Shown here piece by piece: positions 1-64,000 of a DNA stretch of 64,000 nucleotides. Under the pieces are notes generated by a model. The model ran no database searches. It was not told where the DNA came from and worked only from the letters and a program-made list of their open reading frames with translations. Where the stretch lies: the NCBI GenBank assembly GCA_028874365.1, contig JAPPJZ010000074.1:17810-81809 (forward strand). The letters are read 5' to 3'. Numbering within the stretch: the stretch's first letter is position 1; the number at the start of each line of letters is the position of its first letter. The stretch is from Chloroflexota bacterium (lineage in GTDB: Bacteria; Chloroflexota; Dehalococcoidia; Bin125). Position numbers and translations under genes: made by a program.

Positions 1-2
1 GC

Positions 3-250
3 ACCGGCGGCATGCCGGAGCGGACCAGCGATCGTCCGGACGGCCGTCGGCGCATGGCCAAGCTGCCGTACCACGACGTGCTGGGCGGCTACTTCATCAC
101 CCATCCGCCGATCCGCGAGATGAACGTGAGCGTGTCCGATCACAACCATCCGCTGACATACAACCTGCCCGACTCGTTCCTCTGCAAGGACGAGCCCTAC
201 ATGATCGAAGTGATCCACCCCGATACGCAGATCCTGCTGACCACAACCTC
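3..250 (+). pseudogene. ThuA-like domain fragment, cut at the window edge and truncated at its 3' end
   Basis: Reading frame 3 encodes the end of a ThuA (trehalose-utilisation/class I glutamine amidotransferase-like) domain. The family pattern is visible as GGYFITHPP, then a V-x-D-xx-HP segment and a DEPYMIEVIHPD segment. The 5' end lies outside the window. Similarity stops abruptly near base 245, where the frame runs into low-complexity Arg/Gly shadow sequence. A different gene fragment (MFS transporter) begins at the same point in frame 1. This looks like a gene remnant joined to another remnant. A misassembly at the contig edge would look the same. Confidence 0.5.
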
Positions 251-783
251 TGTCCCTGGCTATACCACACGAAGCCGGCGCGGCGGCGGTGCTGACCTGC
301 TTTGGCGTGGGCTCGCTCGTTGCGCGCGTTCTGCTTGCCGCCTGGGGCGGACCGATGCGGCGGATGAATGGCATTCTCGGCTCGATGATCCTTGCCGGCG
401 TCGGCGGCGTGATCACGGGGATCTCCGAGAGCCTCGTCGTGACCGCGGCGGGTGTGTTCATCATCGGCGCGTCGTTCGTCTTCGCAATCGGTCTCAATCG
501 GGTCATCTGGCAGGTCAAGGCAGCCGCTGAAGTACTGGGTCGAGTTTTCGCATTGCGCGTGCTGATTGGAGTCGTGGCGCAGTCGACTGGGATCATCCTC
601 GCCGGCCTCACGCTGGCCACCTTCGCGATCCTTTCCTTCGTGGTCCGGCCGATCTGGCGATTGGAAGACGCCCTGCCGGACCAACCACCGCAGGTGGATT
701 CGGAATCGGATTCGGAACAGGAAGCCGACGAGTCCGCGCGGATGGCGGAGGAAGGACGGGCTGATGACGCGACAGGATGCTGA
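241..783 (+). pseudogene. MFS transporter, C-terminal fragment
   Basis: Frame 1 encodes about 180 residues of a major facilitator transporter lacking its N-terminal half. It starts in mid-protein with PLSLAIPHEAGAAAVL, followed by a G-x-G-S-L-V-A-R turn and about four hydrophobic helices. It ends with an acidic Glu/Asp/Ser-rich tail and a TGA stop. The ORF-track Met at 289 is internal and not a plausible start. The missing N-terminal half was replaced at the junction with the ThuA fragment, so the gene is dead unless the junction is an assembly error. Confidence 0.5.
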
Positions 784-835
784 CCCCTCGCTCCCTGGTC
801 GCGGTCTCGACTACCAGCGGATGCCGGGACACTGA

Positions 836-1536
836 CTGCTGGCGCGGATGGGCAAGCGAGTACTCAGGCCGGGCGGGTTTGAGCTGACTCAGCAAATGCT
901 TGACGGGCTCGAGATCGGTCTGGAAGACGATGTCGTCGAGTTTGCACCGGTCCTCGGGGTGACCGCGCGCGGCGCTAGAACGAGAGCCGCGGTCGTACAT
1001 CGGAATCGAAGGCGATGAGCGCGCAGCGAAACAAGTGCGCAGCTATCTCAAAGGAGACAGAGCTGCCTGACGCATCCGCCTCGGTTGTGTATGGCGAGGC
1101 GATGCTGACCATGCAGACCGAACGACACAAGGCCGAGATTGTCGCTGAAGCCGCCCGTGGTTTGCGTTCGGGTGGCCGGTACGGCATCCACGAGCTCGCG
1201 CTGGAGCCCGACGCCCTGTCTGAGGAGCTAGAACAGGAGATTCAGCAGGCGCTGTCGGGCGCGATTCACATCGGGGCGCGGCCGCTCACGCCAAGCGAGT
1301 GGCCCATCTTGCTGGACGAGCGGGGACTTCAGGTTGAACTCCAAGTCAGCGCGCCGATGCATCTGCTGGAGCCGCGTCGCTTGCTGCGCGATGAGGGAGT
1401 CGCGGGAACGCTGCGTTTTGCCTGGAATGTCGTGCGGACCCCGCACGCACGTCGGCGCATCCGGGCGATGCGCTCGGGCTTCCGCCGCTATGCCGAGCAG
1501 CTGAGCGCCATTGAGATCGTCGCGGTCAAACAGTAG
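836..1536 (+). pseudogene. SAM-dependent methyltransferase, frameshifted remnant
   Basis: Three frames each carry part of one class I methyltransferase. Frame 2 (from about 836) gives an N-terminal LARMGKRVLRPGG segment and a DDVVEFAPVLG SAM-binding loop. Frame 3 (from 972) continues with SYIGIEGDERAAKQVRSYL. Frame 1 (from about 1064) gives LPDASASVVYGEAML, then LRSGGRYGIHEL, and runs to the stop at 1536. At least two frameshifts and a missing stretch around 1055-1065 break the gene. The 173-residue ORF in the track is only its C-terminal two thirds. The substrate is unknown. Confidence 0.6.
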
Positions 1537-1776
1537 GGGGACGACGAAGCGTCCTCACAGGCGCGCAGGTCTACTGGGCTGCTCGAGTCGATTCGCCGTT
1601 ACGCGACCGACGTGATGCCCTGGACAAAGGCCCGGTAACATCGTGCCTGACGGGCTCAACGCGTAGAGGGAAACCGAAGCTTCTGCCCAGTGATCTGGCG
1701 GTCCGAGCGAGCGAAGCAGAGGAGTCCCTCTGGACCGGTCGCGTTGGCTCGCTGGCTGGAAACAGTGCCAGCGGGA

Positions 1777-3024
1777 CTACTCGTTCTCCAGAACCCGCTC
1801 CTGGATGTCGCGCAGGAACTGGGCGAGGTCGGCGATCGCTTCCGGCAGTCGCGGTCCGAAGCCGAGCAGGTACAGGTCGGCCATCGATATCACGTGAGGA
1901 CCCCGGCCCGCTTTCGTTTGGGCCATTCCGGGGATTTCGAGCAGTCCATCAATGCCGCCGACCACGGCGAGTCCCCGGTCCATGACCAGGTACACGTCAG
2001 GATCCGCCGCAACCAGCGCTTCCGGCGTCAGCGGTTGCCAGCCGACGATGCCGGCTTCAGCGGCGGCATCGATGCCGCCCGCCGCCTCGATGATCGTTTG
2101 CGCTTGGTTGCCTTCGCCGGAGACGAGCTGTAGGCCGCCTCGACGGATGTAGATGTGCATCACGCGCAGGGGCTTGTCGTTTTCTGCCGCAGCGATGACC
2201 GCGTCCATGCGTTTCTCCACATCGATGGCGAGTGCATCCGCTCGCCCGGGAATGCCGAGCGCCTGACCAACGAAGCGAATCTTGATCTGCGGCGCGTCCA
2301 GGCCGTTGAGGTCTTCGATGATCAGCACTTCCACCCCGGCCTGACGCAACTGCTCGAGCACTTCGGCCGGACCGGCCATGGGCGTGCCGATAATCAGGGT
2401 CGGCTCGAAGTCGAGAATCGCCTCGGCATTGAGAGCGCCGGCGAAGCCGAGGTTCGGGAGCTCTTCCGCGACCCGCGGAAAGATCGAACTGGTATCCCGG
2501 GCGACCAGGAACTCCTGCACGCCCAGGGCGTAGACGATCTCGGTGATGTCGCCGAAGAGCGTGATCAGACGAGTGCCCTCGGGCACCGCCTCTTCTGGCT
2601 CCATCTGTTCCGTCTGTTGCTGCTGCATGGATGTTTGTCGCTGCGATTGTTGTTGCTGCGCGGGAGCGCTCTGCTGTTCGGCCGCTTCGGTGGAATCCGC
2701 TTGAGACTGGGATTGCTGCGCAGCTGCAGACGCCGTCGTCTGCTGTTCCTGCTGGGCCGCCTGTTGCGCCGATGTCGATTGCGTCAGCTCCGATTGATTC
2801 TCGGCCGGTTGCGTCTGAGCAGCCTGGTCCCGTGCTGCCGCGGATTCTTGCTGTTGTTCGGCTTCGCCGAAGCCTTGCTGCTGCTCTGTCGATTGCTGGA
2901 CATCCTGCTGGGAGATCGACTGCGATGGTTCGTCTTCGCCGCAAGCTGTTGCGAGTATTGCGAAACCCAGCACTAGACCAACAAGTATTCCGGCGCGCCA
3001 AAGTGGACTCTTCGATCGCGGCAT
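1777..3024 (-). CDS. ABC transporter haem/iron-siderophore-binding lipoprotein with a long Gln-rich linker
   Basis: Periplasmic-binding-protein fold (PF01497, BtuF/HmuT type) of about 415 residues. The ATG at 3024 (MPRSK) puts a signal peptide directly before the lipobox LATAC, so it is a lipoprotein; the ORF-track ATG at 3054 adds ten residues. After the lipid anchor come about 110 residues dominated by Gln, Ala, Glu and Ser, a flexible tether. The binding domain follows (TLFGDITEIVYALGVQEFLVA, AILDFEPTLII). The GDITEIVYALG opening resembles haem-binding HmuT proteins, and the next gene is ferrochelatase, so haem is the likeliest ligand. A matching FecCD permease lies 25 kb away; no ATPase gene is in the window. 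Confidence 0.8.
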   Translation of the reverse strand: MPRSKSPLWRAGILVGLVLGFAILATACGEDEPSQSISQQDVQQSTEQQQGFGEAEQQQESAAARDQAAQTQPAENQSELTQSTSAQQAAQQEQQTTASAAAQQSQSQADSTEAAEQQSAPAQQQQSQRQTSMQQQQTEQMEPEEAVPEGTRLITLFGDITEIVYALGVQEFLVARDTSSIFPRVAEELPNLGFAGALNAEAILDFEPTLIIGTPMAGPAEVLEQLRQAGVEVLIIEDLNGLDAPQIKIRFVGQALGIPGRADALAIDVEKRMDAVIAAAENDKPLRVMHIYIRRGGLQLVSGEGNQAQTIIEAAGGIDAAAEAGIVGWQPLTPEALVAADPDVYLVMDRGLAVVGGIDGLLEIPGMAQTKAGRGPHVISMADLYLLGFGPRLPEAIADLAQFLRDIQERVLENE

Positions 3025-3154
3025 GGGTGTCGTCCTTCGTGATGAATTTCTCAAGCTCCGAGCGCCCCTACTGGTATATCACCAAAAGCTGCCATAAACG
3101 ACAGAAACAGAACCAGATGGATGGTTGCTTGATATCCAGGCGGCCAGAACGCGG

Positions 3155-4111
3155 CTAACCCTCGAGGTCGACGGTCCTGGTTCCGACTCCGCTCACAATC
3201 AGTTCGTGTAACACCTCGATGAACTCGGAATCATCGTTGGGCATTTCAATTCTCGACAGATTGATGCCGAGATCGTCGGCTCGCTCAATGGCCTCAATGT
3301 CGATGTCGTAAAGGAATTCCAGGTGGTCGCAGACGAAGCCAAACGGCACCGAGAGGACGTTGGTCCGCCCCTCGGCGGCGATCGTGTCGATCGCGTCAAG
3401 GATGTCCGGGCCGAGCCAGGGTGTTGGTGTCTTTCCGGCGCTCTGGTAGGCGAATCGCCAGGACGACACCCCGGCAGCTCGCGCCACAGCGCCGGCGCTG
3501 TGGAGTAACTCCGCGGGATACGGGTCGCGCGAGTTGACGATTCGAGCCGGGAGGCAGTGCGCCGAAAACACGACCTCCACATGCGCCGGATCCGCGTCAA
3601 TCCGGCGAAGCGCGTCGTCGATTCGTCGCGCAATTGGGTCGACAAAGCGCGGGTTGGCGTGCCCGCTCTGAATGAACGCGGTCGGCGGCGGATCGGACAG
3701 ACGATCGAGGGCCCGGCGCATCAGCTTCTCGTAGCCGGCAATGCTGAGCATGGAGTAACACGGCGCCAGTGGAAAACCGACCAGTTCGTCCATTCGGTCG
3801 CCGTCGATTTTATCGATCGCCTCTGCGATGTACGGATGCCAGTGCTTCATGCCGACATAAACCCGCCGCTCGTCTTCGGGACAGTCCTGGTTGAGCCGGG
3901 CTTCCAGGTTCCTGGCTACGCGTTCGGTGATCTCAAGCAGCGGCGTCTTGCCGCCGACGCGGCGGTAACGCTCGGTCAACTCGGCAACAGCATCGGGGGA
4001 TGGCGTCTGTCCGCCGCGAATATCTCGGTAGTAGGGCTCGACTTCGTCCAGGTTGCGCTGCGTACCGTACGCCATGAGCAGGACGCCGTTGCGCCCATGT
4101 TGCGCGGACAT
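3155..4111 (-). CDS. cpfC: Coproporphyrin/protoporphyrin ferrochelatase
   Basis: A 318-residue ferrochelatase, which inserts Fe2+ into the porphyrin ring. The family signature is seen as VVFSAHCLPARIV (metal-binding His) and VLSVPFGFVCDHLEFLYDID (catalytic Glu). The N-terminal GVLLMAYGT strand and a MKHWHPYI segment are also typical. Its start overlaps the stop of the upstream chdC reading frame by one base (TGATG), so the two are translationally coupled. Pairing with a ChdC/HemQ gene implies the coproporphyrin-dependent haem pathway, making coproporphyrin III the expected substrate; protoporphyrin cannot be excluded. Confidence 0.92.
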   Translation of the reverse strand: MSAQHGRNGVLLMAYGTQRNLDEVEPYYRDIRGGQTPSPDAVAELTERYRRVGGKTPLLEITERVARNLEARLNQDCPEDERRVYVGMKHWHPYIAEAIDKIDGDRMDELVGFPLAPCYSMLSIAGYEKLMRRALDRLSDPPPTAFIQSGHANPRFVDPIARRIDDALRRIDADPAHVEVVFSAHCLPARIVNSRDPYPAELLHSAGAVARAAGVSSWRFAYQSAGKTPTPWLGPDILDAIDTIAAEGRTNVLSVPFGFVCDHLEFLYDIDIEAIERADDLGINLSRIEMPNDDSEFIEVLHELIVSGVGTRTVDLEG

Positions 4112-4770
4112 CAGCCGATCAATTCCAGAATGCGCTCGGGAGACCGATGCACGCAGGTGAAGATCGGCGTGTCAGCCAGGGTGTGCCTCCGCGCTTCGGT
4201 AGAACGTAGGTCTGTGACTAGATCCTGGAACTCGGCCAGCGACTCCGTCTCGTAACCGACGATGAACTCCTGATCGCCCAGCCCCGTGGAGTAGAGCAGG
4301 ATCTGCGCGATCTTGGGATATGTGCGGCCGACCTTGATGTGTTCACCCGTCATCTTGCCTCGGTTCTCGCGGGAGAACAGGTACCACTCAGCCGTCTTTG
4401 TGAACGGATAGAGGACGAAATAGCGCTGCTTGTCGGCGATTTCCTCAGCGTGATCCTGCTCAGTCCGCGCCTGACCTTAGGTCGAGCGGCGAAGCAGTCC
4501 GAAGTATGAATAGCTCACCTCAAGGAACTTGCCGAGCTCGGTGCGGAGCAGTGAACGGAGGGTCTCCTCAAGCGGCTCAAGGCCATCAGCGCTGCGCCAG
4601 AGCATGAAGTCGGCGTCGGCGCGAATGCCCATCAGGCTGAACGAGCGGCACGGAACCTGGCTTTCGGTCTCGCTCAGGCTACGAAGAAACTGGTCGCGAC
4701 CGTCCGCCCTGCTCTCGGCGTCAAGTCTGCGCCAGGCCGGATCGAGCCTGAAGAAGACGAACTGAACCAC
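4111..4770 (-). pseudogene. chdC: Coproheme decarboxylase (ChdC/HemQ) interrupted by one in-frame TAA
   Basis: Two adjacent ORFs in the same frame make one HemQ/chlorite-dismutase-family protein. The N-terminal part (4477-4770) contains VQFVFFRLDPAWRRL and ends SYFGLLRRST. A TAA at 4477-4479 follows, then the C-terminal part without any shift: KQRYFVLYPFTKTAEWYLFS, the GxxYPKI segment expected to hold the proximal His region, and DTPIFTCVHR at the end. Family proteins usually have an aromatic residue where the TAA stands, so one base change from a Tyr codon explains it. An internal ATG at 4353 could restart only the last 80 residues. The true N-terminus is uncertain; the GTG at 4770 is the first in-frame start. 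The gene could be a real nonsense allele, recoded, or a sequencing error. Confidence 0.75.
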
Positions 4771-4922
4771 CGACTCGTTGATCGGCGCCTGCGCTGTTTC
4801 CTTGGACAGGTCTCGCTTTCCATCGAATCGGCGACAAGGGTTGGGCGAATGCCTCGCCCTCCGCGCCGCTCACGGCACCTCTGGAGGGTGCTTATCCCCA
4901 TTGCATCTAAATCTTCCTAAAG

Positions 4923-4950
4923 TTGCATAGATTGCAAGTATCTGTAGAAT
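4923..4950 (+). promoter_or_regulatory. Promoter with overlapping 15-bp inverted repeat upstream of the imelysin operon
   Basis: A sigma-70-like pair, TTGCAT (4923-4928) and TAGAAT (4945-4950) with a 16-base spacer, sits about 50 bases before the imelysin start. The -35 lies inside a perfect inverted repeat, TTGCA-tagat-TGCAA (4923-4937), a plausible operator. The site is in the divergent gap between haem genes and an iron-type operon, so a Fur- or DtxR-class repressor is an attractive guess; the palindrome does not match their textbook boxes. Confidence 0.4.
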
Positions 4951-4997
4951 CTCTCAGTGAGCGAGCAAGATCGAACTTCCCCGAGGAGGACCTGCCA

Positions 4998-6179
4998 ATG
5001 CATGCTCAGATTCGCCGCTTGTCGCGGTTCAGGTTGTCACTGTCGACGATTCCCTTGGTCGCTGCCATCGCGCTCGCGGCCTGTTCTGGAGACGATGCGC
5101 CGGACGTCTCGGCTACAGATGTGGTCGAGCATTACGCTGACGGGGTGCATCACACCTATGTGCTCAGTCTCAATAGCGCGGTTGTGATGCGCGAGGCGAT
5201 CCACGCGTTCCTCGACGATCCGACCCCTTCCACGCTCGAGGGGGCGAAGCGGGCCTGGTTAACCGCGCGTGACGACTACGGTCCCACCGAGGCCTACCGC
5301 TTCTACGACGGACCGATTGACAACGAGGAAGACGGTCCCGAAGGCCAACTCAACGCTTGGCCGATGGACGAATCCTACGTTGACTACGTCGAAGGCAATC
5401 CTGGCTCCGGGATCATCAACATGGTCGATGAGTACCCCGAGATCGCAACCGACCTGCTGATTGCGCTCAATGAAGCCGGCGGCGAAGAGAACGTTTCAAC
5501 CGGCTGGCACGCAATCGAGTTCCTCCTCTGGGGTCAGGACATGAACGCCGACGGTCCCGGCGACCGCCCAATCGAGGACTACACGATCAACGCCAACGCC
5601 GACCGCCGCGCCACCTACCTCACGGTCGTCACCGACCTGCTAATCGACGATCTGCAGTCGATGGTCGATGCCTGGGCGCCAGGAAGCTCCAGCAACTACC
5701 GCGCCGAGTTCCTCGACCTCGATACGGATGAAGCGCTGGTCAAGATCATCACTGGTATCGGCGAACTGTCCCGCGGCGAACTCGCCGGCGAGCGCATGGT
5801 CGTCGCCTACGAGGCCCGCTCCCAAGAAGACGAGCACTCATGCTTCTCCGACAACACGGTCAACGACATCATCGCGAACGCCAAGGGCATCCAGAATGTC
5901 TGGCTGGGCGACTTCGGAGCGCTGGTTGGCCCCGGCATCGTCGACCTGGTCCGCCAGGAAGACCCGGAACTCGCCGATCAGCTGACCATGGAGATCGCGG
6001 CCAGCGTCGCCTACGCGACGGCGATTCCTTCGCCGTTTGACGCACATCTGATCGCCGACCTGCCCAACTCCGATGCCGGACGCCGCGCCGTGCTGACCAC
6101 GATCGAGTCGCTGGAAGACCAGACTGACAAGATCGTCGCCGCCGCCGAGGCGCTCGGCGTCAGCATCAATGTGACGTAG
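4998..6179 (+). CDS. Imelysin-family (peptidase M75-like) lipoprotein
   Basis: A 393-residue exported protein of the imelysin family, linked in other bacteria to iron acquisition. The start at 4998 is chosen because AGGAGG ends eight bases upstream and the signal peptide with lipobox ALAAC follows at once; the track ORF starts 75 bases too early. The family GxHxxE motif is present as GWHAIEFLLWGQD, and an AWPMDESYVDYV segment is also typical. The second half has the usual second helical bundle (GIGELSRGELAGERMVVAYE). It is the first gene of a four-gene operon with a di-haem oxidase, a second imelysin and an HTTM protein. Proteolytic activity has not been shown for most family members. Confidence 0.88.
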   Translation: MHAQIRRLSRFRLSLSTIPLVAAIALAACSGDDAPDVSATDVVEHYADGVHHTYVLSLNSAVVMREAIHAFLDDPTPSTLEGAKRAWLTARDDYGPTEAYRFYDGPIDNEEDGPEGQLNAWPMDESYVDYVEGNPGSGIINMVDEYPEIATDLLIALNEAGGEENVSTGWHAIEFLLWGQDMNADGPGDRPIEDYTINANADRRATYLTVVTDLLIDDLQSMVDAWAPGSSSNYRAEFLDLDTDEALVKIITGIGELSRGELAGERMVVAYEARSQEDEHSCFSDNTVNDIIANAKGIQNVWLGDFGALVGPGIVDLVRQEDPELADQLTMEIAASVAYATAIPSPFDAHLIADLPNSDAGRRAVLTTIESLEDQTDKIVAAAEALGVSINVT

Positions 6180-6195
6180 GACCGGCGCCGACTCG

Positions 6196-7671
6196 ATGCC
6201 CGGGCGATATGCCGCCAGACGACGCGCCATCGCCGCGGGCATCGGGATCATGTTCGCGCTGCTGATCACCGCCCTGGCCTCCACGGTCTGTTCCGACGGC
6301 GGAGTCGATGGCGGGCCGCTGGGTCTTACCGCCGACGACACTGCCAACCTCTTCAGTGGCGGAGAGACAACCGCGACGAACGTTACCCGTAACGCCTTCT
6401 CGTTCTCGGCGCGCAATCTGAATCGAGAGCAGCGACGCCGGTTCGAGATTGGCGATAGCTTCTTTGAACAGAACTGGGTCACAGCGCCGGCCTCGACCGA
6501 GGCACGCGACGGACTGGGACCCACGTTCAATGCCCAGTCCTGCTCCAGCTGTCACGCGCTCGATGGCCGCGGCAGACCTCCATTCTCCAATGATGATCCA
6601 GAACGCGGCTTGCTGCTTCGACTCTCGCTGCCGGAGAAGTTCCGCGATCTGTTCGCCCCCGACTCTCTGGCCGCGCCAAAGGGAGGGCCAGTGCCCGATC
6701 CGGTGTACGGCGGACAACTTCAAGACCGCGCAATCCACCGGGTCGAGCCCGAGGGCCGAATGGTCATTACCTACGTCGAGATCCAGGGCTCATACGCCGA
6801 CGGAACCACGTATACGCTGCTCAAGCCCACCTATGAAATTGCCGACCCGGCGTTCGGTCCTCCGCACGAAGAGCTGCAGATCTCACCGCGCGTCGCGCCG
6901 AGCGTCTTCGGCGTTGGATTGCTCGAAGCGATTCCCGTTGAAATCCTGGAACTCCTCGCCGATCCCGACGACGAGGATGGCAATGGCGTCTCAGGGCGCA
7001 TCCACATGATCTGGAATCCGGAGACGGGTCAGTTCGATGTAGGACGATTCGGCTGGAAGGCGACCGTGCCCAGCGTCCGACAGCAATCGGCCAACGCGTT
7101 CCTCGGTGACATTGGGATCACCTCAAGCATTCATCGCGAACAGAACTGTCCCGAAGCTCAGACATCCTGCCAGGAGGCATTGTCCGGAGGCGATCCCGAG
7201 GTCTCGGACGACCGGCTGGAAGCGGTGGTCTTCTATTCGCAGACCCTCGCCGTCCCCGCTGCACGCGGCTACCGAGAACGCAAGGAGGGCGCCGAGCTGT
7301 TTTTCGCCGCCGGCTGCCACCTCTGTCACGTGCCCAGGATGACCACGGGCGACCACGAGATCGCAGCGCTGAGCGGGCAGCTCATCCTGCCTTACACCGA
7401 CCTGCTGCTGCACGACATGGGGCCCGAGTTGAGCGACGACCGGCCCGTGCACGACGCCGCCGGTTCGGAGTGGCGGACGCCGCCGCTCTGGGGGATCGGC
7501 CTGATCGAGGCTGTCAACGGACATAACCACCTCTTGCACGACGGCAGGGCTCGCGGAGTCGCCGAGGCAATCCTATGGCACGGCGGCGAGGCCGAAGCGT
7601 CGCGCGAGGCCTTCCGCAACATGTCGGCTGAGGACCGCCAGAGCCTGATCGATTTCATCAACTCCCTCTAA
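6196..7671 (+). CDS. Di-haem c-type oxidoreductase (DUF1111, thiol-oxidoreductase-like)
   Basis: A 491-residue exported protein with two CxxCH haem c attachment sites, CSSCHALDGRGRPP near residue 117 and CHLCHVPRM near residue 375. The first haem segment and the TPPLWGIGLI segment near the end match the DUF1111 di-haem family, distant relatives of MauG/cytochrome c peroxidase. An N-terminal hydrophobic helix directs export. The gene starts 16 bases after imelysin 1. DUF1111 proteins often sit beside imelysins in iron-uptake loci, where a redox role in iron release or oxidation is suspected but not proven. Confidence 0.85.
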   Translation: MPGRYAARRRAIAAGIGIMFALLITALASTVCSDGGVDGGPLGLTADDTANLFSGGETTATNVTRNAFSFSARNLNREQRRRFEIGDSFFEQNWVTAPASTEARDGLGPTFNAQSCSSCHALDGRGRPPFSNDDPERGLLLRLSLPEKFRDLFAPDSLAAPKGGPVPDPVYGGQLQDRAIHRVEPEGRMVITYVEIQGSYADGTTYTLLKPTYEIADPAFGPPHEELQISPRVAPSVFGVGLLEAIPVEILELLADPDDEDGNGVSGRIHMIWNPETGQFDVGRFGWKATVPSVRQQSANAFLGDIGITSSIHREQNCPEAQTSCQEALSGGDPEVSDDRLEAVVFYSQTLAVPAARGYRERKEGAELFFAAGCHLCHVPRMTTGDHEIAALSGQLILPYTDLLLHDMGPELSDDRPVHDAAGSEWRTPPLWGIGLIEAVNGHNHLLHDGRARGVAEAILWHGGEAEASREAFRNMSAEDRQSLIDFINSL

Positions 7672-7689
7672 TCTCCGAGCGGACACACC

Positions 7690-8787
7690 ATGGCAACACG
7701 CTCTGTCGACCTCCCAGTGCGAAGCACCGTACTTCTGTCAATCCTGTTGCTCGGCGCCGCGCTGCCGATGTCGGCCTGTTCCAACGACGTCACACGCCGC
7801 GATGTCGCGGAGTCATTGACCGAGCTGGTTATTGTGCCTCGCTACGAGACCGCCGCCGGCAGCGCCGAGGCGATGAGTGATCGGATTCGCATTCTGGTCT
7901 CAGACCCGACAGAGGGGCGGCTCGAGGCGGCCCGCGATAGCTGGCGCGAGGCGCGCTCAAACTGGAGCCGCGTACAGGCCTACACCCTTGGCCCGGTAAT
8001 GGAACTGCGCATCCCCTCGTTGGTCGACTGGTGGCCGATTGATGAGAGCAAGATCAACGAGGCGCTTACCCGGCCGGAGATTTCCGCAGATGATGTTCGC
8101 GAGACATTCGCCGCCGACCAGCGCGGATTCAGCGCACTGGAACATCTTCTCTTTGCGGACGGTGATGGCGTGCTCAGTCGGCTCCAGGCGGGCGACGATG
8201 CCTACGGACAGTACGTCAGCGCGTTGGCTACCGTGATCGCCGACGCTGTCAGGCTGGCGGCCAACGACTGGAGCGGCGAGTATGGCGAGTCCTTCTCTGG
8301 CAGCGGCGATCGTGCCATTTCCGAGAACCTCGCCATTGCCGACCTCGTGCGCGTCCCCGTGTTCCTAACAGAAACCGTCGGCGACATGCAACTTGGTGTG
8401 GCGCTCGGCATCACCAAGCCGAAAGCTGATCTCAGTGCGATACCCGAAGGAAATGCCGGCGCCGGAGTGGACGACCTGGCACAGTATGTGCACGGCATCC
8501 AGGACACGTATCTCGGGGACACTGACGGCCTGGGCATCTCGGATCTGATTGCCCAACTGTCTGAAGACGCCGACCAACGGATGCGCGATGCGCTCACGGA
8601 CGCGATCGACGCCATCGAGTCGCTGAGGGGTAACAGCCAACCGCTCAGGCAGGTGATTGAGACCGATCCCGACGCAGTTGCCAGGACCCGCGACGCGATC
8701 AAAGCCGTCCAGATTGTGCTGAACACTGAGATTGTGAGCCTGCTCGGCGTCACAATTGGCTTCAGCGACAACGATGGCGACAGCTAA
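7690..8787 (+). CDS. Second imelysin-like lipoprotein
   Basis: A 365-residue paralogue of the imelysin two genes upstream. A signal peptide ends in a lipobox-like PMSAC. The conserved helical face is present (WWPIDESKINEAL), but the canonical GxHxxE is replaced by GFSALEHLLF, which keeps only the Glu and shifts the His. This is the divergent second imelysin common in imelysin-DUF1111-imelysin operons. A shared ligand with the first imelysin, presumably iron or an iron complex, is inferred from context. Confidence 0.82.
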   Translation: MATRSVDLPVRSTVLLSILLLGAALPMSACSNDVTRRDVAESLTELVIVPRYETAAGSAEAMSDRIRILVSDPTEGRLEAARDSWREARSNWSRVQAYTLGPVMELRIPSLVDWWPIDESKINEALTRPEISADDVRETFAADQRGFSALEHLLFADGDGVLSRLQAGDDAYGQYVSALATVIADAVRLAANDWSGEYGESFSGSGDRAISENLAIADLVRVPVFLTETVGDMQLGVALGITKPKADLSAIPEGNAGAGVDDLAQYVHGIQDTYLGDTDGLGISDLIAQLSEDADQRMRDALTDAIDAIESLRGNSQPLRQVIETDPDAVARTRDAIKAVQIVLNTEIVSLLGVTIGFSDNDGDS

Positions 8788-8807
8788 CGCGGCAGGCGCA
8801 GGATCAA

Positions 8808-10226
8808 ATGCGGATGGCGCTGACTGATCTTCCATCGACAGGCTTCGCGCGAGGACCCCGTCTCGGGACGCTTGACCTGTGGCGGCCGATCGACGTTCTC
8901 CATCGTCGCGGATCGGAGCCCGTGGATGCGACGTCGATCGCCGTGTTCCGGATCGCGTTCGGGATTGTGGCGTTGGTCGCGATCATCAGGTTCTTCGCTT
9001 ACGGCTGGATCGACCAGCTCTACGTCGACCCGCTGCACCATTTCTCATACGTTGGCTTCGAGTGGGTCCGGGCTTGGTCTGCGCCATGGATGCATCTCCA
9101 CTTTGCCGCGCTGGGCGCACTCTCGATCGCGATCATCCTTGGCTGGCGCACAAGAGCATCGCTATTGCTGTTCGCTGTGGGATTCACCTACATCGAGCTG
9201 ATTGACAAGACGACCTACCTCAACCACTACTACTTCATCTCGTTGGCGGCGTTGCTGCTCGCGTTCATCCCTCACGACCGTGCCTGGTCCCTCGATGCTC
9301 GGCGTGGGAGTGGTACCGGCTGGACGCCGGCCTGGACCGTCTGGGCACTGCGAATCCAGATCGCTCTGGTGTATTGCTTTGCCGGCTTTGCCAAGCTCAA
9401 TCACGACTGGATCGTCAATGCCGCCCCGTTGCGCTTTTGGCTTCCGCAACACGCACACCTACCAATCGTCGGACCGCTGCTCGACGAGCTATGCGTCGCC
9501 TACGCGTTGAGCTGGGCGGGGGCCGCCTTCGACCTCACGATCGTCGCCTGGATGCTCTGGGGTCGGTCCCGACCGCTCGCCTTCGCTGTGCTGATCGTCT
9601 TCCACCTGGTCACCGGCCAACTCTTTTTGATCGGCGTGTTCCCGTACATGATGATCGCCGCGTCACTGATCTTCTTCGGGCCAGGCTGGCCTCGGCGTCT
9701 CGTCTCCCGAATCCGACATCAGCCGGCGACGCCGAGCGATCCGCCCGCACCGGGTCTGAGATCGCAGGTGCCGTCGACGTTAGGCCGACTTGCCGTGCTC
9801 GTTGCGATAGCGGTGCTCATCGTGCAGATCGTGGTCCCGCTCCGCCACCACTTCTACCCGGGACCGGTGCAATGGAACGAGGAGGGCTACCGGTTCTCCT
9901 GGCGGGTCCTGCTCACGGAGAAAGTCGGCCACATCGAGTACAGAGTCACAGATGCTCAAGGTCGCAGTTGGCTGGAGCTGCCGGCCGCATACCTCAGTCC
10001 GCTCCAGGCCGAGCGCATGACGACCCAGCCAGACCTCATCCTGGCGACCGCGCACATCATCCGCGAATATCACGCCCGACGGGGCAGGCAGGTCACAGTT
10101 CGGGCCGACGCACTCGTCAGCCTCAACGGACGTGCCGGCCAGCGCCTCATCGACCCGGACGTCGATCTCGCCACCGAGACGCCGGGCATCACCCCAAAGC
10201 ACTGGATCCTCCGGCCGCCGGACTGA
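8808..10226 (+). CDS. HTTM-domain membrane protein (vitamin K-dependent gamma-carboxylase-like)
   Basis: A 472-residue polytopic protein with the HTTM (horizontally transferred transmembrane) domain: SIAVFRIAFGIVALV at the start, then the hallmark TTYLNHYYFISLAALLLAFIP, and several more helices. The C-terminal region has the YPGPVQWNEEGYRFSWRVLL block shared with bacterial relatives of vitamin K-dependent gamma-carboxylase. It follows the second imelysin by 20 bases and is probably cotranscribed with it. Bacterial HTTM proteins have no settled function; association with imelysin and di-haem proteins points to iron or cell-envelope redox chemistry. Confidence 0.85.
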   Translation: MRMALTDLPSTGFARGPRLGTLDLWRPIDVLHRRGSEPVDATSIAVFRIAFGIVALVAIIRFFAYGWIDQLYVDPLHHFSYVGFEWVRAWSAPWMHLHFAALGALSIAIILGWRTRASLLLFAVGFTYIELIDKTTYLNHYYFISLAALLLAFIPHDRAWSLDARRGSGTGWTPAWTVWALRIQIALVYCFAGFAKLNHDWIVNAAPLRFWLPQHAHLPIVGPLLDELCVAYALSWAGAAFDLTIVAWMLWGRSRPLAFAVLIVFHLVTGQLFLIGVFPYMMIAASLIFFGPGWPRRLVSRIRHQPATPSDPPAPGLRSQVPSTLGRLAVLVAIAVLIVQIVVPLRHHFYPGPVQWNEEGYRFSWRVLLTEKVGHIEYRVTDAQGRSWLELPAAYLSPLQAERMTTQPDLILATAHIIREYHARRGRQVTVRADALVSLNGRAGQRLIDPDVDLATETPGITPKHWILRPPD

Positions 10227-10587
10227 TTGAACAGGACAGCGGAATGCACCCAAGCGACGCGTGCCTCCCGTGAGGCATTTGAACAAGCGCTAGGTCAGGA
10301 GCTGCCACCCAAAGGCTCACAGTTCGGTACACCAAGGCTCATGCTTCCCGACATCAAGCTCCGTTGAGTTGACGCTCCTGTCGGAGCTCTGAAGGCGCGA
10401 ACGACTCTTGGGCAGGAACTACGGACACCAGCGGCGTATCTGCTCGAGGGGTCCGTCGTCACGGCAGAGCACGCGCCGAATCTTTCGATTCGGTTCCCTC
10501 GTTTGTTCGCGATTGGTACGTGACCGCGCCCACTGCTTTCAATCTGTTGGCCTCTTCCAGCACGCCGCGAGTCGCTGCTCTGCGGCA
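10227..10587. other. Intergenic stretch with one weak terminator-like hairpin
   Basis: No credible gene is seen. A perfect 6-bp stem, TGCCTC-CCGT-GAGGCA (10262-10277) followed by TTTG, stands 36 bases after the HTTM stop codon and could be a weak terminator for the imelysin operon. The remainder shows no recognisable motif, and the antisense ORF 10295-10744 has no family resemblance. Confidence 0.35.
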
Positions 10588-11157
10588 CTAACCGTCGCCA
10601 CAGATCACGATGTGCGAGCCGTCGGCGTTGGTGTGGACCGCGCGCGACGCTCCCGCGAAGCCGAAGACGAGCCGGTAGCCCGGCGTGACGACCTGGGCGT
10701 AGGCGGAGCCCTCTTGCGGGCAGCCCAGACTGGCGTCGGACCACTCCACTGTCTCGGAGCCGACGAGCGCGAGGTCGCGCTCATCCAGGTCTAACTCGTC
10801 GGCCAGCAGCCTGCGCGCCGCCGACTCGATCTGCTCGGGCGCAGCGACATTGTCCGGCGCGGTGGTTGACTGTTCCTCGGACACTCCTGAATCCGCGACG
10901 CTGACGCTCAGCGGAGTGCTGTTCAACCAGCGACCGGTCTCGGCGTCGGCGGGGAGAAATCGGGACTGCGGAAGCTGGCGTGGCCCCCAGGCCTTATTGT
11001 TGCGCTGCTGCAAGCCGACCTCGACCCGACCGTCGTCGAGCCGGCGGGCATTGATCCGGACCTCGGAGTCGCCCGAGGTCGCCGCCCAGACGGCGCCGAG
11101 TACGCCGAAGGCGACGAGCATCCCAGCGGCAAACCAGACAATTGCCTGAACTCTCAT
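10588..11157 (-). CDS. Membrane-anchored extracytoplasmic protein of unknown function
   Basis: A 189-residue protein with one N-terminal hydrophobic helix (signal anchor or signal peptide) and two recognisable blocks. Residues about 33-85 (VRINARRLDDGRVEVGLQ ... WLNSTPL) match a motif that occurs twice in the protein at 57723-59261. The C-terminal 60 residues hold WSDASLGCPQEG, TPGYRLVFGF and a final CGDG, a two-Cys block that is probably disulphide bonded outside the cell. No function can be assigned. Confidence 0.7.
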   Translation of the reverse strand: MRVQAIVWFAAGMLVAFGVLGAVWAATSGDSEVRINARRLDDGRVEVGLQQRNNKAWGPRQLPQSRFLPADAETGRWLNSTPLSVSVADSGVSEEQSTTAPDNVAAPEQIESAARRLLADELDLDERDLALVGSETVEWSDASLGCPQEGSAYAQVVTPGYRLVFGFAGASRAVHTNADGSHIVICGDG

Positions 11158-11472
11158 GTCTCGTCCCTCTCGTCAACGTGCGCGGACAACGATGCCGCGC
11201 GTAGGCGCCGAGCCGCTGCCTACCGTTGCGAGTCGTCCAACCCAGCCGCGTACTGATCCCGTAGCGCAGCGATGCCGACCCTGGCGCGCGGTGGATGTGC
11301 CAAACGTAGGACGGCCGGCCTCCACTGAGCGTCATGCCCTTGCGAAGTCGACGGTCGTGCAGGCAATGGGCGGCCGCGTCGATACGCTTCTGCAATCTGT
11401 TCCTCTGGCAACCGTCGAGACAACTGAAGCGTACTCTGTATCGATGACGGTTTTGTGACTGCAATGACCCCG

Positions 11473-11490
11473 TCATATGATTTCATATGA
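11473..11490. promoter_or_regulatory. Tandem palindromes TCATATGA, one helical turn apart: candidate operator
   Basis: Two identical 8-bp palindromes (11473-11480 and 11483-11490) are centred 10 bp apart, about 100 bases before the start of the hybrid kinase-regulator gene. Tandem half-sites with 10-11 bp periodicity are what OmpR/PhoB-type winged helices bind, and the next gene carries such a domain, so autoregulation is a reasonable inference. The rest of the 430-base gap (11158-11587) shows no gene. Confidence 0.4.
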
Positions 11491-11587
11491 TCAGCGCAAG
11501 ACCGACACTCCGCCCGCGTCCGGCCGGCAAAGCGAGTGATCAGAGAGACCGAGCCTCTGCGGCGCGCGAGGCGAAACCGAGACAAGC

Positions 11588-13966
11588 ATGGACGGCGTTG
11601 ACGATCGAGACCGACGCATTGCGGAGCTGGAGACTCGGCTCTCGCGGCTGGGCGAGGCGAGCTTGCGGATTTCGGAGAGTCTCGACTTCGACACGGTGTT
11701 GCAAGAGGTGGTCGACAGCGCCCGCGCGCTCACCGGCTCCCGCTACGGGGCGATCACCGTCCGCCGCGAGTCGGATCGCTTGTCCGACATGATCGTCTCT
11801 GGTCTGTCCGGCGAAGAGCGTCAGGAACTACTGGAGATGCCCGACGCGCCGGCCTTCTTCGAGTATCTCAGCGGCCTTGAAGAGCCGTTGCGCATCTCCG
11901 ATATCGACACGCACATGCGCGAATCACGCATGCCCAGCTTTGTCCCGCCGATACCGGCGGCGTCCCTGCTCGTCGCTCCGATCCGGCATCAGGGCGTCGG
12001 CGTGGGCACCATCTACCTGGCCCACGACCGCGACGACCGCCGCTACTCTCGCGAGGACGAGGAGACCCTTGTCATGTTTGCGTCTCAGGCGGCGATGGTG
12101 ATCGCGAACGCGCGCCGCCACCATCAGGAGCAACAGACGAGGGCCGACCTCGAAACATTGATCGACACCTCGCCGGTCGGCGTTGTCGTGCTCGACGCGA
12201 CGACGGGCGTGCCCAAGTCCTTCAATCGCGAGGCCTCGCGGATCGTCGATCGACTCCGCGCTCCCGACCAATCGCCGGCTGAGCTGCTGGAGGCGGTGAC
12301 CTTCAAACGAGCCGACGGACGGCAGATCTCGTTGCGCGAGTTCCAGATGACCGAACTCCTGAGCGTCGGGGAGACTGTCCGGGCTGAGGAGATCGTATTG
12401 CGCGTCGCTGACGGGCGTAGCGTGACGGTGTTGCTCAACGCTACGCCCATCACGTCAGAGGACGGCGTGGTCGAATCGGTGGTCGTGACGCTGCAGGACA
12501 TGGCGGCGGTGGAGGAACTGGAACGACTGCGGGCCGAGTTCCTGGCCATGGTCAGCCATGAGCTACGTGCTCCGCTGACATCGATCAAGGGATCGGCCGC
12601 CACCGTTTTGGAGTCTGATATCGACCTCGATCCCGCCGTGGTGCGACAGTTCTTCCGAATTATCGAGGAGCAGGCCGATCACCTGAATACGCTGGTCTCT
12701 GACCTGCTCGACGTGGCGCGCATCGAGACCGGCAGCCTCCCGGTTAGCGCCGAACCGTCCGAGGCCACGGTGCTGGTCGACCGCGCCCGCAGCGCGTTCG
12801 CTAACGCCGGCGCCACGAACCCGTTGCAGATCGACGTCGAGCCGGCCCTGCCACTGGTCATGGCTGATCGGCGTCGCATCGTCCAGGTGCTCGTCAATCT
12901 ATTGACCAACGCGGCGCGCAACTCTCCCGACTCGTCGGTGATCCGCGTGAGTGCACAGCGCGAGGCTACGCACGTAGCCGTCTCGGTATCCGATGACGGA
13001 CGCGGTATTCCGGCCGAGAGCCTACCGCTGTTGTTCCGCAAGTTCACCAGCGTGCCGTCCGAAGCGCCACCTGGCGCCGCTGGCCTCGGGCTGGCGATTT
13101 GCAAGGGCATCGTCGAAGCCCACGGCGGCCGAATATGGGCCGAGAGCGACGGTCCCGGACTGGGCGCGCGCTTCACATTCACCCTGCCGACGGTCGATGT
13201 TGTCGCAGGGCAGCCCGTAGAACTAGCGCCAGGGCGTGCCCAGACCGGGGCGAAGTCCGGCGAGAACGAGCCGGCCCGCGTTGTCGCCGTGGACGACGAT
13301 CCGCAGGCTCTGCGTTACGTGCGCGACGCGCTGGTCGAGGGAGGCTACGAGCCGCTCGTCACCGGCGACCCTCAGGAGGCGTTGCGTTTCATGCAGGAGC
13401 AGCGGCCCCACCTGGTGCTCCTCGACCTTGTCCTGCCCGGCGTGGACGGCATCGATCTGATGAGCCAGATGCTGAAGGTCGTCGACGTGCCCGTGATCTT
13501 CCTCTCCGCCTACGGACGCGACGAACTGATCGCCCGCGCATTCGAGATGGGCGCCGCCGACTACGTCGTCAAACCCTTCTCGCCAACCGAACTCTCGGCC
13601 CGGATCAGAGCCGCACTCCGCAGCCGCGAGGTCTCCGAACCGCCACCGCCGTACCGGCTGGGGGACCTGTCCATCGATTACGTGGAGCGCAGCGTGACGG
13701 CGTCTGGGGAGCAGATAAAACTGACGCCCACCGAGTACCGGATGCTGGCCGAACTCTCTGTTAACGGCGGGGAGCTGGTGACCTACGACCGCTTGCTGGC
13801 TCGTGTCTGGGCAGAGCGGAGCGATGGTGACCTAAGGCCCATGCGGACGATGATGGGCAAACTACGGCGCAAACTTGGCGAAGACGTTGAGAATCCGAGG
13901 TACATCTTCACTGAGCCCCGTGTGGGTTATCGGATGCCCCGCTCGGAGACGGCTGGCGAGGGTTGA
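11588..13966 (+). CDS. Histidine kinase fused to its OmpR-type response regulator (GAF-PAS-HisKA-HATPase-REC-winged helix)
   Basis: A 792-residue single-chain two-component system. Order: short coiled coil and GAF sensor (about 10-175), PAS-like domain (about 180-305), HisKA with phospho-accepting His324 in SHELRAPLTS, HATPase with N box LLTNAARNS and G boxes DDGRGIP and GLGLAICKG, then a receiver domain with phospho-accepting Asp613 in LLDLVLPG and the conserved Lys of DYVVKPFSP. The end is an OmpR/PhoB winged helix (LTPTEYRMLAELSVNGGELVT, RVGYRMP). No membrane segment is visible, so it senses a cytoplasmic signal, probably through the GAF domain. A kinase with its own DNA-binding output is unusual; target genes are unknown apart from the palindrome pair upstream. 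Confidence 0.92.
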   Translation: MDGVDDRDRRIAELETRLSRLGEASLRISESLDFDTVLQEVVDSARALTGSRYGAITVRRESDRLSDMIVSGLSGEERQELLEMPDAPAFFEYLSGLEEPLRISDIDTHMRESRMPSFVPPIPAASLLVAPIRHQGVGVGTIYLAHDRDDRRYSREDEETLVMFASQAAMVIANARRHHQEQQTRADLETLIDTSPVGVVVLDATTGVPKSFNREASRIVDRLRAPDQSPAELLEAVTFKRADGRQISLREFQMTELLSVGETVRAEEIVLRVADGRSVTVLLNATPITSEDGVVESVVVTLQDMAAVEELERLRAEFLAMVSHELRAPLTSIKGSAATVLESDIDLDPAVVRQFFRIIEEQADHLNTLVSDLLDVARIETGSLPVSAEPSEATVLVDRARSAFANAGATNPLQIDVEPALPLVMADRRRIVQVLVNLLTNAARNSPDSSVIRVSAQREATHVAVSVSDDGRGIPAESLPLLFRKFTSVPSEAPPGAAGLGLAICKGIVEAHGGRIWAESDGPGLGARFTFTLPTVDVVAGQPVELAPGRAQTGAKSGENEPARVVAVDDDPQALRYVRDALVEGGYEPLVTGDPQEALRFMQEQRPHLVLLDLVLPGVDGIDLMSQMLKVVDVPVIFLSAYGRDELIARAFEMGAADYVVKPFSPTELSARIRAALRSREVSEPPPPYRLGDLSIDYVERSVTASGEQIKLTPTEYRMLAELSVNGGELVTYDRLLARVWAERSDGDLRPMRTMMGKLRRKLGEDVENPRYIFTEPRVGYRMPRSETAGEG

Positions 13967-14102
13967 TAGCGGACAACCAACCTGGGGAAGTTCCTAAACC
14001 GACTGAGGATCGACCGGGCAGCGTTACTCGTGCAATCGATGGCCCGGTGGTTTGCCCTCGGTCGCTCCGGGTCGACGCGTCCGCGACTCCTAAGCGGAGC
14101 TT

Positions 14103-16334
14103 CTACGCGAACGGGGTTGGGTCCAGGAACCGGTCGAGCACGTTGCGCGTCATGCGCGAGACGTTGTTGTTGTGATCGTTGTGGAATAGCGCCGAACTCC
14201 AGCCAATCGAGCCGGTCGAAAAGACCGCGCCGCCGCGCGGGGTCTCGAAGAAGACCACGTCGGCGTGCACCTGCGGGTCGTCCTGACCGCCGATCGAGAG
14301 CAGCATGTGACCGATGTCCTCGTTGACGCGGATGTAGCAGTCGGTGTGCTGCTCGGAAGTCGCGACCGTCAGCGCATGCGGCGGCGTCCCATAGGCGCGG
14401 CTGGCCGAGTCCAGTTCGAGGCCGGCTGCGCCACCGCCAATCAGTCCGAAGTCGCCGATGATCTCGTCGTCAATGCCTTCAAAGATGAACGCTGCACGCG
14501 GGTCGTGGCTATCGGCAGTGCGGCGGAAGTAGGAGGAGTGGTCGAATCCCTGGGCAATGAAGCCGTTGCCAACGAGCGACTGCGGCGTGCGTCCGGCGCG
14601 CCACCAAAGCCCCCCGTACTCGCCGGTAAAGGCCATGAAATACTCGCCCGGCTCGCTTGCCCAGGAGCGCGAACCATCTTCTGTGCGGCGCATCTCCATG
14701 GCGCCCGGTTTGTCGTCGCGATAGGCGACGCGCCAATAGAAGCCGTTGCCGCCCATGTACATCAGCCGGCCGCCACGTTGCGTGAAGGCGTGGACGGCGT
14801 CCCACATGTTGGTCGAGTAGTACTCGGGGTGGCTGCACGTCATGACGCAGGAGTAGCGCTCCAGGAGTGAGACGCCGTCCTGGTGCATGTCTTCGTCGGT
14901 GATCACGTCAAAGGGGATGCGCTGCGCTTCGAGCCACTCAACGATGTGCATGTCGGCGCTGAGCTGCCACAGCCAGTGGTGGGTCGGACGGATGTTGATC
15001 AGCGGGCGGAGACGAGAGGAGTAACAGACACCCGTGCCGTCGTTGTGGTTGTCGTACATCGAGTTGCCGTACTCGGGGTGGCGGTTGAGGTAGCGCTCCT
15101 CCGGTCCGATCACGGCAAGGTGATTGGCGAGCAGTTCGTTGCCGAACTCGATTCCGCCGCGGGAGTTGCCGTAGGCCATGTAACTGGCCGTCGGAATCAG
15201 TAGCGCCAAGGACGCCGTTGCGCGGTCCCGCGGCGGCCGCACTACGAAGCTGATGTGGTCTTCCTGATCTCCGGCCGTGAGGCGTGCGGCGTAGAGTCCG
15301 CTCGGCGTGTCGGCGGGGACCTCCAATTCAAAGTCGGCGTCCCACTCGCAGTCGTAGAGCGAGTCGTCGAGGAAGTGGATGGCGGCGTACTGATCCGGCG
15401 CGTGATTGAAGTCCAGCTCATCTCCGGTCCAGTTGGAGCCGCGCACGGCGCGAATCGGCAGATTGATAAGCCGGCCGTGCGCGCGGTTGGGAGAGATGTC
15501 GATGATGTCGTCGGTATCCATCGCGCGCGAGAAATCCCAGGCGGCGCAGATGTCCGTGCGCAGGCCTCGGGGAACCGCGTCGCTGCGCAGGGATTCGATT
15601 TCACTGCGCTCCAGGACCCGGGAAGCGACGACCGGACGCTCGATGCGACCGTTGAAAATCATTTCACCAACGGGCTTCCCGCGGGCCTCCTCGCGGCTGG
15701 CGGCGGCGATCAGCAGCGGTGCGTTGCAGCGGACGACGGCAGTCCCCTTGCTGTCGTGTTTGACTTCGCCGCTTGAGGTGTCGCGAGCATAGGAATCAAG
15801 CAGTTGTTGCCGCAGGTGAACCTCGCCGCTGGAGGAGTCGTACGTCGCGCTGACCAGATACCACTCGCGGGCGACCAGGGCTTGTCCGAGCGTGAACTCC
15901 CTCAGACCACCATCGCCGTCACCCAGCTGCAGGACGAGGCCGTCGGCCGGATCGGTCCAGAGCGCAAATCCGCATCCGGCTTCGATGTCCATCTTCGAGA
16001 TAATGCAGGCCCGACGAAGGGCCGGCAGCGTGGGAAAGATGGCAGCCTGCAGGCTGAGATCACTAAGGGCGTCGAACGCAGGGCCGTCGGGTACGACGGC
16101 GTAGGAGCCGCAATAGGTTTCCTGACTGCGTCCGGGATACTCGCCGCTCACCGACGTTTGCAGGAGCTCGTCCCGGTAGCCCGGCCCGCTGGGCTGGCGA
16201 TCTCCCGAAATCAGGCGAACAATGTCCGCTTGATAGCGGTCGACGCCGGGCTCGCAGCTAACCATGAAGCGTATGCGTTCGCCGGGGGCGACGCTGATTT
16301 CGTCGCTGTAGCCGGCGATCTTCTTTTCGAGCAT
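14103..16334 (-). CDS. N,N-dimethylformamidase-like large (beta) subunit
   Basis: A 743-residue protein matching the large subunit of N,N-dimethylformamidase, an iron enzyme that hydrolyses N-substituted formamides. A LamG/concanavalin-like region (residues about 80-260) is followed by the C-terminal catalytic domain. That domain contains SHPEYYS, matching the His-x-Glu iron ligands known for the family, and PTASYMAYGNSRGG, which holds candidate Tyr ligands. The length is close to the 762 residues of the characterised enzyme. A small-subunit-like gene precedes it by 22 bases. The true substrate may be another amide. The convergent neighbour is the fused sensor kinase. Confidence 0.8.
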   Translation of the reverse strand: MLEKKIAGYSDEISVAPGERIRFMVSCEPGVDRYQADIVRLISGDRQPSGPGYRDELLQTSVSGEYPGRSQETYCGSYAVVPDGPAFDALSDLSLQAAIFPTLPALRRACIISKMDIEAGCGFALWTDPADGLVLQLGDGDGGLREFTLGQALVAREWYLVSATYDSSSGEVHLRQQLLDSYARDTSSGEVKHDSKGTAVVRCNAPLLIAAASREEARGKPVGEMIFNGRIERPVVASRVLERSEIESLRSDAVPRGLRTDICAAWDFSRAMDTDDIIDISPNRAHGRLINLPIRAVRGSNWTGDELDFNHAPDQYAAIHFLDDSLYDCEWDADFELEVPADTPSGLYAARLTAGDQEDHISFVVRPPRDRATASLALLIPTASYMAYGNSRGGIEFGNELLANHLAVIGPEERYLNRHPEYGNSMYDNHNDGTGVCYSSRLRPLINIRPTHHWLWQLSADMHIVEWLEAQRIPFDVITDEDMHQDGVSLLERYSCVMTCSHPEYYSTNMWDAVHAFTQRGGRLMYMGGNGFYWRVAYRDDKPGAMEMRRTEDGSRSWASEPGEYFMAFTGEYGGLWWRAGRTPQSLVGNGFIAQGFDHSSYFRRTADSHDPRAAFIFEGIDDEIIGDFGLIGGGAAGLELDSASRAYGTPPHALTVATSEQHTDCYIRVNEDIGHMLLSIGGQDDPQVHADVVFFETPRGGAVFSTGSIGWSSALFHNDHNNNVSRMTRNVLDRFLDPTPFA

Positions 16335-16356
16335 GGATCGGTCCCTCGGCGTGAAT

Positions 16357-16671
16357 TCAGTCGAGTACGAGTGGGGTTCCGGTGATCAGTTCCCAGCGCA
16401 TTTTGAAGACCGCTCGCTCGGCGTCTTCGAGCGACGTGAAGACCTGGTCTTCGAGCAGGGTGACATCCACACCGCGTTGTCCCGAGAGCTGGGCCAAGCC
16501 CCACTCCTGGTAGGGGATGCGGGTGACCAGGACGTAGCGTCCGGCTGCTTCGGTGTCCCGCATGCGTGTGACGATGCGCTGCAGCGCGGCGCTGTGCGGG
16601 CCCATGGGGTTGCCCATGAACTCTCGCGCGAGATCGGTACGGCTTGGGTCGATTGGATACTGAGACGGCAT
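16357..16671 (-). CDS. Dimethylformamidase-like small (alpha) subunit
   Basis: A 104-residue protein starting at the ATG at 16671 (MPSQYPID); the track ORF begins upstream in another gene's region. It has the small-subunit layout: an N-terminal helix with FMGNPMGPHSAALQRI, a YVLVTRIPYQEWGLAQL strand pair, and a DQVFTSLEDAERAVFKMRWE ending. The gene lies 22 bases before the large subunit on the same strand, as in characterised alpha-beta dimethylformamidases. It is slightly shorter than the known 132-residue subunit. The assignment leans on this pairing. Confidence 0.6.
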   Translation of the reverse strand: MPSQYPIDPSRTDLAREFMGNPMGPHSAALQRIVTRMRDTEAAGRYVLVTRIPYQEWGLAQLSGQRGVDVTLLEDQVFTSLEDAERAVFKMRWELITGTPLVLD

Positions 16672-16881
16672 CGATAGCCCCGTGGGTTCGATGGCGCAGT
16701 CTAGGCCTGGCAGGGAGGCGATGCAATCGGTGCGGGCGCCATGGGCAGACCGTACGTTGTCCTGGCCCACGCTGAGATGCGAACAGCCGTGGTTCGCAGC
16801 GCCGCCGGACGTGCAATCGTGTCCGGTCCCGTCAGACCTGTTGGTTTAGCATGGTCCCAACTCAATCGAGGGGGCACACGG

Positions 16882-17913
16882 GTGAGCCGTTTCTTCGCCA
16901 GACGATCGAGTGGCCGCTCGGTCGGAGATTTGGCCGCTGACGAGGTGAAGCCCACGGTTGACGACTACTCGGAACTCTTTGACGAGAGCGCCGAGCAGCG
17001 CAAAGAGCGCTATCACACGGTTGTCAATCACTATTACAACCTGGCGACCGACTTTTATGAGTTTGGCTGGGGCCGGTCGTTTCACTTTGCCCCTCGGAGG
17101 CGAGGCGAGAGCTTGAGCGCTTCCTTGCTGAGGCACGAACTGTTCCTCGCCGCGCGGCTGTCGATGACCTCCGGAATGCAAGTGCTCGATGTGGGCTGCG
17201 GGGTCGGCGGACCGATGGCCAACCTGGCCCGTCACACCGGCGCGAGCTTCGTGGGGATCAATCTCAACGCTTACCAGCTCGAGCGAGCGAAACAGTACAC
17301 GAGCGATCTTGGGTCGCAGTGCCGCTTCATCCACGGCGACTTCATGCAGGTTCCAGAGGCCGATGGCCAGTTCGATGCCGCGATGAACATCGAAGCCATT
17401 GCGCACGCACCGGACAAGACCGGGGTGTTCAGAGAGGTCTTCCGCGTTCTTCGTCCGGGTGGTGGATTCGCGGGCTACGACTGGTGTTTGACTGACTCGT
17501 TTGATCCAGCGAACGAGGACCACATGCGGATTAAGAACGACATCATGAAGGGGAACGGGCTTCCAGATATCGCGCACACGTCGGAGATCAGCTCGGCGTT
17601 GCTGGCAGCGGGCTTTGAGCTGTTAGAGACCCGCGATCTCGCCCTCGAGTCAGATCCGGAGACTCCCTGGTATCGCCCATTGCAGGGTCGGGACCTGAAC
17701 CTGACGAGCCTTCCGCGAACGCCGATCGGTCGAGCCGTCACGAATCTGGCTCTGGGAGTGGGGGAGAAGTTGCGGATCGTGCCGGAAGGCGCTCAAGAGA
17801 TCAGCAGCGCACTGAACGCCGGCGCGGACGCGCTGGTTGACGGTGGGATCACCGGTGTGTTCACGCCGATGTTCTACTACCTGGCGCGTAAGCCCCTTGC
17901 CAGCGAAGACTAG
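16882..17913 (+). CDS. Sterol C-24 methyltransferase (ERG6/SMT type)
   Basis: A 343-residue SAM-dependent methyltransferase with all ERG6/SMT regions in order. Sterol-binding region I is at about 50-70 (HYYNLATDFYEFGWGRSFHF). The SAM-binding loop is LDVGCGVGGP at 102-111. Region III is NIEAIAHAPD at 169-178 and region IV is YDWCLTD at 199-205. The C-terminal SMT domain closes with GVFTPMFYYLARKP. It adds a methyl group from SAM to the C-24 side-chain double bond of sterols. The GTG at 16882 is used because GAGGGGG lies just upstream and the conserved region follows; the track start 141 bases earlier adds an unconserved leader. The gene converges on the sterol operon with a 27-base gap. Confidence 0.93.
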   Translation: MSRFFARRSSGRSVGDLAADEVKPTVDDYSELFDESAEQRKERYHTVVNHYYNLATDFYEFGWGRSFHFAPRRRGESLSASLLRHELFLAARLSMTSGMQVLDVGCGVGGPMANLARHTGASFVGINLNAYQLERAKQYTSDLGSQCRFIHGDFMQVPEADGQFDAAMNIEAIAHAPDKTGVFREVFRVLRPGGGFAGYDWCLTDSFDPANEDHMRIKNDIMKGNGLPDIAHTSEISSALLAAGFELLETRDLALESDPETPWYRPLQGRDLNLTSLPRTPIGRAVTNLALGVGEKLRIVPEGAQEISSALNAGADALVDGGITGVFTPMFYYLARKPLASED

Positions 17914-17940
17914 CTCCAGCGTCCAGCATCGGATATCGAG

Positions 17941-20900
17941 TTAGCCGCTGCGGGTCTGGCGTCGCTCCTCGTAGAGTCCGAGCGCGTGCAAGGGGAAGTA
18001 CTGGCGATAGAGGACGTAATCCAGCAACGCCGTGCGGAAGAAGACGCCGGCCATGTCTTGCCGGGGCCACGTCCCATCCGGGCACTGCCGATCGATCAAG
18101 AAGCGAATGCCCCGAGTGATCGCCTTCCAGTCGGCATCCCCCGCCTCGAGAAGGGCGATCAACGCCCAGGCGGTGTGGATGACCTGGCTCTCGTCGTGGG
18201 CTACGTATTGCCCGGTCATGCAGCCGCTGTGGTGCTCGCCCCAGCCTCCGTCATCGCGCTGGCGATCCAGCAGCCACTGGCAGGCCGAACGTAGCGCGGG
18301 ATCGTTCGGCTCAGCGCCTCCGGCGATCAGCCCCCGGATCCCGAAGAACGTGCCGTAGATGTACTGCACGCCCCAGACCCCGCGCCATGATCCGTCGTTC
18401 GCCTGCGTCCGGCGCAGCGAGGCGTCAGCCCGCTCCATCGCGCGCTCCGCTCTTCGATCGATGACTTTCGGGGAATGCTCCCGGCAGGCCGCGAGCGCTG
18501 CGAGGCAGGAAGCCGTGCATTCGACATAAGAATGCTCCGTCATCGACTCGCCGAACATTTCGGCGGGGTTGATTCGTTCGAGGTCGAAGCGAGACCGCTG
18601 CGACTCATAACTACCGAACCCACCGTCGCGATTCTGACCTCGCAACATGAATTGAACCGCGTCGCGCAGCTCGCTCGGACTGACCGATGAGGGATCCGCG
18701 GCGATGATCCCGAGCGCTGCTTCAGCCGTACAGTCGGACACCGGCCAGCCATGCCATTGGGCAGCGAAGCACCAGCCTCCCTTTGGATCGTTGCGGTAGG
18801 CCTCGCGAAAGCCTGGGAAGCTGGTATCGATTTGCTGCTGCTGGAGGTAGACGGTCCCACGTTGGAGCGCGTCTGTCACCCCTTCCAGTTGCCGCGCCGT
18901 TGCCAGCGCCTGCAACGCGAATCCGGTGTCCCACGAGGCGCTTCTGGCGCCGGTCATGCGTGCGCCGCGGTCATCGTCTTCCCAGAACCAGAGGTCGGCC
19001 TGCTCAAGCGCTCGCCGACAGTCGGCGTCGTCGGGATCTTGTAGCCACAGGGCCAGGATGTTCAGCAGGCCGCTGACCGGCGAAATGCTGGTGTGATCCG
19101 TCGTCTTTAGTTCCCACTTGATTTGCTCGATCAGTGCGTCGACTGACTTGGCCCGGAGGCGCTTGCTGTGGAATCGTTCCACGAGCTGCGTCCCGCGATA
19201 CAGACCTCGGAGCCACGCCGTTGGTTGTGCGAACAGATCCGCCTGACGCAAGCGACCACGACTAGCGGGGAAATCGACGCTCTCGAACCCCTGTGGGAAC
19301 AGTTCTTCGCGCAATGACGCGATCAACGGAGTGACGGGCGTTTGGAATCGGCGTGCATAGATCGCCGCCATGGCCATGTAGATCAGCCGCGTGTGGCAGT
19401 ACCAGTTGGAGGGATGGAGCGGTAGACGGCGCGGGAGGCTCCAAAGTTCGGGCAGGACGGGGTGCAATCCGCTCCAGTCGTAGAGATTGAGCAACGCCAG
19501 CCAGAACTTGCCCCAGCTTGGGATGCCGAGCGTTCCTTCCTCATGCAAGAATCGGCGCGCCGGCTCGAGCAGCCGATCGTCCCGTTCCACGCCGAGCAAT
19601 CGTGCTGCGATGTAGACAAGGGTGGTCACGAACAGATGCGGCGCCGAGTGATCGTGGAGGCCCCACTGCCCCTCCGGCAGCCGAGATTGCTCGAAGTAAC
19701 GAAGCAAGCGTCGCCGCCGCTCGGGCTCGATGGGCCGCCCGATGATGTGCTGCAGCAGTACCCACTGCGCCGTGATCATCGGGCACCAAACCATTTCGCC
19801 TTCCCAGCCGCCGTCCTCGCCCTGGAGGTTCAGCAGAGGCGCGGTCGCTCGCTGAAGCGCTGGACCGGCATCTGGCAAGACAGTCTCGGTCTGGCGCGGC
19901 TCGTCGGTTTGAGCCGAGACCGATGACCCCGATGGCATCGAAGTCAAGAAAGCGCGGGCCAGTGCTTCAGTGGGGCGCTCATTCCCTGTTCCGCCCGCAC
20001 GTCGGACGTTGTACAAGTGCCAGGCGGCTCGTAATAGCCAAGCAAGACGATTACTCAGCCCACGAGCGACGTCACGATACCGGCGCCAGGCCAACCGGTT
20101 GAGTGACTTCGGCACCGTTGCCCTGAGCGCCCACAGCACCGTTGTGGTGAACTCCCGGCTCAAGCTTCGTATCGAGGTGTCTTCACAGCCCAGCAGCCGC
20201 ATCGTGCGGCCGCGCACTCCCGAACTGGCCCGCCAGCGACTGTACATCGCCTCCCGAAGTGCGGCGCCTTCGGCCCGCGGATCGGCGAAGACCTCGTAGA
20301 GTCCCATCGCCAGGAGTTCCGGAACTCGCGTCGCCTCGAACCGATGGTTTCTGAAGTCGCTGAATTCTTCGCCTTCGGCCAACGCGAAGGCATCGCCGAA
20401 CCCAAGCGTGATCCCGGTAGCGGTCAACGGGTGGTAGTGTCCTGCGGCATCGCCGATCAGCACTCGGCGCGAGGTTCCATACGTTAGGCGCGGGCTAATC
20501 ACATTGGCGGCCGCGTGAATCCCCTGCTCGGACCAGGCTTCGATGAAGGCGGAGCGGAGCGTCTCCGGCATCCAGCGGGCATACGAGTCCGAGAGCAGGC
20601 CCTCCCACTCATGAGGGGAGTGATCAAGCGGGATATCGATGACCGCTCGAACACGATCCTCGCTCAGGCGATAAATGAGCATCGGACCGGGCGCGCCGCT
20701 GACGACGTGCCCGTAGCCTTCGAAGGGCAAGCTCACTCCCTTCAGCGTCAGCCCGATCATCCTCGAACAGGTCCTCGTTTGCGTGGCCAAACCTAACGAT
20801 CGCCGAACGACGGAGGAACGCCCGTCGGCGCCAACGATTCTCTCAGCGAGAACGGTGCTGCTCACGCCGTCCTGCGTGAACGTGATTCGTCCGTCTTCCA

Positions 20901-21297
20901 CCGTGCGCACGCGGGCATGAAGCAACAGGTCGATAGCCGGATCGTCGCCGGCTACCTGGCGCAGATGCGAAACAAGAGCCGCGTGTTCGCACACCAAACT
21001 GCGCGATCCATCGGAGTACGGGAGTAAGATCGGCTCCTGACCGTCTTCTGGAAGCACGGCGAATCCTTCGCCCGAGTTGCTTGGCACCTCTCCCGCGACT
21101 GAAATGCCGAGTTCATTCAGGACTTGCACCGCGGGAGGATGCAACCACTCACCGGCCAGTCGTTTGGCCGCAGAAGGATTCGCCTCAAAAAGCGCGACCC
21201 GATAGCCCTTCCGCGCATGAGCGATTGCGCAGACGCATCCGACCGGTCCGGCACCGACGATTGCTACGTCGTAGCGTCGTTCAGTCGCGCCGATCAC
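17941..21297 (-). CDS. Squalene monooxygenase-oxidosqualene cyclase fusion protein
   Basis: A 1118-residue two-enzyme polypeptide. Residues 1-350 form an FAD monooxygenase: Rossmann GAGPVG (15-20), GEWLHPP as in squalene epoxidases (GELLQP), GADGRSSVVR, and GDAAGHYHPLTATG, the squalene-epoxidase-type second FAD motif. A basic helical linker of about 120 residues follows. Residues about 475-1105 form a complete triterpene cyclase with several QW repeats (QNRDGGFGSYES, GGWGEH), the catalytic SDCTAE at 854-859 typical of oxidosqualene cyclases, GTFFGIRGL, and the end FPLHALGLYEER. It should convert squalene to oxidosqualene and cyclise it to a protosterol. The GTG at 21297 overlaps the cyp51 stop (GTGA); the track ATG at 21435 lies inside cyp51. 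No frameshift or linker stop is seen. Confidence 0.93.
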   Translation of the reverse strand: MIGATERRYDVAIVGAGPVGCVCAIAHARKGYRVALFEANPSAAKRLAGEWLHPPAVQVLNELGISVAGEVPSNSGEGFAVLPEDGQEPILLPYSDGSRSLVCEHAALVSHLRQVAGDDPAIDLLLHARVRTVEDGRITFTQDGVSSTVLAERIVGADGRSSVVRRSLGLATQTRTCSRMIGLTLKGVSLPFEGYGHVVSGAPGPMLIYRLSEDRVRAVIDIPLDHSPHEWEGLLSDSYARWMPETLRSAFIEAWSEQGIHAAANVISPRLTYGTSRRVLIGDAAGHYHPLTATGITLGFGDAFALAEGEEFSDFRNHRFEATRVPELLAMGLYEVFADPRAEGAALREAMYSRWRASSGVRGRTMRLLGCEDTSIRSLSREFTTTVLWALRATVPKSLNRLAWRRYRDVARGLSNRLAWLLRAAWHLYNVRRAGGTGNERPTEALARAFLTSMPSGSSVSAQTDEPRQTETVLPDAGPALQRATAPLLNLQGEDGGWEGEMVWCPMITAQWVLLQHIIGRPIEPERRRRLLRYFEQSRLPEGQWGLHDHSAPHLFVTTLVYIAARLLGVERDDRLLEPARRFLHEEGTLGIPSWGKFWLALLNLYDWSGLHPVLPELWSLPRRLPLHPSNWYCHTRLIYMAMAAIYARRFQTPVTPLIASLREELFPQGFESVDFPASRGRLRQADLFAQPTAWLRGLYRGTQLVERFHSKRLRAKSVDALIEQIKWELKTTDHTSISPVSGLLNILALWLQDPDDADCRRALEQADLWFWEDDDRGARMTGARSASWDTGFALQALATARQLEGVTDALQRGTVYLQQQQIDTSFPGFREAYRNDPKGGWCFAAQWHGWPVSDCTAEAALGIIAADPSSVSPSELRDAVQFMLRGQNRDGGFGSYESQRSRFDLERINPAEMFGESMTEHSYVECTASCLAALAACREHSPKVIDRRAERAMERADASLRRTQANDGSWRGVWGVQYIYGTFFGIRGLIAGGAEPNDPALRSACQWLLDRQRDDGGWGEHHSGCMTGQYVAHDESQVIHTAWALIALLEAGDADWKAITRGIRFLIDRQCPDGTWPRQDMAGVFFRTALLDYVLYRQYFPLHALGLYEERRQTRSG

Positions 21298-22682
21298 CTG
21301 AAGACTCTGCCCTGCGCTCTGCGCCGATAGCGGAGCCGGCAGGGTGTCACGGGGCCAGTCACCCAGCTCCCGTAGTTCGGCGTGGGGAAGTTCGTCTCGA
21401 GACTGAAGTCGAACCGGTCGAGCAGCACAGTCCAAATCGCCTTGACCTGCATCTCGGCAAAGTGCTTGCCCATGCAGCGATGCTTGCCGCCGCCGAAACC
21501 GATCAAGCTGTAGTGGTGCTGTTTGTCCTCACGAGCCGGCGGGGCGAAGCGATCCGGATCGAACCGGTCCGGGTCGGCGAACAGATGAGGCAGCCGGTGC
21601 GACACCGCCGGCGACACCATGGCCAGGCTGCCCGAGGGCACGACATAGTCCCCGTAGCGCATCGGGTTGAGCACCTTGCGGATGAGGAGGATCAGGGGCG
21701 GGTGGAGCCGCTCGCACTCACGCACGGCGTGCTCCATGGTCACCTGTTGCTTCAGGCCGTTGAGGCTCATGCTCGCGGTTTCGCCGTAGATGGCCTTCGT
21801 CTCGTCTCTGACCCGAGCCAGATATTGGGACGCTCGTACGAGTTCCAGACCGGTCCAGGTCGCGAGCACCGCGCTGGTGTGCTGACCGGCGAACAACACG
21901 GTCAACAGAATCCCGGTGATTTCGTCATCACTCAGCGCGCGTCCGTCGCTGTAGCTGGCATCCATGAGCGACTGCATGAAGTCGTCAGGACGATCGACGG
22001 CGCGCCGTCGCGCCGTCATGATCCGGCTGAAGAGATCGGCCACCTGCACGCGTGCCCGGTCGCGGCTGCGATGCGCAGGGGTGGGCAGCCTGGGCAGAAA
22101 GAAGCCGAGCGTGTTGATGCCCTTTTGCAGATCGTGATACGCGTCGGCGAAGCCCGCATCGACCTGATCCCGAACCTCCTGCCCGATCAAACTGCGACTG
22201 GCGATCTTCACGGTTAGCTGGTTCATCGCGGTTGGCAGATCCAGCTCACCTTCGTCGCCAAGCGAGTCGGCCAATTGCGAGGTCTCATCGAACATGATTT
22301 GAGCGAAGCGCTGCATCGCCGCTTCCCTGAGCGCCGGATAGAGGAAGCCGAGCTGTTCGTCCATAATTTGGGGAGCAACGTCGTAGGCCACCCCTTGTCC
22401 GAAGATCGGGACCGTGAATTGATAGACGGCCTTCGCGTTGAGTTGGTCCTCTGGCGCGCCAAAGAATGCGTCGTGAGCTTCGGGTCCAGTGAACAGCACA
22501 AACTGACGTGGGCCCAGTCGGAATCGGTACAGATCGCCCAGGTCGCGCCAGCCTCGGCTCAGCATGGCGACCGGGTCGCGCTGGAATTGCCACAGGTGCC
22601 CGATCAGCGGCAGCCCGCCATCCAGCTCGGGAATCGTCCGATGCTCCTCGGATGTCGTCAGTACGCCAGGCAGTTCAGTCAT
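21294..22682 (-). CDS. cyp51: Sterol 14-alpha-demethylase, cytochrome P450 CYP51
   Basis: A 462-residue P450 with CYP51 hallmarks. The B-prime motif reads YQFTVPIFGQGVAYD (87-101), the I helix has AGQHTS (265-270), where CYP51 carries His in place of the acid found in most P450s, ExxR is ECER (322-325), and the haem loop GFGGGKHRCMG holds ligand Cys403. There is no N-terminal membrane helix, as in other bacterial CYP51s. It removes the C-14 methyl of lanosterol-type sterols, leaving a delta-14 bond for the ERG24-like reductase encoded upstream. The start is the ATG at 22682; the track ORF extends another 180 codons into non-homologous sequence. Its stop overlaps the start of the fusion gene. 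Confidence 0.96.
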   Translation of the reverse strand: MTELPGVLTTSEEHRTIPELDGGLPLIGHLWQFQRDPVAMLSRGWRDLGDLYRFRLGPRQFVLFTGPEAHDAFFGAPEDQLNAKAVYQFTVPIFGQGVAYDVAPQIMDEQLGFLYPALREAAMQRFAQIMFDETSQLADSLGDEGELDLPTAMNQLTVKIASRSLIGQEVRDQVDAGFADAYHDLQKGINTLGFFLPRLPTPAHRSRDRARVQVADLFSRIMTARRRAVDRPDDFMQSLMDASYSDGRALSDDEITGILLTVLFAGQHTSAVLATWTGLELVRASQYLARVRDETKAIYGETASMSLNGLKQQVTMEHAVRECERLHPPLILLIRKVLNPMRYGDYVVPSGSLAMVSPAVSHRLPHLFADPDRFDPDRFAPPAREDKQHHYSLIGFGGGKHRCMGKHFAEMQVKAIWTVLLDRFDFSLETNFPTPNYGSWVTGPVTPCRLRYRRRAQGRVFR

Positions 22683-22714
22683 CTTTGTTCCCACTGGAGG
22701 CCAAGATAGCGAGT

Positions 22715-23812
22715 CTAGTAGACACGGGGAATCAATGCGTATGGCACTCTTCGGGTATAGCGTTCCCACAGGGCACCATACTTGGCACGACATCGGCGAT
22801 CGTCGCGCCTTGCCCGATGCCACAGCAGCGCCGTCAGCCATACCGGCAACGCATAGGGTATCCAAGACGAGAACGCTGTCGTGAGCGCAAACGCAAAGTA
22901 CACGCAGATCTCGCCCGAGTAGTTCAGGTGTCGCCCCACACCCCAAAATCCGGACACCAGCAGTCGCCCGTCGAGCGACTCGGCCTGCCGGCCCCAGATC
23001 GAGGTCTCCGCATTCTGTTTGAAGCGGTGTTTCTGCTCGTTGGCGCCGCGGAACAAGCAGAATCCGATGACAAACAGCAGGCAGAGCGCAGCGCCGGCCA
23101 GAGGCGGGATGGAATCCGTTGTGTCGACCAACCACCAGCCGGCCAGACAGTAGAAGAAAGGCACCAGGACATAGTCGCCCCATGCCAGCATCCAACCGAA
23201 CCGCTCCGAAACGATGTCCCAAGTGTAGATCATGCCGTACTCAAACTGGAAGTAGTTCAACACGTACAATCCGGTGAACACCTGGTAGAGAACCATCTGC
23301 AGCGTGAGTGAACCGTGCGTGTCGTACTGTACAACTGCAAATGACACGTTAAACAGCGCGAGCGCTATGAGAGAAGGTCGGTAGCTGAACAGCTTCAGAT
23401 CAACCCCGAACCAGGAGGGGTTGAGCTGACGGCCAAAGAACACCCCTCGCCACAGTCCCGGCGAATCGCTCTGGCGCCGGGACCCTTGCCAGTACAAGAC
23501 GGCCGACAGAGCCCAGGCAAAGATGTTCGCCACAACGAACAACTCGGCAAAGTGGGTGTGCAGCACCGAGAGCGAGATCAGGTCGAAGACATCGCCGAGC
23601 ACGGCCAGGAGCATGGCGACCAGGAACAGCGCGAGCCCGTTGAGCTTGTAGGTGCGAGTTGCGCCATCCGGGTCAGGCCTGCCGACCACGTGGCGCCCCG
23701 GTAGCCACCTCGAACCCAGCAGCAAGACCCCCACAAACACGAGGAAAATCCCCGTCGCCTCGAGCAAATGTTGACCGGAGAAGGTCGTCCAGGCTGCCGG
23801 GACCTCAGGCAT
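22715..23812 (-). CDS. Sterol reductase, ERG24/ERG4/DHCR7 family (probable delta-14 reductase)
   Basis: A 365-residue polytopic protein of the sterol reductase family, about eight to ten membrane helices. N-terminal LPGRHVVGRP with YKLNGLALFLV and the C-terminal signatures GVGRHLNYSGE and HRARRDDRRCRAKYGALWERY match ERG24, lamin B receptor and DHCR7. The HRxxRDDxRCxxKYG block binds NADPH in family structures. Placement directly before cyp51 makes reduction of the delta-14 bond the best guess; a delta-7 or delta-24(28) reductase cannot be excluded from sequence. It overlaps the end of the Rieske gene by eight bases and precedes cyp51 by 32 bases. Confidence 0.9.
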   Translation of the reverse strand: MPEVPAAWTTFSGQHLLEATGIFLVFVGVLLLGSRWLPGRHVVGRPDPDGATRTYKLNGLALFLVAMLLAVLGDVFDLISLSVLHTHFAELFVVANIFAWALSAVLYWQGSRRQSDSPGLWRGVFFGRQLNPSWFGVDLKLFSYRPSLIALALFNVSFAVVQYDTHGSLTLQMVLYQVFTGLYVLNYFQFEYGMIYTWDIVSERFGWMLAWGDYVLVPFFYCLAGWWLVDTTDSIPPLAGAALCLLFVIGFCLFRGANEQKHRFKQNAETSIWGRQAESLDGRLLVSGFWGVGRHLNYSGEICVYFAFALTTAFSSWIPYALPVWLTALLWHRARRDDRRCRAKYGALWERYTRRVPYALIPRVY

Positions 23813-24914
23813 CGACCGAGTTCGCGGCAGCCTCGCGGTCCAGGTGTTCCTGCCACTTGCGGACGGTCACTTGCTGGAACGAGCGGACCACCGGATTGAC
23901 CTCGATCGGCGGAGCCTCCCAGTTGTTCTCATAGCCGGTTTGCTCGGCTTCCACCGCCCAGCGATCCTGGGAGAGCAAGGGGCCGATCAACATCCGGTTG
24001 GCGAGCCGCAAGACGGTGGTCATGGCCCAGCGCGGGATGCGGATCGGCAGCAGGGGGAGCTTGAGCGACCTGAAGTAGAAGAGGAAAAACGTGCGCGTTG
24101 TCCGCTCATCGACCGGTAGCACGAAGAGCCAGTGCTTGATTTCGTCATCGGTGTTCGATCGCTGGTAGGGATACTCGTAGCAGAGTTCCATGTGGTTGGT
24201 GTTGAGACGATTGTGGTCGACGAATTTGCCGGAGATGCGTCCACGACCTACTCGCGTTTCGTAGGCGAGGTGCACGTCGTCCCCGATGGTCTCGTGACGC
24301 GTGAGGGTCGCGCCGTCGAACGGACGATACTGACGATGCAGATAGGCGTGGGAGAAATCGCTCACGTTGTCGATGATGATCGAATGGTGGGCCGAGAGGT
24401 CGAATCGCAGCGGTACGCAGGCCCATCGACCGGGCCCTTCGAGCTCGGGGATCTCCGGGATCTGGCGCTCTGAGGCCTTGGACGGATCGCCCGGGAAGAT
24501 CCAGACCAGCCCGTAGCGGACCTGGACGGGATATGAGCGCACCGACAGTCGCGGAACCTGCTTGCGCCCAAACAGATCGGGGATCTCAGCCACGCGGCCG
24601 TCCTCGTCGTACTCCCAGCCGTGGTAGCCGCAGACGAGCCGACACCCCTCGACCTCGCCGAGCGAGAGCTTGATCTGGCGGTGCAAACACCGATTCTCGA
24701 CCGCGTGGAACGATCGATCCTCGGACCGAAACAGCGCGATCGATTGCTTCCAGAACACCACCTCGGTCACCGTTCCGGGCTTGATCCTTCGTACCTCCTC
24801 GACTGCGTACCAGTAATCAGGATTCATCCCCACGGAGCGCGCACGCTGGCGCAGGTTGTCGGCATGCGCGAACCCCGGAGGTCCGACCGATGGCGACCCG
24901 ATCTCGACGCTCAT
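23805..24914 (-). CDS. Rieske non-haem iron oxygenase, candidate sterol C-4 demethylase (SdmA-like)
   Basis: A 369-residue Rieske oxygenase. The [2Fe-2S] site is CLHRQ (Cys76, His78) and CGYHGW (Cys95, His98). The mononuclear iron site fits the D-x2-H-x3-H pattern in DNVSDFSHAYLH (Asp186, His189, His193). In bacteria with characterised sterol synthesis, C-4 methyl oxidation is done by a Rieske oxygenase (SdmA) working with an NAD(P)-dependent dehydrogenase (SdmB). The same pair of families sits here at the head of the sterol operon. The assignment is therefore family plus context. No ferredoxin or reductase gene is nearby, so electron donors must be encoded elsewhere. Confidence 0.75.
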   Translation of the reverse strand: MSVEIGSPSVGPPGFAHADNLRQRARSVGMNPDYWYAVEEVRRIKPGTVTEVVFWKQSIALFRSEDRSFHAVENRCLHRQIKLSLGEVEGCRLVCGYHGWEYDEDGRVAEIPDLFGRKQVPRLSVRSYPVQVRYGLVWIFPGDPSKASERQIPEIPELEGPGRWACVPLRFDLSAHHSIIIDNVSDFSHAYLHRQYRPFDGATLTRHETIGDDVHLAYETRVGRGRISGKFVDHNRLNTNHMELCYEYPYQRSNTDDEIKHWLFVLPVDERTTRTFFLFYFRSLKLPLLPIRIPRWAMTTVLRLANRMLIGPLLSQDRWAVEAEQTGYENNWEAPPIEVNPVVRSFQQVTVRKWQEHLDREAAANSVDA

Positions 24915-24972
24915 GTCACATAGCCCTCAGGATTTGCGCTGTTTCGTTCACCTACCGCTCGACCGGCCATGG

Positions 24973-26067
24973 TTAACCGCCCACCGGCGCGGTCGATTCG
25001 GGGCGCTTTGCTCGTCGATTCGTGATTGCGTTTCGCTCATAGTGGAACGCGTAGGCGTCCTCCACTGCGCTACGGATCGTCGATGGTTGGAAGCCAAGCT
25101 CCTCCTTCGCTTTGCTGGTGTCCGCGTGACGACACTGCTGCAGCAGGCGGATCGCGCCGGGTGTGAAGCGCTGCGGATAGCTCGGCCAGAAACGGCTGAG
25201 AGCGTAGCTCGCGACCTCCGAGAACGGCAGCATCAGGCCGAGCGGTATCTGCCGGCGTGGTCGCTTGACCCCCGAGACCGCCTGGAAGTGATCCAGCATG
25301 TCCGAGATCGTCTGATACTCGGAACTGAAGATGTACTTCTGTCCCGATCGACCGCGCTCCATGCTGAGCATGTGGCCCTGAACGATGTCCTCTGCGGCGA
25401 CGAACTCGAACCCGCCATCAACGTAAGCGTGGAGCTTGCCGTTAGCGAAGTCGCACAGTGTCCTCCCCATTCGCGAGGGGAAGAAGTCGTTGCCCCCAAC
25501 GACCGCGCAGGACGTGGCCACGACGACCTCCTGACCACCCGCGGCCGCATGCCAGCATTCGGTCTCGACCATCGCCTTGCTGCGCTCGTAAGGCATGGTG
25601 CGTTCCATCGGATAGAACGGCATCGATTCCCTGGTTGGAGTGGATGTGTCGTCGAGGTCGTAGCCGACGGCGCTGAACGAGCCCGTCACCACGACCTTCC
25701 CGGCCTCCATCTCGCGCGCCGCTTGGAGCACGTTGCGGGTGCCAACCACGTTGGATTCGAAGACGTCCCTTCGATGAGCGCCGTTCCCGTCGATGGTCGA
25801 AACGAGGGCAGCCACGTGAAAGACGCCGTGGCAGCCGGCCAGCGCCTCGCGGGTCGCATCCAGGTCTCGAACATCGCCGTAGACCCGCTCGACATCGAGC
25901 CCCTCGATGGCTTCGTTGTTGTCGTCCTGTCTCAGCAACACGCGGACGCGAACGCCGTCATCGAGCAATCGGCGTACCAGATTGGCGCCGACATGCCCGG
26001 CGGCGCCCGTCAGGAACACTGGCGGCGACGATGTGCCGGAGTGATGTTCGGGTGACTGCGAAGCCAT
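24973..26067 (-). CDS. Extended SDR / 3-beta-hydroxysteroid dehydrogenase-like (candidate SdmB)
   Basis: A 364-residue extended short-chain dehydrogenase with NAD(P)-binding TGAAGHVG (20-27) and catalytic YERSK (Tyr160, Lys164). The family includes NSDHL-type 3-beta-hydroxysteroid 4-decarboxylating dehydrogenases, bacterial SdmB and hopanoid-associated HpnA. As first gene of the sterol operon, next to a Rieske oxygenase, it is the likely decarboxylating/ketone-forming partner in C-4 demethylation. The start ATG at 26067 has GGGAG four bases upstream. HpnA-like sugar epimerase function is the alternative; no hopanoid genes are present here. Confidence 0.72.
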   Translation of the reverse strand: MASQSPEHHSGTSSPPVFLTGAAGHVGANLVRRLLDDGVRVRVLLRQDDNNEAIEGLDVERVYGDVRDLDATREALAGCHGVFHVAALVSTIDGNGAHRRDVFESNVVGTRNVLQAAREMEAGKVVVTGSFSAVGYDLDDTSTPTRESMPFYPMERTMPYERSKAMVETECWHAAAGGQEVVVATSCAVVGGNDFFPSRMGRTLCDFANGKLHAYVDGGFEFVAAEDIVQGHMLSMERGRSGQKYIFSSEYQTISDMLDHFQAVSGVKRPRRQIPLGLMLPFSEVASYALSRFWPSYPQRFTPGAIRLLQQCRHADTSKAKEELGFQPSTIRSAVEDAYAFHYERNAITNRRAKRPESTAPVGG

Positions 26068-26249
26068 GTAGCTCCCACATTACGCATTTGGCAGCCGGCT
26101 TGGAGGATGAGGCAACGTTAATCGGTGCCCCTTAGAGGTGCAAGATTGCTTGACACTCGACGCGTCGGTCACGGGGGCGTCGCTATGATGCACATCTGGT
26201 CTGTCCAGGCGCGTCGGTTCGATCTGTGCAGCGAGGGAAGTCAACGGGT

Positions 26250-26960
26250 TTGAGCAGGGCGAGCGAGCGAACAGGCGGATGGGGTGCCCCAGCGGGTTTG
26301 CTCGCGGTGCTGGCGATCGCGCTGCTGGCGTTGCCCGGGATGGGCGCCCGCTACTGGCTGCATGGCGAGCTCGACGCATTGCATTGCCTGTTCAGCCTGT
26401 TCTTCTCGATCAATCTCGTGATCTGTTGGTGGGAGATGTGCCTGTATCTCCGAAGGGACTACATCGAGACGCGCCTGGAGCATTGGCGTCAATGGCAAAG
26501 CGAGAGCGGACGCACCCCGGCGGTGGAATTTCTGACCGCCCGGGTGCCATTGAACCGAATCCACTCGCCGACCGTCTGGGCGGATGTCTGGGCGACATAT
26601 TCGATGTTCGATTCGGCATATGCGGATCGCAACACGTACGGGTTCAACATCGATATCGCCAATGGATTCACGACGCCGTGGACCACGCTGATTCTGTACG
26701 CGGCTTACACCGGCGGCGTTTTGCCGGCGATTGCCGCGGGCATTCTCGGGGCGATGCTGTTCTGGCAGTGGGTCTACGCATCGTCGCTCTACCTCGTCAG
26801 TTTTTTCGTGGGACAGAAGCGCAGCCGTCTCACGACTCGCCAGTTCTATGCGTACATCGTCGGGCCGAACGCGATTTGGATAATGATCCCGATGGTGGGT
26901 CTGTACCTCTCCATCCGCCTGATCGTGGACGGCGACTACCGAGTGCTGGGCATCAGCTAG
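26250..26960 (+). CDS. Polytopic membrane protein resembling EBP/EXPERA sterol delta8-delta7 isomerase
   Basis: About 236 residues with four to five membrane helices and length similar to emopamil-binding protein (EBP, 230). The last helix region FYAYIVGPNAIWIMIPM lines up with the EBP segment containing its substrate-site Asn and Trp (N-A-x-W-x-x-x-P), and a central W-x-x-Y-x-x-x-DS-x-Y segment also resembles EBP. The catalytic-region His and Glu of EBP helix 2 are not clearly kept (INLVICWWE). The gene is divergent from the sterol operon. TTG at 26250 is preferred because GAGGGAAG lies nine bases before it; GTG at 26226 is the alternative. An isomerase role is a hypothesis. Confidence 0.45.
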   Translation: MSRASERTGGWGAPAGLLAVLAIALLALPGMGARYWLHGELDALHCLFSLFFSINLVICWWEMCLYLRRDYIETRLEHWRQWQSESGRTPAVEFLTARVPLNRIHSPTVWADVWATYSMFDSAYADRNTYGFNIDIANGFTTPWTTLILYAAYTGGVLPAIAAGILGAMLFWQWVYASSLYLVSFFVGQKRSRLTTRQFYAYIVGPNAIWIMIPMVGLYLSIRLIVDGDYRVLGIS

Positions 26961-27031
26961 CGCCCGATGCATGACGGCCGGTGACGTCGAGCTATGCTCC
27001 GCCGTGATCGAATGTGCGAGGGGACAACGGC

Positions 27032-28078
27032 ATGAGCCGGATCGCCGACGTGCGGACCACCATTCTCGACTCGACGCCTCTCACGCAGGTGTTTGTCACA
27101 GTGACGGACGGCGACGGACGCACGGGGCTCGGCGAGACTTGGTGGGGCATCCCCGACCCGGAGCGACCGGGCGCAGGCGGGCGCCCGATCGCGGGCGTGG
27201 TCAACGAGTTGTTGGCGCCGAGGGTCCTCGGTCGCGAAGCCGGCGAGATCGGACGACTGTGGTTCGAGTTGTGGGACTACGGATATCGCTATGCCGACCA
27301 GGGCATCTTCCCGATGGCCCTGTCCGGCCTCGACATCGCGCTGTGGGACCTGCTGGGCAAGAGGTTGGATGCGTCCGTGTTGCAACTGCTCGGCGGTTCC
27401 CGGCATGACGCCGTGCCCGCCTACGCGAGTCTGCCGCCGCTGCGCGATCCTGAACTGGTCGTGAGCGAGACCCAGCGCGCCATCGACGCGGGTATCGGCG
27501 CGGTGAAGCTGCACGAGCTCACGATCGACCACGTTGAGCGCCTGCGCCGGCGTTTCGGCGAGGGGCTGGCGATCATGGTCGACGTCAACGGTCATTTCGA
27601 CCCGCTCGAGGCGACCGCGTTCGGTCGCAGGCTCGCCGATCTCGGGGCGACCTGGTTTGAGGAACCGGTCCGGCCCATGCGCGATCACCGAGCGATGGAC
27701 CGGGTGCGCCGGGAGTCAGGCGTCGACATCGCCGCGGGTGAAAATGAGTACACGCTGGAGGATTTCGAGCGGTTGCTGCGCTCTCAGGCGATCACCTACC
27801 TCCAGCCCGAGGTGACGAAGATCGGTGGCATCACCGCCGCCCAGCGTGTGGCAACGCTCGCTGAACTTCACAACGTGGCGCTCAGCCCACACAACTTCCG
27901 TCCGGGTCCGTCCCTCTACGCCTCCCTCGCTTATGGGTTTGCGTGCTCGGCAACCCGGTGGTTCGAGATCCCCTGGGTTCCGGAAGACCGCCGCTTCGCC
28001 TCCGACATGCCGTTGCCCGAGATCGAGGATGGGCACGTACTTGCACCGAAGGGCTCCGGCCTCGCTATACCGCTGTAG
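27032..28078 (+). CDS. Mandelate racemase/muconate lactonizing enzyme (enolase superfamily)
   Basis: A 348-residue member of the mandelate-racemase-like enolase superfamily, which abstracts a proton alpha to a carboxylate. An N-terminal capping domain is followed by a TIM barrel with three metal ligands in order: Asp in VDVNG, Glu in FEEP, Glu in AGENEY. A catalytic His candidate lies in LSPHNF. The usual KxK on strand 2 reads KLHE, so the second Lys is His, which may change the substrate or reaction. ATG at 27032 has GAGGGG upstream. Most likely an acid-sugar dehydratase; the substrate is unknown and a link to sterols is not evident. Confidence 0.82.
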   Translation: MSRIADVRTTILDSTPLTQVFVTVTDGDGRTGLGETWWGIPDPERPGAGGRPIAGVVNELLAPRVLGREAGEIGRLWFELWDYGYRYADQGIFPMALSGLDIALWDLLGKRLDASVLQLLGGSRHDAVPAYASLPPLRDPELVVSETQRAIDAGIGAVKLHELTIDHVERLRRRFGEGLAIMVDVNGHFDPLEATAFGRRLADLGATWFEEPVRPMRDHRAMDRVRRESGVDIAAGENEYTLEDFERLLRSQAITYLQPEVTKIGGITAAQRVATLAELHNVALSPHNFRPGPSLYASLAYGFACSATRWFEIPWVPEDRRFASDMPLPEIEDGHVLAPKGSGLAIPL

Positions 28079-28142
28079 TGGCGAGTGGCTCGCATCGAAC
28101 GTCACCCGAACTACGCGCCGGGCTCCATCAGCTCAAGCTTCG

Positions 28143-29246
28143 TCAGAATCCGGATGCGAGGCTGCGCCGCGCTCGGTCGATCAGGAACAGGAAGACCGGT
28201 GTGCCGATCACGGCGGTCAGCACGCCCAGCGGCATCTCCGCCGGAGCGACGATCGTTCTCGCACCCAGGTCGGCGCCCAAGACGAGGATGGCGCCCGCCA
28301 ATGCGCTCGCCGGCATCAGCCGGCGATGATCGGGTCCAACCGCAAGGCGCACCATATGCGGCGCGATCAGACCAATGAACCCGACCACTCCCGCCACTGC
28401 CACGCCGGCACCCGTCGCCAATGCCGCTGCCGATACGATCGTGAGCTGCGTGCGCTGAACCGGGACCCCTAGATGTCTTGCCTCCGCATCTCCGAGCGTC
28501 AGCAGGTTGAGCGCTCCCGACTGGCGCACCAGCACGACGATCGCGAACAGGATCAGGGGTCCGGCTGAGTAGGCAAACTCCCAGAGCGACCCGGCCAGGC
28601 TGCCCAGCATCCAGAACACGATGTCACGCAATTGTTCGTCGTCCGAGAATGACAGAATCAGGCTGATGCCGGCGCCGAGCAGCGCGTTGACTGCGATCCC
28701 GACGAGCAACATCGTGGCCATCTGCGCGCGTCCGCTGCGCCGGGCAAAGCCATAGATCAGAAACGTCAGAACGAGGCCGCCCAAGAACGCCGCGACCGGC
28801 TGCACGAACAGTCCCCAGCTCACCGTGCCCAGCACTACCGCGACTGCGACCGCGAACGCCGCCCCGCTCGAGACGCCGATTAGCCCCGGGTCGGCGAGCG
28901 GATTGCGGAACAACCCTTGCAACGCTGCTCCGGAGACTCCCAGCCCCGCCCCAACCGCCGCCGCCATGAGCATCCGTGGCACCCGGATGACCCAGACGAC
29001 CGCTTCCTCGCGCGCCGTGTAGTCGATGCCGACATTGATCCCGATCTTGCCCAGGATGATGGCGATGATCCGTCCGACCTCGACATCGAACGCGCCCAGC
29101 CCCAGATTGGCCAGCACAAGCAGGATCAAGCCTGCGGAGAGGGCGCCCCAGATCAGCGGCTCCACCAGGCGCGGAAGCGTCGACTCGACGCCGCCGGCCA
29201 GTTCCGGACGTCGCTCGCGCAGCTGGGCCAGCGGGCGGTTGACCAT
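28143..29246 (-). CDS. FecCD-family ABC transporter permease (haem/siderophore/cobalamin import)
   Basis: A 367-residue permease with about ten membrane helices and the FecCD/BtuC signatures: RVPRMLMAAAVGAGLGVSGAALQ, FRNPLADPGLIG, GxxGFIGLIAPHMVR and a PAEMPLGVLTAVIGTPVFLFLI end. It is the type II importer partner expected for the HmuT-like lipoprotein at 1777-3024, 25 kb away; neither gene has the ATPase next to it. Here it lies between an enolase-superfamily gene (convergent) and a FAD oxidoreductase gene (same strand, upstream). Haem is the favoured cargo given two P450 genes in the window, but iron-siderophore or B12 are equally permitted by sequence. Confidence 0.88.
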   Translation of the reverse strand: MVNRPLAQLRERRPELAGGVESTLPRLVEPLIWGALSAGLILLVLANLGLGAFDVEVGRIIAIILGKIGINVGIDYTAREEAVVWVIRVPRMLMAAAVGAGLGVSGAALQGLFRNPLADPGLIGVSSGAAFAVAVAVVLGTVSWGLFVQPVAAFLGGLVLTFLIYGFARRSGRAQMATMLLVGIAVNALLGAGISLILSFSDDEQLRDIVFWMLGSLAGSLWEFAYSAGPLILFAIVVLVRQSGALNLLTLGDAEARHLGVPVQRTQLTIVSAAALATGAGVAVAGVVGFIGLIAPHMVRLAVGPDHRRLMPASALAGAILVLGADLGARTIVAPAEMPLGVLTAVIGTPVFLFLIDRARRSLASGF

Positions 29247-29328
29247 CGCTATTCGTTCCGGATTGCGGTCTGCTCAGACTGGCACGTCGCTGGATGCTCC
29301 GTCACGATATCGGCTTATCGCTTCCGGC

Positions 29329-30687
29329 CTATGCCTCGCGGAAATTGCGACCGTGGAGGATGCTGCCGTAGTGATTGAACCAGCGCTTTGCCTCGGGGTC
29401 GTCGAAGGGGTAATCCGCGCCGAGCTGCCTCGCAACGCTCAGCCCGGTCACGAAGCAGGTCTCCTGGCTGTTGATCAGCGTGTGCGCTCCACAGTGCCAT
29501 GTGCCCCGCCTGCCCTGGATGAAGCGGAAGAGGTTGACCAGGAGCACCACGTGTTTCACATCATGCACGACGTGTTGAAACCAGCCTCGGTGAATGACCT
29601 TCTGTTCCTCGATCGCGCTGATCGGGTTGTAGGTCACCAGGCATGGCCGTTCGGAGCCGTTCGCCCAGGGCTGCTGGTTGTGCATGATGTAGGTGATCTC
29701 ATAGTTGTCGGGCCGTGCGCCGTACTGCTCGATGTGATTGCTGCGGGTCTCCAGAGGCTTCACGTCGTTGTCCGGCAGGACAGACGCGTCCCAGTGCACG
29801 ATCGCGTGGTTGTGTAACTCGCTCTCGTAGCGAACTGACGACAACAGATAGCGCTCCAAGTAGCTCGGCCGGTCCAGCATCATCAGGGTCTGATTCGCGT
29901 TGCAGGCGAAGATCACGTCGTCGTAGGTCTCCTGGACTCCTGCCTCGTCCTCGATCACCACGCCGGCCTTGCGCCGGTACACCTTGCGCACGGCGCGATT
30001 CAGATCAATGCGGTCCGCGAAATCGGCGGACAGGCAGTCGTAGATTCGTCGCGTGCCCTGGTCCCAGGTCTGCATCGGCGTAGCCGACTCGATGTTGAAG
30101 AACTCGAGGTAGCGCGAGAACAAGGCAGCCGGCATGTCGAACACGTTCGTCGCCATCAGAAAGTTCACGAACATCGGCTTCAGGATCTTGTACCTGAAGC
30201 CGCCCGAGAATCCGCCCAGATTGAGCAGCGTGCCCATGCTGATGTAGTTGAATGGGTTGAGCGCGTTGAGCAGCTTCGAGCGTGACCGTGTCAAGGCGCC
30301 GAAGAGGTGCAAGAGCTGGAGCAGGCGCTGAAACCTCGCAATCTCGTCCTGCAACTCCGCCCGAATCTCGGAATCGAAGTCGTGGGCGTACACGTCGCCG
30401 CGGTAGCGCACGCTGTAGTTGAACTTCGTATCCAGCAGGTCGATTTGGAAGCGTCTCAACAGCAGTTGGATGTGGTGATAGACCGACGGGATGCAGGCAG
30501 TGACAGAGATGTCGAACGGTATCAGGCTGCCGTCTGCCTGCGGCATGTCGACGGTCACCGCATTGCCACCGAGCCGATCGTTGGCTTCGAACACGCGGAT
30601 TTCAAACCGGTCGGGGTGCTGATGCAGCGCCCAGGCAGCGCCGAGGCCCGCGACCCCGCCGCCGACGATTGCTACGCGGCGCGGCAT
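29329..30687 (-). CDS. FAD-dependent amine-oxidase-like oxidoreductase (COG2907 type)
   Basis: A 452-residue flavoprotein with an N-terminal dinucleotide fold (VAIVGGGVAGLGAAWAL) and FEANDRLGGN after strand 2. A PFDISVTACIPSVYHHIQ segment and a later CNANQTLMML flavin-side segment resemble the COG2907 predicted NAD/FAD-binding family, related to phytoene desaturase and amine oxidase. It starts two bases after the Rieske oxygenase gene, so the two are one transcript. Desaturation or oxidation of a lipid or terpenoid would fit both family and context. The start is ATG 30687; the long track ORF upstream is the Rieske gene in a shadow frame. Confidence 0.78.
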   Translation of the reverse strand: MPRRVAIVGGGVAGLGAAWALHQHPDRFEIRVFEANDRLGGNAVTVDMPQADGSLIPFDISVTACIPSVYHHIQLLLRRFQIDLLDTKFNYSVRYRGDVYAHDFDSEIRAELQDEIARFQRLLQLLHLFGALTRSRSKLLNALNPFNYISMGTLLNLGGFSGGFRYKILKPMFVNFLMATNVFDMPAALFSRYLEFFNIESATPMQTWDQGTRRIYDCLSADFADRIDLNRAVRKVYRRKAGVVIEDEAGVQETYDDVIFACNANQTLMMLDRPSYLERYLLSSVRYESELHNHAIVHWDASVLPDNDVKPLETRSNHIEQYGARPDNYEITYIMHNQQPWANGSERPCLVTYNPISAIEEQKVIHRGWFQHVVHDVKHVVLLVNLFRFIQGRRGTWHCGAHTLINSQETCFVTGLSVARQLGADYPFDDPEAKRWFNHYGSILHGRNFREA

Positions 30688-30689
30688 GT

Positions 30690-31775
30690 CTAGGGTCCTG
30701 CCAGACGTGCCGCGGTCCGCTGTTCCGTCGGCAACTGCAGCACGTCCTCCTGAGCGGAATAGAACTGCCGGCAATAGCCGCGATAGGTCATGATTTCGCC
30801 GTCGGAGCGGCAGAGGCGGGGCCTCGGCTGATACCGCTTGCGGCTCCAGATCACAACGTCCTGCTGCACGTCTACCTTCTGAAACGCTCCGAAGATCCTG
30901 TTCATTAGCGGCGCGCGCAGTCGGGTGGGCAGGAATCTCAAGCCGATGATCGGTCGTTGCGGATGTCGCATCTCGCCGATCTGCCCGGCGAGCGTCAGGT
31001 CGAGCAGTCTGCCGTCGACCGGCGTCGCAAGCACCCACAGGCGGAAATCCATGCCAATCGAGTGTTCTCGACCTTCAACGAACGAGTAACCCAAACCGAA
31101 CGCGCCAGCCCGGGCGCTGGCATTCAACGTGACGCTGCCCAACCCAGCGATTGACTGCGTTCTGCTGAAGTCGAACTGACTCTCCAGGCGCGGCCCGTCG
31201 ACCAAGACTGGGTAGTCGCCGTTGACGTTGTCGTAGCCGTGGACGTAGCGCAGGTGTGCAATGTCGACGGCGTTTTCGGTGGTCTCCTGAGGGTGGCCAG
31301 GGAACCGCATGGTGCGGAAACCGATGCTGCTCCACCCGGTCTGATCAGGTACCTCAGCCGGCAGCTGCCATTGCGGTTCTCTTCCGGCAATGCCCCACCA
31401 GGCAAAGATCATTCCGCAGATTTCCCGGGTCGGAAACGTCCTCAGTCTTGCCGAGCGCGGCGGTGCCGCGAATGGTGTAGCCACGCACTGGCCAGCCACG
31501 TCGAACTCATAGCCGTGGAACGGACAGACCAGCCGGCCGTCGCACACGCGACCGCCGGTATCGGGTCCCAGGTACGAGCCGAGGTGCGGACAGTAGGCCT
31601 CGGCGACACAGACGGCGCCAGCCTCGTCGCACCAGACGACGACATCCTCGCCCATCCACGTCTTCTCGATAATGTCGGCGTCGCGCACCTCCTGGATGGT
31701 CGCCACGAAGTACCAACCCTCGGGGAACGGGGAGGGCAACAGAGAGCTTCCGCCATCAACCATTCGCTGCGCCAC
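30690..31775 (-). CDS. Rieske oxygenase resembling DAF36/Neverland and KshA steroid oxygenases
   Basis: A 361-residue Rieske oxygenase, distinct from the one in the sterol operon. Its cluster motif is CPHLG (Cys62, His64) and CPFHGYEF (Cys84, His87). The mononuclear iron site is ENAVDIAHLRYVHG. The CPFHGYEFD with a GxCxxxPF segment and PQETTENAVD are as in cholesterol 7-desaturases (DAF36/Neverland) and 3-ketosteroid 9-hydroxylase KshA. It forms an operon with the FAD oxidoreductase and is divergent from the GPP34-P450 gene. Sterol ring modification, for example a 7-desaturation, is inferred and not shown. Confidence 0.72.
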   Translation of the reverse strand: MAQRMVDGGSSLLPSPFPEGWYFVATIQEVRDADIIEKTWMGEDVVVWCDEAGAVCVAEAYCPHLGSYLGPDTGGRVCDGRLVCPFHGYEFDVAGQCVATPFAAPPRSARLRTFPTREICGMIFAWWGIAGREPQWQLPAEVPDQTGWSSIGFRTMRFPGHPQETTENAVDIAHLRYVHGYDNVNGDYPVLVDGPRLESQFDFSRTQSIAGLGSVTLNASARAGAFGLGYSFVEGREHSIGMDFRLWVLATPVDGRLLDLTLAGQIGEMRHPQRPIIGLRFLPTRLRAPLMNRIFGAFQKVDVQQDVVIWSRKRYQPRPRLCRSDGEIMTYRGYCRQFYSAQEDVLQLPTEQRTAARLAGP

Positions 31776-32005
31776 AGTCGGCTCCTGTTGCGGTCAACAT
31801 AGGCGGCTACAGTTGACCACACAGTTGGTACCGACACTCTATGGCAGGCGAGCGTATCGTCCGGAACTCGTAATGCGTCAACTCATCGACGTTTCCGCCC
31901 CGGTGACAGGAATTTCTCCTTCAGGCAGTCGATCTAGACTGGATCAATCGGGTATGCGTTGCTCTCGGCCTCAGCAGCTGTGACCAACCGCAAGGAGCAA
32001 GACTC

Positions 32006-34084
32006 ATGACTACTGCTGCTCCAGCACTGTCGGCACCCCAGCTCAGCATGCCGCAAGAGCTGGTGCTGATGCTGCTCAACGAGGAGAGCGGCTACTTTCG
32101 GCAGGTCCGAGGCTGGAACTTGAACTGTGCCATGGTCGGTGCCGGGCTGGCAGAGCTTTCTCTGATCGGTCGCATCGACACGGATATGGACTCTCTGCAG
32201 CTCCTCGACTCAACGCCGACAGGCCACGCAGCGTTGGACCCTATCCTGGAGGCGATCGTTGCCGAGGATGACCGGCACAACGCTCAGTACTGGGTTGAGT
32301 TCCTCGCTCCCCGGGCCGACACCTTCATCGACGTTGCCCTCGACCGCCTCGCAGAGATGGACATCCTCGAGCATCACGAGGGGGAGTTCTGGACGTTGAG
32401 CCACTCAGCGGGGCAGTCGGACCAGCTCGCCGAGACCGGGGCAATCACCGCTGCCGGATTCGTCAGATCGCGCATCGCGCGCGTCATCTTCGAGGATGAG
32501 ATTCCCGATCCGCGGGACGCGATCCTGATTTCGCTCCTCGACACCTGCGATGTGCTGCGCTTCATCTTCCAGCTCGAACCCAAGGACGAGGAACGTGTCG
32601 AGTTCGTCGCTCATCTCGATCTGCTGGGGCGTTCGATCTCCGACGCCGTATCCCAGAACTTGACCAGCCCGCTCGTTCGACAATCGGCGCTGACCAGGTC
32701 CATTCCGAAGGTCAGTCTGCTGCGCATGCTGTTCAATCCGCATGCCCGGACGGGTAATGTCCCGGCGCTGTTCGCCAGTCTGGCCGAGCAGTACGGGCCG
32801 GTCTTTCAGATAGCCCCGCCGTTCCAGGCGCCGACGATCTTCCTGACGGGCCTGGAGGCCAATCGATGGGCCCAACGGGAAGGCAGGCGATTCCTGACTT
32901 CGACGAAGTACCTGAACGAACTTGAAGAGGAATACGGGGCCCACGGGATCATCCCATCATTGGACAGTTCCGATCACTTTCGCATGCGCAAAGCGATGCA
33001 ACCGGGTTTGTCCCGGGCCCGACTGGAGAGCCAGCTGGAGGAGTTGTATCGGCGCATGCGGTCGCACCTTTTTGAATGGAACGCCGGCGACGCGATGCCG
33101 GCGAAGACCATGTCGCGGCTGATGACCAATGCACAGATCTCGCCCCTCCTGGCGAGCGTTGACTCTCAGGACATCATTGAGGACCTGATCGCGTACAAGG
33201 AGCGAGCGCTGAACACTCGCGTGGCGAAGGTGATGCCCAAGTTCCTGTTGCGGACCCCGGCTATCAAGCAACGCGCCAAGAGCATCGAGGCGATGCTTGA
33301 GCGAGTGCAACGGGCCCATACGCCGGCCCAGCGGGTCGATGCCCCACGGGACGTCGTTGACGACTTGCTCAGTCTGCACGCGAACGATCCGCAGTTGCTG
33401 CCGGAGTCGAGTCTGAAGTTCGCACTCTCTGCTCCGCTGCTGGCCAGCATGTATCTGGGCGACACGATCGGGTTCGCTCTCTACTCGATGGCGTCACAGC
33501 CAGATCTCTACAGGCGGATTCAGGCCGAGGCCGACGCGATCTTCGCCGACGGCGATCCCGACGCCGAGGTCTTCCACGGTCCGGATATCGACGTCACGCG
33601 GCGCTTTGTGTTGGAGTGCCTGCGGATGTACCCGGTCGTTCCCGGCTCGCTGCGCAACGTCATGAACAGCTGCGTCGTCGAAAACTACGAGCTACCGTTG
33701 AGCGCTCGGGTCCTGGTCGTTCAGACCGCCGCACACTACATGAGTGACGTGTTCCCCGACCCGCACAAGTTCGACATCGATCGATATCTTCCCGGACGTG
33801 ACGAGCATCGCACGCTCGGATACGCGCCGTTCGGATTGGGCACGCACACCTGTTTGGGCAACCGATGGGTGGAACTGCAGATGGCCGTCGATTTGCTGAT
33901 GATCGCGTACTACTTCGACGTGGAAGTGCGGCCCGCCAATGCCAAACTGCGCATCAGCCCGTTCCCATCGCTGTCGATCAGCAACAAGGTGAAGTTCCAC
34001 ATCGCCCGGCAGCGGCGCGAGATCCCTGCGGCGGGTGCGCCGAATGGATCGGCGCCCACGCTCGGTTGCCCTGTCCTCCACTAG
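32006..34084 (+). CDS. GPP34 (GOLPH3-like) domain fused to a cytochrome P450
   Basis: A 692-residue protein. Residues about 12-215 are a GPP34/GOLPH3 domain: LSMPQELVLMLLNEESGY, GAGLAELSLIGRID, DSTPTGHAALD, the Tyr-Trp of an NAQYWVEFL helix, and DPRDAILISLLDTCDVL. In eukaryotes this domain binds phosphatidylinositol-4-phosphate on Golgi membranes; bacterial versions are little studied. Residues about 235-670 are a full P450: ExxR as ECLR, haem loop FGLGTHTCLG with ligand Cys616, and a modified oxygen-binding helix (YLGDTIG, lacking the usual AG). Start ATG at 32006, with AAGGAG nine bases upstream. The lipid-binding domain may dock the P450 on membrane; substrate unknown, sterol suspected from context. 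Confidence 0.87.
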   Translation: MTTAAPALSAPQLSMPQELVLMLLNEESGYFRQVRGWNLNCAMVGAGLAELSLIGRIDTDMDSLQLLDSTPTGHAALDPILEAIVAEDDRHNAQYWVEFLAPRADTFIDVALDRLAEMDILEHHEGEFWTLSHSAGQSDQLAETGAITAAGFVRSRIARVIFEDEIPDPRDAILISLLDTCDVLRFIFQLEPKDEERVEFVAHLDLLGRSISDAVSQNLTSPLVRQSALTRSIPKVSLLRMLFNPHARTGNVPALFASLAEQYGPVFQIAPPFQAPTIFLTGLEANRWAQREGRRFLTSTKYLNELEEEYGAHGIIPSLDSSDHFRMRKAMQPGLSRARLESQLEELYRRMRSHLFEWNAGDAMPAKTMSRLMTNAQISPLLASVDSQDIIEDLIAYKERALNTRVAKVMPKFLLRTPAIKQRAKSIEAMLERVQRAHTPAQRVDAPRDVVDDLLSLHANDPQLLPESSLKFALSAPLLASMYLGDTIGFALYSMASQPDLYRRIQAEADAIFADGDPDAEVFHGPDIDVTRRFVLECLRMYPVVPGSLRNVMNSCVVENYELPLSARVLVVQTAAHYMSDVFPDPHKFDIDRYLPGRDEHRTLGYAPFGLGTHTCLGNRWVELQMAVDLLMIAYYFDVEVRPANAKLRISPFPSLSISNKVKFHIARQRREIPAAGAPNGSAPTLGCPVLH

Positions 34085-34102
34085 GCAGATACCTACCGGC
34101 GC

Positions 34103-36586
34103 TCAGGAGGGGGTCGATTCCCGCTCGTGGCGCTCCTGGATGTCGTCGATAGTCTCGTCCAGTTCGTCCCACATCCGCTGCATCGTCGAGCGTAGCCGCA
34201 TGTTCTGGTAAGCGCCCCAGACCGTCATCGCCGGCGGCACGACCAGGATGGAAACGATCAGCGAGTAGGCGATCGTGATCGCCGCGGTGATGCCGAACTG
34301 TTGCGAGGCGAGCAGCGGCGAAGCGATCAGCACACCGAGACCAAGTGCCGTCGTCATCGCCGAGCCCAGGAGCGCCGAGCCCGTCGTAGCAAGGGTTCGA
34401 ATTGCTGCCTGCTCGGGGTCGCGCAGACGCGTGAACTCCTCCCGGTAGCGATGGATCAGGTGGATGGTGTAGTCGACTCCGATGCCGATCGAGAGGGCGG
34501 TGATGATCGAGGTGATCAACGAGTAGGGGATGCCCAGCAGCGCCATCGTGCCCAAGACCCAGATCAGGACAAACACGATGGGGACGACGGCAACGAGCGC
34601 CAGTGCGGCCTGGCGGTGCGTGACCCAGAAGAAGATGGCGAGAATGGCCAGCGCCGCCGCAATGGTGATGCTGATCGCCTCTGTCTGTCGCTCGGTAATC
34701 GAGTCGGTGATCGTCACACCGATGATGCTTTCGGATGTCGCCGTCAGGGCTCCGTCGGTGCCGATCCACAGCGCCTCGAGTTCTTCCTGGACCTGCCTCG
34801 CCCCGACGCTGTCGCCGGACATCGTGGGGAATTGGACCAGGATCTTATCCACGCCGTTCGGATTGTTGACCAGCGCGTGCGAGAACCCTGGATCCAATGA
34901 TTCGAGCTCGTCCAGCACCTGCTGCATCTGCGCAGCGTCAAGCTGCAGGCCCGCGGAGGCCTCGCGGAACATCGCGGCCAGCCTCGGGTCGTACTTGTCG
35001 CCCTGATCTCCGCTGTCCGTTATCCAGTCTCGAATCAAGAGCTCGTAGGAGGTTTGCAGTGGCCCGGCCGCGAAGTCCGGTCGACGCTTCTCATCGTCGA
35101 ACGCGGCCGCGAGGTCCCGCAGATTGAGCAACGTTCTCGTCTCAGTCGCCTCAGCCTCGATCAGGACGGTCGTCAGTTCGGTCGGGCCGCCAATCGCGGC
35201 ATCGAGCGTGTCCCAGTCTTCCAGCACCGTGCCTCCGCGTGGGAGGATGTCGCGAATGCTGAACTCCGACTCCAGATCAGTCGCCGCAACGCCGAAGCCT
35301 ATCGTCAGTGCAAGTACGACCAATACGAACGGCGCCGGCCTGAGGGCAACGTTGGTGCCCAGGAACTCGGCTGCTCGTTCGATCCCGGGAATCGCCTGGG
35401 CGATCAATCGTTGCGGCTTGAGGGTGCCCTTCGCCTCGCGTCGTCGGTCAACGATCGTGCGTCCTGCAGGAACCAGCGTCAGCATCACGATCAGGCTCAT
35501 GCCCACGCCGAACGCCGCAACGACACCAAAGTCGCCGACGATCTCAACCGGGGAGAAGAGATTCGCCAACAGGCTGACCATCGTCGTCACTGCGGCGAGC
35601 AACAGCGGGACCGCGACGTTCCGCAGCCCCGTGCGCACTGCATCCAGCACCGGGGCGCCACTGACCCGCTGCTCCCGATAGTTCGAGATCACCTGGATGG
35701 CATAGTCGACTGTCAGACCGATGATGATGATGGGGACCAACGCCGTCAGCGCATTTGGCGGTCCAACCACTCCGAGCGCATCCGGACCGAGCCATCCTTC
35801 CAGCCCGACAACCCAGATCAGCGAAATCAGCAGCCCGACGAGCGCGAGGACCAGGTCGGAGAGGGTCCGGAGGAACAGCACGATCAACACGGCGATCAAC
35901 AGCAAGGCGATGCCGATGAGCGGCGCCATCCCGTCCTCGGTCGCCTGTTTGTATTCGTCCTCCACGACGATTGGCGACACACTGCTCACGCTCAGCGGCC
36001 CGCTGTCCTCGGTCGCCAACAGGTTGATGTGCCGTTCGGCGTCTGCGGTTCGCTCGTCCTGCGTGTTGCGCAGGTGGACCGTCGCAATCGAGACGAACGT
36101 CCCATCCGCGTCGGTGCCGGTCAGCGCGCTGACGATCGGCTCGATAGCCGGCGCTTGACGAACGGCGTCGATTTCCGCCTCTGTGACCGCATCGAAGGAA
36201 CCAACGCCCAGGGCTGCCTGAAGCAGATACGAGGGCGACACGATCGGATCGGTCGGCGTGAGCAGCGGTTGGATATCGGGGTCGGTGGCAATTCTGTTCA
36301 ACAGACCGCTCATCTGCGACAGCCCCTCGGGAGTCAGCGCCTCCCCCCTGAAGATCAGAGTGACCAGTCGGACATCGCCGGTTTGTTCAAAGCTCTCGCT
36401 GATCTCTTCGATTGCGGTAGCAAGCGCTCCGTCCTGAGGCAGCAGTGCGACGTCGGTACCGTCCACGATCGGCACGCGCCGACCGGCGCCGGCGGCCAGC
36501 ACCACGGTGATGATCAGGAGTACGCCCAGGGTGACCCACGGTCGGGCCGTTACGAGGCGGCTGAGTCGTTCAAGTATCTGATTCAT
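34103..36586 (-). CDS. RND/MMPL-family lipid transporter
   Basis: An 827-residue transporter with the two-fold RND/MMPL plan: helix 1, a large extracytoplasmic loop, five helices (about 220-385), then a repeat (helix near 425, loop, helices about 640-800). Signatures are GLTVDYAIQVISNYRE in the first half and GIGVDYTIHLIHRYREE in the second, as in MMPL, HpnN and Patched/NPC1-like proteins. HpnN exports hopanoids, and a Methylococcus RND protein (BstA) takes part in sterol transport, so export of the sterol product is plausible. It is convergent with the GPP34-P450 gene, with 18 bases between. No periplasmic adaptor is nearby. Confidence 0.85.
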   Translation of the reverse strand: MNQILERLSRLVTARPWVTLGVLLIITVVLAAGAGRRVPIVDGTDVALLPQDGALATAIEEISESFEQTGDVRLVTLIFRGEALTPEGLSQMSGLLNRIATDPDIQPLLTPTDPIVSPSYLLQAALGVGSFDAVTEAEIDAVRQAPAIEPIVSALTGTDADGTFVSIATVHLRNTQDERTADAERHINLLATEDSGPLSVSSVSPIVVEDEYKQATEDGMAPLIGIALLLIAVLIVLFLRTLSDLVLALVGLLISLIWVVGLEGWLGPDALGVVGPPNALTALVPIIIIGLTVDYAIQVISNYREQRVSGAPVLDAVRTGLRNVAVPLLLAAVTTMVSLLANLFSPVEIVGDFGVVAAFGVGMSLIVMLTLVPAGRTIVDRRREAKGTLKPQRLIAQAIPGIERAAEFLGTNVALRPAPFVLVVLALTIGFGVAATDLESEFSIRDILPRGGTVLEDWDTLDAAIGGPTELTTVLIEAEATETRTLLNLRDLAAAFDDEKRRPDFAAGPLQTSYELLIRDWITDSGDQGDKYDPRLAAMFREASAGLQLDAAQMQQVLDELESLDPGFSHALVNNPNGVDKILVQFPTMSGDSVGARQVQEELEALWIGTDGALTATSESIIGVTITDSITERQTEAISITIAAALAILAIFFWVTHRQAALALVAVVPIVFVLIWVLGTMALLGIPYSLITSIITALSIGIGVDYTIHLIHRYREEFTRLRDPEQAAIRTLATTGSALLGSAMTTALGLGVLIASPLLASQQFGITAAITIAYSLIVSILVVPPAMTVWGAYQNMRLRSTMQRMWDELDETIDDIQERHERESTPS

Positions 36587-36762
36587 ATTGCGTAGTTCAC
36601 CACTGATTCAGCTCGCTGAGGAGCGGCGTGACGACGAAGCAGATCCTTCATTTGCATCAATGAGTAGGCTAGCGTGCGTTGCGGTCGGTTCCATCGAAGC
36701 ACCCGACGCTACCTATCCCACCGTTGTGTCTGCTCTGCGAAACCATCGTTAGGCTCCTGAAC

Positions 36763-38487
36763 ATGCGAAATAGCTCGTTACTGGTGAGACTGTTTAGCCG
36801 TCGATTGTCTGTGCTCCTCATTCCCCTGTTCGTTCTCGTTGCACTTGTTGGGTGCGGTGGTGAAGAACGGGTGCTCACGATCCTCTACTGGCAGGCGCCA
36901 ACACTGCCGGGGCCGTATCTCTCAGGCGGATTCAAGGATCGAGACGCCGGCGCGATCACGCTGGAGCCTCTCGCTCACCATGCCCCAGACGGCTCGTTGG
37001 CGCCTGCGCTGGCCGCGGAGATCCCGACTGTTGAGAATGGCGGTGTCGCAAGGGACATGCGTTCCATCACCTGGAAGCTGCATGATGGACTGAAGTGGTC
37101 GGACGGAAGCGATATGACGGCCGCAGACGTGGTCTTTACGTGGCGATATTGCACGCATGAAGAGACGGGCTGCACATCCCGCGACATCTTCGCCGGCGTG
37201 TCATCGGTGGAGGCGCTCGATGATCGCACGGTGCGTGTCAACTTTGAGTCGCCGACTCCGTACCCTTACCTGGCGTTCGTCGGGGCTGGTTCACCGATCA
37301 TCAGCAGCGATCAGTTCGAAGACTGCGTTGGAGCGGCAGCGAGTGGCTGTGTTGAGGAGAACATCGCCCCGCTTGGGACTGGTCCCTATCGAATCGTTTC
37401 CTTTGTTGCCGACGAGGAGGCGGTCTTCGAGCGCAACCCGCACTATCGAGGCGAAGAGCCGTACTTCGACCGGGTGATTCTCAAGGGCGGCGGCGAGGCC
37501 GAGGCGGCCGCTCGGGCCGTGCTCGAGCGCGGAGAAGCCGATTACGCCTGGAACCTGCAGGTCGAACCAGGAATGCTCGCCGAGCTGGAGGCCCAGGGAC
37601 ATGGCATCGTCGTGTCGGCATTCTCCGACCTGGTGGAGCGCATCGTCCTGAATCAGACCAACCCTGATCCTGCGCTGGGCGATGACCGCTCGGAGTATCT
37701 CGGCGGCGCCAACGCACATCCGTTCCTCACGTTCGAACCGATTCGGCGGGCGATGTCGATGGCAGTTGACCGCAGCCGACTCGCGGATCTCTATGGGTTC
37801 GCCGGTCGACCGGAGTGTGACCTGATCGCCGGTCCGGCCCACTACGTGTCGGGTGCGAACGACGAGTGTCTGCGGCAAGACATCGACGGCGCCAATGCAC
37901 TGCTGGATGAGCACGGTGTCGTCGATAGCGATGGCGATGGCATTCGGGAGTATCAAGGTGCGCCGCTGCGCGTTGCGTACATGACCTCGACGAACGCCAT
38001 TCGGCAGGAGACGCAGGCGCTCGTTGGCCAATGGTGGCGGCAGATTGGAATCGAGACGGAGTTGCTCGATTTCGAGGCCAGCGTGTACTTCGGCGGCGAT
38101 CCGGTTGAGCATGCTGCTGCGTCGTACCGGCGCTTCTTCGCGGACGCGCAGATGTACACCACGGGCGGTGGAATCGAGCCGCAGGTCCACCTGTCTGAAC
38201 AACTCTGCAGCCAGATCGCGAGCCGGGAGAACCGATGGGCGGGGGCGAACATCGCTCGGGTCTGCGACCCGGCATATGACAATGCCTTCGAGGAACTGCC
38301 GTCGCTGCCAATCGGTGCCGAGCGTGCGGCGGCGGTCAAGCGGCTGAACGACGTGCTTGTGCGCAGCTATGTGCAGATCCCGCTGGTTAGTCGCGGAGTC
38401 GTGTCGGCCCACCTGAACACGCTCAAAGGGGTCCGATTCAACGCTTGGGATAGCGAACTGTGGAACATCGCCGAGTGGCGGCGGTGA
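36763..38487 (+). CDS. ABC transporter solute-binding lipoprotein, family 5
   Basis: A 574-residue family 5 (peptide/nickel/oligosaccharide) solute-binding protein. The ATG at 36763 gives a signal peptide and lipobox LVGC; the track ORF starts 28 codons early. Seen features: LEPLAHHAPDGSLAPALA, the family signature stretch WKLHDGLKWSDGSDMTAADVVFTW, and GTGPYRIVSF. No permease or ATPase gene is adjacent, so it is an orphan binding protein that must dock on a transporter encoded elsewhere. Its position beside the MMPL exporter (divergent) may be chance. Ligand unknown. Confidence 0.87.
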   Translation: MRNSSLLVRLFSRRLSVLLIPLFVLVALVGCGGEERVLTILYWQAPTLPGPYLSGGFKDRDAGAITLEPLAHHAPDGSLAPALAAEIPTVENGGVARDMRSITWKLHDGLKWSDGSDMTAADVVFTWRYCTHEETGCTSRDIFAGVSSVEALDDRTVRVNFESPTPYPYLAFVGAGSPIISSDQFEDCVGAAASGCVEENIAPLGTGPYRIVSFVADEEAVFERNPHYRGEEPYFDRVILKGGGEAEAAARAVLERGEADYAWNLQVEPGMLAELEAQGHGIVVSAFSDLVERIVLNQTNPDPALGDDRSEYLGGANAHPFLTFEPIRRAMSMAVDRSRLADLYGFAGRPECDLIAGPAHYVSGANDECLRQDIDGANALLDEHGVVDSDGDGIREYQGAPLRVAYMTSTNAIRQETQALVGQWWRQIGIETELLDFEASVYFGGDPVEHAAASYRRFFADAQMYTTGGGIEPQVHLSEQLCSQIASRENRWAGANIARVCDPAYDNAFEELPSLPIGAERAAAVKRLNDVLVRSYVQIPLVSRGVVSAHLNTLKGVRFNAWDSELWNIAEWRR

Positions 38488-38532
38488 GTGGGTAGCCCAG
38501 GACGGCCGGTGTCAGCAGGACACGTGAGGGGT

Positions 38533-38608
<76 letters not shown>

Positions 38609-38655
38609 ACGCGGATCTCCAGCGCCCTCAGCGTACAAGGCGTTGCGACTGCCGT

Positions 38656-39216
38656 TCAATTGACCGTTCCATCGTCGGCGAGCAGGCCGTCCGGCAGATC
38701 GACAGTCATCGCGCCGGTTTCGAGATCAACGTCGACCACGACATCGCGAAGCGCGGGGATCAGCAGATCGCGCTGTTCGCCGCGGTCCACGACGTAGACA
38801 TCGTTTGCTCCGGTGCGCAGGACTTCACGAATCGAGCCGAGGCGCACGCCTTCGCGGGTCAGGACTTGCAGCCCCTCGATTTCATCGAGATACCAGAATG
38901 GCTCTTCGGTCTCAGGCCGCTCGGCGTCGGGCACTTCGATGAGTTCGTTGCGCAGCGCCTCGGCCGATTCCCGATCGCCGACCCCGTCGAGGTACAGATA
39001 GACGCGACCCTTCTGCCAGGTGCAGCGGGCGACGCGTCGCGACTCTCCGCCAATGAACACCCGCGCACCGGGCTCGAAGCGTTGCGGAAAGTCGGTCAGG
39101 GGCAAGGCCTTGAGCTCGCCCTTGAGACCGCGCGGCCGCTCGACCACGCCGACGGCGCGGAAGCCGTCGCGCGGCAAGCGGTCTTCAGGCTTGCGTTGTC
39201 CCAGCCGTCGAGGCAT
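38656..39216 (-). CDS. rimM: Ribosome maturation factor RimM
   Basis: A 186-residue RimM, which binds S19 and helps mature the head of the 30S subunit. The N-terminal barrel reads VGVVERPRGLKGELKA, and the PRC-barrel C-terminal domain contains WYLDEIEGLQV, REVLRTGANDVYVV and LIPALRDVVVDVD, all standard. It follows khpA by eight bases in an ffh-rpsP-khpA-rimM series. trmD and rplS, which usually come next, are absent; tRNA-Ala is there instead. Confidence 0.95.
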   Translation of the reverse strand: MPRRLGQRKPEDRLPRDGFRAVGVVERPRGLKGELKALPLTDFPQRFEPGARVFIGGESRRVARCTWQKGRVYLYLDGVGDRESAEALRNELIEVPDAERPETEEPFWYLDEIEGLQVLTREGVRLGSIREVLRTGANDVYVVDRGEQRDLLIPALRDVVVDVDLETGAMTVDLPDGLLADDGTVN

Positions 39217-39224
39217 TGTTTGCG

Positions 39225-39452
39225 TCAGCGAATGTCGAGTGAGGTGTCTACCGCGCGAGCGTGACCGGCCACCGAGAGCAGGGTGCGCATGGCCATTGCC
39301 AGGCGGCCTTCGCGACCGATGATCCGACCCATGTCGTCCTCATGCACATTGAGCTGAATGGCAACGTGGTCGCCGTTTTCCACGCGTTGAACGCTGACGG
39401 CATCTGGCTCGTCGACCATCCATTTGGCCACGTATTCGATGAAGTCTTCCAT
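39225..39452 (-). CDS. khpA: KH-domain RNA-binding protein KhpA (YlqC)
   Basis: A 75-residue KH protein with the GxxG loop in GRIIGREGRLAMAMR; N-terminal MEDFIEYVAKWMVDEPDAV is standard for KhpA. The start ATG at 39452, 11 bases after the rpsP stop, gives the family length; the track ORF beginning at 39536 overlaps rpsP and is too long. It sits between rpsP and rimM as in many bacteria. Confidence 0.93.
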   Translation of the reverse strand: MEDFIEYVAKWMVDEPDAVSVQRVENGDHVAIQLNVHEDDMGRIIGREGRLAMAMRTLLSVAGHARAVDTSLDIR

Positions 39453-39463
39453 CAGATGCTCGA

Positions 39464-39778
39464 CTATTCGGCCGTCGCGGCGGCTGCGGCGGCCTTCTTC
39501 GCGTCGGCTCGCTTGCTGCGCGGCCTGGGTTGCCATGGCTCGATCAGGCCCTCTTTGGCGAGGAAACGATGCACGGTCTCGCTCGGCCGGGCGCCATGCG
39601 AGAGCCAGTGTTTCACGCGCTCGCTGTCGACCTCGAAGGTGGCCGGGTCGGTCAGGGGGTCGTAGTGGCCCAGGCTCTCGACGAAGCGCCCGTCGCGCGG
39701 CTTGCGCGAGTCCTGGACGACCACTCGATAGAAGGGCCGTCCCTTACGCCCGTGACGGGCGAGTCGAATTTTCAGCAT
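39464..39778 (-). CDS. rpsP: 30S ribosomal protein S16
   Basis: A 104-residue S16 beginning MLKIRLARHGRKGRPFYRVV, with the DSRKPRDGRFVESLGHYDP segment and WLSHGARPSETV. The last 20 residues are an Ala/Lys-rich tail. It lies 75 bases downstream of ffh. Confidence 0.97.
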   Translation of the reverse strand: MLKIRLARHGRKGRPFYRVVVQDSRKPRDGRFVESLGHYDPLTDPATFEVDSERVKHWLSHGARPSETVHRFLAKEGLIEPWQPRPRSKRADAKKAAAAAATAE

Positions 39779-39853
39779 GTGCTCAGATCTGCCTGCTTCT
39801 TACTTGTCACTCGACTTCCAGCGTAGACCGCTTTGGCGATTGGCGCTGTCGTG

Positions 39854-41203
39854 CTAGCGACGCCCGAGCGCTGTGCGTGCGCCGGGCGCGCCCGGAACAC
39901 GGCCCGAGGCGATGTCCTTCATGATCCCTTTGGCCTGCTTGAACTGATTCAACAACTGGTTGACTTCCTGCGGCGATGTGCCGCTTCCCCGGGCAATCCT
40001 CCGCCGCCGCGAACCGTTGATCATGTCCGGTTTGTGCCGCTCCTCCGGCGTCATCGAGAGCACGATCGCCTCGAAGTGGGTGAAGAAATCGTCATCGATC
40101 TCGTCGACCTTGATCTGGTCTTTGATCGAGCTCAGACCTGGAATCATGCTCACGATCTGCGAGATCGGTCCCATCTGACGGACCTTGCCGATCTGCTCGA
40201 TGAAGTCTTCAAGGTCGAACTCGCCGTCTTGCAATCGTCGACGCCAGACGTTGGCGTCCTGTTCGCCGAACTCTTCGGATGCGCGTTCGACCAGAGTGGA
40301 CATGTCGCCGCGACCGAGGATGCGACTGGCGAGCCGATCGGGGTGGAACTGCTCGAGGGCGTCCGGCCGCTCGCCGACGCCGAGGAATTTGATCGGCGCA
40401 CCGGTGACGGAGCGAATCGAGAGCGCCGCGCCGCCGCGGGCGTCGCCATCCATTTTGGAGAGGACCACGCCGGAGATGCCGACGGCCTCGTCGAAGGCGG
40501 AGGCGGCGTTGACGGCGTCCTGGCCGGACATGGCGTCGGCGACGAGCAAGACTTCAGTGGGCTGGAATCGATCACGCAGCTCGGTGATCTCCGACATCAT
40601 GCCTTCGTCGATATGGAGACGTCCGGCGGTGTCGACGATGACTGTAGCGGCGCCGATCTGCGCGGCACGATCGAGTCCCTGCTCAACGATCTTGACCGGT
40701 GGTTCGTCGGTACCGAGGTCGAAGACTTCGATGTCGAGCTGGCGGCCGAGTGCCTGGAGCTGGTCGATGGCAGCGGGTCGGTAGACGTCGGCGGCGATTA
40801 GGAGCGGACGGTCTCCGGCCTTTCGCGAGCGCAAGGCGAGCTTGGCGGAGGTCGTGGTCTTGCCGGAGCCCTGGAGGCCAACCATGAGAATGATGGTGGG
40901 TCCCTGCGAGGCTCGCTGAAGGCTCGGCGACTCAGCACCGAGCAGCGCGATCAGTTCCTCCTCGATGATTTCCACGACTCGGTTGAGCGGCGTTGGCGAC
41001 TTCATCACCTCGTCGGTATTGGCCCGGGAGCGAACCGCCTTGATGAAGTCGCGGGCGACCTTGTAGTTGACGTCGGCTTCGAGCAATGCCAATCGGACTT
41101 CGCGTAGGGCGGCCTCGAGGTCCTTCTCCGAGATGGCGCCGCGCCGACCGAGGGTCGCGAAGACGCCCTGCAGTTTTCCGCTCAGCGCATCGAACATTGC
41201 CAT
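39854..41203 (-). CDS. ffh: Signal recognition particle protein Ffh
   Basis: A 449-residue SRP54 GTPase. N domain helices are followed by the G domain with GLQGSGKTTTSAKLA (P loop), DTAGRLHID, SKMDGDARGG and a GVGERPDALEQF closing loop. The Met-rich M domain holds IPGLSS and the SRRRRIARGSGTS RNA-binding motif. It binds 4.5S RNA and signal sequences for co-translational targeting. First gene of the ffh-rpsP-khpA-rimM series. Confidence 0.97.
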   Translation of the reverse strand: MAMFDALSGKLQGVFATLGRRGAISEKDLEAALREVRLALLEADVNYKVARDFIKAVRSRANTDEVMKSPTPLNRVVEIIEEELIALLGAESPSLQRASQGPTIILMVGLQGSGKTTTSAKLALRSRKAGDRPLLIAADVYRPAAIDQLQALGRQLDIEVFDLGTDEPPVKIVEQGLDRAAQIGAATVIVDTAGRLHIDEGMMSEITELRDRFQPTEVLLVADAMSGQDAVNAASAFDEAVGISGVVLSKMDGDARGGAALSIRSVTGAPIKFLGVGERPDALEQFHPDRLASRILGRGDMSTLVERASEEFGEQDANVWRRRLQDGEFDLEDFIEQIGKVRQMGPISQIVSMIPGLSSIKDQIKVDEIDDDFFTHFEAIVLSMTPEERHKPDMINGSRRRRIARGSGTSPQEVNQLLNQFKQAKGIMKDIASGRVPGAPGARTALGRR

Positions 41204-41359
41204 GTGGGGCCGCTTCCGTTTCGCGTTCCTCGAGTCGCTCTCAGGCTAGAGGTTGTTGGCGCTCGTGGATTGTCGGGTTTTCAGGTTTCGGGTGACTTTT
41301 TTTCTGAGCGCCTCGGGCCCTGATCTTCAGTGTGTTGCTGGAGATCGTGCCCCAGGACC

Positions 41360-41390
41360 TTCAGGTTCTTTCAGGTTCTTTCAGGTTTCT
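41360..41390. repeat. Three tandem copies of a 10-bp unit (TCAGGTTCTT)
   Basis: Units at 41361-41370, 41371-41380 and 41381-41390 (last copy TCAGGTTTCT) lie in the 660-base gap between ffh and gapdh. Just to the right are repeated GTTCG words (41409-41443). No open frame in this gap (including 41253-41675) looks coding. The T-rich plus strand differs from neighbouring base use. Confidence 0.7.
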
Positions 41391-41569
41391 TCGTGCGGTC
41401 TCGCGTTCGATCTTGTTCGGTTTTGTTCGGGTACGTTCGATTCTGGCGCGTCGGCGCACCGATTCGGACGAGCATGGAGGGCGCGATTCGAGGCTGTTAC
41501 GGCGCGGTTGCGATCAAACATCATCGGCGCTTTCGGTGGTCGGTCGCAGGCTGTTTCAGGGATTGTATA

Positions 41570-41583
41570 CGAACACGGGTTCG
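41570..41583. promoter_or_regulatory. Candidate LexA (SOS) box
   Basis: A perfect 14-bp palindrome, CGAACACGGGTTCG, matches the CGAAC-n4-GTTCG form of the Gram-positive/actinobacterial LexA box. It stands 366 bases before ffh on the minus strand and faces no recognisable gene on the plus strand, so any target is unclear; it may be a chance match or serve an unannotated small RNA. Confidence 0.35.
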
Positions 41584-41738
41584 ATAACACAAAGAGCCTA
41601 GTGGCGTGGGCAACAGTGGCTGGGGCTGCCGTGCGGTGCGCCGTGCGAGCCCGACTCGCTGCGGGGGTGGGATAGCGACGCGATCAGGGCTGGCTCGTTT
41701 CTAGTGTTGGGCGAGAATCGCGATTGGCCTCGGCGCCG

Positions 41739-41812
41739 ACCCTCACCCCCCGCCTACGCGGGGGCAGGCTCTAGCCCTCTCCCAGAAGGAGGGGACCGGA
41801 GGGAGCGGGGGC
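41739..41812. repeat. REP-like dispersed repeat, copy 1
   Basis: Block ACCCTCACCCCCCGCCTACGCGGGGGC with a GCCCTCTCCCAG-AAGGAGGGGACCGGAGGGAGCGG second part. Both halves can form hairpins (CCCCGC/GCGGGG and CCCTC/GAGGG). Close copies occur at 50110, and shorter ones at 48929 and 49857. Confidence 0.8.
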
Positions 41813-41866
41813 CGGATGCGCCGGACCGGTGGGTGCTGCGGGGCCTGCCTGAGTGGGAATCGGGTT

Positions 41867-42892
41867 CTAGGACAGGCCAGCCTCGGCCATGCGGACGCAG
41901 AGGTCGCCGACGCGGACGCTGTAGCCCCACTCGTTGTCGTACCAGCTCACGACCTTGACCTGTGTGCCTTCTAGCACCATGGTCGAGAGTGCGTCGATGA
42001 TCGAGGAGGCGGGCGATCCCTTGAAGTCGCTGCTGACGAGCGGCTCATCGGTGTAGTCGAGGATGCCGTGGAGCGGCGATTCGAGGTCGGTGGCGGCCTT
42101 CTCGAAGGCGGCGTTGAGTTCCTCGGCGTCGGTGGCGCGCTCCGCGTCGATGACGAGGTCGACGACGGAGACGGTGCTGGTCGGCACGCGGTAGGCCATG
42201 CCGTTGAGCTTGCCGTTGAGGTGGGGCAGCACGAGTCCGACGGCCTTGGCGGCGCCGGTGGTGGTGGGGATGATGTTCATTGCGGCGGCGCGTGCGCGGC
42301 GCAGATCGCTGTGCACGGTGTCGAGGATCGCCTGATCGTTGGTGTATGCGTGGATCGTCGACATGATCCCGCTCTTGATGCCGACGGTGTCGTCGAGCAC
42401 CTTGGCCATCGGCGCGAGGCAGTTGGTGGTGCAGGAGGCGTTGGAGACGACGTGGTGCGAGGCCGGATCGTAGGCGTCGTCGTTGACGCCGAGCACGATG
42501 GTCAGGTCCTCGTTCTTGGCGGGCGCGGAGATTACGACCTTGGACGGACCGTGGTTCAGGTGCCCTCGCGCTCGTTCGGCATCGGTGAAGATGCCGGTGC
42601 TCTCGACGACGATTTCGACGCCGTAGTCGCCCCAGGGGATCTGTCCGGGGTCGCGCTCCGAGATGACAGCGATGCGCTGGCCGTCGATGACCAGGTCGCC
42701 ATCGACCACGTCGACCTCGCCCGGGTAGCGGCCGTAGTTGGTGTCGTACTTGAACAGGTGGGCGTTGGTCTCGGAGTCGGTGAGGTCGTTGATGGCGACG
42801 ACCTTGAGGTCATCGCCATGGAAGTCGAGCATGCCCTTGAGCACCTGCCGACCGATCCGGCCGAAGCCGTTGATGCCAATGTTCGTTGTCAC
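41867..42892 (-). CDS. gap: Glyceraldehyde-3-phosphate dehydrogenase
   Basis: A 341-residue GAPDH, catalysing NAD(P)-dependent oxidation of glyceraldehyde-3-phosphate in glycolysis. [11 protein letters not shown] (nucleotide binding), [12 protein letters not shown] (catalytic Cys), HAYTNDQ, and the ending [11 protein letters not shown] are seen. GTG at 42892 is the start: AGGAG lies just upstream and the family N-terminus follows; the track start at 42961 adds 23 unconserved codons. Confidence 0.96.
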
Positions 42893-43009
42893 GAAGGTCT
42901 CCTGAGTGTGTGGAAGGGATGAGTTCTCTTGCAGGATCGCAGAGCAAGGCAGTGCGCTCAAGCATTCAGGGGTCGATGGTGGGTATCGCGAGCCATTGTC
43001 GCTGCGGCA

Positions 43010-43906
43010 CTAGAGCAGGATGCGCTTCGGCGCGCCCGAGGGTTGGCGGCGGAAGTTGTCGATCAGCAGGCGCTGGCGGCCCTGGTCGATGATCCACTGT
43101 CCCCGGCAGCGGCGCTGATCGTCGAGGATCGTCTGGCTCTGCCTGTGTAGGCGCTGGTACTCCTGCCGATCATCCGACTCGACGCCGAACAGTCCGCTGC
43201 CGACGGCGAATCGACATTGACGATCCTGGATCGTGATCTGCCAGCCGAGCAGCAGTTGGGCCCAGCCGAGATGGAAGGCTTCGTCGGCCCAGTTGACGAG
43301 GAAGCGCTTGTCGTGCGAGCCGTCGGCGGTGAGCAGAGCCGACGCGCCGAAGTGGGGACGGGATAGCTCGGAGACGGCGCGATAGGCGTCGGCGGTTTCG
43401 GGCGCCATCGCGATCTGCTGACCGGCCATGTACTGACCCATGCCGATCTCGGTCGCGTGATGCTCGGGGTTGTTGGACCAGGCCTCGCGCAACCAGTCTT
43501 CGAACTCGATCTGCTCGTCGCCGACGACGGCCTGCTCGGCGCCGAGCCACTCCATCACAGCGCGCATCAGCGGCAGCGTCGCGGAGTAGGAGGCGCGAGC
43601 AGTGAGGGCGCGCGCCTCGAGGCCGCCGGAATACACGCGTGACCAGAACAACAAGGCGGAGGCATAACGCCGGTTGCGGAACGATGATCCATAAGACTGT
43701 TCGACGATCTTGCGTTGGAGCGTGAAGGCGTCCTGGAGCCAACGCAGGTCGAGCGGCAGCGCGAACGATGTCTCGCGGAAGGCGTCACGGCGAACCTGCG
43801 GTTCATCATCGCGAGGTTTGAGCAGTTCGGGAGTGGCCGAGGGAAAGGTGATCGGCGAGATTCGCTGCCTGGGCGGGTCAGGCGCTCCACTCGGCTCGGT
43901 GGTCAT
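43010..43906 (-). CDS. Hypothetical protein, helical, cotranscribed with the next gene
   Basis: A 298-residue protein of no recognised family. It is rich in Trp, Gln and Arg with long helical stretches (LRWLQDAFTLQRKIVEQSY, ATLPLMRAVMEWLGAEQAVV) and no signal peptide or membrane helix. The start ATG at 43906 overlaps the stop of the preceding gene (ATGA), so they are translationally coupled. The track ORF of 483 residues is a fusion with a shadow frame of that gene. Confidence 0.65.
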   Translation of the reverse strand: MTTEPSGAPDPPRQRISPITFPSATPELLKPRDDEPQVRRDAFRETSFALPLDLRWLQDAFTLQRKIVEQSYGSSFRNRRYASALLFWSRVYSGGLEARALTARASYSATLPLMRAVMEWLGAEQAVVGDEQIEFEDWLREAWSNNPEHHATEIGMGQYMAGQQIAMAPETADAYRAVSELSRPHFGASALLTADGSHDKRFLVNWADEAFHLGWAQLLLGWQITIQDRQCRFAVGSGLFGVESDDRQEYQRLHRQSQTILDDQRRCRGQWIIDQGRQRLLIDNFRRQPSGAPKRILL

Positions 43907-44454
43907 CTCGATCGGTTTCCCGCGTCTCGAGAGGCCAGCAGCGCTTCGAGCCAAGAGAGCAGGCGCTCGCTCTGGGCGTCGACGAAGGGGCGATCGGGAT
44001 GCCAGGCCCACAGTTCGCGCACGACCTCCAGCGTTGACCAGGTGCTGCCCTCGCCGCCGTTCGCGATCTGCACCAGCCGGGTTGCCACTTGTTCGGCATT
44101 CCAGACCAGCGGCCGCTCGTAGTCGAGCATGCGGGTTGACTGGGTCAACGCGCGGATCCAGCGCTCGACCGTATCGAACGGGACGCGGCGATCCATGAGC
44201 AGGGCGCGGAGCGCCAACACCTCTGGCAGATCGACGACGCGGGCCGGCGGTCGATCGGGCGGGGGAACCGGCTCGGGACCGTCGTCCTCCGGCAGTTGGT
44301 CGAGTTCGGACGTCCAGCGCTCGGCGGGTACTCGCCTGAGCTCGTTGTAGACCAGGGCTCCGCCGGAACCGCCGTCCCACCAATCTCGCAGCCGCTCGTG
44401 ACGCGTACTGGTGAGTTGGGTGACATCGGAATTGGGCGTCGTCGGGGGAGGCAC
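43903..44454 (-). CDS. Hypothetical protein upstream of the coupled helical protein
   Basis: A 183-residue protein of unknown family, acidic in its middle third (PEDDGPEPVPPPDRPP) and helical with several Trp residues (HERLRDWWDGG, VERWIRAL, VVRELWAWHPD). No signal peptide. It overlaps the following gene by four bases. Codon use matches neighbours, so it looks like a resident gene. The antisense ORFs here are shadows. Confidence 0.6.
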   Translation of the reverse strand: MPPPTTPNSDVTQLTSTRHERLRDWWDGGSGGALVYNELRRVPAERWTSELDQLPEDDGPEPVPPPDRPPARVVDLPEVLALRALLMDRRVPFDTVERWIRALTQSTRMLDYERPLVWNAEQVATRLVQIANGGEGSTWSTLEVVRELWAWHPDRPFVDAQSERLLSWLEALLASRDAGNRSR

Positions 44455-44669
44455 GCCGCAAGGTTATCGCAGGTGCTTCTGTTGCGTGTCGGCGCGAAGT
44501 TCTGTTGCGGGAGGGTTACGTGGAATAACTGATAACCGCGATTACGGATGGGCCACGCGTGTTCTGGCAAGCGCTTGCTAGAGCGGATCCAGCGCCGACA
44601 CGCGTGGTCGGCGCGGCCAATACCAGCCGTCTACCAATACCGGCGAGCACGAAGGGGCAGCGCAGCGAC

Positions 44670-45596
44670 ATGGAACATGAAATCCAGCAGTTTCTCACAT
44701 ACATGGCCGCAGAGCGGGGGGCCTCGGCGAATACCATCTCGGCGTATCGCAACGATCTGGCTCAGCTGCGGGCCTACTTCGTCGAGCAGCACGCGAAGCT
44801 GCACGAGGATGATCCCGCGGCGACGACTCCGATCGAAGAGATCGACGCGGAGCAGCTGCAGGAGTACATCGTTCACCTTCGCGAGCAGCAGTACGCCGCG
44901 GCGACGGTCGCGCGCAAGGTTGCTGCGGTTAAGAGCCTGTTCAGCTACCTGCACGGCGAGAACGTGATCGACGTGAACCCGGCGGAGCAACTCAGTTCGC
45001 CTCGGGTCGGACGCAGCCTGCCGCGTACGTTGACCGTCCAAGAGGTCGACGCGCTGCTTGAGCAGCCGGGCCGCTGGAACACTCCGGAGGCGGCTCGCGA
45101 TCAGGCGATGCTCGAGATGCTGTACGCCACGGGCATGCGGGTCTCCGAGTTCGTCTCGCTGGACCTGTCGTCGATTGAGCTGCAGGGGCAGCGGGCGTCG
45201 GTGCGGTGCGTCGGCAAGGGACGGCGCGAGCGGTTGATTCCGATTCACTCGGCCGCCGTCGCGGCGTTGCATCACTACCTGCAGGAGGCGCGGCCCAAGC
45301 TCGCTCGGGGACGGCGCGAGGTTGCGCTGTTCATCAATCGGCGGGGCGAGCGACTGACGAGGCAGGGCGTCTGGCTGATTATCAAGCACTACGCGCAGGA
45401 GGCCGGGATCTCGGGGGTGACGCCGCACACGCTGCGTCACAGTTTCGCGACGCATCTGCTGCGCGGCGCTGCTCCGTTGCGCAACGTCCAGGAGTTGATG
45501 GGCCACGCCAACATCTCGACGACGCAGCTGTACACCCAGCTGACTGACGAGCACCTGCGGGACGTCTACGATCGGGCACATCCGCGCGCCAGCTAG
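44670..45596 (+). CDS. Tyrosine recombinase, XerC/XerD type
   Basis: A 308-residue recombinase with an N-terminal SAM-like core-binding domain (FLTYMAAERGASANTISAYRNDL) and complete catalytic set: Arg in TGMRVSE, Lys in GKGRRERL, His-xx-Arg in HTLRHSF, His in GHANIS and nucleophilic Tyr in TQLYTQL. Length and spacing fit chromosome-dimer-resolving XerC/D, not a phage integrase, and there is no att-like duplication or tRNA target next to it. ATG at 44670 is used; the track start lies 111 bases upstream. Confidence 0.9.
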   Translation: MEHEIQQFLTYMAAERGASANTISAYRNDLAQLRAYFVEQHAKLHEDDPAATTPIEEIDAEQLQEYIVHLREQQYAAATVARKVAAVKSLFSYLHGENVIDVNPAEQLSSPRVGRSLPRTLTVQEVDALLEQPGRWNTPEAARDQAMLEMLYATGMRVSEFVSLDLSSIELQGQRASVRCVGKGRRERLIPIHSAAVAALHHYLQEARPKLARGRREVALFINRRGERLTRQGVWLIIKHYAQEAGISGVTPHTLRHSFATHLLRGAAPLRNVQELMGHANISTTQLYTQLTDEHLRDVYDRAHPRAS

Positions 45597-45623
45597 TCCA
45601 AGCCGGCCGGCGCACGAGCCTGA

Positions 45624-46934
<1,311 letters not shown>

Positions 46935-48875
46935 TTACAACTCCAGCTTGAGTTGTTCGGCGAGGCGCTGGGTCATGCCGGGGGTTGCGGCGATGTCGGT
47001 GACGTCGGCTTCTCGGATGGCCTGGAGGGAGCCGAACTTGCGGAGCAGGGCCTTCTTGCGGCGTGGTCCGATTCCCTTGATTCGGTCGAGCGTGCTCTGC
47101 GAGGTTTGGCGGGATCGGAGCCGGCGGTGATAGGAAATGGCGAAGCGGTGCGCCTCGTCGCGGATGCGCTGGACGAGGTAGAGGCCCTGCGACCGGCGGT
47201 CGAGCCGGACCGGGTCGGATGAATCCACCTGGAACAGCAACTCCTCGCGCTTGGCCAGGCCAGCGAGCGGGATGTCGTCTACGGCGAGGTTGCGCATTAC
47301 GTCGTGGGCGGCGGATACCTGTCCCTTGCCTCCGTCAACGATGACGAGGTCGGGGATTGCGCCCCAGCCCTCGGACTCGGACCCATCGTCATCGTCGGCC
47401 TTCGAGGACGAAGGATCGTCGGGGACGTCGAAGCCCTTCGCTCGCTCTGCGCGCCGCTCCTCGCCCAGCCGCTTGAACCGACGCTGGATGACCTCGGCCA
47501 TGGACGCGAAGTCGTTCGGACCGTCTGTGGTATCGACCGTCTTGATGCGAAAGCGCCGATACTCGCTGGTGGCCGGTTGGCCGTCGAGGAACACCACCAT
47601 GGAGGCGACGACGTTCGAGCCCTGCGTGTTGGAGATGTCGTAGCACTCGATCCGCTTCGGCGGCGTGGGTAGGCTGAGCGCCTCTTCGAGCTCCGCCAGC
47701 GCCGCGTCGGTGCGACCGCGATCGGCCATCCAGCGCACGCGAGACATGGCCAGCGTCTCGGAGGCGTTCTCCGTCGCCATGGCGACGAGTCGGCGCTTGT
47801 CTCCGCGCTTGGGGTGCCTGACCTCGACGCGGGTGCCGCGCTTGTCGGAGAGCCAATCCTGGAGCAGAGCCAGATCGTCAATCTCCCCGGGGATTAGCAC
47901 CAGCCGGGGCGGCTGGAGACCGCTCTCGTAGTGCTGGCGCAGGAATGACGAGATGACCGAACTGGCCGACTCATCCTTGACGCCGGCCAGATTGAAGTGG
48001 TCGGAGCCGGCCATGTTCTGGCCGCGAATGAAGAGCACCTGAACGACTGCTTCGTCGCCGTCGACCGCCAGCCCGAAGACGTCGATCTCGGCGGCCGCTG
48101 TGTCGGCGGTGAGCTGCGTCTCGGTGACGCGCTCGACGGAGGCGATCTGGTCGCGGAGTTGAGCGGCTCGCTCGAAGTTCAACTCCTCCGCCGCATCGGT
48201 CATGGCGGTCTTGAGCTGCTTGACCACCGTCTCGCTCTTGCCGTCGAGGAAGAGCATGGTCTGGTCAATGACCTCTTTGTACTCGTCGGGCGTGCAGAAC
48301 GAGGTGCAAGGCGCGATGCAGCGGCGTATGTAGTACTCGAGGCAGGGGCGCGGGTCGGAGCCGGTGATCTCCTTGTCGCATGAGCGCCAGGGGAAGAGCT
48401 TCTTGACCAGGTCGAGGGTCGTGCGCACCGACTTGGCCGATGCGTAGGGCCCGAAGTAGCGGCTTCCGTCGTTAGCCGCGCGACGGGTGATGGTGACCCT
48501 CGGCCACGGGGCGTGCACGTCGATCTTGAGATACGGGTAGTGCTTGTCGTCTTTGAGCCTGACATTGAAGAAGGGCTGGTGACGCTTGACCAGCGTCGCC
48601 TCGAGATGGAGGGCGTCCTGCTCGGTGTGAGTGGTGACGACTTCGAGCTGAGCGATTCGTGAAGCGAGGACGCGGGTCTTGCCCTCGAGCGAGCGGGGGG
48701 AACCGAAGTAGCTGCGGACGCGCGACCGGAGGTTGGCCGCCTTGCCGATGTAGATCACGCGGCCGTTGGCGTCGCGGAAGGTGTAGACGCCGGGTTTGGC
48801 CGGCAGCGCGGCGACCTGCGCCTGGAGCTGGGCACGGGTCTGTTCCGGGGAGGGAGGGGCCGCTTCTGTGGTCAC
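46935..48875 (-). CDS. uvrC: Excinuclease ABC subunit C
   Basis: A 646-residue UvrC for nucleotide excision repair. The GIY-YIG nuclease is at the N-terminus (PGVYTFRDANGRVIYIGKAANLRSR), with the Cys cluster CLEYYIRRCIAPC, a UVR motif (TDAAEELNFERAAQLRDQI), the RNase H-like nuclease (ECYDISNTQGSNVVASMVVF, DLVIVDGGKGQ) and C-terminal helix-hairpin-helix repeats. A GTG start is used. There is an acidic insert (SSSKADDDDGSESEGWG) before the second nuclease strand. Confidence 0.97.
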   Translation of the reverse strand: MTTEAAPPSPEQTRAQLQAQVAALPAKPGVYTFRDANGRVIYIGKAANLRSRVRSYFGSPRSLEGKTRVLASRIAQLEVVTTHTEQDALHLEATLVKRHQPFFNVRLKDDKHYPYLKIDVHAPWPRVTITRRAANDGSRYFGPYASAKSVRTTLDLVKKLFPWRSCDKEITGSDPRPCLEYYIRRCIAPCTSFCTPDEYKEVIDQTMLFLDGKSETVVKQLKTAMTDAAEELNFERAAQLRDQIASVERVTETQLTADTAAAEIDVFGLAVDGDEAVVQVLFIRGQNMAGSDHFNLAGVKDESASSVISSFLRQHYESGLQPPRLVLIPGEIDDLALLQDWLSDKRGTRVEVRHPKRGDKRRLVAMATENASETLAMSRVRWMADRGRTDAALAELEEALSLPTPPKRIECYDISNTQGSNVVASMVVFLDGQPATSEYRRFRIKTVDTTDGPNDFASMAEVIQRRFKRLGEERRAERAKGFDVPDDPSSSKADDDDGSESEGWGAIPDLVIVDGGKGQVSAAHDVMRNLAVDDIPLAGLAKREELLFQVDSSDPVRLDRRSQGLYLVQRIRDEAHRFAISYHRRLRSRQTSQSTLDRIKGIGPRRKKALLRKFGSLQAIREADVTDIAATPGMTQRLAEQLKLEL

Positions 48876-48928
48876 GGATTCAGATTAGCGAAGCGATCGT
48901 GGGGGGTTAGCCTCCTCCGGCGGCTAAG

Positions 48929-48973
48929 CCGGGCCCTCACCCTAGCCCTCTCCCTCGGGGAGAGGGGACCGGA
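48929..48973. repeat. REP-like dispersed repeat, copy 2 (short form)
   Basis: CCCTCACCCTAGCCCTCTCC-CTCG-GGGAGAGGGGACCGGA, a hairpin with an 8-bp CCTCTCCC/GGGAGAGG stem, between uvrC and the HTH gene. It could also work as a transcription terminator for flanking genes. Confidence 0.75.
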
Positions 48974-49038
48974 AAAGAATGGACCGGAATGGAGTTGAGG
49001 CCGGAAGGAGTGAGGCGCGAACGGGCGGAGGGTTGCAG

Positions 49039-49767
49039 TTAGCCTCCTCCAGCGGCGTCGGCGTAGATGGGGAGCTGGTCTTCGTCTGGGGTGGGTTCGG
49101 TGAGTTGGTCGAGGAAGGTGAGGATCTGATCGGGCGGTTGGCCCTTGAGGTGGGGGAAGAGCGTGACGGCTTCGTCGAGGATGGGGTCGAGTAGCGGATC
49201 CGCGGAGGGATCGGGGTCGGGTTGGATGGTTGTTGTGGGATTTTTTTCTGGGGCGGTCTCGGGAGCGACGATCTCCTGCTCTGGCTGGGGCGAAGCCGAA
49301 TTCGGGTGGACAGTTTTCGCAAGTTTGGGAGCGGTTTCGTCGGTTTCCTGCAAGCTTTCGATGTCGTCCTCGTAGAGGTCGGGCTGGGCTTCACGCTCTG
49401 CGGCGCGGCGGTGGATGGCGTCGATGGTGCGGCGTGTCTCGCGGATGAAGGCGAGCACTTTGGCGTCGCGTCCGTCGCAGACCTTGATGTACTCGGTCAC
49501 GGTGATGTGTTTGCCGAAGGTGTCCATGAGGTTCACGCGGGCGATGCGGGCGGTCTGCTCGTGCAGGAGCTGGAGTTGTTCGAGCAGCAGATCGTCGGCG
49601 GCCGGGGCGGCGATGTCGGACCAGTGGGCCTCGATCAGGCGGAGGTCGGAGCGGATGGTGGCGTGGGAGACGCCGAGTTGCTTGGCGATCTTGCGCTGGG
49701 CGAGTCCTTTCATGCTGAGATGGTGGACTTTGAGGCAGCGCCGGCGTCGTTTCGGTGGGATGTGCAT
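49039..49767 (-). CDS. Helix-turn-helix protein with acidic Pro/Glu/Asp-rich tail
   Basis: About 242 residues. A basic N-terminus (MHIPPKRRRRCLKVHHL) leads into a clear HTH, KGLAQRKIAKQLGVSHATIRSDLRLIEAHW (about 20-50), as in resolvase/sigma-region-4 or terminase-small-subunit-like DNA-binding proteins. A helical middle (about 60-125) follows, then about 100 residues rich in Pro, Glu and Asp that are probably disordered. ATG at 49767 is preferred to the track start. Repeats flank it on both sides. No phage gene is adjacent, so it may be an isolated regulator or a stray element gene. Confidence 0.6.
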   Translation of the reverse strand: MHIPPKRRRRCLKVHHLSMKGLAQRKIAKQLGVSHATIRSDLRLIEAHWSDIAAPAADDLLLEQLQLLHEQTARIARVNLMDTFGKHITVTEYIKVCDGRDAKVLAFIRETRRTIDAIHRRAAEREAQPDLYEDDIESLQETDETAPKLAKTVHPNSASPQPEQEIVAPETAPEKNPTTTIQPDPDPSADPLLDPILDEAVTLFPHLKGQPPDQILTFLDQLTEPTPDEDQLPIYADAAGGG

Positions 49768-49856
49768 GGTTGACCTCTTCGCTATGTGATACACACGTTC
49801 TGGTAACTATAGCGAATGGGTGTTCGGTGTTGGTGTGTTGTGGTTGACGGATGGGG

Positions 49857-49906
49857 ACCCTCACCCTAGCCCTCTCCCAGAGGGAGAGGGGATCGGAGGC
49901 GGAGAA
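49857..49906. repeat. REP-like dispersed repeat, copy 3 (short form)
   Basis: ACCCTCACCCTAGCCCTCTCCCAGAGGGAGAGGGGATCGGAGG, the same family as copy 2, with a hairpin stem CCTCTCCC/GGGAGAGG around AGA. It lies 90 bases upstream of the HTH gene start. Confidence 0.75.
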
Positions 49907-49968
49907 GGGGCCGGAGGGGGAGGGGAGCAGAAGGAGCGGGAGCGTACGTCGTGGGACAGGCGGCTGGG

Positions 49969-50062
49969 CCCCGCATCAAGTGCGGGGCATCGGGGTGGGT
50001 CCCCCATCGAGTGCGGGGCATCGGGGTGGGTTCCGCATCAAGTGCGGGGCATCGGGGTGTGC
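49969..50062. repeat. Three tandem 31-32-bp units, each with a palindromic core
   Basis: Units of the form CCCCGCATCAAGTGCGGGG-CATCGGGGTGGGT start at about 49969, 50001 and 50032. Each opens with an imperfect palindrome (CCCCGCA/TGCGGGG). The units follow each other directly with no spacers. A related half-site (CTTGTTCAAGGCGGGGCAGG) follows at about 50071-50092. With REP copies 3 and 4 this fills the 460-base gap before the tRNA cluster. Confidence 0.8.
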
Positions 50063-50109
50063 CGCGCATGCCTTGTTCAAGGCGGGGCAGGCGAGTGCGG
50101 GGTGGGTTC

Positions 50110-50206
50110 TAGCCCTCCGTCAGGGAGAGGGGACCCTCACCCCCCGCCTACGCGGGGGCAGGCTCTAACCCTCTCCCACAGGGAGAGGGGACCGGAGGGA
50201 GCGGGC
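50110..50206. repeat. REP-like dispersed repeat, copy 4 (long form, partly duplicated)
   Basis: Contains AGCCCTCCGTCAGGGAGAGGGG followed by a second, almost exact copy of the 41739 repeat (ACCCTCACCCCCCGCCTACGCGGGGGCAGGCTCTAACCCTCTCCCACAGGGAGAGGGGACCGG). It ends about 25 bases before tRNA-Arg. Confidence 0.8.
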
Positions 50207-50229
50207 AACGGAGGGAGAGGGGAGTGAGG

Positions 50230-50306
50230 TGGCGCGCCCGGCAGGACTTGAACCTGCGACCTCTGCCTCCGCAGGGCAGCGCTCTAATCCGCTGAGCTAC
50301 GGGCGC
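50230..50306 (-). tRNA. tRNA-Arg(GCG)
   Basis: Minus-strand cloverleaf GCGCCCGTAGCTCAGCGGAT..., anticodon stem CTGCC/GGCAG around loop CTGCGGA, so the anticodon is GCG. Discriminator G and encoded CCA. Bacteria usually read CGC/CGU with anticodon ACG (inosine), so GCG is unusual; a single base difference from the common CCG tRNA should be kept in mind. Confidence 0.85.
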
Positions 50307-50347
50307 AATGTGATGGGTTTGCGTGGTGGTTGGAGTGAATGGAGCGA

Positions 50348-50434
<87 letters not shown>

Positions 50435-50511
50435 AACGATCCCGGGCCTGAGCGGCCCCTGCAACTCCTGTTGGCGCCCAACCTCCTCAAGCGTATCTGG
50501 GGTTCGCGTGC

Positions 50512-50588
50512 TGGTGGGCGATGCAGGACTTGAACCTGCGGCCTCTCGGATGTGAACCGAACGCTCTAGCCAGCTGAGCTAATCGCCC
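50512..50588 (-). tRNA. tRNA-Val(CAC)
   Basis: Minus-strand cloverleaf GGGCGATTAGCTCAGCTGGC..., anticodon loop TTCACAT (anticodon CAC), T arm GCAGGTTCAAGTCCTGC, encoded CCA. Its acceptor stem matches that of tRNA-Val(TAC) at 52695. Confidence 0.94.
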
Positions 50589-50631
50589 CCATCGACGCAC
50601 AACGGTTGACGCACCCCGTGGGTGCCGGTGG

Positions 50632-50707
50632 TGGTAGCAGCGGCAGGACTCGAACCTGCGACACGGGGCTTATGAGTCCCCTGCTCTGCCAACTGAGCTA
50701 CGCTGCC
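50632..50707 (-). tRNA. tRNA-Met(CAT), elongator type
   Basis: Minus-strand cloverleaf GGCAGCGTAGCTCAGTTGGC..., anticodon loop CTCATAA (CAT), T arm GCAGGTTCGAGTCCTGC, encoded CCA. It has a G1-U72 wobble and an A-G mismatch at 31-39. It is not an initiator (no C1-A72 mismatch). A CAT anticodon could also be tRNA-Ile2 after TilS modification; Met is the default call. Confidence 0.85.
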
Positions 50708-50838
50708 ACGTCTGCTCAGGGTATCGCACAGTATCGGGCCAAGCCGTTGCCGTCAAAGCTCGCGGCTCGGCCTGACGGTGACCAATCGCATACTCTGACG
50801 CAGATATCGGAGCCCGACCGAACCGAAGGGCAGAGCGC

Positions 50839-51435
50839 GTGGCGATCGAGTGGCGTCCGAACGATCCGGACTTCTCGCTATCCGGTCAACTGTTGGTCGC
50901 GTCGCGCCATCTGGCTGATCCGAACTTCTTTCGCACGGTGGTGCTGATCCTCGAGCAGCAGGACGGCACCTTGGGTGTCGTGCTCAACCGGCCCACGGCC
51001 GTGACGATCGCCGACGTCGTACCGGATTGGATCGGGCTGGCGGGGGAGCCGGCGGTCATCTTCCAGGGCGGTCCGGTTGAACGGACGGCGGCGATCGGGC
51101 TCGCTCGGCCGGACAGTTCGTTCGACTCGGAACAGAGCTGGTTCACGCTGTCGATCACGGAACCGGGCCAGGAACTGGGGATCGTCAACCTGAGCGCACA
51201 GCCCAACGACCTGGTGGGCGTCGTGCGCGATGTGCGGATCTACTCGGGATACGCTGGATGGAGTGCGGGCCAACTGGAGAGCGAGATCCAGGCCGGAGGC
51301 TGGCTGGTACTCGATCATGCGGGATTCGATCCGCTGACCAGCGATCCGGCGACGCTGTGGAACCAGGCGTCGAGCGCGGCCGCCAGCGGGCAAGGAGTCA
51401 GGGCCATTGACGGGCCCACAGTGGAGAACAACTGA
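50839..51435 (+). CDS. YqgE/AlgH family protein (DUF179)
   Basis: A 198-residue AlgH/YqgE protein. The family hallmark pattern is present: GQLLVASRHLADPNFFRTVVLILEQ, then GTLGVVLNRPT, FQGGPVE, and RIYSGYAGWSAGQLESEI. It is cytoplasmic with no catalytic residues known; AlgH was named from alginate regulation in Pseudomonas but its role is unclear. The start is a GTG. The TlpA-like gene follows by 50 bases, so the two may share a transcript. Confidence 0.92.
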   Translation: MAIEWRPNDPDFSLSGQLLVASRHLADPNFFRTVVLILEQQDGTLGVVLNRPTAVTIADVVPDWIGLAGEPAVIFQGGPVERTAAIGLARPDSSFDSEQSWFTLSITEPGQELGIVNLSAQPNDLVGVVRDVRIYSGYAGWSAGQLESEIQAGGWLVLDHAGFDPLTSDPATLWNQASSAAASGQGVRAIDGPTVENN

Positions 51436-51485
51436 CAGGGTTCGGGGCGCGCTGCACACGGCAACAGAACGGGGAGGAGTGAGCG

Positions 51486-52664
51486 ATGGCCGACAACTTC
51501 CTCAGTCGATTGCGCCAGAAGCAACAGTCCTACGTTCTGTTCACGTTTCTGCGCAGGCCGTACTCGCGCCGCGACGCGATCAACCGAGTCCTGGTCATTG
51601 CTGCGATCGTGGCCGCGATCGTGGCGCCGATTTTCCTTGGAGGTCGCGGCGGTGATGTAGCGGAAGGGGCGGGGGAGGAGTTCCTGGCCAAGCGCGCGGA
51701 ACTGGAGCAGCTCAAGGAGCAGCGAGATCAGGAAGGTCGCTCGGACGAACTCGACGCGTTGATCGAGCAGCTCGAGTCGGAAACGCACCTCGGTTACATC
51801 GAACGGGACGGGGACGCCTCGGACAAGGGTGCGCTGGCGCCGGACTTCCGCCTGCTGGACCTGGAAGGCAATCCGCACCGACTGTCCGAAATCGGCGGGC
51901 CGATCGTGCTGAACTTCTGGGCGAGTTGGTGCGAGCCGTGCATCGAGGAGATGCCTGAGTTTGAACTGGTCAACCAGGAGGCTGCCGGCCGCGTCACGTT
52001 CATTGGGATCAACGACGGCGAAAGTCTGGAGACGGCCGAGCAGTTCGCTAACGAGGTGACGATGGTCAGTTACCTGATCCTGCTCGACCCGACGAAGTCG
52101 ATGACCGACGGGCCCTATCCGCTGGTCGGCCGTCCGACGACCTACTTCATCGGCGCGGACGGGATCATCAAAGAGTTGCGGGTTGGCATCGTCGACCTCG
52201 AGACTCTGCGCAAATTGGTCGGTGACTTGATCGGCGAGGACGTGGGCGCGGCTGAGCAGGACGCCGTACCCGCGGACTACGGTGAGGCGGCGATCATCAT
52301 TCTCGATTCCGGACGAGCGAACTACGCTGCCGCGGCCGAGCTGATCGAGCGTTGGCGCGGGCAGCCGGAGGTGCTGAGCGATCCTGGCTGGCAGCGCAAC
52401 ATGGAGGCGCAGACTCGCGCGTGGTCCGATTTGTCGGAGCAGATTGCGGCGCTCGCGCCGCCGGAGCGGTGGGCGGACATACACGAACGGGTCTCGGATT
52501 CGATGGCACAGATCGCGAACGCGGCCGGTCCGCTGGTGCGCGACGCGCTTGAAGCCGGTGATGCGGACGGCATGCAAACCGCGACGACCCTGTTCGACAC
52601 CTTCCGCGAGTTGTTTGCGCTCGCCGCCGACAATCTCGAGGGTGTGATTGAGACACAGCAGTAA
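51486..52664 (+). CDS. Membrane-anchored TlpA/ResA-like thioredoxin with a helical C-terminal extension
   Basis: A 392-residue protein. A cytoplasmic basic N-terminus and one membrane helix (about 33-55, VLVIAAIVAAIVAPIFLGG) are followed by a coiled coil (KRAELEQLKEQRD) and a thioredoxin domain (about 115-250) with WCEPC active site in NFWASWCEPCIEEMP and the cis-Pro GRPTTYFI. It probably reduces extracytoplasmic disulphides, for example in cytochrome c maturation; two CxxCH sites occur in the DUF1111 protein of this window. The last 135 residues form a helical domain of unknown role. Confidence 0.88.
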   Translation: MADNFLSRLRQKQQSYVLFTFLRRPYSRRDAINRVLVIAAIVAAIVAPIFLGGRGGDVAEGAGEEFLAKRAELEQLKEQRDQEGRSDELDALIEQLESETHLGYIERDGDASDKGALAPDFRLLDLEGNPHRLSEIGGPIVLNFWASWCEPCIEEMPEFELVNQEAAGRVTFIGINDGESLETAEQFANEVTMVSYLILLDPTKSMTDGPYPLVGRPTTYFIGADGIIKELRVGIVDLETLRKLVGDLIGEDVGAAEQDAVPADYGEAAIIILDSGRANYAAAAELIERWRGQPEVLSDPGWQRNMEAQTRAWSDLSEQIAALAPPERWADIHERVSDSMAQIANAAGPLVRDALEAGDADGMQTATTLFDTFRELFALAADNLEGVIETQQ

Positions 52665-52694
52665 GCTCAGAGCAGATTCTGCGTGGGTCGCAGT

Positions 52695-52771
52695 GGGCGA
52701 TTAGCTCAGGTGGCTAGAGCGTCCGGTTTACACCCGGGAGGTCGGAGGTTCGAGTCCTCCATCGCCCACCA
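52695..52771 (+). tRNA. tRNA-Val(TAC)
   Basis: Plus-strand cloverleaf GGGCGATTAGCTCAGGTGGC..., anticodon stem TCCGG/CCGGG around TTTACAC (anticodon TAC), T arm GGAGGTTCGAGTCCTCC, encoded CCA. Confidence 0.95.
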
Positions 52772-52794
52772 TTCACTATCGGAGGCAGGTTGAG

Positions 52795-53214
52795 ATGCGG
52801 GTCATGGTGCTGGTCAAGGCGACCGAAGACAGCGAAGCGGGCGTGATGCCGACGACTGAGATGTTCGAGGCGATGGGCGCGTTCAACGAGCAACTGGTTG
52901 ATGCCGGGATTATGCAGACCGGCGAAGGCTTGCAGCCGACGGCGCGAGGCAAGCGGATCGCGTTTGACGGCGACTCGCGCACGGTGATCGACGGTCCGTT
53001 CGGGATCACGAACGAGCTGGTTGCGGGATTCTGGATCTGGGAGGTCGAGAGTCTCGAAGAGGCGGTGGAGTGGGTCAAGCGGGCTCCGAACCCGATGCCG
53101 GGGCCGAGCGAGATTGAGATTCGGCCGTTCTACGAGTACGAAGACTTTGGCGACGCGATGTCGCCCGAGCAGGTCGCCCACGAAGAGGGGCTGCGGGAGC
53201 GTCTGGGCGAGTAG
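52795..53214 (+). CDS. YCII/DGPF-domain protein
   Basis: A 139-residue protein of the YCII-related (DGPFAETKE) family: MRVMVLVKATEDSEAG, a GEGLQPTARG turn, VIDGPFG (the DGPF motif) and FWIWEVESLEEAVEW. Such alpha-beta barrel proteins often lie near sigma factors or act as small enzymes or stress factors; no function can be given here. GGAGG lies six bases before ATG. Confidence 0.85.
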   Translation: MRVMVLVKATEDSEAGVMPTTEMFEAMGAFNEQLVDAGIMQTGEGLQPTARGKRIAFDGDSRTVIDGPFGITNELVAGFWIWEVESLEEAVEWVKRAPNPMPGPSEIEIRPFYEYEDFGDAMSPEQVAHEEGLRERLGE

Positions 53215-53220
53215 GTGCGG

Positions 53221-53736
53221 CTAGTCTCGAACGTTCGCGTACAGCAAGGCATCGATGATCTGGTCGTCTTTGACGATGCTCTTGCGTAGTCGCCCCTCGA
53301 GCTTGTAGCCGGCCTTCTCCAGTACGCGGCCTGATGCTGGGTTCCACTCGAACACTTCGCCGTACAGGCGGACGAGATTGAACTCGGCGAACGCCCAGTC
53401 GGTCATAGCCTTCAGGGCTGCGGTGGCGATGCCCTGACCCCAGTGGGGCTCGCCGAGCCAGTAGCCGATCTCGGCTGAACGTCGGTTGACGTCGGATTGG
53501 AGCGTGATGCCTATGCCGCCGACTATATCCGTGTCGCCGGCAATGGCGAAGTTGGTCTCGGGCGATTGGGTGGTCGCGAACTCGATCCACTCGCGGGCGT
53601 CGGAGAGCGCATAGGGATAGGGGAACGTGTCGCGCATGTTGCGGGAGACGTTGCGATTGTTGGCGTTGCGGGCCAGGGCTTCGGCGTCGTCGGGGTGGAA
53701 GGTTCTGACCTGCCATTGGCCGATCGAGAGTCGCAT
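53221..53736 (-). CDS. GNAT-family N-acetyltransferase (RimJ/RimL type)
   Basis: A 171-residue GNAT enzyme transferring acetyl from acetyl-CoA. Seen: VRTFHPDDAEALARNANN, RRSAEIGYWLGEPHWGQGIATAALKAM (acetyl-CoA pyrophosphate loop in the Q-G-x-A segment), RLYGEVFEWNPASGRVLEKAGYKLEGRLRKS. The pattern fits RimJ/RimL-like acetylases of ribosomal proteins or antibiotics. The target is unknown. Convergent with the YCII gene (6 bases apart). Confidence 0.9.
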   Translation of the reverse strand: MRLSIGQWQVRTFHPDDAEALARNANNRNVSRNMRDTFPYPYALSDAREWIEFATTQSPETNFAIAGDTDIVGGIGITLQSDVNRRSAEIGYWLGEPHWGQGIATAALKAMTDWAFAEFNLVRLYGEVFEWNPASGRVLEKAGYKLEGRLRKSIVKDDQIIDALLYANVRD

Positions 53737-53835
53737 GTGGCTGGCTTACCAATCGCGTGGGAGTTTGACAATGGTGTGGGTGTCACACGGCCTATGATCG
53801 CTTCAATTGACCGGGCAGCGGGAACGGAGCCGGAC

Positions 53836-54495
53836 ATGGAACAACTCGAACCTGACCTCTGGCAGACATCGCCGCGGGCGGTCGCGGATGGCGTGTCGAC
53901 GCGGGCGTATCTGCTGACGAAGCCCTCGGGCAATCTGCTGATCTACAACCTGGGCGAGGACCAGGACGACGACCTGGACTCGATCGAGGAACTGGGCGGC
54001 GTGTCGGTGCAGGTGCTGAGTCACCGGGACGAGGCGAGTCCCGCGCTGGGCAAGGTTCGCGATCGGTTCGCGTCGCGGCTGGCGTATCACGAGGCCGACG
54101 CTGCCGCGATTCGCGAGCAGGGCGAGGCCGATCTGTCCATTGCACCGGGTTGCGACGATCCGGTGCTGTCGGAAGTCGAGATCTTGCATACGCCGGGACA
54201 CACGCCGGGCAGCGTGACGCTTCGCTACGAGTCGCCGCACGGCAAGGCGTACCTGTTTACCGGCGATACGATCGTGCCGGTTTCGGGAGGCTGGGCGACG
54301 GCGGTGTACCCGGATCTGGAGAGCGACGCGTCGGCGCTGGTCGAGAGTCTGACGCGGCTGCGAGATGAATCGGCCGACTTGCTGGTGAGTAGTGCATTTG
54401 TGGGTGCGAGCGGGGTCGTCGAGTTGTCGGCTGAGGCGTGGCGCGAGGCGATTGATGGTCGGATTGCGAGTCTGAGGAAGCGATTCGGAGTCTGA
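53836..54495 (+). CDS. Metallo-beta-lactamase-fold hydrolase, small
   Basis: A 219-residue protein of the metallo-beta-lactamase fold. It has HTPGHTPGSVTL and the strand ending YLFTGDTIV, matching the later metal-binding motifs. The usual HxHxDH motif is only partly kept as SHRDEASPALG, as in DUF4336/YflN-like degenerate members, so metal binding may be reduced. ATG at 53836 with GGAG ten bases upstream; the track ORF starts 339 bases earlier inside the GNAT gene. Confidence 0.75.
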   Translation: MEQLEPDLWQTSPRAVADGVSTRAYLLTKPSGNLLIYNLGEDQDDDLDSIEELGGVSVQVLSHRDEASPALGKVRDRFASRLAYHEADAAAIREQGEADLSIAPGCDDPVLSEVEILHTPGHTPGSVTLRYESPHGKAYLFTGDTIVPVSGGWATAVYPDLESDASALVESLTRLRDESADLLVSSAFVGASGVVELSAEAWREAIDGRIASLRKRFGV

Positions 54496-54581
54496 CAGGC
54501 CGCCCTCGCCTGACATCGTTGACCTGCTGAGGGTGGCTGCGTAGCCTCTGGGTAGCTGCGTCCGGTGGAGGGAGCGATCCG

Positions 54582-56261
54582 ATGACATCGAAACTCCAGG
54601 ACTGGTTGGACGGTCCCTACGCCAAGGCGACTGGGCGATTTCCTGAGCGCCGCGAGGAGTTTCGCCGCTCGTCGGGAGATCCGCTCGACCCTATCTATGT
54701 GAGCGGTGAGAACGGCGAAGTGGACCCGCTGCCGGGCGAGTATCCGTACACGCGCGGGATCCAGCCGACGATGTATCGGGGTCGTCTGTGGACGATGCGT
54801 CAGTACGCGGGGCAGGAGGACGCGGAGGCGTCGAACCGGCGCTACCGGTTCCTGCTTGATCAGGGTCAGACCGGTCTTTCGGTGGCTTTCGACCTGCCCA
54901 CGCAGATTGGCTACGACTCGGATGCGAACATGTCGGAGGGGGAGGTCGGTAAAGTCGGGGTGGCGATCGACTCGATCGAAGACATGCGGACGCTGTTCGA
55001 CCAGATTCCGCTCGACCGGGTGACCACGTCGATGACGATTAACTCCACCGCGAACATCCTGCTCTCTCTCTATGCGGCGGTTGCGGAGGAGCAGGGGGTC
55101 GGCCGCGACAAGATCGGCGGCACCGTCCAGAACGACATCCTGAAGGAGTACATCGCCCGCGGGACGTACATCTACCCGCCACAGGCGTCGATGCGGCTGA
55201 TCACCGACAGCTTCGACTACTGCACGCGTGAGGTGCCTCGCTGGAACACGATCTCGATCTCCGGGTATCACATGCGCGAGGCCGGCTGTACGGCGGCGCA
55301 GGAGATCGGATTCACGCTGGCGAACGCGATCGCATACGTCGAGGCGGCGCTAGAGCAGGGTCTGGAATTCGACAGCTTCGGGCCGCGGCTCTCCTTCTTC
55401 TTCGCCTGTCACAGCAACTTCCTCGAGGAGATCGGCAAGTTCCGAGCTGCGCGGCGGCTCTGGGCCAGCATCGCCCGGGATCGCTTTGGCTCGGAGAATC
55501 AGCGCGCGCAGATGCTGCGCTTCCACACGCAGACCGGCGGCGTGACGCTGACCGCGCAGCAGCCGGACAACAACGTGATTCGCACGACCCTGCAGGCGCT
55601 GGCCGCCGTGCTCGGCGGAACGCAGTCGCTGCACACCAACTCACTCGATGAAGCGCTGGGCTTGCCCTCGGAACACGCGGTCGAGATCGCGCTGCGCACG
55701 CAGCAGGTGATCGGCTATGAGTCGGGCGTCGCCGATGTGATCGACCCACTGGGTGGTTCGTACTACATCGAGCAGACGACCGATGCTCTGGAAGCGGAAG
55801 CACGCAACTACATCGATCAGATTGACGCGCTGGGCGGCGCGGTCTCGGCGATTGAGCAGGGTTACCAGCAGGCTGAGATTCTCGAGGCGGCGTCGAGCTT
55901 CCAGCGCGAGGTCGAGACCGAGGCCGAGGCGGCTCGCGAGGGCGACCGGACCGCCGGCAAGAGCGGTCGCGTGATCGTCGGCGTGAACCGCTTTGAGACC
56001 AATGAAGAATCGGACGTTGAGATTGTCCGCGTTGACCCAACCGTGCGCGAGCGACAGATCGAGAAGCTGGAACGTCTGCGTGACCGGCGCGACCAGTCGG
56101 CGGTGTCGGCGTCGCTCGATGCGATCCAGCAAGCGGCCAACTCGGACGAGAACCTCGTCCCGCTGATGCTGGATGCCGTCAAACAGTCGGCGACCCTGGG
56201 GGAGATATCGGACGCGTTGCGGACGGTCTGGGGCGAGTATCGCGAACGGATCGTCGTGTAG
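54582..56261 (+). CDS. Methylmalonyl-CoA mutase, large catalytic subunit
   Basis: A 559-residue (beta/alpha)8-barrel subunit converting methylmalonyl-CoA and succinyl-CoA by adenosylcobalamin chemistry. [46 protein letters not shown] and [15 protein letters not shown]-like segments are standard. It lacks the C-terminal cobalamin domain; this is supplied by the small protein at 59537. The split form is common in Chloroflexota and archaea. GGAGGGAG precedes the ATG. The related isobutyryl-CoA mutase large subunit is the main alternative; the nearby epimerase favours methylmalonyl-CoA. Confidence 0.93.
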
Positions 56262-56280
56262 GGCGAACGAGGTCTGAGAC

Positions 56281-56820
56281 GTGCCATTCGGAAGAAGAAC
56301 GATGGGGCGAAAATCGGCCGGCGCTACGGGTGGTCGATCCGAGCATGACTGGTCGGACGCGCAGCGGTTGCGCTACTGGTGGCAAGCCGAGCGCGAGTTG
56401 CTGTTGAACACGCTGTCGGCAGTGCCGGAGGACCGGGTCGACGATGCACTCGCCGACGGCGCCTGGTCTGCGAAGGGGATGGCGGCTCACCGCCTGTTCT
56501 GGGAAGCGGAGGAGCGCGCGGCGATCGAGGAACACCTGGGCGGCGCGTTTCCCTCTCTGCTGGATTTCCCTACGCGACGGATTGATTCGACCAATGCCGC
56601 GGCGGTGGCGTCGCTGGGGGATCGGCGGCTGTCGGCCCTGATTCGGGCGCTGCAGGACTTGCGCGGTCGCACGGCTACGCTGGTGGAGCGCATCCCCGAT
56701 GCGGATCTGAACACCCAGGGCAACCCGGCGCGAATCCTGCTCGGCGTGGCGCTGGAGCACGATCGGGAGCATCGGCGGGAGCTTGAGGCGAGATTCGGAC
56801 CAACTTCGCAGGATGAGTGA
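56281..56820 (+). CDS. DinB-superfamily protein
   Basis: A 179-residue four-helix protein of the DinB/YfiT-like superfamily. ADGAWSAKGMAAHRLFWEAEER is the classical second-helix His segment, and LGVALEHDREHRREL holds the C-terminal His pair of the metal site. Members include thiol transferases and damage-inducible proteins; the substrate is unknown. It follows the mutase by 19 bases. The start is GTG at 56281 or ATG at 56302 (MGRKS). Confidence 0.82.
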   Translation: MPFGRRTMGRKSAGATGGRSEHDWSDAQRLRYWWQAERELLLNTLSAVPEDRVDDALADGAWSAKGMAAHRLFWEAEERAAIEEHLGGAFPSLLDFPTRRIDSTNAAAVASLGDRRLSALIRALQDLRGRTATLVERIPDADLNTQGNPARILLGVALEHDREHRRELEARFGPTSQDE

Positions 56821-56847
56821 CGCACCGTTGAGCGAGACGGGAACATC

Positions 56848-57663
56848 ATGGCACTGACACGCATTCACCACATCGGCATAGCTGTGCACGACGCGGACAA
56901 GACCGCCGAGGTCTGGCGCGACACCTTCGGTCTGGAGACAGCGCTCGACACCGAGCTCGAATCGCAGGGGGTGCGCGGCGTGATCTTTCCGCTCGACAAC
57001 TGCGAGATTGAATTGCTCCAACCGACCCGCGAAGGCACCGGAATCTCCAAGTACCTCGAAACCAACGGCGAGGGCTTTCACCACATCTGCTTCGAGTCGA
57101 CCGACGTGGCCGGCGACCTGATCGCGGCCCGCGATACGGGCATGCAAATGATCGACGAAGAGCCGCGCGTCGGGCTGACGGGGATGATCGGGTTCATCCA
57201 CCCTCGTTCGAACCACGGGGTGTTGATCGAGTACGCTCAGCCGCCCGATGACGCGCCGCAGCATTCCGGGCCGACGTCGGGACCGGGACCGCACGCCCTG
57301 CATCACATGACGGTTGCGGTGCATGAGATCTGGCCGGTCCAAGACGAGTGGACCGAGCGTTATGGCCTGTCGGTGGGCCGACATGCGCAGGCCGAGGCTC
57401 TTGGCATCGAAGCACAGTTCCTCGGCATCGGTCCGACCGATATCGAGCTGGTGCGACCGCTCGAGGGGAGTGGGGGACCGCTGCCGCGCAAGCTCGACAG
57501 CTCGGGCGAGGGCATGTTCATGCTGGCCCTGACGGTTCGCGACGCGGAGGCGTCGGTTACGCACCTGCGCGGCGAAGGCTGGACCGTGACCGACGCGAAC
57601 GCCGGCGCGTTCATTTCGCCGAAGCACACTTATGGTGCGCGGTTGCGCCTGTCGGAGGCATAG
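56848..57663 (+). CDS. Methylmalonyl-CoA epimerase-like protein with two VOC domains
   Basis: A 271-residue protein with two vicinal-oxygen-chelate modules. The first half matches methylmalonyl-CoA epimerase: TRIHHIGIAVHD, EIELLQPTREGTGISKYL, GEGFHHICFE and a HPRSNHGVLIEYAQP end. The usual epimerase is one such unit (about 135-150 residues). The second VOC unit (about 145-271: HALHHMTVAVHE, DIELVRPL, GEGMFMLALTV) has lost some metal-ligand positions. It should interconvert R- and S-methylmalonyl-CoA for the mutase. The tandem fusion is less common. Confidence 0.85.
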   Translation: MALTRIHHIGIAVHDADKTAEVWRDTFGLETALDTELESQGVRGVIFPLDNCEIELLQPTREGTGISKYLETNGEGFHHICFESTDVAGDLIAARDTGMQMIDEEPRVGLTGMIGFIHPRSNHGVLIEYAQPPDDAPQHSGPTSGPGPHALHHMTVAVHEIWPVQDEWTERYGLSVGRHAQAEALGIEAQFLGIGPTDIELVRPLEGSGGPLPRKLDSSGEGMFMLALTVRDAEASVTHLRGEGWTVTDANAGAFISPKHTYGARLRLSEA

Positions 57664-57722
57664 CCGGAGACTCGCGTCACGTTGACGCTATTCTATGCTC
57701 ATCAGGTACGGGAACGTTCCGG

Positions 57723-59261
57723 GTGATCAAAGTGAACTGTTACCACATTGTGTTCCGGTCGGTGGGTGCAGCGGCGTTGATTGCGTTCGCGGCGCTAACT
57801 GCAGTGTTCGTAGGGAACTGGATCGCACTAAGCCCTCCTTCAACAGTCGAGGCCGAAGACACAGAAGAAGCAACGGTCCGAATATCAGCTAAGCGCTTGG
57901 CGAACGAGCTGACAGAGTTTGGATTGCAGGTCTATTCGGAAGGTGAATGGGCCGCAGACCGTACGTTGCCGCGCCTTCGAAGCTTGAGCCCCAATGCTGA
58001 CGTGAATCGGTGGTACCGCAGTTCGTCTATTGAGCTCGATAGTGGTCACCTTGTGCGGATCGTCGCTCGATTGCTTGAGACGGGTCAGTTCGAGGTGGGA
58101 TTGCACGAAATCGTAGACGGGCAAGACAGCGAGAGGAGAATTCCTCAAACCCGCCTGTTCCCCCGTAGTCCAACGGTCGATCAATGGCTGAACACCTCGG
58201 CGTTGGTCTTGGCAAACCCGGATCCAGGGCCTCCGCACACTCCGCTAGTTGGTACGAGTGGATGGGTGGGTTTAGATATCGAATATACCTCTTGGTACAA
58301 CAATGATGGCGTACACACCTGGGTGCGCAGCGGCACCTCGGTATCCAAAGTGGTGGACGCAGAGGAAGAAGCACTCCCGAGGAGTCTGTACCTGACTCAG
58401 GCATGCGGAAACAGCCAAGAGCGAACCTTGCGGATTGAGGGATTGTCGGGATCAGACGAGCCGATCACAGTCATGTCTGACCAAGATCCGAATACGGTCG
58501 AGATTGACTTGGCGACGGACGAGGACGATGCGGAGACCCAATACTGGCGGCTGTACAGCGTCGGCGGACAGAGCTGGCTCTCCGCCGACGAGCACGCGTC
58601 CAACTTGCTAGTGCGATTGCGCGAAGCTTCAACAGCTACGGTCACAATCATCGGTTCTGGCCTGACGCCGGCGACATTCAACGTTGATGGCATGTTCGAC
58701 ACGCCGGTTCAGGGGAACATTGACAACTGCGGCAATTACATCGAGCCGACTTGGCAGCCAATCACCCAGGCTCAGAGTGGTGGACTGACACCTGGCGTCT
58801 ACTACAGGGTGGATTACCCCCAGTGGCTCGGCGGCGAGCGTCGCACCTACGTAACCTTGGACGCCAGTGGAGAGCGGACCGGCGCTGACGGCAGCCACGT
58901 CGACCTAACCGTCGATTGTCGTCGAGGCGACCGATCGATTCAGATTGGCTTCCTCCCGTCCGGTATTGGCGAGTATGCGGTTCGCAGCCGCATTGACGAA
59001 GCTGGTTGGACCCAAGCAACGTGGATCATCATGTCGCTCGGCAGCGATCAGACGTACACCAACCCACCACTCGACTACGAGGATCTCCGTACGGGCACGA
59101 CACTCCAGGTCGAGATTCCGCTGATCCCGACCCTGGGGTTGTCCTTCGATCTGGCAGCGCTCTTCAGTACCCCGGTCCAGGCCAATATTGACAACTGCGG
59201 CGTTCCAGAGTGGCCGGAGCCCGAGTCGACGCAGGTAGCGAATGACGATGTCGGCGGGTAG
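57723..59261 (+). CDS. Extracytoplasmic repeat protein of unknown function
   Basis: About 512 residues with an N-terminal membrane helix (ALIAFAALTAVFVGNWIA). Residues about 45-160 contain two copies of the motif also found in the protein at 10588 (RISAKRLANELTEFGLQ..., RIVARLLETGQFEVGLH...WLNTSAL). Later parts hold two copies of a beta module ending FDTPVQGNIDNCG and FSTPVQANIDNCG. GTG at 57723 is used; a perfect palindrome GGAACGTTCC (57711-57720) lies just in front, where a ribosome-binding site would be. It splits the methylmalonyl-CoA cluster and has no evident metabolic role. Confidence 0.65.
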   Translation: MIKVNCYHIVFRSVGAAALIAFAALTAVFVGNWIALSPPSTVEAEDTEEATVRISAKRLANELTEFGLQVYSEGEWAADRTLPRLRSLSPNADVNRWYRSSSIELDSGHLVRIVARLLETGQFEVGLHEIVDGQDSERRIPQTRLFPRSPTVDQWLNTSALVLANPDPGPPHTPLVGTSGWVGLDIEYTSWYNNDGVHTWVRSGTSVSKVVDAEEEALPRSLYLTQACGNSQERTLRIEGLSGSDEPITVMSDQDPNTVEIDLATDEDDAETQYWRLYSVGGQSWLSADEHASNLLVRLREASTATVTIIGSGLTPATFNVDGMFDTPVQGNIDNCGNYIEPTWQPITQAQSGGLTPGVYYRVDYPQWLGGERRTYVTLDASGERTGADGSHVDLTVDCRRGDRSIQIGFLPSGIGEYAVRSRIDEAGWTQATWIIMSLGSDQTYTNPPLDYEDLRTGTTLQVEIPLIPTLGLSFDLAALFSTPVQANIDNCGVPEWPEPESTQVANDDVGG

Positions 59262-59281
59262 CTAGAGGTCGACGGAAATCG

Positions 59282-59404
59282 CGCACGTTCAACGTCGATG
59301 ACTCCAGGTTGCGGCCTGGCACGTTCGAACGGAGTGGCGTTTTCGACAGACCGGGTTCGCAATACATCGACGAGTGCGGCAAGTGCGTGTCTGGGGAGAC
59401 TTGA
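59282..59404 (+). pseudogene. Remnant of a third TFNVD...IDxCG repeat module
   Basis: Downstream of the stop, in another frame, the sequence reads TFNVDDS, then GVFDRPGSQYIDECGK, paralleling TFNVDG...FDTPVQGNIDNCG in the gene before. It suggests the protein once had another module that was cut off by a frameshift. Confidence 0.5.
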
Positions 59405-59536
59405 TAACCGGGTCAGCTGCGTAGCAGGCGGGATCGACCCTAACCGCCCCCAGTCGAACTCACCCCCGACGGGTTCGGGGTTGAACGATGCCTCGTGGGA
59501 GTATTCTGCTCCTGTAGGGCATGTGGGAGGTCCGGC

Positions 59537-59962
59537 ATGAGCGAAACCGTCGTTGAACAGATTCGAGTGCTGGTGGCGAAGCCGGGGCTGGATGGACACG
59601 ATCGGGGCGCGAAGATCGTTGCGCGGGCGCTTCGGGATGCCGGGATGGAAGTGATCTATACGGGTATCCGCCAGACGCCAGACATGATCGCCGAGTCGGC
59701 TCTGCAGGAGGACGTGCACGTGGTTGCGCTGTCGGTGCTGTCGGGGGCTCACCTCGAATTGTTCCCGCGGGTGGTCGACGCCTGTCGCGAACGCGGCATC
59801 ACTCCTGAGAACACGCTGTTCCTCGGCGGCGGCATCATTCCGGACGAGGACGCGGACGCGCTCAAAGAGACTGGTTTCTCCGCGGTCTTTGGGCCCGGCG
59901 CGCATACCGGCGACATCGCCGAATACGTGAGGGCCCACGTTCCCGAGCTTGACCGTTCGTGA
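59537..59962 (+). CDS. Methylmalonyl-CoA mutase, small cobalamin-binding subunit
   Basis: A 141-residue B12-binding domain with the DxHxxG cobalamin-binding motif in LDGHDRGAK, followed by [10 protein letters not shown] and [14 protein letters not shown]. It is the partner of the large subunit at 54582. ATG at 59537 has GGGAGG seven bases upstream; the track start is 14 codons too early. Its stop overlaps the start of meaB (GTGA). Confidence 0.94.
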
Positions 59963-60936
59963 CGATCGAGGCTGTTCACACTCCGACCGCTCAACTCTCC
60001 GGCCGACTGGCCGAGCTTGAGCAGCGCCTGCTGGCCAAGGATCGGCGCGCGCTGGCGCGAGTGCTGAGCTGGGTCGAAAGCGGCGACCAGCGTGGACGCG
60101 AGATGCTTCGCGCGCTGTATCCACGCAGCGGGCGGGCGCGGACGATCGGCCTGACCGGATCGCCGGGCGCCGGCAAGAGCACGGTGACGAACGAGCTGGC
60201 CAAGGCGTATCGACAACGGGGCGAGAGCGTCGGGATCGTGGCGATCGACCCATCGTCGCCGTACACGATGGGCGCCATCCTGGGCGACCGGGTGCGGATG
60301 ACGGAGCTGTACTCCGATCCAGATGTATTCATCCGCTCTCTCGCTTCGCGCGGCGCGCTCGGGGGCCTCTCGGCGGCGACGCAGGACGTGGTTCACGTAC
60401 TCGACGCCTACGGCAAGGACGTGATCCTGATCGAAACCGTCGGCGCGGGGCAAGACGAAGTGGACATCGCGGGGGCGGCGCAGACGACGGTACTCGTCAA
60501 CACGCCCAACATGGGCGACGAGGTGCAGACGTTGAAGGCGGGGATCATGGAGATCGCGGATGTGCTCGCCGTGAACAAGTCCGATCTACCGGGCGCAGAC
60601 CGGATGGTGTCGGCGCTGAAGGCGCTGCTCTCGCTGAATCCCGATCGCGGTTGGGATCCGCCCGTCGTGAGAGTCGTCGCGACGCAGGGTGAGGGGACCG
60701 AGAAGCTGGTCGAGGCTTGCGACGCGCACTTCGACGAGTTGCAATCGTCTGGCAGGCTGGAGTCGGCCGAGCTGGAACGAGCGCGTCAGCAGATCACCGC
60801 GTTGGCGCGGGCCAATCTGCTCAACCAGCTACACACGGAAGCGGGCGAGGCACGGCTGGGCCGATTGGCCAACGACGTCGCTGCGCGCGTCGCCGATCCG
60901 CACACCGCGGCGGCGGCCTGGCTGGCCGGATCATGA
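59959..60936 (+). CDS. meaB: Methylmalonyl-CoA mutase G-protein chaperone MeaB/ArgK
   Basis: A 325-residue P-loop GTPase guarding and reloading the mutase's cobalamin. Seen: [18 protein letters not shown] (P loop), [20 protein letters not shown] (switch I region), [13 protein letters not shown] (switch II), NKSDLPGAD. The start is the GTG overlapping the B12-subunit stop. The end overlaps the next gene (ATGA). It completes the mutase module. Confidence 0.95.
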
Positions 60937-61610
60937 GTCAGTCCGATGCCGTCCAGCGGCTACAGATTCGCTTCGCGGCGGAGGGTCCGCTGAAGTACGT
61001 CTCGCACCTCGACCTGATGCGTGTCTGGGAGCGGGTTTGCAAACGCGCCGGTCTGCCTCTGGCGTCATCGCGTGGCTTTTCGCCGAGGCCCAAGATTGCA
61101 CTCGCTGCGCCGCTGGCGGTGGGCGCGACCTCGGAGGCGGAGATTCTCGACCTTCTGCTGACTGAGCGCGTCGATTTGCAGTCAACGATGCGTGCTCTGT
61201 CGGACGAGCTCACGGCGGGACTCCGGATCATCGAAATCGGTGAGGGTCCGCTCAAGCAGGAGTCATTGCAGTCGATGCTGCGCGCGGCCTGCTACGAGGT
61301 TGAGGTGTCCGACCGTCGCTCGCCTGACGAGTGGCGGCTGGCGATTGACGAGTTGCTGGCTCGTGATGAGATTCCGTGGAGTCAACGGCGGGGCAAAGAG
61401 ACGAAGTCCTACGACCTGCGTCCGCTGATCCTCGAGATTGATTTGTTGGATGTGCAGGACGGGATCGCCCGGTTGGCGATGAGGCTGCGCAATGATGAGC
61501 GCGGCGCCGGACGTCCGGAGCAGGTCACACTTGCCCTCGGCGCGGTCGAGGAACCGACGCGCATTCATCGCACGGCGATTGAGTTGGCCTCGGAGCCAGT
61601 GACGGCATGA
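60933..61610 (+). CDS. DUF2344 (TIGR03936) radical-SAM-associated protein
   Basis: A 225-residue DUF2344 protein: RLQIRFAAEGPLKYVSHLDLMRVWERVCKRAGLPLASSRGFSPRPKI is the standard opening in separate motif blocks. It is normally encoded next to, or fused with, a B12-binding radical SAM protein; none is here. The role is unknown, perhaps RNA modification. ATG at 60933 overlaps the meaB stop, and its own stop overlaps the phosphatase start. The track ORF starts far too early. Confidence 0.9.
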   Translation: MSQSDAVQRLQIRFAAEGPLKYVSHLDLMRVWERVCKRAGLPLASSRGFSPRPKIALAAPLAVGATSEAEILDLLLTERVDLQSTMRALSDELTAGLRIIEIGEGPLKQESLQSMLRAACYEVEVSDRRSPDEWRLAIDELLARDEIPWSQRRGKETKSYDLRPLILEIDLLDVQDGIARLAMRLRNDERGAGRPEQVTLALGAVEEPTRIHRTAIELASEPVTA

Positions 61611-62221
61611 AGCGGGTTCTTCTCCTGCGTCACGTGGAGTCGGAAGCGAACAAGGCTGGCGTCGGCCTGGGACGCACCGACTCTCCGCCGACCGCGCTGG
61701 GATTGCGGCAACTGGACGCTACAGTGGCGGCTCTGCGCGAGGAGGCGATCACTCGCGTCGTGACCAGTCCGCTTTCGCGAGCGCGACTGCTTGCCGAGGC
61801 GATCGCGGAATCTCACGGACTCGAAGCGGTTGCATGCGATGAGTTGCTGGAGCTTGATGTCGGCGAGATGGAAGGGCTTGAGTGGCCGGTTGCTCGAGCT
61901 CGATACGGCAAGTTCCTCGATGCCTGGCGGAGTGACGATTCGCTCAACGTCACGATGCCCGGCGGCGAATCGCTCGCCGATGTCTATCGCAGGTCGCACG
62001 GCGTCTTCGATGAACTCGTTGCCGACCGCTCCGATGGAACCGGCCTGATCGTGACGCACAACTTTGTCGTCAAACTGCTTGCGGCGCATGCCCTGGCAAT
62101 GCCACCGGACGCCTGGCGTCGAATCGACACGTCGTTGGCCGGGATTACCTCGTTTCGGATCGACGATGGCACGCCGGTCCTGGAGCGTCTGAACGATCGG
62201 CATCACGTCGCCGGTCTGTAG
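61607..62221 (+). CDS. Histidine phosphatase (phosphoglycerate-mutase-like)
   Basis: A 204-residue member of the histidine phosphatase superfamily. The phospho-His loop reads RHVESEANKAG (usual RHGE, with Val replacing Gly), followed by SPLSRARLLAEAI, the acid in LDVGEMEGLEW, and the second His in VTHNFVVKLL. The substrate could be a sugar phosphate, alpha-ribazole phosphate or phosphoserine; none is favoured. Translationally coupled to the DUF2344 gene. Confidence 0.88.
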   Translation: MKRVLLLRHVESEANKAGVGLGRTDSPPTALGLRQLDATVAALREEAITRVVTSPLSRARLLAEAIAESHGLEAVACDELLELDVGEMEGLEWPVARARYGKFLDAWRSDDSLNVTMPGGESLADVYRRSHGVFDELVADRSDGTGLIVTHNFVVKLLAAHALAMPPDAWRRIDTSLAGITSFRIDDGTPVLERLNDRHHVAGL

Positions 62222-62271
62222 CCGCTCGCAGAGGTGTAGAGTGCCAACGGCGGCGGCGCAGCTCGCGCAGC

Positions 62272-62679
62272 ATGGACGACACTACGGCCGATCCCTTGAC
62301 CGCGCCCAGGCGCCGGACCGAACCCAGGCCGGCGGCGTTGCCCTGGATTGTTCGGCGGATCGCGTTCGTCGGCGCACTGTTGGCGGTTGGCTTTGTCGTC
62401 TTTAGCGGAGTCGAGGGACTCGTCCAGGCCAATAGCCTCGACGACCGCATCGCGAGCACACAGGCGGAGATCGAGGAGCTACGGCGCGACGCGGATCAGC
62501 TCGCTGCGCTCGTCGCCTGGTTGGATTCCGATGCCTACATCGAACGCATCGCCCGCGAGGATCTCGGCATGGTCCGGCCGGGCGAGGAATCGTTCGCGGT
62601 TCATGCGCCGCAGCGCGGTCAGCTCGAGATCGTTAGCACTCCCTGGTGGGCCAATCTCCTCCCGAAGGACACCGAGTAG
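62272..62679 (+). CDS. Septum formation initiator (FtsB/DivIC-like)
   Basis: A 135-residue protein with a basic cytoplasmic end, one membrane helix (about 27-47, IAFVGALLAVGFVVFSGVEG) and a coiled coil (NSLDDRIASTQAEIEELRRDADQL), followed by the DivIC-type YIERIAREDLGMVRPGE. It should belong to the FtsB/L/Q divisome subcomplex. It precedes tilS by 18 bases, a pairing seen in many bacteria. Confidence 0.9.
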   Translation: MDDTTADPLTAPRRRTEPRPAALPWIVRRIAFVGALLAVGFVVFSGVEGLVQANSLDDRIASTQAEIEELRRDADQLAALVAWLDSDAYIERIAREDLGMVRPGEESFAVHAPQRGQLEIVSTPWWANLLPKDTE

Positions 62680-62697
62680 GTCCGGCTGGAGCATTTC

Positions 62698-63723
62698 GTG
62701 ACGCACCCGAACGTCCGCGCGATCCGCGAGATCGGACGCCGCGCGGCGCGCAACGTGGTTGAGCTACTTGGGGTCGGGTACGAGCGTCCGTTGATTGCGG
62801 CGGTGTCGGGAGGCGCGGATTCTTCGGCGATGCTGCTGCTGCTCGCCGACACCAGCGCCAGGCACGGTTGGAGCCTGCGGGCCGTACATGTTGATCACCT
62901 GATCCAATCGGAATCTGTCCGCGAGATGTTTCGATCGTCTAGTCGACAGCTCGCGGTTCTGGCTGGAGTGCCATACTACGTAGCCGAAGCGGACGCGCCG
63001 TCGGAGGCTGAACGTGCATCCGGTGGGCTTGAGGCGGCGGCTCGCGCGGTGCGATATCGGGCGTTGAAGGAAGTGGCGCTGGATTGCGGTGCGCCGGCCA
63101 TCGTCGTGGCTCACACGCGGGACGACCAGGCGGAGACGGTCCTGCTTCATATGATCCGCGGCTCGGGGCTCGACGGCCTGAGTGGGATGCCGGCGGTCCG
63201 TGATCTGCGCGACGGCGTGCGTCTGGGCCGTCCGCTGTTGGACGTGACGAGAGCGGAGACGGTGGCGGTCTGCGAGGCGTACGGTGTGACGCCGGCCGAG
63301 GATCCGTCCAATGACGAGCCGGCTTACATGCGAAACCGGGTTCGGCAATCGCTGCTGCCGATGCTCGAGTCGTTCAATCCGAACATCGCCGAGCGATTGG
63401 CCGAGCTGGCGAAATCGGTGGGGGCCGATCGCGAGCTGCTGGAACTGGTCGGCAGCCAGACGCTGGAGCAGGTGCGTGGAGCGAGCGGCGAGCTGGCGCG
63501 TCGGCAGTTCCTGGCGCTCCCGGGCCAACTCCAGGTACGCGTGATCAGGTCACTCTGCGCCGAGCAGGGGATCACGTTGACGGCGGAGCGCACGGCTGCG
63601 GTGCTGCAGGTGATTCTTCACGGTCATGGCGTGGTGGAGCTGTCTGGTGGACATCATCTGACTGTGGCGAGGGGCACAATTGCGCTTGTTCCACTGTGTC
63701 CACCGGAGGATGTGGCTGGTTGA
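62698..63723 (+). CDS. tilS: tRNA(Ile)-lysidine synthase
   Basis: A 341-residue TilS, converting the wobble C of tRNA-Ile2(CAT) to lysidine. PP-loop AVSGGADSSAM, AVHVDHLI, HTRDDQAETVLLHMIRGSGLDGLSGM and EDPSNDEPAYMRNRVRQSLLPML are standard. The first 20 residues precede the PP-loop. It starts with GTG. Its TGA stop overlaps the -35 box of the following rRNA promoter. Confidence 0.95.
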   Translation: MTHPNVRAIREIGRRAARNVVELLGVGYERPLIAAVSGGADSSAMLLLLADTSARHGWSLRAVHVDHLIQSESVREMFRSSSRQLAVLAGVPYYVAEADAPSEAERASGGLEAAARAVRYRALKEVALDCGAPAIVVAHTRDDQAETVLLHMIRGSGLDGLSGMPAVRDLRDGVRLGRPLLDVTRAETVAVCEAYGVTPAEDPSNDEPAYMRNRVRQSLLPMLESFNPNIAERLAELAKSVGADRELLELVGSQTLEQVRGASGELARRQFLALPGQLQVRVIRSLCAEQGITLTAERTAAVLQVILHGHGVVELSGGHHLTVARGTIALVPLCPPEDVAG

Positions 63724-63749
63724 CATCGCAGATCGCGGCGGGCTAATAT
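63720..63749 (+). promoter_or_regulatory. Strong sigma-70-type promoter of the rRNA operon
   Basis: TTGACA (63720-63725) and TAATAT (63744-63749) with an 18-base spacer, 208 bases before the 16S start. The first -35 bases overlap the tilS stop codon. It is the best match to the sigma-70 consensus that I see in the window. A GC-rich start-site region follows (GACGTCTGCG). Confidence 0.75.
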
Positions 63750-63811
63750 TGACGTCTGCGCAAATGCAGGGCGCATCGGTCGAGAGCAAGACGAGCGCCT
63801 CGCACGAGCCA

Positions 63812-63825
63812 GGCCTTAACAATTG
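63812..63825 (+). promoter_or_regulatory. boxA-like antitermination element in the rRNA leader
   Basis: GGCCTTAACAATTG resembles the rrn boxA GCTCTTTAACAATT, placed 130 bases before the 16S start in the transcribed leader, where NusB-NusE would load on the RNA. Confidence 0.4.
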
Positions 63826-63956
63826 GAGAGCGGAAGTCCAGTGTGCTTGGGGAGCCCCCCAAGTCCGGAATCGCGGCCGTCTCGATGCCTTTGGGCAGCG
63901 GGAGGGTGGCGATGTCCGAACAATCTCTACCTTTGCAGCCGAGATGATCGGCTGAT

Positions 63957-64000
63957 CCAATGGAGAGTTTGATCCTGGCTCAGGATAAACGCTGGCGGCG
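63957..64000 (+). rRNA. 16S ribosomal RNA, first 44 bases
   Basis: AGAGTTTGATCCTGGCTCAG (universal 27F site, 63964-63983) followed by GATAAACGCTGGCGGCG, then the window ends. Start is set by alignment to E. coli position 1. GATAAACG (rather than the common GACGAACG or ATTGAACG) occurs in several Chloroflexota groups. Confidence 0.97.

Follow-up and report, generated by a model that had tools for sequence, protein, structure and literature searches.

A fusion of squalene epoxidase (SQE) with oxidosqualene cyclase (OSC) was already reported in 2020, when MsbE was described from the msb cluster of a gammaproteobacterial symbiont of Melophlus sarasinorum (PMC7074536). As far as this cluster is covered by the part of the paper available to us, the protein of the window (the whole stretch of 64,000 nucleotides analysed here, from a Chloroflexota bacterium) fits the MsbE type, with SQE N-terminal and OSC C-terminal in one frame and a cluster that contains SdmAB, ERG24, CYP51 and a sterol C-24 methyltransferase (SMT); the host phylum of MsbE differs, and the likeness rests on architecture, not on sequence identity. 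‘Fused SMO/OSC homologs’ were also mentioned by Brown et al. in 2023 (PMC10070321), in a Methods remark that their N-termini were trimmed before the OSC tree. These homologs have the same domain architecture as the window protein and were met in a study of sterol clusters with SMTs and sdmAB from sponge and other metagenomes; the accessible text of that paper held no analysis of the fusion that we could find. Thus the preliminary description of this DNA, which knew of no described natural fusion of the two enzymes, has to be corrected on this point. Moreover, a steroid-gene operon was found in 2022 in 115 Ircinia MAGs from ten phyla including Dehalococcoidia, with horizontal transfer and purifying selection (PMC9531527). 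The core of the Ircinia clusters is ERG24-CYP51-LSS, and the other strand encodes SMT or squalene synthase; the window agrees in the core and in SMT. Their mean core length is 5910 bp compared with 5872 bp in the window. This length fits only if the Ircinia LSS is the fusion; in the available sections of that paper the fusion is not mentioned and SdmAB are left unannotated. Another natural fusion within bacterial sterol synthesis, the CYP51-ferredoxin of Methylococcus (cited in PMC13277303), links an enzyme with its own electron donor, whereas the window fusion joins two successive enzymes. The existence of SQE-OSC fusions is therefore on record, and their biochemistry appears not to be; new here are the comparative anatomy of the fusion family, its nearest unfused relatives (the separate SQE and OSC of Planktothrix) and the co-occurring hopanoid branch.

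The fusion gene lies on the minus strand, a point on which the preliminary description was silent; this strand was read as 1118 codons and a stop with zero internal stops, and the plus strand across the same interval contains many stops. The single uninterrupted frame of the preliminary description, holding a full monooxygenase and a full cyclase, was thus confirmed by the reading and by Pfam and PDB matches, and the motifs it had listed (GAGPVG, GEWLHPP, GDAAGHYHPLT and SDCTAE) are all present. Coordinates are collected in Table 1.

Table 1. Sterol locus of the window and parts of the fusion protein (nucleotide positions in the window)
Feature	Position	Strand	Residues	Remarks
Sterol C-24 methyltransferase	16741..17913	+		Convergent with fusion; Sterol_MT_C, E=1.7e-19
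SQE-OSC fusion gene	17941..21297	-		1118 aa; GTG start at 21297 overlaps CYP51 stop (GTGA)
OSC domain	17968..19866	-	478-1110	Pfam, NCBIfam, PDB, model
Catalytic DCTAE motif	18721..18735	-		D855 = human D455; H849 and V853 nearby
Inter-domain tether	19867..19998	-	434-477	pLDDT <50 at 438-440 and 457-471
SQE domain	19999..21276	-	8-433 (approx.)	Pfam, PDB, model
CYP51 sterol 14alpha-demethylase	21294..22682	-		Start approximate; best matches are solved CYP51 proteins
Delta14-sterol reductase (ERG24 family)	22715..23812	-		Family match
SdmA-like Rieske C4-demethylase	23805..24914	-		394 bits vs curated cut-off 600
SdmB-like reductase	24973..26067	-		294 bits vs curated cut-off 600

For the N-terminal half, Pfam reported FAD_binding_3 at residues 9-307 and Squalene epoxidase at residues 154-390 (E=2e-22; 79.9 bits against a cut-off of 20.1), and the FAD motifs GAGPVG (15-20), GADGR (156-160) and GDAAGHYHP (282-290) are in place. 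Its top PDB match by sequence was human squalene monooxygenase (E=5e-21), and among flavoproteins human SQLE was also the best match to the fold of the AlphaFold model (TM-score 0.80-0.81). Judged by the FAD motifs, the SE domain and its nearest relative, an SQE, this half is a squalene epoxidase. In the C-terminal half SQHop_cyclase_N was matched at residues 482-775 and SQHop_cyclase_C at 786-1110, human lanosterol synthase was the top PDB match by sequence (E=7e-132), and the modelled fold agreed with human OSC at a TM-score of 0.83 (by target). TIGR03463 (2,3-oxidosqualene cyclase) was by far the best curated family, yet its score of 764.7 bits lies below the cut-off of 851. By its sequence the half is an oxidosqualene cyclase of the DCTAE class; a squalene-hopene cyclase identity was ruled out by the DCTAE motif and by tree position, and in the OSC tree all fusions and human LSS were split from 14 SHC-like rows with a support of 100. 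These domain and PDB matches support the earlier assignment of two consecutive steps, SQE and then OSC.

The fusion is the last gene of the operon SdmB-SdmA-Delta14-sterol reductase-CYP51-[SQE-OSC], and this order is kept in 54 of the 64 loci with enough upstream DNA. An FA_hydroxylase-type sterol C5-desaturase was not found in the window genome. Close to the operon, a KshA-like Rieske oxygenase (30690-31775, minus strand; 3-ketosteroid 9alpha-hydroxylase C-terminal domain, 78 bits) lies beside an amine-oxidase-like flavoprotein (29329-31038, minus strand), a pair that is possibly involved in steroid modification. Two minus-strand frames at 26241-27688 are probably antisense artefacts, because they have no family matches and the second is overlapped by a plus-strand MR_MLE enolase (27014-28078). 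On the other side of the locus, at 7690-10226 of the plus strand, a protein of the imelysin-type M75 peptidase family precedes one that resembles an HTTM/vitamin K-dependent gamma-carboxylase.

The preliminary description had placed a basic helical linker at about residues 365-475. In the alignment of 85 fusions the stretch corresponding to residues 361-480 measures 112-123 aa, mostly 117, and is mostly basic with a mean net charge of ∼+8; in the AlphaFold model (mean pLDDT 83.3) helices are present at 376-394 and 401-433, followed by the low-confidence stretches of Table 1. Its basic and helical character was therefore correctly seen, but the extent was not, since an SQE that stands alone is long enough (445 aa in Planktothrix) to include the helices between 376 and 433, and on the model these most likely belong to the epoxidase domain. 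What is left as the true tether is, as modelled, a flexible piece of ∼44 residues, part of it at low confidence. With this flexible tether and a pTM of 0.65, the relative orientation of the domains and active sites is not readable from the model.

To place the fusion among bacteria, relatives were scanned in one genome per species (84,980 species), with bacterial fusions in scope, and the best 80 of 171 stretches were analysed. Each of the 80 matches both halves in an alignment that crosses the junction, mostly over the full length and at 57-91% identity. The preliminary description had held that many homologues already annotated with this architecture would speak against its reading; homologues with the architecture are indeed many, and of that expectation only this part was found. 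Altogether >80 independent assemblies, spread over at least 8 phyla, carry this fusion with hardly any variation at the junction. The phyla named in record titles are Chloroflexota, Nitrospirota, Pseudomonadota, Actinomycetota, Gemmatimonadota, Binatota, Acidobacteriota and Rhodothermota. Many of these assemblies come from studies of sponge symbionts, an origin that is explicit in some titles and was mostly read from bin names. One contig binned as Gemmatimonadetes (L019) carries a fusion that groups with the Chloroflexota ones in the OSC tree, a placement that would reflect either recent transfer or misbinning.

In a sample of 400 Chloroflexota genomes the fusion was confined to the window's own genus, all four representatives of which carry it, and the other matches were cyclases of ∼28-36% identity that by sequence are presumably hopene-type. 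With the centre genome counted, intact fusions numbered 3 among 369 sampled gammaproteobacteria, 2 among 297 genomes on the Bacteroidota/Rhodothermota side, 3 among 199 Acidobacteriota and 3 among 240 alphaproteobacteria.

These data bear on whether a missed stop or a frameshift, in assembly or annotation, made one frame out of two adjacent genes. The window genome (3.1 Mb, 96% complete) is in 82 contigs, one fusion (L054) has an in-frame stop, and genome G583 carries SQE and OSC on separate contigs (L115 and L116), all of which could be read as signs of such an artefact. However, the in-frame junction recurs throughout the independent assemblies, dN/dS of the tether was 0.09-0.17 in four comparisons, indicating purifying selection, and a search of the fusions for a conserved internal start with a ribosome site, from which a free OSC could be made, found none. 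An artefact, for which we see practically no chance, was thus ruled out by the independent assemblies and the selection on the tether, and the missed stop or frameshift in the linker that had been named as fatal to the reading was not seen. The stop in L054 lies in the OSC half, in the region of position 9951; ERG24, SdmA and SdmB were looked for upstream of this fusion and not detected, and this copy may be decaying or may contain a sequencing error.

The catalytic residues of the cyclase that were compared are nearly all invariant in the alignment of 85 fusions: the positions that match D455, C456, C533, H232, Y503, W387 and W581 of human OSC show no change wherever sequence is present. D855 and C856 of the window protein are invariant, and the equivalents of W387, F444, W581 and F696 are conserved. 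At the product-steering positions the fusion has A784/H849/V853 compared with T381/C449/V453 in human lanosterol synthase, and A/H/V is also found in the unfused L107, L108 and Planktothrix enzymes. On sequence grounds the product is most likely lanosterol, which we favour because of V853 and the operon content. A non-sterol triterpenol, for example of the arborane or parkeol type, could be suggested by the A/H/V set and by the S that replaces human I524, but it is improbable: V853 (human V453) is invariant in the fusions, a key valine was what led to MsbE being called a lanosterol cyclase (PMC7074536, as far as available), and the fusion closes an operon whose CYP51, Delta14 reductase and SdmAB work on sterols of the lanosterol type.

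The larger OSC tree unites all fusions and the separate OSC of G583 in a single clade, and in trees with Planktothrix and Streptomyces added, the 30 core rows, every one a fusion and the window among them, form one clade (100). The branching order at the base (L124, L106/L107 plus G583, Planktothrix) is not settled in the OSC and SQE trees, and MsbE is not among the rows. A single fusion event would be the simplest reading of these sequences, with fission in G583 or Planktothrix possible. Tree distances of SQE and OSC over the fusions correlate (r=0.89), hence the two halves travel as a unit. In G583 the OSC locus has no SQE upstream, and in its SdmB-SdmA-ERG24-CYP51-SQE operon the contig stops while the SQE frame is still within the linker; both fission of a fusion and an assembly break are possible.

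The closest named unfused relatives are encoded on a plasmid of Planktothrix agardhii (OSC WP_227398347, 55% identical; SQE WP_227398344, 44% identical), where, unlike in the window, they are separate and divergently placed genes. This triterpenoid cluster (plasmid p2, 3145-15007) lies beside transposases and contains OSC, an SQE-like monooxygenase, squalene synthase and several P450s, and such a plasmid cluster is a possible source or vehicle for these genes. In other unfused neighbours OSC precedes SQE (L108, L109 and the OSC-SQS-SQE order of Streptomyces). A simple read-through of an ancestral SQE-OSC pair was not seen, and because the unfused examples are OSC-first or divergent, the gene order would, judging by them, have had to change for the fusion to arise.

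On a different contig of the window genome, two squalene/phytoene-synthase-type genes adjoin another cyclase, which shares 30% identity with the OSC half and by sequence is presumably hopene-type. From their pairing and position the two genes are probably HpnC/HpnD-like and a candidate squalene source, and with the second cyclase beside them the cell probably runs hopanoid and sterol branches from squalene. We consider it very probable, judging from sequence, that the fusion serves bacterial sterol synthesis as a bifunctional enzyme. Squalene, probably supplied by the HpnC/HpnD-like pair, would be epoxidised to 2,3-oxidosqualene by the N-terminal flavoprotein, and the C-terminal cyclase would fold this into a tetracyclic sterol precursor; CYP51 would then remove the 14-methyl, the Delta14 bond would be reduced, SdmAB would remove the C4 methyl(s), and SMT may alkylate C24. 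The fusion would fix a 1:1 stoichiometry and hold both membrane-facing active sites on the same membrane patch.

What this arrangement brings to the cell can be explained in several ways. Squalene-hopene cyclases can accept oxidosqualene, and the fusion might channel it directly, as the preliminary description had proposed, and shield it from the same cell's own enzyme. The second cyclase of the window genome and those in 6 of 10 other fusion genomes are consistent with this, but 4 of the 10 show none and, on the model, the flexible tether forms no tunnel by itself, leaving direct channelling a tentative and rather doubtful proposal. That the fusion was selected as such a device to keep oxidosqualene from the hopanoid cyclase, and helped the sterol operon to spread among symbionts of many phyla, we regard as unlikely. 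The fusion could also be a frozen accident, neutral or with only the regulatory benefit of fixed stoichiometry, which spread with the operon. Fusion and operon move together, and separate genes suffice in the unfused relatives (Planktothrix, Streptomyces, G545); on the other hand, the junction is kept at near-constant length across many phyla and only one possible fission, that in G583, was seen. A frozen accident is a serious candidate, to which we give slightly less than an even chance.

For the family, the bifunctional reading means that one natural polypeptide would lead from squalene to the first sterol, which would serve engineering and tests of channelling with a very hydrophobic intermediate. 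The fusion is also a marker of a sterol operon that symbionts of many phyla have in common, and this operon bears on whether bacteria contribute to the sponge sterols that are used as animal biomarkers, a matter raised in the available part of PMC10070321.
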